Notes under the pieces: generated by a model | Seen by the model: the letters and a program-made list of their open reading frames with translations, nothing else | What the model was told of the DNA's origin: nothing | The model's database searches: none | Translations under genes and position numbers: made by a program | Assembly (NCBI GenBank): GCA_903844845.1 | Contig: CAIMVG010000022.1 | Coordinates: 1 to 42,546, forward strand | Length of the DNA stretch: 42,546 bases | Source of the DNA: an uncultured Dehalococcoidia bacterium | GTDB taxonomy: Bacteria; Chloroflexota; Dehalococcoidia; Dehalococcoidales; UBA1222 | Reading direction: 5' to 3' | In this document: in pieces, positions 1 through 42,546 of the stretch | Position numbering within the stretch: position 1 is the first letter of the stretch | Layout of the letters: every line of letters begins with the position of its first letter

Positions 1-1
1 G

Positions 2-1333
2 CATAACTACATGGTGACCGACCCCGCCGACATGGCAAAAACCGTCAAAGAAGCTTTCTACCTGGCGCGCACCGGTCGGCCGGGCCCCGTGCTTATCGAC
101 ATACCCAAGGATGTACAGGTCGAGACGGCTGAATTCGTCTATCCGACCAAAATAGACCTGCCCGGGTATAAACCAACACTAGCCGGACACCCTTCTCAGA
201 TAACAAAAGCGGCCAAGATGATAGCGGGCGCGAAAAAACCGGTCATCGTCTCAGGTCGGGGCGTAATCATCTCCGGGGCGTATGACGAATTGAAAACCCT
301 GGCCGAGACCGCCCAGATACCGGTCATCACAACGCTTCTCGGCATAAGTTCTTTCCCCGCGTCACACGCACTCTATTACGGCTGGCTGGGCATGCACGGC
401 ATGGCCTATGCCAACCTGGCCATCACCGAGTGCGACCTTCTCATCGCCGTGGGGATGCGCTTCGACGACAGGGCCACCGCTAAAGTAAGCGGTTTCGCGC
501 CGCACGCCAAGATAGTCCATATCGACGTCGACCCGGCTGAAATCGGCAAGAACGTGCGTGTCGACGTTCCTATCGTAGGCGATGCTAAAACCGTACTAAA
601 ATCCCTTAATAAAATGCTGGTGCCCGAGGACCACACCGCCTGGATAGCACAGATCGACGCATGGCGCAGGGAACACCCCTCGCTGACTATCCGCGATTCC
701 GAAGGACTGCTGCCTCAATATGTTGTCCGCAAGATATGGGAAGTAACCAAGGGCGATTCCCTGGTAGTCACCGGAGTCGGCCAGCACCAGATGTTCGCGG
801 CCCAGCACTTCTTCTACGACAAGCCTAACAGCTTTATATCCTCCGGCGGCCTGGGGACGATGGGCTTCGAGCTCCCGGCGGCACTGGGGGCCAAAACCGG
901 CAAAACCGACGAAACCGTCTGGTGCATCGCCGGAGACGGCAGTATCCAGATGACCATACAGGAACTGGCTACTGTGGCGCGCGATAAGATCGGCATCAAG
1001 GTGGCCATCCTGAACAACAATTACCTGGGCATGGTGCGCCAGTGGCAGCAGCTCTTTTACGAGAAGCGATATATAGCGACCCCGCTGCACTGCCCCGACT
1101 TCGTCAAGTTGGCGGACGCCTACGGAATCCCTGCACAGAACGTCAAGACCAAAGAAGAAGTAGTGCCCGCCATCCAGCGTGCCATGGCTAACCCCGGTCC
1201 CTATATCATAAACTTCGAGGTCGAGCCCGAGGAGAACGTTTACCCCTTCGTTCCCCCGGGGGCATCATTGAACGAGTTCATCGAGGAACCCAGGAAGGAG
1301 GTACCGGCATGGTCACGTCGCAGCACATTATAA
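2..1333 (+). CDS. ilvB: Acetolactate synthase large subunit, 5' truncated by window edge
   Basis: This is the catalytic subunit of acetohydroxyacid synthase, a ThDP/FAD/Mg enzyme condensing two pyruvates (valine, leucine) or pyruvate plus 2-oxobutyrate (isoleucine). The open frame runs from base 2, so the start codon lies upstream; 443 of the usual 560-580 residues are present. Visible family signatures are HNY.VTD at the left edge, TGRPGPVLIDIPKDVQ, the central RFDDR, and the C-terminal ThDP motif GDGS..M...EL with the following NNNYLGMVRQW. It overlaps ilvN by 25 bases, and the ilvN ribosome-binding site lies inside its coding end, which implies translational coupling. The identification is safe; only the N-terminus is missing. 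Confidence 0.97.
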   Translation, partial: HNYMVTDPADMAKTVKEAFYLARTGRPGPVLIDIPKDVQVETAEFVYPTKIDLPGYKPTLAGHPSQITKAAKMIAGAKKPVIVSGRGVIISGAYDELKTLAETAQIPVITTLLGISSFPASHALYYGWLGMHGMAYANLAITECDLLIAVGMRFDDRATAKVSGFAPHAKIVHIDVDPAEIGKNVRVDVPIVGDAKTVLKSLNKMLVPEDHTAWIAQIDAWRREHPSLTIRDSEGLLPQYVVRKIWEVTKGDSLVVTGVGQHQMFAAQHFFYDKPNSFISSGGLGTMGFELPAALGAKTGKTDETVWCIAGDGSIQMTIQELATVARDKIGIKVAILNNNYLGMVRQWQQLFYEKRYIATPLHCPDFVKLADAYGIPAQNVKTKEEVVPAIQRAMANPGPYIINFEVEPEENVYPFVPPGASLNEFIEEPRKEVPAWSRRSTL

Positions 1334-1827
1334 CGGCACTGGTTTCCGATAAACCAGGCGTCCTAAACCGCATAGCCAGCCTGTTCCGCCGGCGTGGTTT
1401 CAACATCGAAAGCATAGCTGTCGGCGCCTCCGAGATACCCGCTGTTTCCAGGGTGACCATCGTTGTCGGCGGGGCAACCACCCTGATAGAACAGGTGCGC
1501 AAGCAGCTCGATAAAGTTATCGACGTTATCAAGGTTTCGGACATCACCGGCGAAACCACCATAATGCGCGAACTGGCTTTGATCAAAGTTAAAAGCAGTA
1601 CCTCCACCCGAAGCGAGATAATGCAGATCGTGGATATCTTCCGCGCCAAGATCGTCGACGTGGCCATAGATTCGGTAACCGTAGAAGTCACGGGGGATGA
1701 AGCCAAAGTGACTTCGTTGTATAATCTCCTGAAAGGATTCGGCATCAAGGAGATCAGCCGCACCGGTGTCATCGGTATGACGCGGGGAGGCACGATCCCG
1801 GCATCCGCCGAAGAAGAAAATCAGTAA
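1309..1827 (+). CDS. ilvN: Acetolactate synthase regulatory small subunit
   Basis: This is the regulatory partner of IlvB; it raises catalytic activity and in the family confers feedback control by valine. The 172 residues match the usual IlvH/IlvN length. An N-terminal ACT domain is visible (residues about 4-75, with ALVSDKPGVLNRIASLFRRR and the following GFNIESI), followed by the small-subunit C-terminal domain (ALIKV...R.EIMQIVDIFRAKIVDV). The ATG is preceded by AGGAGG at about 1295-1301. The gene starts inside the end of ilvB and is followed after 49 bases by ilvC. Confidence 0.97.
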   Translation: MVTSQHIITALVSDKPGVLNRIASLFRRRGFNIESIAVGASEIPAVSRVTIVVGGATTLIEQVRKQLDKVIDVIKVSDITGETTIMRELALIKVKSSTSTRSEIMQIVDIFRAKIVDVAIDSVTVEVTGDEAKVTSLYNLLKGFGIKEISRTGVIGMTRGGTIPASAEEENQ

Positions 1828-1876
1828 CGTCACATTATAACGATTTAAAGTTTAGTATTTTGAGGAAGGTGTAAAC

Positions 1877-2875
1877 ATGGCTATCATCTATTACGACAAA
1901 GATTGCGACCTGTCGCTTCTCCAGAACAAGGTCATCGGCATCGTCGGTTACGGCAGCCAGGGCAGTTCACAGGCGTTGAACCTGCGCGACAGCGGGCTCA
2001 AAGTCATCATCGGGGCTGTCAAGGGCAGCGCTACCTGGAAGAAAGCCGAGACGGCCGGGTTCACCGTTTACACCGCCGCAGACCTGGCCAAAAAGGCCGA
2101 CATGATCGTAATGCTGGCTCCCGATACCGCCCAGGCCAAGATTTACGCCAACGACGTCGTCCAGGGGCTCACCGAGGGCAAAGTACTGCAGTTCGCCCAC
2201 GGATTCAATATCCATTACGGGCAGATCGTCCCCCCGGAAAATGTAGACGTAACCATGATAGCACCCAAGGCGCCGGGCCAGATGGTACGTGAAGTATATG
2301 TCCAGGGCAACGGGGTCCCATCGCTGGTAGCCGTTCATCAGAACGCCTCCGGCAAGGCGCTCGAGTTCGCCCTCGCATATGCCAAAGGAATCGGCTCATC
2401 GCGGGCCGGGATACTGGAAACAACCTTCGCTGAAGAAACCGAAACCGACCTCTTCGGCGAGCAGGCCGTGCTCTGCGGAGGAGCCACTTCCCTCATCAAA
2501 GCCGGCTTCGAGACGCTGGTTGAGGCGGGCTACCAGCCCGAGGTGGCCTATTTCGAATGCCTGCACGAGCTCAAGCTAATCGTGGACCTTATCTACAAGG
2601 GCGGCATCGCCTACATGCGGAACTCAATATCGGATACCGCCAAATACGGCGATTACACCCGCGGGCCCCGAGTCGTCAGCGACGACGTTTACGACGAGAT
2701 GGGCGAGATACTGGCCGAGATACAGGACGGGCGTTTCGCGCGCGAATGGATACTCGAGAACCAGGCAGGGCGTCCGGTTTACAACGCACTCAAGCGCATG
2801 GAGAGCGAGCACCTTATCGAGGAGGTGGGTTCGGAACTCCGCGAGATGATGCCCTGGCTGAAAGAAAGCAAGTAA
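1877..2875 (+). CDS. ilvC: Ketol-acid reductoisomerase (class I)
   Basis: It converts 2-acetolactate or 2-aceto-2-hydroxybutyrate to the dihydroxy acids by Mg-dependent alkyl migration and NAD(P)H reduction. The 332-residue length fits the short class I enzymes. The start YYDKDCDL, the nucleotide-binding loop GYGSQG (residues 24-29), [13 protein letters not shown], and the C-terminal knotted-domain signatures [16 protein letters not shown] and [14 protein letters not shown] are all seen. One oddity: the loop reads [12 protein letters not shown] where most family members have GYGSQGHA; the effect is unknown. The start has a GAGGAAGG-like site about 10 bases upstream. A 170-base gap to leuA holds a hairpin. 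Confidence 0.96.
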
Positions 2876-2975
2876 GCAGGACAGATTTGCATAATCCTGA
2901 CTTTAACACCATAGACCGCCGTCAGCCCCGCCGCATTTACGCGCCGGCAGGGCGAGACAAGCTCATCCTTATTTG

Positions 2976-2996
2976 CCCCTCTCTTTAAGAGAGGGG
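2976..2996. other. Perfect 8-bp hairpin between ilvC and leuA
   Basis: The arms CCCCTCTC and GAGAGGGG flank the 5-base loop TTTAA. No T-run follows, so it is a poor intrinsic terminator. It lies in the longest gap inside the operon (2876-3045) and may be an RNA processing or stabilising element, an attenuating structure, or a dispersed repeat. The rest of the gap shows only the leuA ribosome-binding site. Confidence 0.55.
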
Positions 2997-3045
2997 TCTC
3001 CGCCCCGCGCTGCAAAATAAGGAAGGAGTTCACAAGGAGGGACTT

Positions 3046-4587
3046 ATGGATAAAGTCATAATATTCGATACGACATTACGAGACGGGGAGCAAGCCGCCG
3101 GCAGCTCCCTCAACGTCCAGGAAAAACTTGAGATAGCCCGTCAACTGGAACGCATGGGAGTCGACATCATCGAGGCCGGCTTTCCCGTAACCAGCCCCGG
3201 CGACTTTGAAGCGGTCGGACGCATCGCCAAAGAGATCCGCGGATGCTCTGTCTGCGGCCTGGCCCGCGCGGTGAAGGCCGACATCGACGGCGCCTGGGAA
3301 GCCGTCAAAGATGCCGCCGATCCGCGTATCCACATCTTTTTATCCGCATCCGATATCCATATGGCGCACCAGCTGAAGAAGAGCCACGAACAGGTGCACG
3401 AGATGGCGATCGCTGCCATAACCCACGCACGCAAGTACACTTCGAACATCGAGTTTTCGCCGATGGATTCGACCCGCGCCGATCCGGACTTCATCTACCG
3501 GATGCTGACCGACGTCATATCCGCAGGGGCCAGCACGGTAAATATTCCGGATACCGTGGGTTATGCCATCCCGGAAGAATTCGGCGGATTCATCAGGAAT
3601 ATCTTCGCCAAAGTCGGCAATATAGATAAAGCCGTGGTAAGCGTGCATTGCCACAACGACCTCGGCCTGGCTGTGGCCAACAGCCTGCAGGCGGTGCAGT
3701 GCGGAGCCAGGCAGGTAGAGTGCACCATCAACGGCATCGGCGAACGCGCCGGCAATGCGTCGCTCGAAGAAGTTGTTATGGCGATATCCGTTCGTTCCGA
3801 CCAGTTCAACATCTCGACCGGCATCAAGACGAAAGAGATCTACCGCGCCAGCCGCCTGGTAAGCGAATTGACCGGTTTTGCCGTCCAGCCCAACAAGGCG
3901 ATAGTGGGCGCCAACGCTTTCAGGCACCAATCCGGCATCCACCAGGACGGGGTCATAAAACTTTCCAGCACATATGAGATCATCGACCCCCGCGCGGTCG
4001 GCGTCCCGGCATCCTCGCTGGTGATGGGCAAGCTGAGCGGGAGGCACGCTTTTAAAGAGAGGCTGGCCGAACTGGGTTTCAGCCTGTCTGAGAAAGAACT
4101 TGAACGGGTTTTCGCCGCATTCAAAGAACTGGCGGACAAGAAAAAGGAAGTCACCGACCGGGACATCGAGGCCCTTATGGCCGAGGACAAACGGACGGTG
4201 AAGGAATATTACCACCTGGAACGCATACAGGTTACCTGCGGCGACAGGGGCATCCCCACGGCCGCCGTAAAGTTGATCGGACCCGACGGACAGGAACTGG
4301 CGGATGCGGCCCTCGGGACCGGACCTGTCGACGCGACTTATAAAGCCATCAACCGTTTGGTAAAAGTGCCGAACGTGCTTACGGAATTCACCGTGAACTC
4401 CATAACCGAAGGGATCGATGCCGTGGGAGAAGTCCTCATCCGCATTGAGAGCGACGGCGTAACCTACACGGGCCGCGGCTCCGACGCCGACATAGTGGTC
4501 GCGAGCGCGAAAGCCTATATGAACGCTCTCAACCGTCTGCTGACTTCCAGAGATACAAAATCGCAGGACAGGGGCGCCCAGGGTTAA
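3046..4587 (+). CDS. leuA: 2-isopropylmalate synthase
   Basis: It catalyses the first committed step of leucine synthesis, condensing acetyl-CoA with 2-oxoisovalerate. The DRE-TIM motif [13 protein letters not shown] is at residues 7-19, followed by [16 protein letters not shown], the metal-binding [16 protein letters not shown] and [17 protein letters not shown], and the QSGIHQDGV loop. The C-terminal 130 residues form the LeuA allosteric domain ([29 protein letters not shown] in part), so leucine feedback is expected. The length of 513 is normal. The start has a strong AAGGAGG site. Its paralogue cimA lies five genes downstream; the GE.Q-A start of the motif and the two-domain layout separate the two. 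Confidence 0.97.
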
Positions 4588-4620
4588 TCCGGAAATCTAA
4601 ATCATGAACGGGGAAATAGT

Positions 4621-5871
4621 ATGACTTTAGCTGAAAAGATACTGGCCGCACACAGCGATAAAAAATCGCTCAGCCCGGGGGATTTTATCAACGTTCGTCC
4701 TGACCTGATACTGTCTAACGACATCACCGCGCCTATCGCGATAAAGGAATTCCGTAAACTCGGGGTGAAAAAGGTTTTGGACCCGGGGAAGATCGTGATG
4801 GTCCCGGACCATTTCGTCCCCAACAAGGATATCGCTTCGGCCGAACAGGCCAAGATGCTGCGTGAATTCGCGCAGGAACAGGGAATCATCTACTTCGAGT
4901 GCGGGCAGATGGGGATCGAACACGTCCTGCTGCACGAGCAGGGGCTCGCTCTGCCAGGGGACGTGATAATCGGCGCTGACTCCCATACCTGCACTTACGG
5001 CGCACTCGGTGCGTTCGCCACCGGCATGGGTTCTACCGACATCGCGACAGCCATGGCCACCGGTGAGATATGGATGAAAGTCCCGCCCACCATGCGCTTC
5101 GTGTACCACGGCAAACCGGGCAAATGGGTAGGCGGGAAAGACTTGATCCTTTATACCATCGGCCGTATCGGTGTAGACGGAGCGCTTTATGCCGCCATGG
5201 AATTCACGGGAGAAGCCATCGATAATCTCTCGATGGACGGGCGCTTCACGATGTCCAATATGGCCATCGAAGCCGGCGGCAAGGCAGGGATGTTCCGGGC
5301 GGACGGGAAGACCCTCGAGTATGTTTCAACCCGCGCAAAAAGGCCTTACACCGTGCATGAACTCGGCCCCGAATCAGAATGCGCCAGCGTCACCGAGTAT
5401 GACATTTCCAAACTGGAACCGCAGGTCGCGGCGCCTCACCTTCCCTCCAACGTAAAGCCTGTGAGCGCCCTTTCAGGCGTTAAAATTGACCAGGTTGTGA
5501 TAGGTTCCTGTACCAACGGCAGGCTGGAAGACCTGAGGCTGGCGGCTTCGGTCATCAAGGGGCATAAAGTCGCCCCCTATGTAAGGTGCATCGTCATCCC
5601 CGGTTCCCAGCAAGTGTACCTTGACGCTATGGCCGAGGGGATCGTAGAAACATTCATCCGCTCGGGCTGCGCTTTCAGCACCCCGACATGCGGGCCTTGC
5701 CTCGGAGGGCACATGGGGATACTTGCCGCGGGTGAACGCGCCGTCTCTACCACCAACCGCAATTTCGTCGGGCGTATGGGGAGCCCGAAATCAGAGGTAT
5801 ATCTTGCCAACCCTGCCGTGGCGGCGGCTTCGGCTGTTTTGGGCCGTATCGCCAATCCCGACGAGGTGTAG
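4621..5871 (+). CDS. leuC: 3-isopropylmalate dehydratase large subunit
   Basis: It is the [4Fe-4S] subunit of isopropylmalate isomerase, acting with LeuD to convert 2- to 3-isopropylmalate. The 416-residue length matches the compact archaeal/Clostridia-type LeuC instead of the 470-residue enterobacterial form. Aconitase-family signatures are seen: [33 protein letters not shown], and the cluster ligands in VIGSCTNGR and [13 protein letters not shown]. It lies 33 bases after leuA. The partner leuD is separated from it by one unrelated gene, which is unusual. Confidence 0.96.
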
Positions 5872-5878
5872 GAAACAG

Positions 5879-6361
5879 ATGTGCGATATCCGTAAAATCA
5901 TGTCCCGATTGAGAAAACCACCGCCGGAGCCTGTGAAAACTGGTGACATGGAAGAAGAAAGCATCCGCGTAAAACTATCCGTCAGGCCCTCGAGCAAGGT
6001 TTGCCTGTTCCATGCTCCAAAAGACCTGCTGCCCTCGTTCATGAAAGGCGACCTGAAACTGATGCTCGACTGGGCCGAGAACGAATGCGACAGCATCATC
6101 TACTGGGTAAGGCAGGGAGACGATTTGAAAGACATCACCCTGCACCTCGAAAAACAGATCAAACCCAGCGGGCGGATATGGATAGTAGTGCAGGAAGAAA
6201 AAACTGCCCGCAAAGAATCCGCCGGGGAAACTATATCGCAGATACAGGCGGAGATAACCGAATATACGAACCTGCTCAAGGGTAAAGTAGTCGCCATAGG
6301 CGGCGGGACATCAGCCCTCCAGTTCGTACTGAGAAAAGAAGCGAAAGAACCTGAGGAATAG
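5879..6361 (+). CDS. Conserved-looking hypothetical between leuC and leuD
   Basis: This is a protein of 160 residues with no firm assignment. It starts 7 bases after the leuC stop with an AGGA-type site; an internal ATG at 5948 ([12 protein letters not shown]) is an alternative start. The core pattern [15 protein letters not shown], then [13 protein letters not shown] and PSGRIWIVV, resembles the small alpha/beta proteins of the DUF3052 type, but this is only a resemblance by eye. No signal peptide or membrane segment is seen. Position and spacing place it in the leucine operon transcript. A structural or regulatory role in the isomerase complex is possible but unproven. Confidence 0.75.
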
Positions 6362-6375
6362 AGGACTTAAACAAA

Positions 6376-6876
6376 ATGTTAAAAGGAAAAGTATTCAAAT
6401 ACGGCTCGAACGTCGATACGGACGCCATCATACCCGCGAGGTACCTCAACGTCTCGGAACCATCCGAACTTGCCAAGCACTGCATGGAGGACATCGACCT
6501 GGAATTCGTGCGCAAAGTAAACCACGGCGACATACTGGTAGCCACTACGAATTTCGGCTGCGGGTCCTCCCGCGAACATGCTCCCATCGCCATTAAAGCG
6601 GCCGGGGTTTCTGCCGTGGTAGCCAAAAGTTTCGCCCGCATCTTTTTCCGTAATGCGATAAACATCGGCCTGCCGCTGCTGGAATCGCCCGAAACCGTAG
6701 ACAATACCGACGCCGGCGACATCCTCGAGATATCACTGGAAACGGGCATCATAAGCAATGTCACCAAAGGAAAAATCTTCAAAGCCAAGCCCTATCCCAA
6801 ATTCATGAGTGACATAATCTCATCCGGGGGGCTCGTCGAGTACACCAAGAAAAAGATAGCCGGGAGGGCCCCTTGA
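6376..6876 (+). CDS. leuD: 3-isopropylmalate dehydratase small subunit
   Basis: It is the swivel-domain subunit of isopropylmalate isomerase and partner of LeuC. At 166 residues it is the short type found with compact LeuC. Signatures are [16 protein letters not shown] (residues 7-22) and the substrate-binding [17 protein letters not shown]. Its stop codon overlaps the TTG start of leuB (TTGA), giving tight coupling. Confidence 0.96.
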
Positions 6877-7967
6877 AATTTAAAATCGCCCAACTTTCCG
6901 GGGACGGCATAGGCCCTGAAGTCGTAGCCCAGGCGGTCAAAGTCCTCAAAGCCGCGGGTTCTAAATTCGGTCACGAATTCGATATCAGGAGCGGCCTTAT
7001 CGGTGGGGCCGCAATCGACAGAACCGGTTCGGCGCTTCCTGAAGAAACACTGAAGCTTGCCAGGTGGTCCGATGCCGTTTTGTTCGGAGCGGTCGGCGAC
7101 CCGAAGTTCGACGACCCGAGGGCCAAGGTCCGCCCCGAGGACGGGCTCCTCGCTATACGGAAAAAGCTCAAACTTTTCGCGAACCTGCGCCCCGTCAAAG
7201 TATATGACGAACTGGCGGACGGGACTGTTTTCAAACCGGATGTCATAAAGAACACAGACTTCCTCTTCGTCCGCGAACTTACCGGCGGCCTGTATTTCGG
7301 CAAGCCGAAGAAACGCTGGGAAACTTCGGCAGGTCGCAAAGCGGTTGATTCGATGGCCTACTCAGAGCAGGAGATCGAGCGCATCGTCCGTGCCGGGTTC
7401 GAACTGGCGCGGTCACGCAAAAGCAAACTAACGTCGGTAGACAAGGCCAATGTCCTGGAATCCTCGCGGCTGTGGCGGCAGGTGGCCATCGAAGTCTCCA
7501 AAGACTATCCTGATGTCCTGCTGGAGCACATGCTGGTAGACACCTGCGCCATGCGCATCATGCTGACGCCCCGCGACTTCGACGTGCTCGTCACGGAGAA
7601 TACTTTCGGTGACATCCTGACAGACGAAGCCTCGATGCTGGCCGGTTCGATGGGTATGCTCCCCTCGGCAAGCCTGGCAGGCGTCCCGGCTAAAAACACC
7701 AAGATTTTCGGGCTCTACGAACCGATACACGGCAGCGCGCCGACCATCGCCGGGAAAGACATCGCCAACCCAATCGCTACTATCCTGAGCCTCGCGATGC
7801 TGTTCCGCTACTCCCTGAACCTCGCGGAAGAGGCCCTTGCAGTAGAAAATGCGGTATCAAAAGTGCTGAAAGCCGGCCACCGCACCTGTGATATAATTGG
7901 TTCAGGTAAGAAATCCGCGGGCACAAACGAGATGGGGGACCTGATCGTCAAAGCCCTGGGAGAGTGA
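6873..7967 (+). CDS. leuB: 3-isopropylmalate dehydrogenase
   Basis: It performs the NAD-dependent oxidative decarboxylation of 3-isopropylmalate to 2-oxoisocaproate. Visible signatures are GDGIGPEVV near the N-terminus, [10 protein letters not shown], the catalytic-site [27 protein letters not shown] with metal-binding Asp residues, and [18 protein letters not shown]. The 364-residue length is normal. The start is TTG, overlapping the leuD stop, with a GGGAGGG site about 6 bases upstream; no other in-frame start would keep the N-terminal beta strand. Confidence 0.96.
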
Positions 7968-7970
7968 TTT

Positions 7971-9560
7971 TTGTCGGCTGTCCAGATATTCGACACTACA
8001 CTCAGAGACGGCGCCCAGCGGGAGGGCGTCTCGTTCACCGCGACCGACAAGCTCAACATAGCAGCCAAGCTTGACGAACTCGGTGTGCAGTTCATCGAAG
8101 GCGGCTGGCCGGGCGCCAACCCCAAGGACAGCGAATTTTTCGTTTTGGCGCAAGGCCTGAAACTGAAGAACGCCGCACTCGTGGCTTTCGGGAGCACGCG
8201 GCGTCACGGCATTAAACCCGAAGACGACGCAGGGCTCAAGGAACTGATAGCCTCCGGCGCGGGCATAGCCACAATCGTCGGCAAATGCTCCGCGAAACAG
8301 GTCACCCAGGTCCTGGAAACGACCCTGGAAGAAAACCTGCAGATGGTGAGTTCCTCCATAAAATACCTGAAGAGCAAAGGCATGAGGGTTTTCCTGGATG
8401 CCGAACACTTTTTCGACGGTTATAAAGACAACCCTGGTTACGCCATCGAGGTACTTCAAACGGCAGACCACGCAGGCGCCGAATGTCTCGTTCTTTGCGA
8501 CACCAACGGCGGGGCCCTTCCAGAAGAGATATCTTCAGCCGTCAGGGAAGTTAAAAAGGCCGTCCTCTGCCAGTTAGGCATCCACGCCCACAACGACGCA
8601 GAACTCGCAGTCGCCAATACCCTGGCTGCCGTGAAAGAAGGCGTAGCCCAGGTACAGGGCACCATCAACGGGTTCGGCGAACGCTGCGGCAACGCTAACC
8701 TGTGTTCCCTCATCCCAGCCTTAAAATTGAAGCTTGGCATAGATTGCATCACCGACGCGCAGATGGCGAGACTGACAGAAGTGTCCCGCTTCGTCAGCGA
8801 GACCGCCAACCTCAGCCCTGAGGCATTCCTTCCCTACGTGGGAACGAGCGCCTTCAGCCACAAGGCAGGCATGCACGTTTCCGGGCTCGCCAGGTGGAAG
8901 GGCGCATACCAGCACATCGACCCTGACCTGGTAGGCAACCACCCGAGGATACTCGTCTCAGAGCTTTCCGGGCGGGCCAACATCATCAAAAGGGCCGGCG
9001 AGATAGGTGTCGAACTCCCGGCGAAAGGCCCCGAGGTGACCGCGCTCCTCGAAAAAGTCAAAGAACTCGAAAGCCGCGGTTTCCAGTACGAAAACGCAGA
9101 AGCCTCCTTCGACCTGCTGGTTTACCGTGCACGGCCAGGCTACTCTGCCCCGTTCGAGCTGGTAGATTACCTGGTGGTGATAGAAAAAGAGCGCCGCCAG
9201 GGCGCTTCCACACACGACGGGGGGATGCTTTCCGAGGCTATGGTAAAAGTGAAGGTCGGCGACAAGATAATGCACACAGCCGCCGAGGGCGACGGCCCTA
9301 TTAACGCGCTCGATAATGCCCTCAGAAAAGGCCTGCTGGAATTCTACGAAGGCCTGGCGGCGGTTAAACTGACCGACTACAAAGTCCGCATACTCGAGGA
9401 AAGCACGGGCACCGAATCGCAGGTCAGGGTTCTTATCGAATCCACCGACGGGGTTGAACAGTGGCGCACAGTGGGCAGCTCCGCCAACATCATCGAGGCC
9501 AGCTGGCTGGCGCTGGCGGACAGCATGGAATACTGGGTGGTGACGCACCCCGCACCTTAA
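7971..9560 (+). CDS. cimA: (R)-citramalate synthase
   Basis: It condenses acetyl-CoA and pyruvate to citramalate, the entry to 2-oxobutyrate for isoleucine without threonine deaminase. The motif [17 protein letters not shown] with the following IEGGWPGANPKD is typical of the 520-530-residue CimA branch rather than LeuA. HAHNDAELAVANTLAAV, GFGERCGNANL and the C-terminal regulatory domain (about residues 390-525) are present. The TTG start lies 3 bases after the leuB stop with GGGAGAG upstream. It is the last gene of the operon; LeuC/D/B are expected to process citramalate as well. Confidence 0.93.
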   Translation: MSAVQIFDTTLRDGAQREGVSFTATDKLNIAAKLDELGVQFIEGGWPGANPKDSEFFVLAQGLKLKNAALVAFGSTRRHGIKPEDDAGLKELIASGAGIATIVGKCSAKQVTQVLETTLEENLQMVSSSIKYLKSKGMRVFLDAEHFFDGYKDNPGYAIEVLQTADHAGAECLVLCDTNGGALPEEISSAVREVKKAVLCQLGIHAHNDAELAVANTLAAVKEGVAQVQGTINGFGERCGNANLCSLIPALKLKLGIDCITDAQMARLTEVSRFVSETANLSPEAFLPYVGTSAFSHKAGMHVSGLARWKGAYQHIDPDLVGNHPRILVSELSGRANIIKRAGEIGVELPAKGPEVTALLEKVKELESRGFQYENAEASFDLLVYRARPGYSAPFELVDYLVVIEKERRQGASTHDGGMLSEAMVKVKVGDKIMHTAAEGDGPINALDNALRKGLLEFYEGLAAVKLTDYKVRILEESTGTESQVRVLIESTDGVEQWRTVGSSANIIEASWLALADSMEYWVVTHPAP

Positions 9561-9651
9561 CACGGGCATCCTATCGGGCACCGCCCTGCCAGTTCAGATT
9601 TCCATCCCCATCAATCCGCCTCGTCTATTTATTCCCTTATGCGCCTTCTTG

Positions 9652-9657
9652 TATAAT
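9652..9657 (+). promoter_or_regulatory. Candidate -10 box upstream of the 9689 gene
   Basis: A consensus TATAAT lies 32 bases before the next start codon, in the 128-base gap after cimA. The -35 region is weak (TTATTC at 17-base spacing), so this is a candidate only. No clear terminator for the amino-acid operon was seen between 9561 and 9650. Confidence 0.4.
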
Positions 9658-9688
9658 ATTAATGGAGTCTGCACACCGGAGGACTGAA

Positions 9689-10288
9689 ATGAACGACGAT
9701 ATCAAAAGCGCATTTGAAATAGCCATGGAGAAGATCGCCGCGCTGGAAGAAGTCACGCCCGAAGACAAGCTCAAGTGGAAGTTCACCCCTGAAGGAGAAC
9801 AGGCCGCCCTGAAATATTTCAAAGAAGGACAGGACATAGCGGGTGCGATAGCCCATTTCCCCAAGGAAGCCCAGCCGTTCGTCAGGACCGGGGCGGAAGA
9901 AGTGCTGCTTTCCAATATCCAGCTTCCCTCGAACAAGGTTCTGGAAGAGCGCAACAAGAAAGCGATGGACGGCCTCCCGGCGGTCAAGGCCGACAAAAAC
10001 GGAACCAATAAATTGCTCAACCAGATGAAACAGATACTCGAGCACTATACCGACCAGGGCGCCGAGCAGCGCAAGCAGACTTACGAACAGCTTAAACAGC
10101 AATACGAAGTAAAGCTCAAAAAAGCGGTAAGCAAGCAGCTTGGTTCTAAAGCTGAAGGCGACCTCGGGATCAGCGTCGAAACCCTTCCCCAGTTCCAGGA
10201 AGAGTGGAGGCGCGTTAGCGCCCAGATGGACGACCAATATCTCAAACTCCTCGACGAGTTCAAGAAAGAACTGCGTAAGACAAAATAA
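9689..10288 (+). CDS. Hypothetical helical cytosolic protein
   Basis: This protein has 199 residues and no recognised catalytic motif. The ATG at 9689 is chosen because CGGAGG precedes it by about 7 bases; the longer open frame from 9461 would lie inside cimA. The composition is strongly charged and helical, with a Glu/Lys/Gln-rich stretch at about residues 110-150 likely to form a coiled coil. There is no signal peptide or membrane segment. It lies 12 bases before the next gene and is probably co-transcribed with it. The pair looks like lineage-specific Dehalococcoidia hypotheticals, but that is an inference. Confidence 0.8.
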   Translation: MNDDIKSAFEIAMEKIAALEEVTPEDKLKWKFTPEGEQAALKYFKEGQDIAGAIAHFPKEAQPFVRTGAEEVLLSNIQLPSNKVLEERNKKAMDGLPAVKADKNGTNKLLNQMKQILEHYTDQGAEQRKQTYEQLKQQYEVKLKKAVSKQLGSKAEGDLGISVETLPQFQEEWRRVSAQMDDQYLKLLDEFKKELRKTK

Positions 10289-10299
10289 CCAGGAAACCG

Positions 10300-10986
10300 A
10301 TGGACGAAGAAGAACGGTTATCCCAGGCGTTGATGCGGACCGTCGTATTGCGTGCCCCCAAACAGGCTTTGGCGACTTTCGGGGTAACCAACATCAATTA
10401 TTACCTGCTCACACGGCCTTCGTACGCAGAGGGCGACGTGCCTGAAACGGTTGTACGCATGGGGAGGGTCATCGCCAACCGCCCCCGTATCGTAACCCCG
10501 TATTACCTTTCGAGGCTGGACGGGTTCAGCGCCGACGCCAAACGCTATTTCGACAAGCTCCTGGAAACACAGGGCCCCGACTCCCCCGGCATCTATTACA
10601 CCTACCGCAATGAACCTTCCGGCACCGATATCGTATCCAATGCCTTTGAGGATGTCCTGTGCAAGATAAACGAGGAGATAGACGAGAAAAACGATCCTCT
10701 GGCGGCAGTCATCCGCGGCGAAGATTCGCTATGGGACGTTTCACTCATGAAGTTCATCTTCGAGATTACAAAGTCTTCGTTAAAGGGAAATATCGCAGAT
10801 TTTCATTCACGCGGTCTTCTGGACATCCAGCAGGGGGTCCCCGTCGAAGCTCGTTTGAATATCGAGGCCCTTTTCAAACGGCTGAAAGAAGGCAGTATCG
10901 CAGCCTGGGAATTACAGCAGGAGCTTGAACGCTGGGGGCTTTTCGAGGCTTACCAGGACCGGTTCCTCTCGGTTTTCAAGCATTAA
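10300..10986 (+). CDS. Hypothetical protein, probable operon partner of 9689 gene
   Basis: This is a 228-residue protein that is not recognised. The N-terminal half is mixed (VTNINYYLLTRPSYAEG, RIVTPYYLSRLDGF) and the C-terminal half mainly helical, ending in ELQQELERWGLFEAYQDRFLSVF. No membrane segments or metal motifs are seen. It starts 12 bases after the previous stop. Codon use matches the neighbouring chromosomal genes, so it is likely native and expressed. Confidence 0.78.
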   Translation: MDEEERLSQALMRTVVLRAPKQALATFGVTNINYYLLTRPSYAEGDVPETVVRMGRVIANRPRIVTPYYLSRLDGFSADAKRYFDKLLETQGPDSPGIYYTYRNEPSGTDIVSNAFEDVLCKINEEIDEKNDPLAAVIRGEDSLWDVSLMKFIFEITKSSLKGNIADFHSRGLLDIQQGVPVEARLNIEALFKRLKEGSIAAWELQQELERWGLFEAYQDRFLSVFKH

Positions 10987-11071
10987 CACAGCTTTTAGCG
11001 ATCAGCTGTCAGCTTGCCAAGCCCAGTCATTTGAGCGATAATTTCCCGCATTACGTATCAAGGAGCTTCTC

Positions 11072-11719
11072 TTGAATATTTCCGTAATCGAAGCGCGCGA
11101 TCTCTCCGAGGCCTGGTTTCTTTGCCTCAGAAAAACACTGGAAACGGGATTCGAGTACAGGATAGAACGCGGAAGCTATGCCGGGCAGAGGCGCAAAGAA
11201 CTTGATTTGGCAGTCATCCAGATAAAGAACCCAGGGACACGACCGCTTACCCCCGACGTACCTGCCGGAGTGCCCGCTCCGACAACCATGGAATATATCG
11301 AGAGCTACCTTCCTTACCTGATGACGTCGCAAAGAGCCGAGGGTGAGCAGTACACTTACGGCCAGTTCCTCGAAAAGCAGATAGCCGAAGTCATCAAGAT
11401 GTACAAGCAGGACGGTTTCAACACCAACCAGGGCTACATGGCCGTCGGCAACGAGGATTCGATATCGTTGAAAGACCCGCCCTGCCTGCGCGGGATCGAC
11501 ACGCGTATCAGGTACGGAAAACTGCATTTCATCGCGTATTTCAGGTCTTGGGACCTGTGGGCCGGTTTCCCGTCCAATCTGGCAGCCATGCAGCTGCTGA
11601 AAGAATACATGGCGCAGGAGATCGGGGTAGAGGACGGCGAGATGATGGCCATGAGCAAGGGCCTGCACCTCTATGAATACGCCTGGGAACTGGCGCACAC
11701 CGCCTGCGGTTTAGACTGA
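11072..11719 (+). CDS. Thymidylate synthase-like protein, short archaeal type
   Basis: At 215 residues it resembles the ThyA superfamily, which methylates or hydroxymethylates dUMP/dCMP with a folate cofactor. Family-like features are PPCLRGIDTRIRYGKL with a candidate nucleophilic Cys at about residue 138, FRSWDLWAGFPSNLAAMQLL in the position of the R..D...G.P.N substrate motif, and a downstream KGLHLYEYAWE corresponding to H.Y. It is shorter than bacterial ThyA (about 264) and closer to archaeal forms. The start is TTG with AAGGAG at about 11060. Exact substrate specificity cannot be read from the sequence. Confidence 0.75.
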   Translation: MNISVIEARDLSEAWFLCLRKTLETGFEYRIERGSYAGQRRKELDLAVIQIKNPGTRPLTPDVPAGVPAPTTMEYIESYLPYLMTSQRAEGEQYTYGQFLEKQIAEVIKMYKQDGFNTNQGYMAVGNEDSISLKDPPCLRGIDTRIRYGKLHFIAYFRSWDLWAGFPSNLAAMQLLKEYMAQEIGVEDGEMMAMSKGLHLYEYAWELAHTACGLD

Positions 11720-11729
11720 AACTGCGCGC

Positions 11730-12479
11730 TTACCAGCGGTTCAAATTTTCAAAAGTTCCCTGAAAATCCCTGCATGACCCTTCAACCAGCCCTTTGGCAT
11801 CCCCGGCCGGTATCTCATATTGATCGGCGGCCATGGCTTTCATCACGGCATCCGAAACAACCACCGGTTTGACGCCCGGGTAACCGGGCTCGGTGTCGCC
11901 TTCTTCCCTGCCAAGTTCGGTCTCGACGGCAGGCGGGATGATTTCGAACACTTTTACTGTCGTGTCGCGGAGTTGATGCCTGAGCGAAACCGTAAAGGAA
12001 TGCAAACCAGCTTTTGTCGCACAATATACAGGCATCATGGCGATCGGCACGAAGCCCAACCCCGACGAAATGTTGAATACGGCAGCACTCTTTTGTTTCA
12101 TCAAGAACGGGGTGAATAGGGCAGTCAGCCGTATGGGCGCAGAAAGATTGGTGGTTATCTCATCGCCGGGTTTGTCGAGTTCTTTTGCACCCGTAGTAAA
12201 ATCAGCCATCTTCTGGATACCTGCATTGTTTACCAGGATGTTCAAGTCCTTGAAATCCTGTTTTATCCAGTCGAAAAGGGACTTGCGGTCGGCTTCGTTT
12301 GTAACATCGCACTTCCGCGTGTAAAGAGCGGGGATTTTCTTTTTGGCTTCGGTAAGCCGGTTTTCCCGGCGGCCGCAAACGATGACTTTGTTGCCGGCAT
12401 TAGCGAAGGCTTCGGCCAGGGCCAACCCGATGCCGGTCGCTCCCCCGGTAATAAGAACGGTATTCCCTTTAACGTTCAT
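11730..12479 (-). CDS. Short-chain dehydrogenase/reductase (DltE-like)
   Basis: This is a classical SDR oxidoreductase of 249 residues using NAD(P)H. The Rossmann glycine motif TGGATGIG is at residues 11-18, DV is in the adenine-binding position, NNAG at about 86-89, a catalytic Ser in NISSG, and YCATK gives the Tyr/Lys pair. GRREN after strand 2 suggests NADP preference. The ending FQGTFENLNRW is common in DltE-like SDRs of unknown substrate. It is convergent with the 11072 gene (11-base gap) and lies 15 bases after the J-domain gene on the same strand, so the two may form an operon. Confidence 0.9.
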   Translation of the reverse strand: MNVKGNTVLITGGATGIGLALAEAFANAGNKVIVCGRRENRLTEAKKKIPALYTRKCDVTNEADRKSLFDWIKQDFKDLNILVNNAGIQKMADFTTGAKELDKPGDEITTNLSAPIRLTALFTPFLMKQKSAAVFNISSGLGFVPIAMMPVYCATKAGLHSFTVSLRHQLRDTTVKVFEIIPPAVETELGREEGDTEPGYPGVKPVVVSDAVMKAMAADQYEIPAGDAKGLVEGSCRDFQGTFENLNRW

Positions 12480-12494
12480 TTCATTTTCCTTTTA

Positions 12495-13244
12495 CTAAAA
12501 TACCCTGACCCTGACATAGTGGTCGCCGCTCCGCCCGTCTTCGGTCTTCCCCATGCCTTTCAGGCGGATACGAGTGCCCGAACTGATACCGGCGGGGATC
12601 TTTACCATCAGCTTCTTTTTTTCGCCCCCTCGTTTGAACTTGACCTCTTTTTCGATGCCGGCAACAGCTTCTTTCGTTTTGAGCCGGACTTCAGTCTCGG
12701 TATCCAGGTTTTTAGCAGGCCCGAGATCAACTCCGAAAATCTTCTTTACCACGAAACGCGCAGCCTTGCCTCCGACTCCCGAACCAAAGGCCGCGACTGG
12801 TACGGAACCGACAGGATTAGCATCCTGCGGCCTGCCAGATGTGCAGTGGGCATGAGTCGTGAAGACGATATTCTGGCCGCTGAAAAATGTGCTGTTCAGA
12901 AAATCCTCGTCGAAGCGCAGACCCGCAGACTTGAACATAGAGGCGAGATCGGTATAAACCGCCTGGTTGCCGAAGCTGCTCCGGAAGATGTCCTGCTGGG
13001 AGAAGTTGCCGAAATCCGCCCCGGCATACACCCCCTTGCCTGAAAGGTCATATTGCTTGCGTTTTTCGGCATCGCCGACGACGGCGTACGCCTCGTTGAT
13101 TTCCTTAAACTTGAGCCCGGCTTCTTTTTCATTCCCGGGGTTCTTGTCGGGGTGGTACTGGAACGCGAGTTTGCGGAAAGCGTTTTTGATATCGTCCTGG
13201 CTGGCGTCGTCCGAAACGCCGAGGATCTTGTAGTAATCTTTCAT
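12495..13244 (-). CDS. J-domain co-chaperone, DnaJ/CbpA-like without zinc finger
   Basis: This protein has 249 residues. The N-terminal J domain covers residues 3-66 with HPD at 31-33, predicting DnaK/Hsp70 ATPase stimulation. A Gly/Phe-containing linker follows, then a middle segment unlike DnaJ (residues about 105-165, with [11 protein letters not shown]), and a C-terminal peptide-binding beta domain ending [18 protein letters not shown]. The four CXXCXGXG zinc repeats of DnaJ are absent and only one CTD-like domain is seen, so it is shorter than CbpA. It lies divergently from the lipoprotein gene at 13346. Confidence 0.85.
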
Positions 13245-13345
13245 ATCATCTGCCTATATCTTATACTGGTAAAAGTAAATGCGACATAAAAGTAAATTAT
13301 AGGTCACAAACCCTTTCTTGCCAAATAAGCCCAAAGGACCCAGGA

Positions 13346-14575
13346 TTGAAAGTCAAAACGCTACTGGCAATTTTTTTAAGCCTTACGCTGCTGGCGGGAA
13401 GCTGCCATTCGCCCGATTCCTTCAGCGAGAAGCTCGGCGCTATTGTGTCTCCTTACCAGTTCAGCATCGCGGGGTGGGAATTCAAATCCCTGGCACAGGA
13501 ATTGAGGGAATTTTTCTCCTCAAAGGACTCCGCTCCTGCCGCCGATCCCCAAGCGGTGGTCGATTATTTCTCGGTGATGGACAAGATAAACGCCGAACAA
13601 CGGGCCATCGACGCCATAACGAGCGGTGTCATGAGCGGGGACGCGACGGCGCATTTCAACACGATCGCATCGCTTGAACAACAGCGGGACATCCTGGCGA
13701 CAAAGGCGGAATACGTGCTCGAAGCCCAGCTGAGGCTCACATTGAATTCTCTGGGCATCTACAACCCGGCGGACAGCTTTCTGGATTTGAAATCGACTTT
13801 CCCGCCGGTGAAGCTAAGGCTCCAGGAGCCGCCGAAATTGCTGGTCGTCTCTGCCCGAAACCAGATCGGGAGGCTGGCGACCATCACCCTCGATAACAAT
13901 ATCAGCATAGAACAGATAACGGCCCTCGAAAAGGCTGTTTCGGCGCTCGGCGTTTCAGCACTGGTGGTCGACCTCGGAGGTATCGCCACCTACCCGTCTT
14001 TCGTGGCCAACCGCTACGGACTCCAGTTCGCATTGAGCACGGCCGCCGAGGAATGGTTCCACCAGTACAATTTCTTCCGTCCGCTCGGGTTCCGCTACGG
14101 GCTGGAAGAGCTTGGAGTGAGTGAACCGGATTATATAGTAACTATGAACGAAACCCTGGCCGGTATGGTCAGCCAGGAAGTGGGCGCCGCGATATACGAC
14201 AAATATTACGCCGGTTTCTTCCCTTCTTCGGCGTCAACCGGCAGCGCAGGCAGTACTTCAGGGTTCAATTTCAATACGTTCATGCGCGAGACCCGCGTCC
14301 AGGCGGACAGCTTGCTGGCGCAAGGGGAGATCACGCAGGCCGAAGATTACATGGAACAGCAGCGCCTGATACTGGCTTCACACGGGTATCTAATCCGTAA
14401 ACTTAACCAGGCCTATTTCGCATTTTACGGCAGTTACGCCGACCAGCCCGGGTTTGAAAACCCCATCGCTGATAATTTCACCGCGCTGAGGGCAAAGAGC
14501 GGTTCTCTGGCGGCGTTCGTCAAGAAAGCATCGGACTTTACGAACCCGGATGAACTGGCGCAGGCGGTAAAATAG
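13346..14575 (+). CDS. Putative lipoprotein of unknown function
   Basis: This is a 409-residue protein starting with TTG. MKVKTLLAIFLSLTLLAGSC is a signal peptide with a lipobox-like AGSC and a candidate lipidated Cys at 20, although Ala at -3 is less usual than Leu. The mature part is helical and soluble; SISIEQITALEKAVSALGVSALVVDLGG-like text in the centre suggests an alpha/beta fold. Residues about 205-300 (EEWFHQYNFFRPLGFRYGLE, then MNETLAGMVSQEVGAAIYDKYY) resemble a zinc-independent helical peptidase-like region, but no HEXXH is seen and no function is claimed. It is the last chromosomal gene before tRNA-Lys. Confidence 0.8.
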   Translation: MKVKTLLAIFLSLTLLAGSCHSPDSFSEKLGAIVSPYQFSIAGWEFKSLAQELREFFSSKDSAPAADPQAVVDYFSVMDKINAEQRAIDAITSGVMSGDATAHFNTIASLEQQRDILATKAEYVLEAQLRLTLNSLGIYNPADSFLDLKSTFPPVKLRLQEPPKLLVVSARNQIGRLATITLDNNISIEQITALEKAVSALGVSALVVDLGGIATYPSFVANRYGLQFALSTAAEEWFHQYNFFRPLGFRYGLEELGVSEPDYIVTMNETLAGMVSQEVGAAIYDKYYAGFFPSSASTGSAGSTSGFNFNTFMRETRVQADSLLAQGEITQAEDYMEQQRLILASHGYLIRKLNQAYFAFYGSYADQPGFENPIADNFTALRAKSGSLAAFVKKASDFTNPDELAQAVK

Positions 14576-14595
14576 GCCTAGTCAGCTTTATTAAG

Positions 14596-14625
14596 TTGCC
14601 AAGATTACCTATTCTTTGATAAACT
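14596..14625 (+). promoter_or_regulatory. Candidate promoter of tRNA-Lys
   Basis: TTGCCA (14596-14601) and TAAACT (14620-14625) are separated by 18 bases, and the -10 ends 12 bases before the tRNA. The spacing and position fit a sigma70-type promoter for the tRNA gene. Confidence 0.5.
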
Positions 14626-14637
14626 AACTCTTTGTCT

Positions 14638-14710
<73 letters not shown>

Positions 14711-14747
14711 TTTTAAAGCTAAAACCACCGGTGGGCAACCGAGTTGG

Positions 14748-15737
14748 ATGACTCTAGATACACTTACTCGCAGAACTTCTCAGGCACAAACACGCACAAC
14801 TCTAGACCTACTTATTGGCTCTGAAACCCTCGATGGCAGGCTCAAAGCTTTCCTGTTGGCCGGAAAGGTTGAAGGCCTCGCCCCAGACACACTTGAATAC
14901 TACGAATCCACCCTTACGCGCTTCATAAAATGCTGCGCAGAGATGCAGATCACCAAACTCGCGCAAGTGAAAGCGGAGCACATCCGTTTCTTCATGTCGC
15001 GCTTGCAGGAAACCAACAAACCCATTTCGGTGCATTGCTACTACCGCGCAATCAGACGCCTGTTCAACTGGTCGATGACGGAACAGATCATCACGGTCAA
15101 TCCGATGTCGGTCATCCGCCCGCCGCGCATCCCCGAAAAAGTCATCGTCCCTTTCGCCGATGATGACATAAGAAAGATGATCGCTTTGTGCGACGCCCGC
15201 GATTCGTTTTTCGACAAGCGCAACAAAGCTATCATCCTGACTTTTTTGGATTCCGGGCTCCGCGCACTCGAGATGTTTCACGTCAACCTGGCGGACGTCG
15301 ACCTGCAGAACGGCAGCATCATCGTCATGGGCAAGGGCGCGAAACAGCGTTTCGTTCCCATCAGCCACTTCACTACCAAAGCCATCATGACCTATCTGTA
15401 TATGCGGAATGACAGCTACCCGAACCTCTGGCTCAGCGAGGAACACACGCCTCTCAAGAACCCTTGTGCCATCCGTCAGATGATCGGTAAGCTGGCAAAG
15501 CGGGCCGGGGTAACGGGGGTCCGGGCGTCGCCCCATACCTTCCGTCATACCTTCGGGACACGAACGCTTGAAAACGGCGCTAACGTCTTTCAGGTAAAAG
15601 CCCTGCTCGGCCATGCCACGCTGGATATGACGCGCAAATATTCCGCGACGCTGGATAGTCGGCAGGCGGTCGAGGCCCACCACGGCACCAATGGGCACAA
15701 AGGCTTCTCGCCGGTCGAGAACATGAAGCTAAGATAG
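14748..15737 (+). CDS. int: Tyrosine recombinase / phage integrase
   Basis: This 329-residue integrase would insert and excise the element at tRNA-Lys. It has an N-terminal SAM-like core-binding domain (residues about 29-115) and a catalytic domain with R172 (SGLRALE), K196 (GKGAKQRFVP), H263 and R266 (PHTFRH), H289 (LLGHA) and the nucleophile Y298 (TRKYSA), so the full catalytic set is present. Arm-type N-terminal domains are not obvious, as in XerC/D-like phage integrases. A bidirectional-looking terminator follows directly. Confidence 0.95.
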   Translation: MTLDTLTRRTSQAQTRTTLDLLIGSETLDGRLKAFLLAGKVEGLAPDTLEYYESTLTRFIKCCAEMQITKLAQVKAEHIRFFMSRLQETNKPISVHCYYRAIRRLFNWSMTEQIITVNPMSVIRPPRIPEKVIVPFADDDIRKMIALCDARDSFFDKRNKAIILTFLDSGLRALEMFHVNLADVDLQNGSIIVMGKGAKQRFVPISHFTTKAIMTYLYMRNDSYPNLWLSEEHTPLKNPCAIRQMIGKLAKRAGVTGVRASPHTFRHTFGTRTLENGANVFQVKALLGHATLDMTRKYSATLDSRQAVEAHHGTNGHKGFSPVENMKLR

Positions 15738-15746
15738 AAATGAAAT

Positions 15747-15776
15747 GGGGCGGATGAAAGTCCGCCCCTTATTTTA
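15747..15776 (+). terminator. Intrinsic terminator after the integrase
   Basis: GGGGCGGA (15747-15754) and TCCGCCCC (15761-15768) form a perfect 8-bp stem with a 6-base loop, followed by TTATTTTAT. It lies between the convergent integrase and the minus-strand HTH gene and probably stops both transcripts. It overlaps the stop region of the HTH gene. Confidence 0.8.
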
Positions 15777-16038
15777 TCTCTTTGTATGTCGAATTTTTCT
15801 TGCGTGGAACCTCTATTGGAATGTTGGTATCCAGCTTCCACTTCAACTTGATCAACAATCCCATGTATATCCCACTTGGCCTCTGATAGCCCTTCTCCCA
15901 TCTCAAGACGGTATGGTATTCGACAGAGAACCTTTTGCCGAAGTCGACTTGGCTTTCGCAGAGGCGGTCTCTTATCTTTTTAATTTCTTCACCTGTCATT
16001 TGCTTAGTATAGCACAACTGTTCTATTATGGGTTTCAT
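15769..16038 (-). CDS. XRE-family helix-turn-helix protein
   Basis: This 89-residue protein starts at MKPIIEQLCY; the longer open frame to 16215 lies inside the upstream gene and is not used. A Cro/CI-type HTH occupies about residues 20-60 (GEEIKKIRDRLCESQVDFGKRF and the following VEYHTVLRWEKG). Its ATG overlaps the stop of the peptidase-like gene (ATGA), and GAGGGGGG serves as ribosome-binding site. As the last gene of the late block, next to int, it could control excision or late genes, but it is small for a repressor. The DNA target is unknown. Confidence 0.85.
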   Translation of the reverse strand: MKPIIEQLCYTKQMTGEEIKKIRDRLCESQVDFGKRFSVEYHTVLRWEKGYQRPSGIYMGLLIKLKWKLDTNIPIEVPRKKNSTYKEIK

Positions 16039-16808
16039 TCCGCCACCCCCCTCAGATACCCGTCCAGCTTTTCCACGTCCAGTGTCGATGACTTCAGCCA
16101 ACGGTTGCGGTTGTCCACCACAGCGAAAGCTTCGTCGCAGTAATATTCGAGGAAATCCCACGTCATCAACTGCTCTTTTCCCCAGGTGATAACCGAAACC
16201 CCTTCCCCGCCGCACCCCTTCACCTTGTACTTCTTGCCATATACCAGATGCCCGCCCAGCGAGCCGCGTTTGGCTTTATAGCCTGGCACAATAGACCACG
16301 GCTCACCGGCATAGAACTGTTCTTCGGCGGAAAGCGGCAGGTCCAGCCCGAATTGCGCCCCACCAAGCAGGTAGATGGCAGCCGCTACCTCTTCCCGGTC
16401 AGCCGCGTGGATCTGCCCGAAGGCATATATATTATATTTGCGCCGGTTGACGGTCCAGCCTTTGCGCCAGCAGTTGAGGGAGTCAAGCACGACCAGCCCC
16501 TCATCCCGCCCCCGCCCTTCTTTGAAATATTCGTTCCGCACAGCCGAAAGCATTCCAGCGTCCGGCAGCAGCGTCAAACACCCCTGTTCCTTCGCTTCGA
16601 AACGTCGTGTATGGTGTCCCCGCCCCGCCATCACGCAGTCCCCGAGCTCATCGTTCGCCAGCATGTCTATCGTCACCGGGCACGCCAGCGAATCATCGAC
16701 GTCGAAGGAATCGGGAATCGGCGGCAGCTTCGCAGGCAGGAACATGCGCATCTGAAATGTGCGTTTGTCTTCCCTGGCCGGCAGCTTGCCGAGTTTTAAA
16801 CCGTTCAT
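16035..16808 (-). CDS. Phage cysteine-peptidase-like protein, possible lysin
   Basis: This is a 257-residue protein. Features recall papain-like phage proteins: NDELGDCVMAGRGHHTRR with a candidate catalytic Cys at about residue 58, a later GGHLVYGKKYKV with His, then VITWGKEQLMTWDFLEYYCDEAFAVV. No lysozyme, amidase or cell-wall-binding motif is seen. It sits after two small membrane proteins in the position expected of an endolysin behind a holin. An alternative is a head or tail maturation peptidase. Both neighbours overlap it by 4 bases, so the group is translated together. Confidence 0.6.
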   Translation of the reverse strand: MNGLKLGKLPAREDKRTFQMRMFLPAKLPPIPDSFDVDDSLACPVTIDMLANDELGDCVMAGRGHHTRRFEAKEQGCLTLLPDAGMLSAVRNEYFKEGRGRDEGLVVLDSLNCWRKGWTVNRRKYNIYAFGQIHAADREEVAAAIYLLGGAQFGLDLPLSAEEQFYAGEPWSIVPGYKAKRGSLGGHLVYGKKYKVKGCGGEGVSVITWGKEQLMTWDFLEYYCDEAFAVVDNRNRWLKSSTLDVEKLDGYLRGVAE

Positions 16809-17146
16809 ATCTTCAATCCTTTTTGAATCAGGTACCCGAGGATGGCGATTATCAAAGATGCCAGCGTAGTAACCGAAAGTACCAGCCCGGCCCAGATGAT
16901 CCTGTCGATACGCCGGTTAGCGGCCATCGCGATACGGACACCTTCGTCTCCGGCAGCCTGCGCTTTCCGGACGGCGTTTTCGTTGTTGCTGTCTGAGAGT
17001 TTTCCCTCTTGCACACACTTTTTAACCCCGGCCATGTCTTCGGCCAGGGCCGCTACGCTTTTATCGATGCTGGAAAGTATCTCGAACGTGAGTACCGTCC
17101 TCTGTTCTTCATTCATCCCCGCGAATTCCCCAGCCGTTATATTCAA
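16805..17146 (-). CDS. Small membrane protein with C-terminal transmembrane helix
   Basis: This 113-residue protein has a soluble helical part (residues 1-80, heptad-like) and a C-terminal hydrophobic span at about 84-107 (IIWAGLVLSVTTLASLIIAI). The layout is like XhlA-type haemolysin/holin-associated proteins and phage spanin-like anchors. It overlaps its neighbours by 4 bases on both sides, forming a cassette with the holin-like and peptidase-like genes. The function is inferred from context only. Confidence 0.65.
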   Translation of the reverse strand: MNITAGEFAGMNEEQRTVLTFEILSSIDKSVAALAEDMAGVKKCVQEGKLSDSNNENAVRKAQAAGDEGVRIAMAANRRIDRIIWAGLVLSVTTLASLIIAILGYLIQKGLKI

Positions 17147-17370
17147 GTCCTTTCCGCCGGAGGCGTCTCTTTCGGGGTTTTGGCTTTCGCCTGCGTCACT
17201 GCCGTCTGCGCTATGTTTATCCCGTAGCCCGCCAGCACTGCGCCGGAAATGAGTTTAAGTTCCACCGGCGGTTCGATTCCCTGAACATACAGGAACAGGG
17301 TGGCCACGATTATCAGCAGGCAGATGATGTTTTTCACCAGGTCGGTTATGGTTAAATCAGGTATTTTCAT
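17143..17370 (-). CDS. Holin-like small membrane protein
   Basis: This 75-residue protein has two hydrophobic stretches (NIICLLIIVATLFLYVQG at about 14-31 and ISGAVLAGYGINIAQT at about 41-56) and a charged, Lys/Pro-rich tail, as expected of a small class II holin. It is translated just after the tail gene ending at 17384 and overlaps the next gene by 4 bases. Without similarity data, a holin is only the most likely reading. Confidence 0.6.
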   Translation of the reverse strand: MKIPDLTITDLVKNIICLLIIVATLFLYVQGIEPPVELKLISGAVLAGYGINIAQTAVTQAKAKTPKETPPAERT

Positions 17371-17383
17371 CTTTACTTTCCTT

Positions 17384-18556
17384 TTAATAGAACCCCATGA
17401 AATTCCCGTCGTCGTCGTAATGCGCCAGCGCTGGCGATTGCGTCGGGTATAGCGGCGTCGTGCCGGCAGGGGTTTTCGACGTGCTGAAGGGCAGTTCCGG
17501 CAGGTTGGTCAGGCCGCCCAGGTATGCCGTCAGCCGGTAGACGCCCGTCATCCTGTTGGCATAATGCCTCAGCGTCGTAACGCGGGTGATAGGGTCGGCC
17601 GGGTAGCCGGTATATGCCATCGCGGTGAACGAGGCGTCCGCCCCGTAAAAGGTTATATTCTGGCCGTTGAACCTGTACTCAGATGCGGCGCGGTAATGGT
17701 AGGTTGCCTCGGGGTCCAGTCCTTTCAAAGTTTGTGCGAAACTTTCACCGGTTTCCTGCTGCGATGAGTTGGTAGTATGCCCGTAAGCGGTAGTCAATCC
17801 CCATTCGAACCAGCAGGAACAATGTACGCCCCCGCCTTTTACGAGCGTGCCGTGCACCGTGGCGCGGTTCCCGAGTTTGTTCGTCGCCGCGCCGGTCGAT
17901 ACTTCCAGGTCGAGTGTGTAGGTGGTCAATAACTGTGGGTACCCGCCACCGCCACTATTCGCCATATAATTGTGAGCCGACATATACACAGTTTCAGCGG
18001 GCAAAATAGGAACATAAGTAACCCCGATTTGGACGGCTCCTGTCCGCTTCCCATCGAATATACTTACCGGCAGGTCTATGTCAGGCCAGTTGAAATCATC
18101 CCAAGTTGGAACATTGTGCGAAGCGATAGTTGGAGAGGAATTTATCACTCCGAAGTCTGACGGAGCAAGTTCATGTGTTACGAGGTCATGGATGCTGTTG
18201 CAGTTTTTTAGGTAATACGTTCCAACGTCGCCACTTGCATAATGAAACTTAACAGATAAAATTGTGGCCGCTTCTGGAACTTTCTCATTGGTATCACGAT
18301 ACGCATAGACACCCCTTACGCAAGCGGAACTAGCGTCACCCCAGTATGCGCCCGCCATCGGCCACGCCCCGCCTCTGAACCCCCATCTGTAATATGGTAA
18401 GTATCCAGGAGTCCCTGAACTCATAGCGGCGGCGGCGGCAATAGTCGGGTTATATTGCGCACCAGTGTTAGGCCAACCCGCAGGACTCCCATCCTCGGCA
18501 TAAATGCTTCGTGGAACAGACCAGTCAATGCTTACTGTGTGTGTTGTGATAGACAT
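17384..18556 (-). CDS. Tail or fibre-type structural protein with Ig/FnIII-like segment
   Basis: This 390-residue protein is rich in Gly, Ser, Thr, Tyr and aromatic residues. The middle (about 225-315) shows a beta-sandwich-like repeat: NRATVHGTLVKGGG, CWFEWGLTTAYG, then LKGLDPEATYHYRAASE, similar to fibronectin-type modules of surface proteins. No enzyme motif is seen. The start ATG shares a base with the stop of the preceding gene (TAATG). Its position at the end of the tail block fits a host-contact or decoration protein. Confidence 0.7.
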   Translation of the reverse strand: MSITTHTVSIDWSVPRSIYAEDGSPAGWPNTGAQYNPTIAAAAAMSSGTPGYLPYYRWGFRGGAWPMAGAYWGDASSACVRGVYAYRDTNEKVPEAATILSVKFHYASGDVGTYYLKNCNSIHDLVTHELAPSDFGVINSSPTIASHNVPTWDDFNWPDIDLPVSIFDGKRTGAVQIGVTYVPILPAETVYMSAHNYMANSGGGGYPQLLTTYTLDLEVSTGAATNKLGNRATVHGTLVKGGGVHCSCWFEWGLTTAYGHTTNSSQQETGESFAQTLKGLDPEATYHYRAASEYRFNGQNITFYGADASFTAMAYTGYPADPITRVTTLRHYANRMTGVYRLTAYLGGLTNLPELPFSTSKTPAGTTPLYPTQSPALAHYDDDGNFMGFY

Positions 18557-19626
18557 TAAGCCCTCGCGTCTTTTATGGCCAATTTGTCATATAGTTCTAT
18601 CCGGCAGTCGTGCGGCACGACGATAGTTGCCGACATGATTGCGGATTTCAGGTGTGTCAGGATGGCAGCGGCCTGGTTCCCGGCATCTCCGGCATTATCT
18701 ATACGCGGGAACATGTAATAAGCCACGATGTTTCCGTCACCGGACGATGCGGTCCCGATATTGTCCCAATCAAGCACATAGCCATCCGCGTCGAGCGTCG
18801 CATTGTAGAAAACCGTCACCTTGTCGGGCATGAGAGCGTTCAGCTTTTCCTGATACTCGTAAAATTGAGGTTTCCTGTCCGAGTAATACGTCATGTCTAC
18901 CGGGTCGTCGATTTGTGGATAGATAACTTTATACTCGAGGCCAGCCTGTGGCCGCAGATAGCTTTTCGTGTGGCTGATGAGCTTGACGATGATATCGTAA
19001 TATCTCTCGTAAGCCCCCATGGTATTCGGCCTGGACGGGTTCCACGTCCCATCGTTGATGATGAAATACGGCAGAAAGGTATCGATGATGTCGTCGTAAA
19101 CGTCTGGCGCGACCAGCGTAAAACCCCCCGGCACAATCGCAAACGCGGTTATCAGTATCAGGTTCAGGAGCGCATAAGGCGTATACGTTCTGTCCCAGAC
19201 GGCGCGGAACCCGGGCGGGGAACCGGTGCTGTCCCATTCCTGCTGTTTGAAGATATGCTGCATGGCGTCTTCGAGCGTCACAGTCGAGACAAGGCCATTC
19301 GGCGAACTCACCCATGTTTGAGATACGACCCAGAACCGTTGCAGCGTCGCGTATTCCGGCGTCCCCTCGACGATATCCCCCCATCCGATGTCGCAGTAAT
19401 AGCCGCGGAGGTCCGCGACTGCCCGGTCGTTGTTCGAGAGTGTCACCATGCAGCCGTCTGCCTTCCCGTAAGTCGTTTCCCACTGGTCGACGATGAGCCA
19501 GCGATCGGAATAGTCGATATGAGTTCCCACTCCCGAGTTCGGTACGAAATCGAGATGGATGTACGGGACCCGGATGCCGTCGATCAATTCCTGCTTTTCC
19601 TGCAGCCCTGCGGATATAGTTCTCAT
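18556..19626 (-). CDS. Baseplate/tail hub-like structural protein
   Basis: This is a 356-residue protein with start at MRTISAGLQEKQ (19626). The open frame extends upstream through the direct repeat into the inserted segment, but that extension (to 19695) is unrelated sequence. The 24-bp repeat carries the native GAGGA site and the ATG. The C-terminal IVVPHDCRIELYDKLAIKDAR resembles the end of phage tail hub/gpD-like proteins, where a late-strand 'P..C.L...D.v.i.D' pattern recurs; this is a weak resemblance. It originally followed the 21493 gene with a TGATG overlap, now separated by the 1867-bp insertion. Confidence 0.7.
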   Translation of the reverse strand: MRTISAGLQEKQELIDGIRVPYIHLDFVPNSGVGTHIDYSDRWLIVDQWETTYGKADGCMVTLSNNDRAVADLRGYYCDIGWGDIVEGTPEYATLQRFWVVSQTWVSSPNGLVSTVTLEDAMQHIFKQQEWDSTGSPPGFRAVWDRTYTPYALLNLILITAFAIVPGGFTLVAPDVYDDIIDTFLPYFIINDGTWNPSRPNTMGAYERYYDIIVKLISHTKSYLRPQAGLEYKVIYPQIDDPVDMTYYSDRKPQFYEYQEKLNALMPDKVTVFYNATLDADGYVLDWDNIGTASSGDGNIVAYYMFPRIDNAGDAGNQAAAILTHLKSAIMSATIVVPHDCRIELYDKLAIKDARA

Positions 19627-19639
19627 CAAGTCCTCGGAT
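19616..19639. repeat. 24-bp direct repeat, left copy
   Basis: This copy is identical to 21483-21506. On the minus strand it includes the last codons and TGA of the 21493 gene, a GAGGA ribosome-binding site, and the ATG of the 18556 gene. The two copies flank an insertion of 1867 bp. Confidence 0.95.
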
Positions 19640-20135
19640 GTGTACTTTGTCAGACACTTTAAGTGCCCAGTTTTGAAACCATAGAGTAGAAACATGCCCG
19701 TACCAGCGTTTTATATCTTAGCCAACAAAATGGTTTTAATAATGGCTCAAGATAGGAAATTTGCCTCTCTAAAGCTGTGGTTCAAGGCTGTAGCATATCC
19801 TCAAGACAGCTTCTTCGAAAGTTAGGCGTTGCAGTCTAGACAGGATACAAGAATGTGTAAGCAAATCTGATCAACATTCTCATACGACAAAGAGATAAAA
19901 TTAGTTATCAAGGTAGAAGTAACCGAAACTCATATTGGCAGCAATACTCACGGCCAGCGTGAGCGCGGTTCTAAAAACAAGGCAATGCGCGAGCCGTTGT
20001 GGTATTTGATGTAAGAGCCAGGGGAACATCTGCAAGAATACGCAGACGAATATATCTTTAGTGTATAGCTACAGGAAAGACGAATAGCCTATATTTCAGG
20101 CTATACTTGAGCGCGTGTTTAAGATGCTTCGGGCA
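19640..20135 (+). pseudogene. Decayed IS1595-family transposase
   Basis: One reading frame from 19640 gives YFVRHFKCP (zinc-ribbon start), FYILAN..., FASLKLWFKAV, RMCKQI and IKLVIKVEVTETHIG, then HGQRERGSKNKA. These match the IS1595-family order of CPxC, K.WF.A, TAWRM and VEVDETYIGG with RGRGSKNKA. In-frame stops occur at 19682, 19820 and 19868, the catalytic DET has become TET, and the frame ends at 20014. The family C-terminus follows at about 20030-20130 (HLQEYADEYIF, then after a frameshift YRKDE and PIFQAILERVF), so the central domain is deleted. The gene cannot make active transposase. It begins directly at the left direct repeat. Confidence 0.8.
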
Positions 20136-20247
20136 AGTTTTTGCCTTAACTACCTTACTCAAAGCGTGGAATATCTAAATCTTAGTTGCGCCAAACTCGT
20201 AATCCTCTAAGTGGCGCGCTAGTTTGTCTTTTTATCGATTAACCGCC

Positions 20248-20505
20248 TTAGAGGCCATATTTACTAACCAAGTCCAGCAATCCTGGTTTACCTATTCCAC
20301 TTTGTTTCGGGCCTAGAATGGCAGATAATGTGCCATCCGGAAGTTCTGCCCTTGTGTCCGGAATAATTGTACTGGTCTTTCTATCACCGTTCTGTTTTAC
20401 GATGGATATTCCGTGTCTAGTTCTTCCACAATTCTCCCAACCATCCCGCACAAAAAGTTTGATTAGTTGTTTACCAGTAATCGCGGGAAGTTTGGTGTAA
20501 TGCAT
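20248..20505 (-). CDS. hicA: HicA-type mRNA interferase toxin
   Basis: This 85-residue protein belongs to the HicA (YcfA/dsRBD-like) fold, whose members cleave mRNA. LPAITGKQLIKLFVRDGWE matches the first helix and strand, TRHGISIVKQN carries the conserved catalytic His, and LPDGTLSAIL corresponds to the family 'L..GTL..IL' motif. It starts 4 bases after the stop of hicB, so expression follows the antitoxin. The order here is antitoxin first, the reverse of the E. coli hicAB operon. The length is slightly longer than the minimal 60-residue forms. Confidence 0.88.
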   Translation of the reverse strand: MHYTKLPAITGKQLIKLFVRDGWENCGRTRHGISIVKQNGDRKTSTIIPDTRAELPDGTLSAILGPKQSGIGKPGLLDLVSKYGL

Positions 20506-20509
20506 GACT

Positions 20510-20857
20510 CTAACACATGCTAGGTTCCGCTATGGGGAGCCTATGCACACTCGGGCGAATATAGGTATTTTCTCTCTTAACCGGCGGTATTTTGATAGTT
20601 TCTATTTTCGGTTTAACCGGATATATTATGATATTGTTCTCTTTAAAAAAACGTTCTCTTTCTCCAGTTCGCTCTAAAGTGTTTAAGTGTAAAATAACCA
20701 ACTCATCTAGCCGCTTATTCGCCTCTGGGAAAGACCGATTGAATGTTGAAGTTCCTAATTCTTGGCAAGTCCCAACCCATTGTCTTTTTTCCTTGTGAAA
20801 CTCAAAAGTCAGAGAGATATACCCCTTAGACTCAATTGATTTATCCATTTTCTCCAT
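20510..20857 (-). CDS. hicB: HicB-family antitoxin
   Basis: The 115-residue partner of HicA. The ATG at 20857 (MEKMDKSIES) is preceded by AGGAGG at 9 bases; an upstream GTG at 20878 overlaps that site and is not favoured. The RNase-H-like HicB strand-turn-strand SLTFEFHKEKRQWVGTCQELG, followed by helix FPEANKRLDELVILHLNTLER, is typical. The C-terminal 45 residues are basic and rich in Pro/Lys with no clear HTH or RHH, so DNA binding is uncertain. It probably neutralises HicA and may autoregulate through the palindromes at 21000-21074. Confidence 0.82.
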   Translation of the reverse strand: MEKMDKSIESKGYISLTFEFHKEKRQWVGTCQELGTSTFNRSFPEANKRLDELVILHLNTLERTGERERFFKENNIIIYPVKPKIETIKIPPVKRENTYIRPSVHRLPIAEPSMC

Positions 20858-20999
20858 CTTGTGCTTCCTCCTGCTCACCCATTTTCATGGGGCTTAGGCC
20901 ATCGACAGACCCCTGCCATCATCATTTTTAACAACAAAAAAGAGTAGGGCAGCACCTCCATGCCACTTACCTACCTCATATATGTACAAAAAGTAACAC

Positions 21000-21074
21000 T
21001 TGGTATACCAACCTGTCAAGGCCACTTACGCTCAAGAACAGGTTAAATTTTTGTTAAATATTACCAAATATTTA
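21000..21074. promoter_or_regulatory. Cluster of three palindromes upstream of hicB and orf86
   Basis: Three perfect palindromes are seen: TTGGTATACCAA (21000-21011), AACCTGT...ACAGGTT (21010-21016 with 21038-21044) and TAAATATT-ACCA-AATATTTA (21055-21074). They lie in the 271-base gap between divergent hicB and the 21129 gene and look like operator sites for one or both promoters. A TACAAT box at 21097-21102 could be the -10 of the plus-strand gene. The rest of the gap shows nothing else. Confidence 0.5.
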
Positions 21075-21128
21075 CCACGATCGTTATCATGAGTGCTACA
21101 ATCTAAGCATAGTTTGTAGGAGGGCGAT

Positions 21129-21389
21129 ATGTCTAAACTAGACCCACAGGTTCAAGTCAAAGCCATGGATTTTGCATTAAACTGGACTTCCCGAAATGTT
21201 GCTAATAACTCATCAATTGAGACTTGGGCCAAAAAATTTGACGAAGCCTATAAAGCTATCATTGTAACACTGGCTGAGGCTGAGGAAATGAAGCCTCTAT
21301 CTAAAGTAGAGACAAGCCCCAGCATTTTTACAGAAGCTTCTTTCGTTTCACATGCTTTGACTATACCCATTGAAAAATCAAGGGCGTAG
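21129..21389 (+). CDS. Small hypothetical protein (orf86) in the inserted segment
   Basis: This 86-residue protein starts at ATG behind a near-perfect AGGAGGGCGAT site. The N-terminal 55 residues are helical and amphipathic (VQVKAMDFALNWTS, IETWAKKFDEAYKAIIVTLAE); the last 30 residues are Ser/Thr-rich and less regular. No known family. It is divergent from hicBA. The 3' third is overlapped on the opposite strand by another ORF with a strong ribosome-binding site, so the true C-terminus or even the gene could be disputed. Confidence 0.55.
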   Translation: MSKLDPQVQVKAMDFALNWTSRNVANNSSIETWAKKFDEAYKAIIVTLAEAEEMKPLSKVETSPSIFTEASFVSHALTIPIEKSRA

Positions 21390-21412
21390 ATAGTTATTTC
21401 TTTGTCTGTCAT
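21248..21412 (-). CDS. Possible 54-residue protein antisense to orf86
   Basis: An ATG at 21412 is preceded at 6 bases by AGGAGGTG, the best ribosome-binding site in this segment. The product begins MTDKEITIYALDFSMGIVKACE and ends MIAL. Its first 20 residues show faint similarity in pattern to the start of orf86 (V.VKAMDFALN). It overlaps orf86 for 142 bases. It could be the start of a second, inverted and truncated copy of the same kind of gene; expression is unproven. Confidence 0.35.
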   Translation of the reverse strand: MTDKEITIYALDFSMGIVKACETKEASVKMLGLVSTLDRGFISSASASVTMIAL

Positions 21413-21482
21413 TTTAATCACCTCCTGTCTTTACGTGTCTCTATGAGAACATCACTTTAATGATTTACGGGGCACTCTAACA

Positions 21483-21506
21483 ATAGTTCTCATCAAGTCC
21501 TCGGAT
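21483..21506. repeat. 24-bp direct repeat, right copy
   Basis: This copy is identical to 19616-19639 and spans the end of the 21493 gene, with its TGA at 21493-21495 and the vestigial ATG of the next gene at 21491-21493. The copies are 1867 bp apart. It marks the original gene junction before the insertion. Confidence 0.95.
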
Positions 21507-23163
21507 AAGTCTGGAATGTTTTAGGTCTGGCAAGCGCTTTTAGTTCCGCTTCGGCTTTCTGGACTTTGTTGCGGCCCCATTTTGTGAATTGCATTTGTGT
21601 ATTCGCAATACTCAGCCGGGATGAAGCTTCGCGCACATAGCAGGTAGCCTCGTTCAAATACCCGCTGGCAGTCGTTAGTTCATGAGCCGCTGTTCCCATG
21701 TAGATGTTGACGGTCTGGCTTATCTTCGAAAGCAAGGCCCCGGCCTGCCCGATGTAGGTATTGGCCGCGCTGAGTTCAGCTGAACCGAGCCCCCTGTATT
21801 GGCCTGCCTTGCCCTCGTTGGCCGATAGGGTGGTCTTTATCTCATTGAGCAAACCAGAGACGATATTGAGTTGATTCGAGGCCAGTGTCCCTTCCTGCGA
21901 TATGGCAGTCGAGTCATTGAGGATAGTCCTGATCTCGTTTATGCGGCTGGTGGCGGCGCCGAAACCGCCGCTGGCCGATGAATGTAAGCCCGTTTCTGCG
22001 GTCGCCCAGGTCGGGATTGTGTTATTCAAGGCACGCGCAGCCGCCAGGTCATCTTCGGAGTCGCTTATTTGGGTGCTGACATCGGATAGCTGGCTGCTGA
22101 AAGCAGCGACCGCCGTCGCCAGTTTAGTTCTGGCCGCGCCGACATCGGTTATGGCCAGACCGAGCTGGGTACTGGCGCTCGACACATCTGCGGTTATCGC
22201 TGCGGCCGCGGACTTGCCCGAGGCGAGACTTGCCATCGCTGTCGTGATGGTGTTTCCGACGGCGGTGATAGCGGTACCGGCGGATGAAAGGTCTGTCGAA
22301 ATGGCGTTTCTAGCAGCAGTGATATCGGTTGTCGCCTGCCCTATCCGCGTAGCCATGCTGTCAACGGCAGAATTGACCAGCGCGGCGGCATCGATGGCCG
22401 CCTTTATTTGCGTCCTGCCGTCGCCGATATTATTGAGCGCGACATTGCCCGCGGCCAGGTTGACGACGATGGGTTCGAGTTCCGGTGTCAGGGTAGAGGC
22501 CGAGGTATCCAGTATGTGAAGTTTTAAGCAGTAAAGGACAGCTTGCTCACCGGCGGCGGGCGTCGCGTCGGTTTCAATCGTGGCAATATTTGAAAAGAGC
22601 GTAACGTTGTGAAATTCCTTCGGGGATTTCCCCGTCGGATATTCGGCCTTAAGGATATGCCGGATCCCCTCAATGCCAGTGACATCAACATCGGTGGATC
22701 GGGCCGTTAACAGGACTGTCTCTTGTGACTCGCAGAGCGAAGACATCGAGACTCTGATAGCGGCATAACCGAGTTCCTGTGCGATAACCACGTCCGAGAA
22801 GATCGCATTGCCCGTATCTTCGAGGACGATAGAAACCTCATCGATGAGCGCCCCGATTGATTTGCCGGTACTCGGAGACCTGGCGGCCAAAACGAACGAG
22901 CCGTACTGTATCGCCGTGCCGGCGAGCGTATCGTTGGTTACATATTTACGAGTGTAAGTTCCGGTCTCGGCATCGGACGGTGAAAGCCAGTTGTAATGAT
23001 AAATTCCCGTGCTGTCTTTGGTCATCGCCTGGCCGGTGACAACATCAACCCCGGACGGCGCTGTTATAGTGATAAGGATTGAAGTGTCAGGATCATAAAG
23101 TACGCCGCCTGCGTTTTTGACGTCGATGGAGTTCGGTACTGTTTCGCCGCGGTCAAATATCAT
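21493..23163 (-). CDS. Large tail/baseplate-type protein with Ig-like N-terminus and helical repeats
   Basis: This is a 556-residue protein. Residues 1-95 look like a BppU-type N-terminal beta domain (VPNSIDVKNAGG, ITITAPSGVDV, GIYHYNWLSPSDAETGTYTRKY). Residues 230-540 are Ala/Ser/Thr-rich amphipathic helix with a loose repeated pattern (ITAARNAISTDLSSAGTAI, ITDVGAARTKLATAVAAF, SQISDSEDDLAAA), likely a trimeric coiled-coil stalk. No enzyme motif is present. It lies 4 bases after the repeat-rich gene at 23167 and originally overlapped the hub-like gene start. Confidence 0.72.
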   Translation of the reverse strand: MIFDRGETVPNSIDVKNAGGVLYDPDTSILITITAPSGVDVVTGQAMTKDSTGIYHYNWLSPSDAETGTYTRKYVTNDTLAGTAIQYGSFVLAARSPSTGKSIGALIDEVSIVLEDTGNAIFSDVVIAQELGYAAIRVSMSSLCESQETVLLTARSTDVDVTGIEGIRHILKAEYPTGKSPKEFHNVTLFSNIATIETDATPAAGEQAVLYCLKLHILDTSASTLTPELEPIVVNLAAGNVALNNIGDGRTQIKAAIDAAALVNSAVDSMATRIGQATTDITAARNAISTDLSSAGTAITAVGNTITTAMASLASGKSAAAAITADVSSASTQLGLAITDVGAARTKLATAVAAFSSQLSDVSTQISDSEDDLAAARALNNTIPTWATAETGLHSSASGGFGAATSRINEIRTILNDSTAISQEGTLASNQLNIVSGLLNEIKTTLSANEGKAGQYRGLGSAELSAANTYIGQAGALLSKISQTVNIYMGTAAHELTTASGYLNEATCYVREASSRLSIANTQMQFTKWGRNKVQKAEAELKALARPKTFQTYPRT

Positions 23164-23166
23164 CTT

Positions 23167-23778
23167 TTATCTCCTGTCTATCGATGGGCCTTTTCGCTTG
23201 TCCTGGGTCCCGGCATTACTAGATTTTCTTGAAATGATTGGCAGGCCGGGAATGCTTGAAGTGATGCGCATGACCATCTGCGATGCGTTGATCCTGAGCC
23301 CGGTGGCGATGTTCTCGGCAATCACAAGCGGCGGCGAGGCCAAAATACGCTGAGTTTGTCCGATGAAAGCGGCGAGTGCAGCAGCAGTTCGTCTTGTTTG
23401 GGCGTTGTAGCTGGCCGCCGTGTGTATTATTCGCACCGCCTGCGCCGTATAGCCCGATGCTTTTGCCACTACCCGCAGTAACTGCGCGTCATAGGACGCC
23501 GAAAGCACCACAAAGACGTTTCGGGCGGTCTGTGCGGTGTATTCTGCCGTAATCCCCAGGACCCGGAAAGTCTGTCCGGCAAATGCCGCCGCGCCGGTGA
23601 TGCTCCGTTTGGTTTGTGCCGCTAAAGAGGCTGTGTTCATGACTATCCGGGATGACTGCCCCGCGAAAGCCGCAGTCAGCAAGACCTTGTTCCCGTCAGA
23701 CCGCAGGTTGGGGTTTTGCGCCGCGGTATCAGCCTTGTCAGCCGCGCCCCGCAGGTATAGGTCGGTTAAAACTGGCAT
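23167..23778 (-). CDS. Phage protein built of eight 14-15-residue repeats
   Basis: This 203-residue protein is not recognised. Residues about 34-145 are a tandem array with consensus A.[FY].[AG]Q[ST].R[IV]: AAFAGQSSRIV, ASLAAQTKRSI, AAFAGQTFRVL, AEYTAQTARNV, ASYDAQLLRVV, SGYTAQAVRII, ASYNAQTRRTA, AAFIGQTQRIL. The Gln and Arg are almost invariant. Both ends are non-repetitive, and the C-terminus is basic. It lies 1 base after the beta-fibre gene stop and 3 bases before the helical stalk gene, suggesting a structural link between them. Regular solenoid or beta-roll folding is an inference. Confidence 0.7.
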   Translation of the reverse strand: MPVLTDLYLRGAADKADTAAQNPNLRSDGNKVLLTAAFAGQSSRIVMNTASLAAQTKRSITGAAAFAGQTFRVLGITAEYTAQTARNVFVVLSASYDAQLLRVVAKASGYTAQAVRIIHTAASYNAQTRRTAAALAAFIGQTQRILASPPLVIAENIATGLRINASQMVMRITSSIPGLPIISRKSSNAGTQDKRKGPSIDRR

Positions 23779-23779
23779 C

Positions 23780-25846
23780 TTATGCCGCCGTCAGTGTTCT
23801 GTCAGTTACGTCCATTACAGGCGTTGCGCCGGCCTTGAACGCAACCACGAAATAGGTTGAACCGGCCCATGCTGCGAATGAATATGCCCCGGTAGTCGGG
23901 TCACTAACTTGAGTAGCGATCCACTGAACCTGCGCAGTTCCCTCAGGCCTGATCGCACTGCTTCCCTCTCGAAATAGATAGCATGTGCATGAGCCCAGTA
24001 CGGCTCCGTTCTTGTCTCTTGTTACTCCTGAAATTGCCAGGGTCATGCCTGTGGTCGCACTATCGATGGAGACAACCCCGCCCCTTATAAATCTTGCCCA
24101 GTTCCGGCTGTCCGTAACACTCACGGCGTATGAATGGATCGACGAGCCCTTGCTGCTGTCAATCCTCGTCGGGTTCAGGAAAGCTATATCCGCGTCACCG
24201 CCCAGAGTTAAGGTTATGATCGTCTTGGTGGAAGCGTGAGCCGAAGTGAAAACAGAATTTCCGGCAACCAGTCCCCGGTAGTAAATATTGTCGTATATAT
24301 ATTCGATGCTCTCTTTGAAAGTATGAGTTCTGGCAGCTGTGATACCTGTGTTCGGCGTGATAACGCTTGCCGTCAATCCGGCGTTCCCCGTGACTGTGGA
24401 ATTGGCGTTGGGCAGATAGAATGTTCCGTAGCATTTTATCCTGTTCGAGTTGATGGTCAGGGTATATGCTCCGTTAAGGTTCAGCGTGTATAATTCCAGG
24501 ACTCCCCCGGTATTAGTGAAAGTCATGGAAGCCCCGAGAGCGAGCGAAGAAGTTCCGTAAGTTATCGTTCCCGATGTGTAGGTTATCGAGTTCCCGCTGT
24601 ATAAAACTGTTCCGCTCAGCGTCAGGTTGCCGTTGATGTTCACAGGATATGTCAGTGTGCTGGCTCCACTCCAGGTGCCACCACCAATGAACTCAATACC
24701 AGCGAGCGAGCCTGTGAGTGTTCCTGTCATCGTGAGCCCGCCGGTGTATATCCAATATGTTCCGTTGACTACGTTCGCACCAGTTGCGAAAGTCGTCGTG
24801 CCTGAGACTGTCACATCATGAACGAGTGTCACTGTTTGAGTTCCAGAGATTGATAGGTCTCCACAATAAAGGTGATAGTTACCAGAGAACGTTGTGCCTG
24901 TTCCGCATGTGAGACTTAGTGTGTTGGCTAGATGCAATTCCTCTGCCAATGTTATTGTCATGCTTGCAGCTGTTCCTGAAGTCATCGCCCCACCGTGCAG
25001 ATGATATGCGCCAGAGAATGTAGCCGTTGCACCCGACAATGTAAAAGTTCCATACCAAACAAACTCGGATTGCATGGTCAGAGTAAATGCGGCCATATTC
25101 ACGTTGGCCCATGCCATACCAGCAGTATCGAACGTTGAATTTCCGAGAATGTCGATTATTCCCGTTCCAGACATAGTTTGAGTTCCTGCGACATAATGGA
25201 CAGTCGCCCCGTTAAAGCCTATATTACCCGCGCCATTCCAGGTTGTTGAACCATTGATATAAATTGTGACAGCACCAAAATAATGACCAGAGCCATTCGT
25301 CACTGTTCCGCTGATATACCAGTTTGATGTGCCAGCGGGGTTGCTATCCAGGAGAAGCGTTCCTGTGATGTAGATTTTATCTCCGTTAAAGGTTTCCGTG
25401 GCAGCGCCGCCGCTGATGGATACCGTTCCGGTCGGGTGGAAATCGCCAGCGATAGTCCACGTGCCTGTCGTTGCGGAAAATACAATACAGCCGCCTATTG
25501 TGGCGTTGCTTACGGTTGTAATTGTGGCTCCTGATGCGATGACTATTGGAGCAGAAGTTCCAGAACTTGAGATGGAAACGTTGCCAGTTATATTCAGTGC
25601 AGAAGACAAAGATAACGTGTAGGCATTATTTACGGTCAATGTATTGGCGTAGTTATTGAATGTTAAAACCGCACATGCAGGTGAACCAGAAGAACCAAGA
25701 GTAACTGCTCCGGAATACTGGTCGAAGATAGCGGTATCACCGGCAATAGGTTCACTCGCGGCATCTGCCGGGCCATTCGAACTGTTTGACCATGTTGCGT
25801 GGCTATACCAGTATCCACCACCTGCCCTTGCGTAGTAAATTGCCAT
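23780..25846 (-). CDS. Large beta-rich tail fibre/spike protein
   Basis: This 688-residue protein is dominated by Thr, Ser, Gly and Asn. The start MAIYYARAGGGYWYSHATWS with GDTAIFDQYSG is like phage and adhesin proteins that begin a parallel beta-helix. Residues about 60-500 carry irregular repeats of 20-25 residues (for example LSLTCGTGTTFSGNYHLYCGDL and related blocks). Residues about 590-688 look like a carboxypeptidase-regulatory/transthyretin-type domain (GVTRDKNGAVLGSCTCYLFR, TGAYSF, YFVVAFKAG). No signal peptide is seen. The most likely role is receptor binding; no intramolecular chaperone or endosialidase domain is visible. Confidence 0.75.
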   Translation of the reverse strand: MAIYYARAGGGYWYSHATWSNSSNGPADAASEPIAGDTAIFDQYSGAVTLGSSGSPACAVLTFNNYANTLTVNNAYTLSLSSALNITGNVSISSSGTSAPIVIASGATITTVSNATIGGCIVFSATTGTWTIAGDFHPTGTVSISGGAATETFNGDKIYITGTLLLDSNPAGTSNWYISGTVTNGSGHYFGAVTIYINGSTTWNGAGNIGFNGATVHYVAGTQTMSGTGIIDILGNSTFDTAGMAWANVNMAAFTLTMQSEFVWYGTFTLSGATATFSGAYHLHGGAMTSGTAASMTITLAEELHLANTLSLTCGTGTTFSGNYHLYCGDLSISGTQTVTLVHDVTVSGTTTFATGANVVNGTYWIYTGGLTMTGTLTGSLAGIEFIGGGTWSGASTLTYPVNINGNLTLSGTVLYSGNSITYTSGTITYGTSSLALGASMTFTNTGGVLELYTLNLNGAYTLTINSNRIKCYGTFYLPNANSTVTGNAGLTASVITPNTGITAARTHTFKESIEYIYDNIYYRGLVAGNSVFTSAHASTKTIITLTLGGDADIAFLNPTRIDSSKGSSIHSYAVSVTDSRNWARFIRGGVVSIDSATTGMTLAISGVTRDKNGAVLGSCTCYLFREGSSAIRPEGTAQVQWIATQVSDPTTGAYSFAAWAGSTYFVVAFKAGATPVMDVTDRTLTAA

Positions 25847-25870
25847 GCGCCACCTCTGTTGTTCGGATTC

Positions 25871-26266
25871 TTATACGGCTGAAGCTACACCGGCGAGAAC
25901 CAGTGTTACCGTTGTATCGTTGGCAGGCGTTTCGTCACTCGTGGCCTTTGCCTTGACCCAGAAGGGGATGCCTGTTGCGTTGTCCATCGTACCCGTAAGG
26001 GTTAAAGCAGTCCCGTAAGCCCCGAATGTACCTGCAGAACCGCCGGAGTCAGGAGCCAGCGCCCATTTAGCGGCTGATGTACCGGTAGGCGTAATCGTGC
26101 AACCGGTAGCAACGGTGTAACCACTGTCAGCTTTGGCGGTGATGCCGATCGGCGTGCCGACTTCGTTGTTATCGGCGCGGAGCGTGAACGTGACGGCGTT
26201 CGTTGTGGTGGGAGCCGCCGAGACCTGAACTCCGCCGCTTGTGAAGAAAAGTTTTGCGTATGCCAT
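25871..26266 (-). CDS. Small Ig-like virion protein
   Basis: This 131-residue beta-rich protein is all small and polar residues (Thr, Ala, Gly, Val). AVTFTLRADNNEVG and GYTVATGCTITP suggest an Ig-like sandwich. It could be a head or fibre decoration protein. No cysteine-rich or catalytic motif is seen. It lies upstream of the fibre gene (24-base gap) and after an AT-rich moron, so it may begin the tail segment of the transcript. Confidence 0.68.
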   Translation of the reverse strand: MAYAKLFFTSGGVQVSAAPTTTNAVTFTLRADNNEVGTPIGITAKADSGYTVATGCTITPTGTSAAKWALAPDSGGSAGTFGAYGTALTLTGTMDNATGIPFWVKAKATSDETPANDTTVTLVLAGVASAV

Positions 26267-26443
26267 ATTCTGTCTCCCGGTTTTTATTCTTCTGAAGGAT
26301 CAAACGATTCCTTTGTCTGCACAGCATGGCACGCTTAGCTCTGGGGTTGGATCGGGTAGAATCAATTAGTTAGCCCGTTGCATTCCATACTTTATTGTTG
26401 TATTTTTTATTTGGTAACGTTCTCGGCATAAGGAGAATATAGG

Positions 26444-26671
26444 ATGGCGAGTAAAGAGGAAATCCTAAAGGATATGCGAATTGAAAAACGCTTATCACAG
26501 AAGGAAGTTGCAAAAAAATTAAGAATTCCCCAATATAAGTATTCTGAAATCGAACGTGGCCTAAATAAGCCCGCCGTTGATGAGGCGCTGAAACAGGTAA
26601 ACAATATGCGTTCAACACGAAGTCGGCCTGAGAGTGGCCCAGATAGGGTAGGTAAGAGGAAGAGCGATTGA
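26444..26671 (+). CDS. XRE-type HTH protein on the strand opposite to late genes (moron)
   Basis: This 75-residue protein has a Cro/CI HTH at residues 8-50 (IEKRLSQKEVAKKLRIPQ, then YSEIERGLNKPAVDEAL). The ATG is preceded by AAGGAG at about 8 bases. The basic C-terminus (RSTRSRPESG...KRKSD) may contact DNA. The surrounding 26.27-26.86 kb is AT-rich and flanked by late genes on the other strand, so it is an independently transcribed moron. It could repress the phage late region or a relative; the target is not known. Confidence 0.78.
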   Translation: MASKEEILKDMRIEKRLSQKEVAKKLRIPQYKYSEIERGLNKPAVDEALKQVNNMRSTRSRPESGPDRVGKRKSD

Positions 26672-26717
26672 AATATACGTTCCTTTTTAACTTGTGGCAA
26701 TTCCGTAATTCATCGTA

Positions 26718-26804
26718 GTCATTGCACACGCACGTAAGTGCGTGTGGCGATCCCGTTCCCAGTTTCCCCCTCACCAGTCATTGTCGGACTTGATCCGACA
26801 ATCC
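26718..26804. repeat. Composite dispersed repeat, copy A
   Basis: It consists of GTCATTGC, a 9-bp hairpin (26725-26733 with 26738-26746), then GTGGCGATC..CGTTCCC, a spacer, and a second 8-bp palindrome (26781-26788 with 26794-26801) ending AATCCAT. The same order of parts is found at 35803-35882. Such imperfect palindromes are typical of dispersed chromosomal repeats in this kind of genome. It occupies most of the gap 26672-26864. Confidence 0.75.
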
Positions 26805-26864
26805 ATTAACATCCTTTGCCGCACCGGCAAACTATAAATATTCCCCGTGTTGTCATGCCGGGGG

Positions 26865-27152
26865 TTATTTCATCGCCGTCTTACGGTGTTTGTGTTTTTT
26901 GTAGCCCCGTTTTACTTTAGGCTCGTTTGAGACCACGACAGCCGGCGCCTCGTCTTTCCTCGGTTTCACCCCGTTGGACATCTCGCCCATGTATTCCGCC
27001 TGCGCCTTGATGAAATCCGTCTGCGGCACAATCAGAATCCCCAGGTAATTGCCTTCCTCGTTGGTTACGATGACGGAGAGCGAATCTTTAACCTGCCCGG
27101 GGGTCATGCTTTGAAGCCGTGAAAGCGTGATTTGTGGAATTAGATAACTCAT
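26865..27152 (-). CDS. Small hypothetical phage protein
   Basis: A protein of 95 residues. The N-terminal half has a beta-strand pattern (DSLSVIVTNEEGNYLGILIVPQ) with one turn; the C-terminal third is very basic (KVKRGYKKHKHRKTAMK) and could bind nucleic acid. It lies between the decoration-like gene and an AT-rich moron, in the late transcript. No known family is recognised. Confidence 0.65.
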   Translation of the reverse strand: MSYLIPQITLSRLQSMTPGQVKDSLSVIVTNEEGNYLGILIVPQTDFIKAQAEYMGEMSNGVKPRKDEAPAVVVSNEPKVKRGYKKHKHRKTAMK

Positions 27153-27205
27153 TGATTCTCCTTAAAGAAGAGAAGGGGGCGGTCCCCCACCCCCCTCTCT
27201 GCCCC

Positions 27206-27616
27206 CTATGCGTGTACCGTATCCGGCTCCGCGTTCGGGTCGATAACCGCTTCGGTCGCGGAAATAGACACCCCCACCTGCTTGGTGGAGTCGTTCTGAG
27301 TCGTGGGGATGGTCTCGGTATATTTGCCGTTCCCGCTCCCCTCTTCCCCGTACACCGCCGAACCCGCCGTCATGGCGGTCAGCCTTCCGCCGATGCGGGT
27401 CTTGCCGAAATAGGCCACGATTTTGTCGCCGGTTTTGCCGTCCATTCCCGCGACGGCCTTCCCCTGGACGACGCTGCCGGCAGTAGCCAGCGCCCGTTTC
27501 CAACCCGTCGAATAGCCGATAAGGTCGCCTTTGGCAACCGTTCCGGCGAGGATAACTTCCACCGGGATGCTCCCGTCGAGGATGAGCGCCCCGCTCTGTG
27601 CGTCTGTTAAAGCCAT
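27206..27616 (-). CDS. Capsid decoration-like protein (DUF2190 type)
   Basis: This is a 136-residue beta-rich protein located directly downstream of the major capsid gene, where head decoration or stabilising proteins commonly sit. VEVILAGTVAKGDLIGYSTGW and the phrases TAGSVVQGKAVAGMDGKTGDKIVAYF resemble DUF2190/gpD-like beta-barrels ('G..V..GDlV...'). No cysteine or catalytic motif. The call rests on this pattern and its position. Confidence 0.65.
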   Translation of the reverse strand: MALTDAQSGALILDGSIPVEVILAGTVAKGDLIGYSTGWKRALATAGSVVQGKAVAGMDGKTGDKIVAYFGKTRIGGRLTAMTAGSAVYGEEGSGNGKYTETIPTTQNDSTKQVGVSISATEAVIDPNAEPDTVHA

Positions 27617-27641
27617 TTCCTTATTACCTCACTCTTTAGAT

Positions 27642-28625
27642 TTAGTCCGTCGGGCAGCAGCCGGTCAGCACCGCGAGCGAATATTTGTCGTAGGCGGCGA
27701 AGCCGTGATACCACTTCACGCGGCGGATCTCCGCGTCTTTCTTCTGCGAAGTGCCCACCAGCTCCTGTGTCAGCGGGATAGCCTGGTTTGCGCAGAAAGC
27801 CCCATCGTCCCCGACGCGCCCGCAGAAGATGGGCGAGTTGTAGTTGCCGGCGGCCCGTGTCGTGGAGGGGTCGTAAGTCGAGGTTGTCAGCACTGATGCG
27901 ATGCTGTCCGGCAGGTTGTTGGGGATATTCGTGTTTATGTATACCGGGAGGTCGTTATACATCTGGATGAAGCGCCCGAAGCCGTCCTGCTCCACTTTTA
28001 GGATGCTGCCCGAGGCGCGTGCCAGGATATTCAGCTTGCGGCGTGACATCTTGGACATCATCAGGAAGTTCGCCCCGTTCACGGCGTCGATGAGCTCGTC
28101 CAGCTTGTCAAGCGTTAGCGCTCCGGAAGTGGCGGAATTGGCGATGACCTGGGTGTTGTTGATGGCGTCGAGGTCGGTTGTCGCCTCGCTTTCGAGTTCC
28201 GAGATAAGCTTCAGCATCCCTTTGGGCTGCTTGGTGCTGCCCGCTGTGGTCGTCTGCCCGAGGACGAGGATGTTGTTGATGGCGGCGGTGAAGTCTTCGA
28301 TGTCGCTCTTAATCTGCACGAACTCGGGGTTCTGCGTCGAGTTGGTGGCGACGGCGAACTTGGAAACCAGCGTGTCCTTGATGGCGACGTAGAGCGCGGC
28401 GCTCCGCTGTACGAAAGTCGGGGTCGTTTCGGGGATGTCGTCCATCGGGTCCTGAAACGACACCGCGGCGCGGGCGGTCTTGACGTCGTACTTGATGCCG
28501 TTGCCCTTAACCTCGCGCACGGCCAGTTTCGAGAGGAACCCGGAATCGCTCTGGAATATCCAGTCGTAGATCGCCTGGACGATCATGTCCTTGTCCAGTT
28601 TTTGATAGTCTGCAAGTGTTAACAT
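27642..28625 (-). CDS. Major capsid protein (HK97-like fold expected)
   Basis: This is a 327-residue protein, a usual length for a mature major head protein without a fused protease. GIKYDVKTARAAVSFQDPMDDIPETTPTFVQRSAALYVAIKDTLVS resembles the N-arm and E-loop strand order, and the C-terminal AQ..PLTQELVGTSQKKDAEIRRVKWYHGFAAYDKYSLAVLTG matches the last P-domain strands of phage capsids. It follows the scaffold-like gene after 9 bases. No protease-cleavage N-terminal delta domain is visible, consistent with the separate scaffold. Confidence 0.82.
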   Translation of the reverse strand: MLTLADYQKLDKDMIVQAIYDWIFQSDSGFLSKLAVREVKGNGIKYDVKTARAAVSFQDPMDDIPETTPTFVQRSAALYVAIKDTLVSKFAVATNSTQNPEFVQIKSDIEDFTAAINNILVLGQTTTAGSTKQPKGMLKLISELESEATTDLDAINNTQVIANSATSGALTLDKLDELIDAVNGANFLMMSKMSRRKLNILARASGSILKVEQDGFGRFIQMYNDLPVYINTNIPNNLPDSIASVLTTSTYDPSTTRAAGNYNSPIFCGRVGDDGAFCANQAIPLTQELVGTSQKKDAEIRRVKWYHGFAAYDKYSLAVLTGCCPTD

Positions 28626-28634
28626 TCATTCTCC

Positions 28635-29276
28635 TTATTTCTTTTTTTCGTTTTCCACACCTCGCCTGAATTTCTCTTCCGGCGAGAGCTTTGAGGCGTC
28701 CTCGCCCCCCATCCCCTTCCCTGAATCCGGCACGGGCACAATGGTTTTCTTCGGCAGAACTGCGGCCAGTTCTTCTATGCCGTCGGGCGTGGTCACGCCG
28801 AGCTTTTCAGTCTTGGCTTTCAGGATTTCGAGCGAGACGCCGTGTTTCTCGGCAGCCCGGTTGAGAGCCATCTCGAACCTGATTGCCTTTGCCTCGCTGA
28901 CTTCCGCCTCGCGGGACGCCCATTCGAGGTTGCGCTTTTCGACTTCCTCGTTATGGCTGCGGATGTCGGCGGCCAGTTTTTGCCTGCGCTGGATGATGGA
29001 TAGTTCCTCGGGTTTGTCTTTCACCGCTTCGAGTTCAGCCACTTCCCGTTCTTGCTCGGATTTCAGGAGCTTCGCTTCGCGGGCCGCGATATCGGCCCGG
29101 GCAGTTTCGAGGTTCTTGGTTTCCCTGCCCGCCCTGGATAGAGCCGCGCTGATCTGTTGCTGTACTTGTTCCGGGGTAAAAGTCTGAGGTGCCGTTGGAG
29201 TTTCCTGTGCAGCCGCAGAAGCCGTGGACAAGTTTTGCGTCGCCCCGGTATCCTGCTTAGTTCCAGTTCCGTCCAT
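28635..29276 (-). CDS. Scaffolding-like protein
   Basis: This 213-residue protein is almost entirely charged helix. A disordered, Gln/Thr/Ala-rich N-terminus (about 1-35) is followed by a coiled-coil region (residues about 40-140, with LETARADIAAREAKLLKSEQERE) and an acidic, Gly/Lys-rich C-terminus ending in EKFRRGVENEKKK. This profile and the place just before the capsid gene fit a head scaffold. No capsid protease was found nearby, so it is probably not proteolysed by a phage-coded enzyme. An AGGAG site precedes the start. Confidence 0.75.
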   Translation of the reverse strand: MDGTGTKQDTGATQNLSTASAAAQETPTAPQTFTPEQVQQQISAALSRAGRETKNLETARADIAAREAKLLKSEQEREVAELEAVKDKPEELSIIQRRQKLAADIRSHNEEVEKRNLEWASREAEVSEAKAIRFEMALNRAAEKHGVSLEILKAKTEKLGVTTPDGIEELAAVLPKKTIVPVPDSGKGMGGEDASKLSPEEKFRRGVENEKKK

Positions 29277-29301
29277 AAATCGTTGATTCTCCTTTAAATA
29301 G

Positions 29302-29330
29302 AAAAACCCCCGCGTTGTTATTCCGTGGGG
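29302..29330 (-). terminator. Possible minus-strand terminator ahead of the scaffold gene
   Basis: On the minus strand a CCCC-A-CG...CG-C-GGGG stem (6 paired bases with a bulge) is followed by GTTTTTC. It would act on transcripts coming from the portal gene across the moron insert. Position just upstream of the scaffold start implies antitermination or a local promoter if it works. The stem is imperfect. Confidence 0.35.
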
Positions 29331-29391
29331 CGTGCTGAAAACCTATTGCTACTCGAATTAAACCAGAGTAAACTCCCTAGCAAGGAGAATA

Positions 29392-29727
29392 ATGATGCCG
29401 TTTAAATTAGGCCCTATGGAATTAATAATCATTTTGTTTATAATCCCTTTTTATTTGTTGCCCACGATCATTGCCGTTGTCAGGCATCATCCAAATATTT
29501 TGCCCATCGTACTCATCAATATTTTGCTCGGATGGACTTTTTTAGGTTGGGTAGGTGCTGTGATTTGGTCTGTCTGGCAGTTTAATGGGAATGTTCCATC
29601 AAACGTGCCTATATCGAACAATACCGCACGAAAGAACAACAACGCTCTTGCAATCGCCGAAGAACGATTTGCCAGGGGTGAGATTACATCTGATGAGTTC
29701 GACAAGATAAAGAGCAGGTTACTTTAA
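29392..29727 (+). CDS. Superinfection immunity-like membrane protein with SHOCT domain, copy 1
   Basis: This 111-residue protein starts with two consecutive ATG codons; AAGGAG lies 5 bases upstream. Residues about 10-68 match the Imm/superinfection-immunity family: a hydrophobic helix, a short polar turn (VRHHPNILPIVLINI), then LLGWTFLGWVGAVIWSVW. In T4, Imm blocks DNA entry of related phages at the inner membrane. The C-terminal 28 residues (AIAEERFARGEITSDEFDKIKSRLL) are a SHOCT motif. Its neighbour 22 bases downstream is a close paralogue. Confidence 0.82.
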   Translation: MMPFKLGPMELIIILFIIPFYLLPTIIAVVRHHPNILPIVLINILLGWTFLGWVGAVIWSVWQFNGNVPSNVPISNNTARKNNNALAIAEERFARGEITSDEFDKIKSRLL

Positions 29728-29749
29728 ATGCCTTTAAAGGGAGTTAAAA

Positions 29750-30076
29750 ATGCTGGGTAAAATTGGCCCGATGGAATTAGCAATTATAGGCATACCTTTT
29801 TACTTCGTACCTCTAATCATAGCCGCAATAAGGCACCATCCAAAAATGCTGGGTATTTTCCTTGTCAATTTTTTCTTGGGATGGACATTTCTAGGGTGGG
29901 TTGGGGTTTTAATTTGGTCGCTCTGGAAAATCGATAGAATACCTTCCTCGAATGCATCGATTGAAGTTCCTTCTTCTCCGCGTAAAGCGGGTGCCCTTAC
30001 GATTGCCGAAGAAAGGTTTGCCAAGGGTGAAATCACGGCTGACGAGTTTGATCGGATAAAAAGCCGTTTAGTCTAG
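29750..30076 (+). CDS. Superinfection immunity-like membrane protein with SHOCT domain, copy 2
   Basis: This 108-residue paralogue of the preceding gene has the same plan: GPMELAIIGIPFYFVPLIIAA, IRHHPKMLGIFLVNF with the GWTFLGWVGVLIWSLW motif, a variable linker, and a SHOCT tail (IAEERFAKGEITADEFDRIKSRLV). GGGAG lies 7 bases before the ATG. The linker is the most divergent part. Tandem duplication followed by divergence is likely; together they would form an exclusion cassette of the prophage. Confidence 0.82.
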   Translation: MLGKIGPMELAIIGIPFYFVPLIIAAIRHHPKMLGIFLVNFFLGWTFLGWVGVLIWSLWKIDRIPSSNASIEVPSSPRKAGALTIAEERFAKGEITADEFDRIKSRLV

Positions 30077-30105
30077 TTTATCGGGTCAGTTGCGTTGACT
30101 AATCG

Positions 30106-30564
30106 TTGGGTCGAATTTTGAAACATAAAAATCCACAAGTTCAGTTGTGCCTAGAATGTGCGTATTTCTATTCTGGCAAAGACGGAATAAGACAAGTAAT
30201 ACCCGTGAATGTCAGAGCGGATATATTAAAGGGGCTCACACCTCAACACACAGCTCAGGGAATGCCGGCGATTCCGGCTTGTTATAAGGTTCTGAACGAG
30301 GATGTATTCCGGAATTATGAAACGCAACCAGATGCTATTACCCGTGTCCAAGTTCTCAAGACCGCCAAGTGCCCGGGTAAACATATTTACAGCCGATTTC
30401 GACATGGCGTTAATCCGGATATAGCATGGCGGGAAGAACAGGAACTGAAAATCCATACTCAAAATGCCAAATTGTTATTTTTTAATGTGGTGTTATCTGT
30501 TCTTACTTTGGTATTAGTTGGCTTGACGGTGGCTCTGATCTATTGGACTCGACGGTTGGTTTAG
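30106..30564 (+). CDS. Membrane-anchored hypothetical protein after the immunity pair
   Basis: This protein is 152 residues from a TTG start; a second TTG at 30118 is an alternative start. A cysteine-containing segment (QLCLECAYFYSG, then PACYKVLNEDVF and TAKCPGKH) suggests possible metal binding. Residues about 126-148 form one C-terminal transmembrane helix (VVLSVLTLVLVGLTVALIYW), giving a tail-anchored topology. It is 29 bases after the second immunity gene and probably co-transcribed. Function is not recognised; an exclusion role is a guess from context. Confidence 0.6.
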   Translation: MGRILKHKNPQVQLCLECAYFYSGKDGIRQVIPVNVRADILKGLTPQHTAQGMPAIPACYKVLNEDVFRNYETQPDAITRVQVLKTAKCPGKHIYSRFRHGVNPDIAWREEQELKIHTQNAKLLFFNVVLSVLTLVLVGLTVALIYWTRRLV

Positions 30565-30621
30565 CCGCCATCGCCCCCCTTATCTCCCTCACCGCCTCTT
30601 CGACTGTCAGATATCCGTATT

Positions 30622-32289
30622 TCATTGCGTCTTCACCTGCCTTCCCCCGCCGAACACCGGCACCGCCTGGATGGCCGAAGGTTTGGCGAGTGCGTTTTGT
30701 TCGAGATTTACCACCGTCGGCTGGCTCTCCGAGGCCTTCCTCTGTTTTATGATGCTTATGATCCGTTCGAGGATCGTCCGCGCCAGCAGGTCGTTCCAGT
30801 CCTTCGTGTCTTTGTCGTCGGATGCTTCCTGCGCCTTGATGAACCCCCGCATCTGGTTTTCGAGTGCTATCACCGGGTCCGCTTTTGCGGCCTGTTCGAT
30901 GGCAATCTGCGCCCGTTCGCCCGCAGGATCCTGAAGCCTCAGCACCTGTTCCTGCTTGTACTCTTCCGAAACGTGGTCGCCGAGAGCATTGCATATCGCG
31001 GCAGCGCCCGCCATCTGCTCCTGGGACGAGGTATAGAACCGGTATTTGATGACATATTCCCCGTCGAGGTCTACCGGCGAGTATGTGCGCCGGTGTCCTT
31101 CTTCCCCGAGGTCGAGTTTCTCCCCGAACCGCTGGAACTGCCTTACCTTCATCCGTGCGGAAGATTGACATAATGCGGCAAGTGCGTTGAGGCGCGGAAG
31201 CATCAATTCTTCCCTTCCGCTCGTGATGCGCGTGATAGCCACGGCGGACAAGGGCAAGTCAATGGTTCCGTAATCCATGGCTGAGAACGTGCCCCGGTCT
31301 ATCTGCTCCTGGATGATCTGCGCGTATCGCACGGTGGAGTCTGCGACGTCCGGACGGGGTATTAGCTGCGCGGCTTCTTTCGTCTGGAGCATCACGCCCG
31401 TTCCGGCGGGATATTCCGCCGGTAGCGCCTGATAGTCGCCGTCCGCGGGAGAGGGAAACTGGAGATCAGGCGCAATGGATTTCGAGGAAAGCGTTTTTAG
31501 GTTGGAGGCCACGAAGTTCTTTTCCTCAAACAGGTAATGCCCGTCCGAAGTGCGGAGTGAGTGCATGATGGAATCGCCGAGTCGCGTGTAGTAATCCGTA
31601 TCGCGCAGGGCTGAAGACGTGGCGGGAAAGGCTATCACGAACGGCGGATACCCGTAGCCGTTTGACCGTTCGTCCACCTGACGCCCGTCCACGAAGATGG
31701 CTTCCACTCCGTCGTTCCAGAAATCCAGGACGGGAGCGTTTTGCCTCGTGATCTGGCATCCGAACTCTGCTTCGATATCGGCGGCTGTGCGCAGGGTTTC
31801 GACGCATCCCCATATCATCTGCCCCTCGCTCAACTCATAAGTGAACCAGCGCGAGTCGATGGGGCGGGAGTCGGGGATGAGCTGCCCGTTTTCGACACGC
31901 AGGAGGTTTTGTTCGACGATAGGCCCCCGGGCGCAAACCAACTCGGTGTGCTGGGTGAAGGCGTCGGCCTCGCCTTTCGAGGCGAGCCGTGAATCTATCT
32001 CGAACTGTAAATCGTTGATGAAGTTTTCGATGTACGACGTCTTTTCCCCTGGCATCTTGCCGGATTCAACCAGCACCTGGCGGGAAACGGACGTTATTCT
32101 CGCCACGGCCTTATCCAGAAATTGCGCCGCGTCGAGGAGGGTGATGTGATAAGCCTTATCTATCTTCTTACCATCGACGCCGAGCATCTGGTACGGCCTC
32201 GAATGAAACATATCCGCGTCCCGGTCCATCCTCTCGAACATCGTGGACAGTTCGCTCTGTTTATTAGTGATTAATTTAAGATAATCCAT
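30622..32289 (-). CDS. Phage portal protein
   Basis: This 555-residue protein lies between the large terminase and the scaffold/capsid genes, the standard portal position. No catalytic motif is seen. N-terminal LDAAQFLDKAVARITSVSRQV, a beta-rich middle, then RTSDGHYLFEEKNF and GTIDLPLSAVAITRITSGREELMLPRLNALA with long helices match the portal wing-stem-crown pattern. The C-terminal 90 residues are Gln/Ala-rich and disordered. The ATG has GGAGAT upstream. The call rests on position plus the fold-like pattern; no strict family motif is known. Confidence 0.78.
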   Translation of the reverse strand: MDYLKLITNKQSELSTMFERMDRDADMFHSRPYQMLGVDGKKIDKAYHITLLDAAQFLDKAVARITSVSRQVLVESGKMPGEKTSYIENFINDLQFEIDSRLASKGEADAFTQHTELVCARGPIVEQNLLRVENGQLIPDSRPIDSRWFTYELSEGQMIWGCVETLRTAADIEAEFGCQITRQNAPVLDFWNDGVEAIFVDGRQVDERSNGYGYPPFVIAFPATSSALRDTDYYTRLGDSIMHSLRTSDGHYLFEEKNFVASNLKTLSSKSIAPDLQFPSPADGDYQALPAEYPAGTGVMLQTKEAAQLIPRPDVADSTVRYAQIIQEQIDRGTFSAMDYGTIDLPLSAVAITRITSGREELMLPRLNALAALCQSSARMKVRQFQRFGEKLDLGEEGHRRTYSPVDLDGEYVIKYRFYTSSQEQMAGAAAICNALGDHVSEEYKQEQVLRLQDPAGERAQIAIEQAAKADPVIALENQMRGFIKAQEASDDKDTKDWNDLLARTILERIISIIKQRKASESQPTVVNLEQNALAKPSAIQAVPVFGGGRQVKTQ

Positions 32290-32364
32290 ATCGCGATCTC
32301 CATTGTCGTTGTAGTGATAGTCTATTTATAGCCAAACTCGTCTTCTATTGCTTGACTTCGGCTG

Positions 32365-32370
32365 TATAAT
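32365..32370 (+). promoter_or_regulatory. Candidate -10 box for the transglutaminase-like moron
   Basis: TATAAT lies 51 bases before a small ORF and 116 bases before the large moron gene. A TTGACT is present at 32352-32357 but too close to serve as its -35. The true -35 is not clear. Confidence 0.35.
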
Positions 32371-32420
32371 TGAACGAACTTATTCAACATGCTCAATGCT
32401 ATCTATTAGGGGAGTGATCG

Positions 32421-32480
32421 ATGGCCCCAACATTCAAAACACCAGAAGATAGTGAACAGTGGGCAGAGAAAAAGGGTTAA
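32421..32480 (+). CDS. 19-residue leader-like ORF
   Basis: ATG at 32421 behind GGGGAG codes for MAPTFKTPEDSEQWAEKKG and stops 5 bases before the ATG of the next gene. It could be a leader peptide coupling translation, or the remnant of a longer upstream gene. No sequence family. Confidence 0.4.
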   Translation: MAPTFKTPEDSEQWAEKKG

Positions 32481-32485
32481 GAGAA

Positions 32486-33946
32486 ATGGTCTCAGAAAAT
32501 AGCGCTGGAGCCAACGGCAAGCACCTTCCAACCTGCTCTTGTCAGGATTGCCGAGAGGAAAGATTAAAAATACTAAAGGAGCAAAAGCCCCCTAGTCAGG
32601 TAACAATATGCCCAAGATGTAAGCGCAAATCGCTTTGGTTCAATACTTATAATCATGTTTACGAATGCCTTAACCTGGAATGCAAAGCAACAAGCACGAG
32701 TCCCAATGACATAGCACCTGGCATGCCTGAGCCACCGCCAAGTCGACGCCCATCCCCCCCAATTATTCCGTCAGCAAGACCAAATCGAAAGACCAAATCA
32801 TCGGGTGGGCGTGTTGCGGCCATAATAGTTGTCGTAGTTCTTGTTTTTGGCGGGCTGTATGCTATTGGGGTAAATTCGAATTCGCCGTCATCCAATGCGG
32901 CGATTGTCAAATCCCCTAATACATCATCCACGACCTATTCGCCAGTCGCATCCTCTGCGTCTTCTTCGACGCCAACCTCTTTAACTCCGGCAACAACCAC
33001 GAAAATACCTTTAACAACGATACCGCCAATAACTTACTCGACTTTAACAACGACTGGCATCCCGCCAACAACCACGACCACTATACCTGTTGCAACGTAT
33101 TCTGGAATTAACCCAACAACCGGGAAATTCGGGAGTTATTACTTAGGTTTGGTGCTCGACAACGGTTCCTATGTAAGAGATAGTTATGGAAATCCAGTAG
33201 TATTAATAAACAATTACAATGCGACGAATCCCACGTATTCTCAACTCATGAGTTTTCTGAAGCAGGATCCAACGGATACTTTGCCATACCAAACTGCCTT
33301 TGCTAACCAGAATCTTCCTAATACGTGGACAGGGCCAGTAAAAAACTATGTGAATCTGCCATTGATTCAAACTGATATTCAAACTAACCAACCATATCCG
33401 AGCGTGCCAAGAATATGCGCTGACTTCGCTGAGAGGCTTCATAACGCGTCTGAAATGGCAGGCATAAATTGCGGTTACGTTCTCGTGGGCTTACAAGGGG
33501 TAATCGGAGGTCACGCTCTTAACGCGTACCAAACAACTGATAAGGGTTTGGTTTATATCGATGATACTGGTGCGACACCAGCGCTGTCTTCAACCGGTGC
33601 ATTACCAACAACAAATTATTATGGGCTTTCAACAACTAACGACAAGGAGGCTTACATTCAACAAGGCCAACAACTGGGGTTGATAGATATTAACTCTGCA
33701 CCTTCCTTCGTCACAGACTACGTTGGATATCAATCCTGGGTTTCGCTCAAGGCTCAATTTGATAGTCTTATCATTCAGTATAACCAATTGGCTGCCGGGC
33801 AGGTGACTGTTTCTCAAGATGTCTATGCCAAATTGCAGGCAATAAAGGCTCAGCAACAGGCATTAGCGAATCAACTAGGTGGATTTTTCCTTCCCATGGG
33901 AATTGTAACAAGCTTTTCAGTAGTTTGGGAAGGAACCTGGAATTAA
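32486..33946 (+). CDS. Membrane protein with zinc ribbon, S/T-rich spacer and transglutaminase-like domain
   Basis: This protein has 486 residues; ATG at 32486 is preferred to the in-frame GTG at 32459. Domains: C18/C21-type plus C42-C45...C61-C66 zinc ribbon, a Pro/Arg-rich segment, a transmembrane helix at about 109-127, an unstructured Thr/Ser/Pro spacer at 130-205, then a papain-fold transglutaminase-like domain (LMSFLKQDPTDTLPY, RICADFAERLHNASE, GGHALNAYQTTD, GLVYIDDTG) with C311, H343 and D359/D360 as candidate triad. The zinc ribbon would be cytoplasmic and the enzyme domain outside. It is on the opposite strand to the late genes and AT-rich, thus a moron; it may modify the cell surface. 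Confidence 0.78.
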   Translation: MVSENSAGANGKHLPTCSCQDCREERLKILKEQKPPSQVTICPRCKRKSLWFNTYNHVYECLNLECKATSTSPNDIAPGMPEPPPSRRPSPPIIPSARPNRKTKSSGGRVAAIIVVVVLVFGGLYAIGVNSNSPSSNAAIVKSPNTSSTTYSPVASSASSSTPTSLTPATTTKIPLTTIPPITYSTLTTTGIPPTTTTTIPVATYSGINPTTGKFGSYYLGLVLDNGSYVRDSYGNPVVLINNYNATNPTYSQLMSFLKQDPTDTLPYQTAFANQNLPNTWTGPVKNYVNLPLIQTDIQTNQPYPSVPRICADFAERLHNASEMAGINCGYVLVGLQGVIGGHALNAYQTTDKGLVYIDDTGATPALSSTGALPTTNYYGLSTTNDKEAYIQQGQQLGLIDINSAPSFVTDYVGYQSWVSLKAQFDSLIIQYNQLAAGQVTVSQDVYAKLQAIKAQQQALANQLGGFFLPMGIVTSFSVVWEGTWN

Positions 33947-34002
33947 TGCCGATGGGCTGATTTTCTTTCTGTACAAACTAAGTTCTATTTCCATTCTAAC
34001 CG

Positions 34003-35286
34003 TCACCACCCCCGTCTCATCTCCGGCCCTTGGCTCGCCGGGGCAGTCTCCGGCGTGAAGCCGCTCAGGATATACCTCATGCAATCCATGAGGTGGAACT
34101 TGGCCTTGTCCTCTATCTCGTTGGTGATGATGCCCGAGCAATCCGCTTTCCACTTGTAGACCGACAGCTCCGATAGCGTCAGCACCATGTCGTCGAAGAT
34201 GCGTATCTTGTCGAGCTCGAACATCCCCCGCACCTTGTCTATGCCCGCCCCCACGTTGCCCAACCTCGGCTCCTTTATGGGCCAGCCATGCGATGAGTAG
34301 CCCTGCCGTATTTCGTCTTCCTGATGGCTCCCGCCCGCCCGCGTGTCCACGTGCAGGCCGGCGGTGATGCGCTTGAATTCCTCGACGTGCTGGTAAGTCG
34401 AGCGCCCACCCCCGGGTAGGTATTCGTTGAACAGATAGAAGTAGCCGGTATCCGGGTCTTTGGCGAAGAAGAGCGCCGCCGGGTTGGCGGAGCCGAAGTC
34501 GTGCCCTGAATATACGCGCCACCTCTCGGGGATGGCGAAGCGCGGCACCTTGCATATCCTCTCGTTGAAACTCGAATAGATGAGCTGCCTGGGTGACACC
34601 TCATCGTCTTCGGCCATTATCTCCTGCCGGTAGGCCGTCTGGCTCATGTCCGCTGCGACTATCTTTAGCGCGTCCTGCGAGATGAAAGGATTGTCCCAGG
34701 ATGTGAAATGGAAAACTTCCCACATACCGCTCGTATCAGAGGCGGCCTTTTTGTAGAGTTTGGAGGCATGGAGCGGGTCCCGCGCTTTGGATACCCCGGC
34801 GGAGATTAAGGATGGCGGTGTGTAGATGAACACCGCGTCGCCGTTGTTATCGAGGAGCATGGGCTGGCCCACCACTTCCCAGGCGTCCTCGTTCATGAGT
34901 TGGTATTCGTCGAGGTAGAGGTCGTCGGCATAGTCGCCGCGGAGGGTGTCGGCGTTCCAGGCGGTCTTGGCCTTGATGCGCTGTTTGGTTCCGACGAGCT
35001 CGATGGTGCGGTCGGACTTGTCCACCTTGTAGACGCCCGCGCTTATCGGTGCCGCGAGGGCGCGGAGAACTTCGAACCAGAAAGCGTCCGTCTGTTCAGC
35101 AGTAGGAGCGGCGTATAACTGCCGGCGCTTTTTTAGAAAACGTTCCACCGCGCGGGTGGCAATACCGACGGTCTTCCCGCCCCGCCGTCCCGCCTTGATG
35201 ACGATGCGTTTCTTGCCGGAGAAGACGAAGGCGTGCTGGAAAGCGTGTTTCTCGGTAGCGCGGAGGTGCGCGACGGGGTTATCCAT
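34003..35286 (-). CDS. terL: Terminase large subunit
   Basis: This is the 427-residue packaging motor. The ATPase domain has Walker A AGRRGGKT (residues 32-39), Walker B LYLDE (123-127) and coupling motif FIYTPPS. The C-terminal RNase-H-like nuclease shows GHDFGSANPAALFF (first metal Asp) and later acidic residues (DKVRGMFELDKI, then DCMRY). It overlaps the small subunit gene by 8 bases. The protein is intact and on the minus strand. The packaging type (pac or cos) cannot be told by eye. Confidence 0.95.
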   Translation of the reverse strand: MDNPVAHLRATEKHAFQHAFVFSGKKRIVIKAGRRGGKTVGIATRAVERFLKKRRQLYAAPTAEQTDAFWFEVLRALAAPISAGVYKVDKSDRTIELVGTKQRIKAKTAWNADTLRGDYADDLYLDEYQLMNEDAWEVVGQPMLLDNNGDAVFIYTPPSLISAGVSKARDPLHASKLYKKAASDTSGMWEVFHFTSWDNPFISQDALKIVAADMSQTAYRQEIMAEDDEVSPRQLIYSSFNERICKVPRFAIPERWRVYSGHDFGSANPAALFFAKDPDTGYFYLFNEYLPGGGRSTYQHVEEFKRITAGLHVDTRAGGSHQEDEIRQGYSSHGWPIKEPRLGNVGAGIDKVRGMFELDKIRIFDDMVLTLSELSVYKWKADCSGIITNEIEDKAKFHLMDCMRYILSGFTPETAPASQGPEMRRGW

Positions 35287-35764
35287 CGTAACGCACTTCG
35301 ACGATCTGCGGCCCCCCGTCCTTGCCGCATATTTCCTGCTTGTCGCTGAATCCGAGGATATTCTTTGACAGCCATATCTGCATGATGATGTTGGGTTCGC
35401 GCCCGCCGGTGAAGACTTGCTTCCCGTTTTTATATACCGGCTGGTTGAACGTGTCCAGCTCCGGGGTGCCCGGGCATCCTTTGGCAGATTCCCACATGAG
35501 GCTGCGCAGGCTGGTCTTGCCCCTGGCCTTGCCGTCTTCGTATTTTTGGAGGAAGTCCGGGTCGTTCTTCTTGTGGTTCGTGATGGTAGAGCGGTTTACT
35601 CTGAGTTTGGCCGCTATCTCTTCGTCTGTGCACTGATCCTCAAGGAGTACCTGCATCTTTTGCATCTGTTCTTCGGTGAATTTTATAGCAGGCCGCCCGC
35701 CGTGGTTCGGCGCGGCTGTTTCGCTAGGTTTTTCCGGGATGATGGGTTTATCGTTTTCAGTCAT
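35279..35764 (-). CDS. terS: Terminase small subunit
   Basis: This 161-residue DNA-recognition subunit begins at MTENDKPIIPEK (35764), with AGGAG 7 bases upstream; the ATG at 35785 lies before that site. The HTH (DEEIAAKLRVNRSTITNHKKNDP, about residues 50-75) and a helical KARGKTSLRSLMWESAKG segment for oligomerisation are typical, with a C-terminal beta segment. It is the first gene of the late block and divergent from the restriction-modification locus. Confidence 0.82.
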   Translation of the reverse strand: MTENDKPIIPEKPSETAAPNHGGRPAIKFTEEQMQKMQVLLEDQCTDEEIAAKLRVNRSTITNHKKNDPDFLQKYEDGKARGKTSLRSLMWESAKGCPGTPELDTFNQPVYKNGKQVFTGGREPNIIMQIWLSKNILGFSDKQEICGKDGGPQIVEVRYDG

Positions 35765-35802
35765 GATTTTCTCCTGTGTCGTCATAGCGCGTTTCCCTGT
35801 GT

Positions 35803-35882
35803 GTCATTGCGAAGCCACGCAGTGGCTGTGGCAATCTCGTTCCCTATCCCCTGTCATGCCGGAGCGTACATCCGGCATCCAT
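35803..35882. repeat. Composite dispersed repeat, copy B
   Basis: The same series of parts as 26718-26804: GTCATTGC, a hairpin (35813-35818 with 35822-35827), GTGGCAATC..CGTTCCC, spacer, and a second palindrome (35856-35863 with 35871-35878) ending ATCCAT. It lies in the 208-base divergent gap between terS and mod, a likely junction of modules. Confidence 0.75.
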
Positions 35883-35920
35883 TCGCCTCATCCCGTTCTC
35901 TTATTTTTATCTTTCGGCAA

Positions 35921-35929
35921 TGTTATACT
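35921..35929 (+). promoter_or_regulatory. Extended -10 promoter of the restriction-modification locus
   Basis: TGTTATACT has the TGN extension plus a near-consensus -10 at 35924-35929, 43 bases before the mod start. Extended -10 promoters can act with a poor -35, and none is clear here. Confidence 0.5.
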
Positions 35930-35972
35930 GGTGACGCTAATTCGTTCACGACTGCCCACGGAGGATATGATA

Positions 35973-37883
35973 ATGACCGATCAACCGGAAAGACTTGACC
36001 TGGGGTCCCCCGATATCGCTGCGAAAAAGATACAAGATCTCTTATTTTTATTTCCCGAGATTCGAACTGAGGATAGCAAAATAGATTTCGACCGTCTCAA
36101 GTCGGTATTGGGTGAGACGATTGATATTGGCAAGGAACGCTACGGCATGAACTGGCCAGGCAAAGCTGCCTGTTTCAATACGATTCAGCGACCTAGTATG
36201 GCTACTCTCCGTCCCGCTCCCGAAGAAAGCGTCAACTTTGATACCACAGAAAACCTCATCATTGAAGGAGACAATCTTGAGGTTTTAAAACTTCTCCAGA
36301 AGTCTTATTTGTGCAAAATCAAGATGATCTATATTGATCCGCCCTACAATACGGGGAATGATTTTATATACCCGGATAACTTTACCGAGAGCTTGCAGAC
36401 CTATCTGGAATATACCGGACAAGTGGGCACTGAAGGAAAGAAATTCGGAACGAACATGGAAACGGACGGCCGCTTTCATTCCAAGTGGATGAATATGATG
36501 TACCCTCGTCTTTATCTGGCGAGAAATCTGCTCAGAGAAGACGGGGTAATCTTTATATCTATCGATGATGGCGAAATCGATAATCTTAGAAAAATCTGTA
36601 ATGAGGTTTTTGGGGAAGAGTGCTTCGCTGGTTGTGTCACTCGCGTTACAGGTACACCAACTGGCGGGGGTAATAAGGCTTTGGTCAACGAAATCGATTA
36701 CGTCCTTGTCTATTTTAAGGCTCCAGACGTCAAAATCGAAGGTTTACCATTTACTGAAGATGATGCAGAAATCTACACGAAGAATGATGAGGATGGGTCG
36801 TATCTTACTCGCCCGTTACGGAGGACAGGCGGTGAAGACCGTCGCGAGGATCGTCCAACAATGTACTTTCCCCTGTTAGCGCCTGACGGACAAAAAGTGT
36901 ATCCCATTGCGCCAGCAGGTTACCAAAGCAGGTGGATCTGTGGCAAAGATAGATATGATGAACTTGAACGTGCAGGTCTAATAGAATGGAATAAAGTCAA
37001 AAAAAACGATCATGAAATATGGCAGGTTTATCAGAAGTTCTATCTGGAAGGCCGTCTCAAGCAACCGTCAAATCTTTGGTCTGAGTTGGAAGGGAATAAA
37101 AAAGCCACACGCGATTTAAAAATTATGTTTGACGGCACAAAAATCTTCAATTTCCCGAAACCCATCGGTTTGCTCAGACAAATAATCCAACTATCTGCCG
37201 ACGAAACACAGTCAATCGTACTCGACTTCTTCGCCGGTTCAGGCACCACTGGACATGCGGTCATGGCCCAGAACGTCGTCGACGGCGGCAATCGTCGCTA
37301 TATTCTTGTCCAGCTTCCGGAACAACTTGATATTGAAAGTAAAGTCCAGAAGATACCAGCAGAATTTTGCGATAAACTGGGCATCCCTCGCAACATCGCG
37401 GAGTTAACCAAGGAACGCCTGCGTCGGGCTTCGAAGAAGATACGGGAAGAAAACCCCATGTTCGCGGGTGACCTTGGTTTTCGGGTCTTCAAGCTCGCTG
37501 AATCCAACTTCAAGCCTTGGAACGCGCAGGGAGCGCAGGATGCGCAGACGCTGGAGAAGCAACTTGATTCTCACATTGACCACATTCGCGAGGATCGCAG
37601 CCCTGAGGACATTCTCTATGAAATTCTCTTGAAAAGTGGCTTTTCACTAACGATGCCCGTTGAAAACATAATCCTTGCTGGCAAGACGGTGTATAGCGTG
37701 GCGGTTGGGGCTATGCTTATTTGCCTTGAGAATCAAATTACAATTGAGCTCATCCGTAGTATTGCAGAAAAAAAGCCTGAGCGAGTGGTTTGTTTGGACC
37801 AAGGCTTTGCCGGTAATGACCAGCTTAAAACCAACGCGGTTCAAACGTTTAAAACGCGTGGCATCACATTTAGAACAGTCTAA
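35973..37883 (+). CDS. mod: Type III restriction-modification DNA methyltransferase (Mod)
   Basis: The 636-residue adenine-N6 methyltransferase and specificity subunit. The start at MTDQPERLDL has GGAGG at 8 bases; the frame upstream (to 35676) lies across terS and is not coding here. The order of motifs is beta class: DPPYNTGND (catalytic, residues 122-130) precedes LDFFAGSGTTGHA (AdoMet-binding, about 413-424). A target-recognition region lies between them, and the C-terminal 160 residues are variable. Coupled with rhuM and res downstream, it forms one plus-strand operon that can modify the host and, with Res, cleave foreign DNA. Confidence 0.94.
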   Translation: MTDQPERLDLGSPDIAAKKIQDLLFLFPEIRTEDSKIDFDRLKSVLGETIDIGKERYGMNWPGKAACFNTIQRPSMATLRPAPEESVNFDTTENLIIEGDNLEVLKLLQKSYLCKIKMIYIDPPYNTGNDFIYPDNFTESLQTYLEYTGQVGTEGKKFGTNMETDGRFHSKWMNMMYPRLYLARNLLREDGVIFISIDDGEIDNLRKICNEVFGEECFAGCVTRVTGTPTGGGNKALVNEIDYVLVYFKAPDVKIEGLPFTEDDAEIYTKNDEDGSYLTRPLRRTGGEDRREDRPTMYFPLLAPDGQKVYPIAPAGYQSRWICGKDRYDELERAGLIEWNKVKKNDHEIWQVYQKFYLEGRLKQPSNLWSELEGNKKATRDLKIMFDGTKIFNFPKPIGLLRQIIQLSADETQSIVLDFFAGSGTTGHAVMAQNVVDGGNRRYILVQLPEQLDIESKVQKIPAEFCDKLGIPRNIAELTKERLRRASKKIREENPMFAGDLGFRVFKLAESNFKPWNAQGAQDAQTLEKQLDSHIDHIREDRSPEDILYEILLKSGFSLTMPVENIILAGKTVYSVAVGAMLICLENQITIELIRSIAEKKPERVVCLDQGFAGNDQLKTNAVQTFKTRGITFRTV

Positions 37884-37893
37884 GGGAGCTGCT

Positions 37894-38934
37894 ATGAGCG
37901 ACGAGATAGTACCGCAGGAAAATGACATCATTTTCTACTCTACGCCAGAAGGCAATGTAGTCGTTGAAGTCGTTTATTCGGATGAATCATTCTGGCTGAG
38001 CCAGAAGAAAATGGCCGAGCTATTTGGGGTCGAAGTTAGTACCATCAATTATCATATCAAGGAAATTTATTCTGCCGGCGAACTCAAATCGGAGGCAACT
38101 GTTCGAAAATTTCGAATAGTTCAAGATGAAGGGGGGCGGCAGGTAACTCGCGAAGTGGATTTGTATAACCTTGATGCCATCATTTCAGTAGGATACCGCG
38201 TCAATAGCCGCCAGGCCACTCAATTCCGCATTTGGGCAACGGACACGCTCCGAGAGTTCATTATCAAAGGTTTTGTCCTGGACGACGAGCGTCTCAAACA
38301 GGGAAAACGTTTCGGCAAGGACTATTTCGATGAGTTGCTGGAACGTATCAGGGAAATTCGTGCCAGCGAACGTCGTTTTTACCTCAAGATTACCGATATT
38401 TACGAACAATGCAGCGTTGACTACAACCGTGAGGCGGAAATAACTCAAACTTTCTTTAAAACCGTACAGAATAAATTACATTGGGCCATCACAGGAAAAA
38501 CCGCTGCTGAGCTTATTGCTGAAAGGGCGAGCGCTGCCAAACCACATATGGGCTTGCAAACCTGGAAGAACGCCCCTCACGGCAAGGTCATGAAATCCGA
38601 CGTCAGCGTCGCCAAGAACTATCTTGAAGAGAAAGAGCTCAAAGAACTTGAGCGAATCGTCACCATGTACCTTGATTACGCAGAAAATCAGGCCGCCCGC
38701 CGAATACCTATGAAGATGACCGATTGGATAAAGAAGCTTGATGCCTTTCTTACATTCAATGAATATCAAATTCTGGATGACGCCGGGCATGTTTCCCATG
38801 AAGTCGCGGTAAAATTGGTCGAGGAAGAATACGGCAAGTTCCGTATAATTCAAGACAGAGATTACGAGAATGATTTTGAAAGGGAAGCAAAGAAGATCAC
38901 CGAGTCTCATAAACCTGCCAAGAAAAAGGAATGA
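37894..38934 (+). CDS. RhuM-family protein in the restriction-modification operon
   Basis: This is a 346-residue protein of the RhuM (virulence protein, Fic/DOC-associated) family. FWLSQKKMAELFGVEVSTINYHIKEIY is an HTH-like DNA-binding start; RQVTREVDLYNLDAIISVGYRVNS with the following RQATQFRIWATDTLREFI is the family core. The C-terminal part is helical and basic. GGGAG lies 5 bases before the ATG, and it ends with ATGA overlap into res. RhuM genes are known from pathogenicity and defence islands but lack an assigned biochemical function. Its position between mod and res suggests co-regulation. Confidence 0.9.
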   Translation: MSDEIVPQENDIIFYSTPEGNVVVEVVYSDESFWLSQKKMAELFGVEVSTINYHIKEIYSAGELKSEATVRKFRIVQDEGGRQVTREVDLYNLDAIISVGYRVNSRQATQFRIWATDTLREFIIKGFVLDDERLKQGKRFGKDYFDELLERIREIRASERRFYLKITDIYEQCSVDYNREAEITQTFFKTVQNKLHWAITGKTAAELIAERASAAKPHMGLQTWKNAPHGKVMKSDVSVAKNYLEEKELKELERIVTMYLDYAENQAARRIPMKMTDWIKKLDAFLTFNEYQILDDAGHVSHEVAVKLVEEEYGKFRIIQDRDYENDFEREAKKITESHKPAKKKE

Positions 38935-41912
38935 AGCTTCAATTCGATCCCAATCAACCCTTCCAGCTTGCCGCTATGGCTGCGGTAACTGAACTGTTCG
39001 AAGGCCAACCTCAGGGGCCCCCGGAATATTCCGTTATCAAGTTAGGCGAAATGGGTGGTATCTTTGCAGGACAACATCAAACAGAGTTGGGCGCCGGCAA
39101 TAGCCTGCTGTTAGCCGAAGACAAATTGTTATCCAACACCCGGGCTATCCAGATTCGCAATGACATTGAAGTGGTTGATACTTCAAAGCCACTTGAAGCC
39201 TGGGATATTTTCGACGGCCCCGCTAACAAGACCCGCAGATGTCCGCATTTCTCGGTTGAAATGGAAACCGGCACTGGCAAAACTTATGTGTACCTTCGAA
39301 CTATTTTCGAACTGTCCCAACGATACGGTTTTCAGAAGTTCATTATCGTCGTTCCGAGCATCGCTATTCGCGAAGGTGTCCTCAAGAACATCGAGATTAC
39401 CGCTGAGCATTTTCGAGCTATATATAACGGCCTTCCCTTCGAGCATTTCGTTTATGACGCCAAAAAGGTGAATCGCCTGCGTCAGTTTGCGGTAAGCAAT
39501 AACCTGCAGATATTGATTATCAATATCGACGCTTTCCGTAAAAATTTCACGGGCACGGAGGCCGAACAGAAGAGTAACGTTATCTACAAAGAAAGCGACA
39601 AACTTTCAGGGCGTCAACCCATTGAGTTCGTGCAGGCGGCCCGCCCTATCGTAATAATTGATGAACCTCAAAGCGTGGATAGCACCGAAAAATCGCAGGA
39701 AGCTATCAAGGCTCTGAATCCTCTGTGCACGCTCAGATATTCAGCTACACACCGCAATCCTTATAACCTCGTTTATCGTCTCGATCCCGTCCGTGCGTTC
39801 GAACTTAAGTTGGTGAAACAAATTGTGGTGGCCAGCGCCACTGCCGAAGGCGGGGCAAACGATGCTTTCGTGCGTGTGGAGAGTATCGATTATAAGAATG
39901 GTATCAAAGCTAAATTACGTATACTCGCACAGACAAACGATGGGCCGAAAGAAAAATCCATTACGGTTAAAAATGGTGCGGATCTTTTTGTCGTCTCAAA
40001 TGAGCGGGCTAGTTATCAACAGGGTTTTTCGATTGCCGAAATCAATGCCGAGCCTGGTAACGAATTTATCAGATTTAGTAATGGCCGCGTACTCCGATTA
40101 AACGAAGAAAGCGGCGGGCAACGCGAAGATATCTGGCGTACGCAAATTAAACACACGATCAAGAAACACCTTGAAAAGGAATTATTGGTACGAGCACGCG
40201 GTATCAAGGTATTGAGCCTGTTTTTTGTTGACCGTGTTGCCAATTACCGTGATTACGACGAAGCCGGACAACCCGTCAAAGGGAAATTCGCGCATGCTTT
40301 CGAGACCGAATTATTGGTTTTTGCCAAAGAGGAACGTTATAAGGAACTGGATTGGCTCAAATGGCCGATAGAAAAATTACATGATGGTTATTTTGCCCAA
40401 GACAGGAAAGGTGTCTACAAAGACACCCGCGGCGATACCGAAGCCGATGATAAAGTCTACGACCTTATAATGAAAAAGAAGGAGCAGTTGCTTTCGACGG
40501 ACGAACCTCTGCGCTTTATCTTTAGCCATTCCGCGCTGAGAGAAGGTTGGGACAACCCTAACGTTTTCCAGATATGCACGCTTAACGAGACAAGAAGCTC
40601 CGTAAAAAAGCGGCAGGAAATTGGGCGTGGTTTGCGACTGCCCGTAGATCAGAACGGGTTGCGCGTTTTCGACGATTCGATAAACAAACTATATATCATG
40701 GCTAATGAAAGCTATGAAGATTTTGCCCGCGCGTTACAGACTGAATACGAGGAAGATTGTGGCGTCACATTCGGCAAGGTTCCGATTACCGCGTTTGCCA
40801 AGCTGATGCGAATCGTTGATGGCATGGAGAAACCCATTGGGCGCGAACATGGCGAAGCCATACAGGCAAATCTAGTCAAACAGATGATGATTGACGTCGA
40901 CGGACGTATACAACCCAAATTTGATCCGCAGGGTAAAGATTTTAACTTGGAATTGCCTGAGTCATACGTTGACCTTACTTCACAGGTAATCGACTTGTTA
41001 TCATCCTATCAAACGGAGCGTCATATTAGTAAAGACAAAGATGAAGGGCCTAACCGTCTCAAAAAGGAAGTTAAGTTAAGCCCCGAGTTCAAGGCTTTGT
41101 GGGACAGAGTTAAGCCTAGGACTACCTACCGCGTTGAGTTTGATACGGAAAAGCTAGTCGTGAAAGCCGCAGACGCTCTTAAGCACATGAGTAAAATTGA
41201 ACTGCCGAAAATCAGCGTAATAACAGGTCGGGTTGGCGTCACAAAGGCTGGTGTAACTTCTGCGGCGATAGGCGTGTCAGAAGAACAAATTTCAAATACC
41301 GCGATTCAACTGCCCGACTTGCTAACATATTTGCAGAACGAGACAGAGTTAACGCGTTCGACGCTTGTACGAATATTGAAGAAATCGGGCCGCCTGGGTG
41401 AAATTTTCAATAATCCCCAACGCTTCATGGATGCTGTGGCCGCAATTCTTAAATATGAATTGCATCGCCTTATTGTGGATGGAATCAAATATGAATTAAT
41501 CCCTGGGTCCGGATCAGATGCGGAATGGGAACAGATCTTGTTCAAAAACGAAGAACTGATCAACTATTTATCCGCTTTGAAGGTGAACCATTCTATCTAT
41601 GAGTATGTGGTTTATGACTCAATTATCGAGCGCGACTTTGCCAAGGCTTTGGACAAACGAGAGGATATCAAACTATTCGTAAAATTGCCCGGCTGGTTCG
41701 AGATAGATACTCCCGTCGGCAAATATAACCCTGACTGGGCAATCGTGAGACAAGATGGACAGGCGTTTTACTTGATTAGAGAGACTAAAGCAACGTTAGA
41801 TTTTCTAAAGCTTCGAACTGATGAGGCTGATAAGGTCAGATGTGGGCAACGTCATTTTGAATTACTTGGAGTCCCTTTTGCAGTCGTTACGAACGCAGAC
41901 CAAGTAACTTAG
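38931..41912 (+). CDS. res: Type III restriction endonuclease subunit (Res)
   Basis: This 993-residue helicase-nuclease pairs with Mod to cut DNA with unmodified sites. SF2 motifs include Walker A METGTGKT (111-118), motif II IIDEPQ, LRYSATHRNPYN as motif III, and HSALREGWDNPNVF with IGRGLRLP as motifs V and VI. The C-terminal nuclease pattern NPDWAIV...FYLIRETK places D935, E951 and K953 in a PD-(D/E)XK arrangement. No frameshift or stop is seen, so the enzyme is likely active. It overlaps rhuM by 4 bases. Confidence 0.95.
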   Translation: MKLQFDPNQPFQLAAMAAVTELFEGQPQGPPEYSVIKLGEMGGIFAGQHQTELGAGNSLLLAEDKLLSNTRAIQIRNDIEVVDTSKPLEAWDIFDGPANKTRRCPHFSVEMETGTGKTYVYLRTIFELSQRYGFQKFIIVVPSIAIREGVLKNIEITAEHFRAIYNGLPFEHFVYDAKKVNRLRQFAVSNNLQILIINIDAFRKNFTGTEAEQKSNVIYKESDKLSGRQPIEFVQAARPIVIIDEPQSVDSTEKSQEAIKALNPLCTLRYSATHRNPYNLVYRLDPVRAFELKLVKQIVVASATAEGGANDAFVRVESIDYKNGIKAKLRILAQTNDGPKEKSITVKNGADLFVVSNERASYQQGFSIAEINAEPGNEFIRFSNGRVLRLNEESGGQREDIWRTQIKHTIKKHLEKELLVRARGIKVLSLFFVDRVANYRDYDEAGQPVKGKFAHAFETELLVFAKEERYKELDWLKWPIEKLHDGYFAQDRKGVYKDTRGDTEADDKVYDLIMKKKEQLLSTDEPLRFIFSHSALREGWDNPNVFQICTLNETRSSVKKRQEIGRGLRLPVDQNGLRVFDDSINKLYIMANESYEDFARALQTEYEEDCGVTFGKVPITAFAKLMRIVDGMEKPIGREHGEAIQANLVKQMMIDVDGRIQPKFDPQGKDFNLELPESYVDLTSQVIDLLSSYQTERHISKDKDEGPNRLKKEVKLSPEFKALWDRVKPRTTYRVEFDTEKLVVKAADALKHMSKIELPKISVITGRVGVTKAGVTSAAIGVSEEQISNTAIQLPDLLTYLQNETELTRSTLVRILKKSGRLGEIFNNPQRFMDAVAAILKYELHRLIVDGIKYELIPGSGSDAEWEQILFKNEELINYLSALKVNHSIYEYVVYDSIIERDFAKALDKREDIKLFVKLPGWFEIDTPVGKYNPDWAIVRQDGQAFYLIRETKATLDFLKLRTDEADKVRCGQRHFELLGVPFAVVTNADQVT

Positions 41913-42546
41913 CCCCACCCCGTTCAGTCGCGCTTCCTGCCACGTCCGCTCGACTGAACCCGCCCCCCGATGATACTGACGGCGAGGGTGACGCTTCTTG
42001 TGGCTATAGTGGCTTTACCCTGCCGATCTGCTTCGCAGTGGCTAGGGTAAAGCATTTGTATCAAACAGAGGGCACGAGGTTGTTGTCTCCACCCCTGCCA
42101 GTCGCCGCTCCGGACGCCGCACCGACTGGCACCTGCCCCGCCAAAATCCACGTTCTGCTTTCCCGTGTTCCGGTCTGGCTCGTTCTTTCGCGGCGCACCC
42201 CGTCAAGGAGGTAGGTGTTTGCCGGGTTGCAGCCGTTATCCTGTTAATTATCGGATGTCCTGCCCTGGGGCATGTATTCACAGCCCCCGCCACCTGCCAG
42301 TCGTCCGCTCACACGCCGCCGACTGGCCCCCGCATCTGAAAAGTCTTGAGTGTGTCCCCCAGTAACAGCCCGCACACCGCGGACTGTTACCCGCCCCCCA
42401 ATCAACTTGCGCCAAGCGGGAGGTTGAAACGGTCACTCGCCAGTTCATGCCTAATAAGTTGGCGATGGCTATAACTGGCTCGTTCCCTCGTGCGCCGCTC
42501 CGTCACCGCTAATTGTTCGCCGGAGCGTCGCACGTTCTTTGTTGCC
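41913..42546. other. Gene-free hairpin-rich region at the right edge
   Basis: There is no ORF with a believable start, codon use or family. At least seven hairpins are present: 41922-41930/41951-41959 (9 bp), 42012-42021/42044-42053 (10 bp with a nested CTGC-TTC-GCAG), 42096-42104/42123-42131 (9 bp), 42296-42303/42320-42327 (8 bp), 42362-42368/42384-42390 (7 bp), 42437-42442/42460-42465, and 42489-42502/42521-42534 (13 of 14). Several arms share (G)CCAGTCG...CGACTGG(C), and CCGCCCC-type tracts follow several hairpins. CTGGCTCGTT recurs exactly 300 bases apart (42175, 42475). Role unknown. Confidence 0.7.

Follow-up and report, generated by a model that had tools for sequence, protein, structure and literature searches.

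Insertion of a predicted hicBA toxin-antitoxin module between two overlapping prophage tail genes, with a 24-bp duplication of the gene junction

Background

Two tail-region genes of a prophage in an uncultured Dehalococcoidia bacterium are separated by a segment of foreign DNA, and the same short sequence, carrying the stop codon of one gene and the start codon of the other, stands at both ends of this segment. How did foreign DNA enter between overlapping genes without the loss of either? The prophage lies in a window of 42,546 nucleotides, the whole stretch of DNA that was analysed (contig CAIMVG010000022.1). An initial annotation of this DNA held that simple IS1595 transposition does not explain the arrangement and suggested that some other route may be directed at gene junctions.

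Papers that cite Nobusato et al. (2000) describe insertion with long target duplication in the chromosomes of Helicobacter, where it is tied to restriction-modification genes (PMC1643837, PMC3031569, PMC3154945). As described there, it involves a selfish addiction-type module, a duplication that exceeds those of most transposons and varies in length, and no known dedicated transposase. The segment described here shares the module type, the long duplication and the lack of a known dedicated transposase.

Results and discussion

The gene junction is present twice in the window

The direct repeats at 19616-19639 and 21483-21506, both ATAGTTCTCATCAAGTCCTCGGAT, are identical over 24 bp and are the only exact direct repeat pair of at least 18 bp in the 42.5-kb window. 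The distance of 1867 bp given for them in the initial annotation is correct as the spacing from start to start; the inserted DNA between them amounts to 1843 bp (19640-21482). GC content drops to about 0.38-0.44 in the insert, compared with 0.50-0.62 in the flanks, and alignment with empty sites (see below) yields the same limits. On the minus strand either copy reads ATCCGAGGACTTGATGAGAACTAT, with GAGGA at positions 5-9, TGA at 12-14 and ATG at 14-16, the stop and the start overlapping by one base (TGATG). The upstream gene (556 aa, 21493-23163, minus strand) ends in the first copy (21483-21506, minus strand) with ACT TGA, and GAGGA and ATG are present there as well. The second copy (19616-19639, minus strand) supplies the ribosome-binding site GAGGA and the start ATG of the downstream gene (356 aa, 18556-19626, minus strand). 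Since each copy holds stop, GAGGA and ATG, both tail genes were left whole after the insertion, as had been proposed.

The genome is a draft of 29 contigs, and a chimeric assembly could produce such a picture. However, assembly k-mers are usually longer than 24 bp, the joints on either side are exact with respect to the genes, and a paralogous module of the insert is found elsewhere in the same genome, which makes an artefact of this kind scarcely credible.

Relatives carry an empty site

In three relatives, namely a second related prophage in the same genome (contig C3) and two IMG/VR contigs (L022, L023), the junction 24-mer is single and the insert is absent; sequence comparison places these single copies at L021:10156-10179, L022:6658-6681 and L023:6358-6381. 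The tail genes of the C3 prophage join at one ATTCGAGGACTTAATGAGAACGAT, and its alignment with the window runs continuously across the junction on both sides. With the polarity judged from these three empty alleles (n=3), the insert is derived and the 24 bp represent a duplication of the target. The placement between two tail genes, as first described, is thus upheld by empty alleles; no relative was found with a doubled 24-mer and no cassette, and among the relatives at hand nothing marks the segment as ancestral. Position 22 of the 24-mer is T in both window copies and G in all three empty alleles, so the insertion and the copying are relatively recent.

Homologous exchange with a cassette-bearing phage sharing the 24 bp, or repeat-mediated recombination that removed an ancestral cassette from each of the three relatives, was considered as an alternative. 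The flanks are mosaic in identity, a 24-bp repeat permits precise deletion, and repeats, mostly shorter than 30 bp, flank 10-18% of variable segments in bacteria (PMC2884548). Yet exchange shifts the original duplication to another phage and leaves it unexplained, and IMG/VR yielded no phage carrying the cassette. Loss would take about three independent events: L022, the closest relative by the region of the downstream gene (5.6% distance, compared with 16-21% for the others), is also empty, so that a single gain is the more economical account, as compared with three exact deletions. We therefore regard exchange or loss as distinctly unlikely.

A comparable case is known from the mycobacteriophage LRRHood (GQ303262), in which we confirmed perfect 29-bp direct repeats with 1327 bp between the copies. 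The repeat flanking its gp43-46 segment is reported to be single in relatives, and the authors of that study favour homologous exchange with a phage that already carried the segment (PMC3029335). Like the present insert, LRRHood has a foreign segment (about 1.3 kb) within perfect repeats, which fall towards the 3' end of the upstream gene; unlike it, the LRRHood segment carries a stolen repressor, and its repeat regenerates no overlapping stop/start junction.

The insert holds a dead IS1595-family remnant and a predicted hicBA module

The contents listed in the initial annotation (an IS1595 remnant, hicB-hicA and one or two small ORFs) are present; the first two were recovered by tblastn, by a match to PF07927 close to its cut-off and by a structure model of HicB. 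The transposase remnant (19730-20123, plus strand) was detected with the intact transposase of G046/L005 (tblastn, E about 1e-5). Recognisable are residues about 64-139 and 229-292 of the intact relative, interrupted by stop codons; the N-terminal part and the catalytic middle are missing. DNA identity reaches 70% over 187 bp. To the right follows a small companion ORF (LEDYEFGATK; 20100-20258, minus strand), likewise reduced to a remnant, whose counterpart is convergent to the intact IS1595 transposase in G046, another genome of the same order.

An element of this family might have brought in the segment, by transposition or as a circular form, with hicBA as passenger. IS1595 elements with passenger genes resemble the insert in that transposase remnant and companion ORF adjoin hicBA, and an offset inverted repeat, TTAGAGTGCCCC / TTTAAGTGCCC, is shared by the two ends of the insert. 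Since the two 24-bp copies have stayed identical, the decay seen in the transposase must have preceded the insertion. The left 90 bp of the insert contain no recognisable transposase N-terminus and no IS1595 end, and comparison of the insert ends with the termini of about 23 IS1595 loci stayed at chance level. Target duplications of IS1595 elements are about 8 bp long, as against 24 bp here. The dead transposase, the unrecognisable IS ends and the duplication length argue against IS1595 transposition in cis, in agreement with the initial annotation, and make the passenger scenario as a whole improbable.

The toxin gene hicA (20248-20505, minus strand) encodes 85 aa and matches PF07927 with 26.6 bits, slightly under the curated Pfam cut-off of 27 bits (E=6.3e-6). 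Its product shares 47 of 85 residues with a paralogue in the same genome (G000:C12), and His31 is conserved in this paralogue and in L024. The antitoxin gene hicB (20510-20878, minus strand), assigned by structure model and family alignment, encodes up to 122 aa from a GTG start at 20878, internal ATGs being possible. HicB gave no match in Pfam. Its structure model (mean pLDDT 81) has the HicB antitoxins 6g1c, 6g1n and 4p7d among its best solved neighbours (Foldseek probability 0.99 for 6g1c, with weak E-values), and 54 of 117 residues are identical to the C12 paralogue. The partner of HicA thus has a predicted HicB fold, and the module is a predicted hicBA toxin-antitoxin system, its function judged from sequence and predicted structure.

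Upstream of hicB, a region with a TTGACA and the palindrome TTGGTATACCAA (20896-21073, minus strand) is 76% identical over 178 bp to the region upstream of the hicBA paralogue (G000:C12; L020:4758-4930). Between the two loci the HicB and HicA proteins share no more than about half of their residues, so conservation of the upstream region is at least equal to that of the genes. It is likely, judging from these sequence features, an autoregulated promoter of hicBA. The region was not found by DNA search of 100 relatives. The upstream regions of both hicBA copies of the genome also have in common a possible leader ORF of 28 codons (MEVL...CRWP).

The remaining coding capacity is small. An ORF of 86 aa (21129-21389, plus strand) resembles in its first ~55 residues a 67-aa ORF in G014, another genome of the order; no relatives of it were found in the phage collection or in IMG/VR. 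A convergent ORF of 57 aa on the opposite strand overlaps it by 142 bp within 21129-21421. By eye, each has a good ribosome-binding site; it is unlikely that both encode real proteins over the overlap.

The ends of the insert give no convincing sign of a mobile element

No convincing terminal inverted repeats were found at the ends of the insert. The inverted match between the two ends reached p=0.02 as a gapped local alignment and p=0.49 over 150 bp in another test. Neither the own genome nor 100 relatives yielded a further copy of the cassette at other loci, and motifs of the insert ends recurred in IMG/VR and in the own genome only at chance level: there were one 18-bp and one 17-bp exact match in IMG/VR, neither with further similarity, and a 15-bp match in the own genome that was judged to be chance. 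Apart from the IS1595-type trace, the insert contains no transposase. In the own genome, no match to PF12762, to rve (PF00665) or to an ISNCY_2 transposase (NF033594) was obtained, and an Rfam search of 19500-21600 gave no match.

A long-duplication transposase acting in trans on a non-autonomous transposon could, in principle, have left 24 bp. The long-duplication subgroup of the IS1202 family generates target duplications of 16-28 bp, a range that includes the 24 bp seen here, and its ends begin with 5'-TGT (PMC10132070); both ends of the insert are readable as TGT if the repeat is counted as 23 bp. A member of the ISNCY_2 family (NF033594) from the same order, L065 (G111:C96), has TGT ends and a 16-bp target duplication. 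The subgroup is further characterised by terminal inverted repeats of 22-29 bp with most positions matching and by a DDE (rve-type) transposase of 394-507 aa, neither of which is present in the insert. As 24-bp terminal repeats the ends are poor, the best local match being short, offset and weakly significant, and IS1202-type termini were rejected. Given also the lack of a suitable transposase in the insert and in the own genome, and of further cassette copies, mobilisation in trans is unlikely.

If the insert were circularised, its joined ends would form a hairpin whose stability exceeds that of 99.4% of randomly joined ends (p=0.006, uncorrected; several ideas were tried). The hairpin prompted us to consider an integron-like cassette, which was rejected as integron insertion gives no 24-bp duplication and the core site, inspected by eye, is mismatched. 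A further reading, which we consider highly improbable, is that the insert represents a small mobile cassette of an undescribed type: such a cassette would transport toxin-antitoxin genes, always duplicate ~24 bp of its target and perhaps pass through a circle with a hairpin at the joined ends.

The integrase of the prophage was considered as well. A tRNA-Lys and the prophage tyrosine integrase (14637-15737, plus strand) mark a probable attachment end whose sequence is unrelated to the 24-bp repeat; the tRNA-Lys itself (14637-14711) is the likely attachment site, and the opposite attachment end lies beyond the window. Nothing similar to the 24-mer occurs at any other place in the window, and the integrase adjoins the tRNA-Lys; the repeat was thus rejected as a secondary site of the integrase.

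Other inserts in the phage group

The sister contig L022 carries an insert of ~2.6 kb (L022:8876-11535) where the next tail gene ends. The 3' end of that gene is duplicated imperfectly (33/35 bp) and flanks the insert on both sides. This insert is more complex than the one in the window: its two ends hold apparent parts of one small gene in permuted order. Duplication lengths in the phage group are thus 24 bp in the window and an imperfect 35 bp in L022. When further blocks in the window phage and in C3, L022 and L023 were searched for the same mode of insertion, only the L022 case was found; beside the restriction-modification block a single 10-bp match was seen, and no convincing flanking duplication was present at the remaining blocks. 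Flanking duplication is therefore not the rule for gene capture in this phage group.

Blocks of plus-strand genes at 29392-30564 and 32459-33946 lie amid minus-strand structural genes; C3 does not align there, and flanking duplications are absent. In a Type III restriction-modification locus (35676-41912), the genes for the methyltransferase and the restriction subunit are separated by one that is RhuM/PDC-S05-like, and the C3 stretch matching this locus is about 6 kb shorter.

A model for capture and survival of the junction

Taken together, we favour a reading, with a probability of roughly 60%, in which the 1843 bp of foreign DNA were captured by non-transpositional illegitimate recombination at the tail-gene overlap and were kept through the copying of the junction and through addiction. 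We infer the joining chemistry and both selection steps as follows. The source would be a piece of foreign DNA, similar to that of the host lineage, with the IS1595 remnant, hicBA and the small ORF. Its two joints would fall 24 bp apart on the target, so that the intervening 24 bp are copied. A break with 24-nt overhangs that are filled in, followed by end joining, would achieve this, and the host genome encodes a full-length Ku, so end joining at a staggered break would be available. Alternatively, replication may depart from the phage template and re-enter it 24 bp upstream (template switching), with the same outcome in sequence. The event was probably random both in place and in duplication length.

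Because stop and start overlap as TGATG, an insertion without a copy of at least 10 bp would deprive either the upstream gene of its stop or the downstream gene of its initiation region. The smallest junction-saving duplication, GAGGACTTGA (10 bp), is contained in the 24 bp. A copy reaching from GAGGA through TGATG would provide the full stop of the upstream gene and the full ribosome-binding site and start of the downstream gene, and the insert could persist; hicBA, as an addiction module, may then resist later loss of the insert. The scarcity of flanking duplications at most other insert or replacement blocks checked in the phage group speaks against this capture model, and the inverted-repeat signal at the insert ends, with its hairpin (p=0.006, uncorrected), could point to an element of an undescribed type.

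The recreated junction is what selection would leave, and hence no targeting of gene junctions is needed. The dedicated route suggested in the initial annotation is not supported: the ends recur nowhere among the sequences searched, usable terminal inverted repeats are lacking, and the search for the cassette at other loci came back empty.

Conclusions

The segment belongs to a kind of insertion that is already known and rarely documented, and it is a clean example in a prophage. Two marks of insertion with long target duplication are seen: the flanking repeats are single in relatives without the insert, and 24 bp is longer than usual for the sole transposase trace, which is of the IS1595 type. 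In comparison with the published examples, as far as the citing papers describe them, restriction-modification genes in Helicobacter chromosomes are replaced here by hicBA in a prophage tail operon, with a duplication of 24 bp. Phage morons likewise are foreign blocks with their own promoter between genes that are contiguous in relatives; unlike in the present insert, a flanking duplication is not among their defining features.

At this locus a capture event is seen while still young: both flanks are preserved, and empty alleles are at hand from a sister phage and from the second prophage of the same genome. The case illustrates how foreign DNA can enter a compact operon of overlapping genes at no cost to either gene, and it extends insertion with long target duplication from the restriction-modification genes of bacterial chromosomes to a predicted toxin-antitoxin module of a prophage.

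Follow-up and report, generated by a model that had tools for sequence, protein, structure and literature searches.

A hairpin-rich non-coding block recurs beside terminase and defence genes in the mobile elements of an uncultured Dehalococcoidia bacterium

The window analysed here is the whole of contig C22 (42,546 bases) of an uncultured Dehalococcoidia bacterium, and it ends on the right in an array of strong hairpins. This block is present in four long copies, each about 89% like the window, in the organism's own genome (1.91 Mb, 29 contigs). Two of the copies lie in terminase-bearing prophages and two in defence-bearing islands. We tentatively interpret the block as a conserved, cis-acting structured region of a prophage and island family, placed at the junction of early and late genes and serving in addition as a homology joint for a defence hotspot, an interpretation to which we give somewhat less than an even chance.

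Seven perfect stems of 7–10 bp, with loops of up to 30 bases, are found in positions 41913–42546 when stems are counted by perfect pairing over at least 7 bp and a loop of at most 30 (Table 1). Dinucleotide shuffles (n = 300) carry 0.94 such stems on average, and 0/300 reach seven; for stems of at least 8 bp, the count is 4 versus a shuffle mean of 0.18, which is likewise matched in 0/300 shuffles. Four of the hairpins have a CAGTC/GACTG-like stem in common, with loops of 20, 18, 16, and 15 nt and C-rich flanks, and the 31-nt repeat CTGGCTCGTT occurs twice at 74% identity with a spacing of exactly 300 bases. Folded as minus-strand RNA, H5 extends to 12 bp including one U-G pair. The block starts one base after the stop codon of Res, with a GC content of 60–61% versus 43–49% in the preceding 3.9 kb. 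A coding gene spanning the block was rejected because none of the reading frames is conserved in all four copies; the open stretches shift and contain indels. These measurements bear out the first-pass annotation, which had described at least seven stable hairpins in about 620 bases after the restriction genes, four related stems with loops of 15–20 bases, a sequence recurring at exactly 300 bases, and no ORF.

Table 1. Positions of the hairpin block, its elements, and neighbouring genes in the window, with the four block copies by contig.
Feature	Position	Strand	Basis
Block copies	C22:41913-end; C23:1-643; C3:328-956; C28:41254-41888		
Hairpin block, left 634 b of ~2.3-kb repeat, cut by contig end	41913..42546	.	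four ~89% copies, shuffle test, 141-b assembly overlap
Hairpin H1, stem GTTCAGTCG/CGACTGAAC, 9 bp	41922..41959	-	
Hairpin HP2, stem GCTTTACCCT/AGGGTAAAGC, 10 bp, plus inner CTGC-GAA-GCAG stem	42012..42053	-	
Hairpin H3, stem TGCCAGTCG/CGACTGGCA, 9 bp	42096..42131	-	
Hairpin H4, stem GCCAGTCG/CGACTGGC, 8 bp	42296..42327	-	
Hairpin H5, GTAACAGtCCGC/GCGGgCTGTTAC, 7 perfect bp	42362..42390	-	
Hairpin H6, GCCAGTT/AACTGGC, 7 bp	42439..42479	.	
Hairpin H8, CGCTCCG/CGGAGCG, 7 bp	42496..42527	.	
CTGGCTCGTT repeat, copy one	42175..42205	.	
CTGGCTCGTT repeat, copy two, 300 b further	42475..42505	.	
Res, type III restriction subunit, abuts block	38931..41912	+	Pfam; PADLOC REase_III E 2.4e-295
RhuM-family protein in restriction operon (start codon not refined)	37675..38934	+	Pfam PF13310; PADLOC PDC-S05
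Mod, type III methyltransferase (true start probably further in)	35676..37883	+	Pfam N6_N4_Mtase; PADLOC MTase_III
Terminase small subunit (TerS)	35279..35785	-	PHROG 309
Terminase large subunit (TerL)	34003..35286	-	PHROG 2, E 5.7e-41
Late gene after TerL, probably portal protein	30622..32289	-	gene order alone; no PHROG/Pfam match
Tyrosine integrase	14748..15737	+	Pfam PF00589; adjoins tRNA-Lys (14637-14711)

Variation among the four copies is concentrated outside the paired bases. Over 626 gap-free columns, 1/114 stem sites, 14/136 loop sites, and 98/376 spacer sites vary; without C22, where the stems were defined, the counts are 1/114, 9/136, and 77/376. By this pattern of variation, the hairpins are under strong selection. 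Stem pairing is kept between copies, and the array thus withstands one of the refuting conditions named in the first-pass annotation, a lack of conserved stem pairing in relatives. The stems are nearly invariant between copies (1/114), and compensation is seen between sister hairpins only; all comparisons are within the organism's own genome. Sister hairpins within one block differ on both arms of the outer stem and yet remain paired there. Counted by anchoring on the core, position -1 is C-G in 13 cases, T-A in 4, and A-T in 4; position -2 is G-C in 13, T-A in 4, and A-T in 4; position -3 is T-A in 13 and G-C in 4, with no pair there in the 4 cells of H4; and position -4 is paired in 10/21 hairpins. 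The inclusion of the 4 H5 rows among the sister hairpins was our alignment choice. MAFFT placed H1 one base off in alignment A2, and the covariance model was built on A3 without H1 (4/17 rows dropped). A purine-purine mismatch follows the core on the minus strand in all 17 CAGTCG hairpins (G-G 8, A-G 4, G-A 5). The inner loops vary in length and are not phased, which would suit a folded strand more readily than a pair of half-sites bound by a dimer.

The genome assembly shows how the copies are arranged. Its overlap length is 141 bases, and the right end of C22 and the left end of C23 share identical terminal 141 bases, so that both contigs probably run into one short missing piece. The left end of C3 overlaps the right end of C9 by exactly 141 bases, and these two contigs, at least, appear to be neighbours in the assembly graph; within the bin, C9 alone supplies another arm, and a single right arm (C9) thus faces three left arms (C3, C22, and C23). 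C22 ends at the block because the block is a multi-copy repeat. The right ends of C2, C3, C10, C11, and C19 also share their terminal 140–141 bases; the shared piece may be the end of an insertion sequence at which the assembly splits. The first-pass annotation had considered a position of the array at the end of the element. This placement did not hold: the unit continues for a further ~1.6 kb in C28, the block directly precedes the terminase genes in C3, and C9 holds its other side. An element end or attR was accordingly rejected as the location, the block being internal in both C3/C9 and C28; no attR was observed, and C22 stops within the block. When the end of tRNA-Lys was matched against stretches of the same genome, only an apparent other tRNA, in C28, was found.

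The copy in C28 (L007) is unbroken and lies on the minus strand. A full copy measures ~2.3 kb from H0 to a terminator-like hairpin and comprises nine or more hairpins and, after them, a set of tiny genes. The order is H0 (a sister hairpin before H1), H1, HP2, H3, H4, H5, H6, H8, H7 (also a sister), more palindromic sequence, and then tiny ORFs with ribosome-binding-like sites: ORF1 (65 aa), ORF2 (74 aa), and, by eye, ORF3 (~55 aa). ORF2 is identical in C9 and C28, and the tiny-gene operon as a whole is nearly identical in both; its strand is opposite to that of the phage genes, and Pfam gives no match for ORF1, ORF2, or ORF3. The terminator-like hairpin that closes the C28 unit is not kept in C9 and is absent from the pattern-scan listing. 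Five sites with ATTGTGCGTAAT-like motifs lie between the block and the operon in C28 (L007 4540–5020), one pair of them in a long imperfect palindrome; these motifs are iteron- or operator-like, and most are absent from C9.

The genes around the block differ from copy to copy. The prophage in C22 has its tyrosine integrase at tRNA-Lys and includes late genes, TerL, and TerS; a type III restriction operon separates TerS from the block. Between Mod and Res, and overlapping both frames, lies a RhuM-family gene (PADLOC candidate PDC-S05). Generic hairpin repeats of the GATTGCCACAGCC..GGCTTCGCAATGAC type occur upstream of TerS in the window (35780–36100) and in an IMG/VR relative (L043 1–209). In C3, the block directly precedes TerS and TerL, and no defence genes adjoin it. 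C9 constitutes the early arm facing the block, with a CI-like repressor, an RDF-like protein, a DnaD/DnaB-like protein, and RusA. The terminase side in C3 and the early arm in C9 together place the block at the early/late junction of a prophage. The C28 copy has HsdR on one side and, on the other, an island that carries an AAA_25 protein and an integrase at the apparent tRNA; an IetA-like AAA ATPase in this island (L007 932–2266, PADLOC E 6e-20) is a possible further defence gene. The C23 copy adjoins AbiEii, AbiEi, an HNH protein, and HsdMS. The same block is therefore flanked by type III restriction-modification (C22), AbiE and type I restriction-modification (C23), HsdR (C28), or no defence genes (C3); three of the four copies thus have unrelated defence operons next to them, with defence genes transcribed towards the block. 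TerL and the next late gene were detected in C22 and C3 only, the elements in C23 and C28 being cut by contig ends. The C23 and C28 islands, both incomplete, perhaps lack structural genes and are at most candidate satellites.

Sequence has also been exchanged between the copies. Informative sites for the three possible groupings number 12, 12, and 6, and one tract of 12 sites (columns 300–317) is swapped as a block. Between C22 and C3, identity is ~89% for the block, 81% for TerL, 73% for the next gene, and 47% for TerS. The greater likeness of the block than of neighbouring genes, together with the mosaic sites, shows that the copies were homogenised or exchanged apart from their flanks. The C22 TerL is 84–85%, and the next gene 87–89%, identical to those of IMG/VR phages L042–L045, whereas the C22 TerS is 46–49% identical to theirs and 47% to that of C3. 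TerL therefore groups with L042–L045 and TerS with neither, which implies an exchange of TerS with a breakpoint between the two genes. A TerS cognate to the block would be expected to group C22 with C3, yet identity is 47%, and this candidate was rejected; block and TerS did not travel together. The cargo boundaries in C22 and C23 lie near the starts of hairpin units (H1 and H0, respectively).

These observations outline how a cis-acting region might work. Early genes (replication, RusA) lie on one side of the block and late genes (terminase) on the other. The hairpins would act as nucleic-acid structures, either as DNA or as minus-strand RNA, that are bound by a protein of the element, and this binding may serve replication, packaging, or the early/late switch. 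The block could further act as a homology joint by which elements swap defence cargo, because every element carries it. Counted in favour are the four copies, two of them upstream of terminase (C3 directly, C22 with the restriction operon between) and two beside HsdR (C28) or AbiEii/AbiEi/HNH/HsdMS (C23). Counted against are the divergence of TerS relative to the block, which speaks against a tightly co-inherited TerS site, and two IMG/VR sequences, L044 and L045, without the block before TerS. Packaging is one candidate role, and it is partly contradicted. Promoter and terminator matches in the block are at shuffle level, and the analysis found neither a cos cleavage site nor a promoter or protein partner for it. 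A further proposal, which we regard as rather unlikely, is that the block is a new kind of structured element encoded by phages or satellites, either a large minus-strand RNA or DNA hairpins read by a protein. Its conserved, mismatch-bearing stem-loops would be recognised in trans by the protein of one co-resident element, so that a replication, packaging, or regulatory handle is shared by several prophages and islands of one cell and defence cargo is traded across it.

The best analogy for how the locus may work is offered by the hotspots that lie next to cos in P2 phages and P4 satellites. According to Rousset et al. (PMC9122126), P2 and P4 share cos, and defence hotspots adjoin it. The likeness lies in a short homologous non-coding region that occurs in phages and, apparently, in non-phage islands, with replication genes on one side, late genes on the other, and varying defence genes adjoining. 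The differences are another phage family and host, a ~2.3-kb unit with a hairpin array and tiny genes, and cargo that is partly larger (6 kb); a cos role and satellites, established for P2/P4, are here candidates drawn from sequence. Literature listings for hairpins with terminase and for Dehalococcoidia prophages include nothing on the block.

The main rival to a cis-acting region is that the minus strand, read in the direction of the terminase genes, yields a large structured non-coding RNA whose hairpins bind protein or form an RNA complex; its promoter might lie near the tiny-gene operon. We consider this possible, though on balance unlikely. The 17/17 purine-purine mismatches fall on the minus strand, and all 21 tested hairpins fold better as minus-strand than as plus-strand RNA. 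Wobble pairs that hold on one strand only number 12 cells on the minus strand versus 3, although they stem from about four events, and a change in HP2 of C28 gives U-G on the minus strand only. Minus-strand fold z-scores of the four copies are -4.2, -2.2, -3.0, and -2.4, compared with a range of -1.7 to 0.8 when three mainly coding control stretches were folded on both strands (six folds); however, the plus strand gives -2.8, -2.6, -1.5, and -1.1, so that some copies beat shuffles there as well, and DNA folding is equal on both strands (z ~ -4.9). Such a transcript would run antisense into defence genes in three copies, and no promoter was found for it. Rfam offers no match either: on the window, the single match at gathering score is a tRNA, and on L007 3500–6300, there are two hits only, both far below gathering scores. 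The comparison of strands leans towards minus-strand RNA over DNA, but on few independent events. GOLLD and ROOL ornate RNAs (PMC12286853) are likewise large, hairpin-rich non-coding regions of prophages; the block differs in having no Rfam match, in lying away from tRNA islands, and in having repeated sister hairpins rather than one intricate fold.

Searches beyond the genome returned no homologue of the block, hence no independent covariation. Its DNA has no match in the phage and plasmid collections, and the exact block pattern, ORF1, and ORF2 have none in IMG/VR; a phage protein search with ORF2 also found none, and among 200 relatives, ORF2 occurs in the organism's own genome only. Among 101 relatives, the block was found in its own genome, with one 27-base match in another (G028, E 7.7e-4) that we take as chance. 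The hairpin covariance model, R1, hits only the own genome among 393 genomes of the class and 400 of the phylum (overlapping sets, stricter filters). Four hairpin patterns match 8, 6, 20, and 0 IMG/VR stretches, with one site per contig, and the model run on 28 loci from the 8- and 20-stretch patterns gives a best E of 0.024, treated as chance. No convincing block match was found in 18 loci around related terminases, and a terminase search of genome contigs yielded one relative at 62%, in a Dehalococcoidia MAG. The block was rejected as a universal part of this phage type on the basis of L044/L045 (one phage by sequence, TerL 84% identical), which lack it before TerS; L042 and L043, with only 0 and 209 bases upstream of TerS, are uninformative on this point.

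Insertion of the block beside mobile-element genes as a non-coding mobile or homing-like unit, with the hairpins as its attC-like or HUH-like recombination sites, is in our judgment improbable. Its identity does exceed that of the surrounding phage genes (TerL 81%, TerS 47%), and the cargo boundaries in C22 and C23 are close to hairpin starts. Nevertheless, the genome encodes no Y1 transposase, no target duplication or empty site was found, and homology continues weakly beyond the right side of the unit, as expected of a shared backbone. Integron attC arrays are folded sites beside cargo genes, and the block is similar to this extent. Unlike such arrays, its hairpins show, by eye, no paired RYYYAAC/GTTRRRY boxes, and no cassette lies between successive sites.

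Still more doubtful is a role as the regulatory region of the tiny-gene operon, in which the block would act on the plus strand as an operator field or as a structured leader of great length. The tiny ORFs do lie downstream on the same strand, near-identical in C9 and C28, and the ATTGTGCGTAAT-like motifs sit between block and operon in C28, yet C9 lacks the part rich in these motifs, and several hundred bases separate the block from the first ORF.

Equally doubtful is that palindromes built up between genes, in a REP-like or neutral manner, and were copied passively as prophages recombined. The generic hairpin repeats, of a different type, upstream of TerS in C3, C22, and L043 would fit this, but spacers are far less conserved than stems and loops, 17/17 exact-core sites and 15/15 model matches fall inside the four blocks rather than being dispersed, and REP/BIME elements were rejected because PF01797 (Y1 transposase), and with it any RAYT-type transposase, has 0 matches in the genome, whereas 5/14 control genomes are positive. 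REP, BIME, and REPIN sequences (PMC3116915, PMC2817692, PMC3733652) resemble the block as imperfect-palindrome clusters in non-coding DNA; the block differs in its restriction to four mobile-element loci, its lack of a RAYT/Y1 transposase, and its long conserved spacers. Among the explanations listed in the first-pass annotation, a structured RNA and a replication or packaging site remain the best readings, the latter as a replication, packaging, or control region where early and late genes meet; a REP-like expansion at an element end does not.

If the block is a cis-acting region as we propose, the P2/P4 picture of a shared non-coding handle with swappable defence genes would extend to phages of a little-studied and hardly cultivated class. 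It would also offer a concrete structure, defined at the sequence level, from which the partner protein could be found, and would account for the exchange of defence systems among several mobile elements in one cell. The block explains, too, why contigs of this kind break exactly beside defence genes in short-read assemblies.
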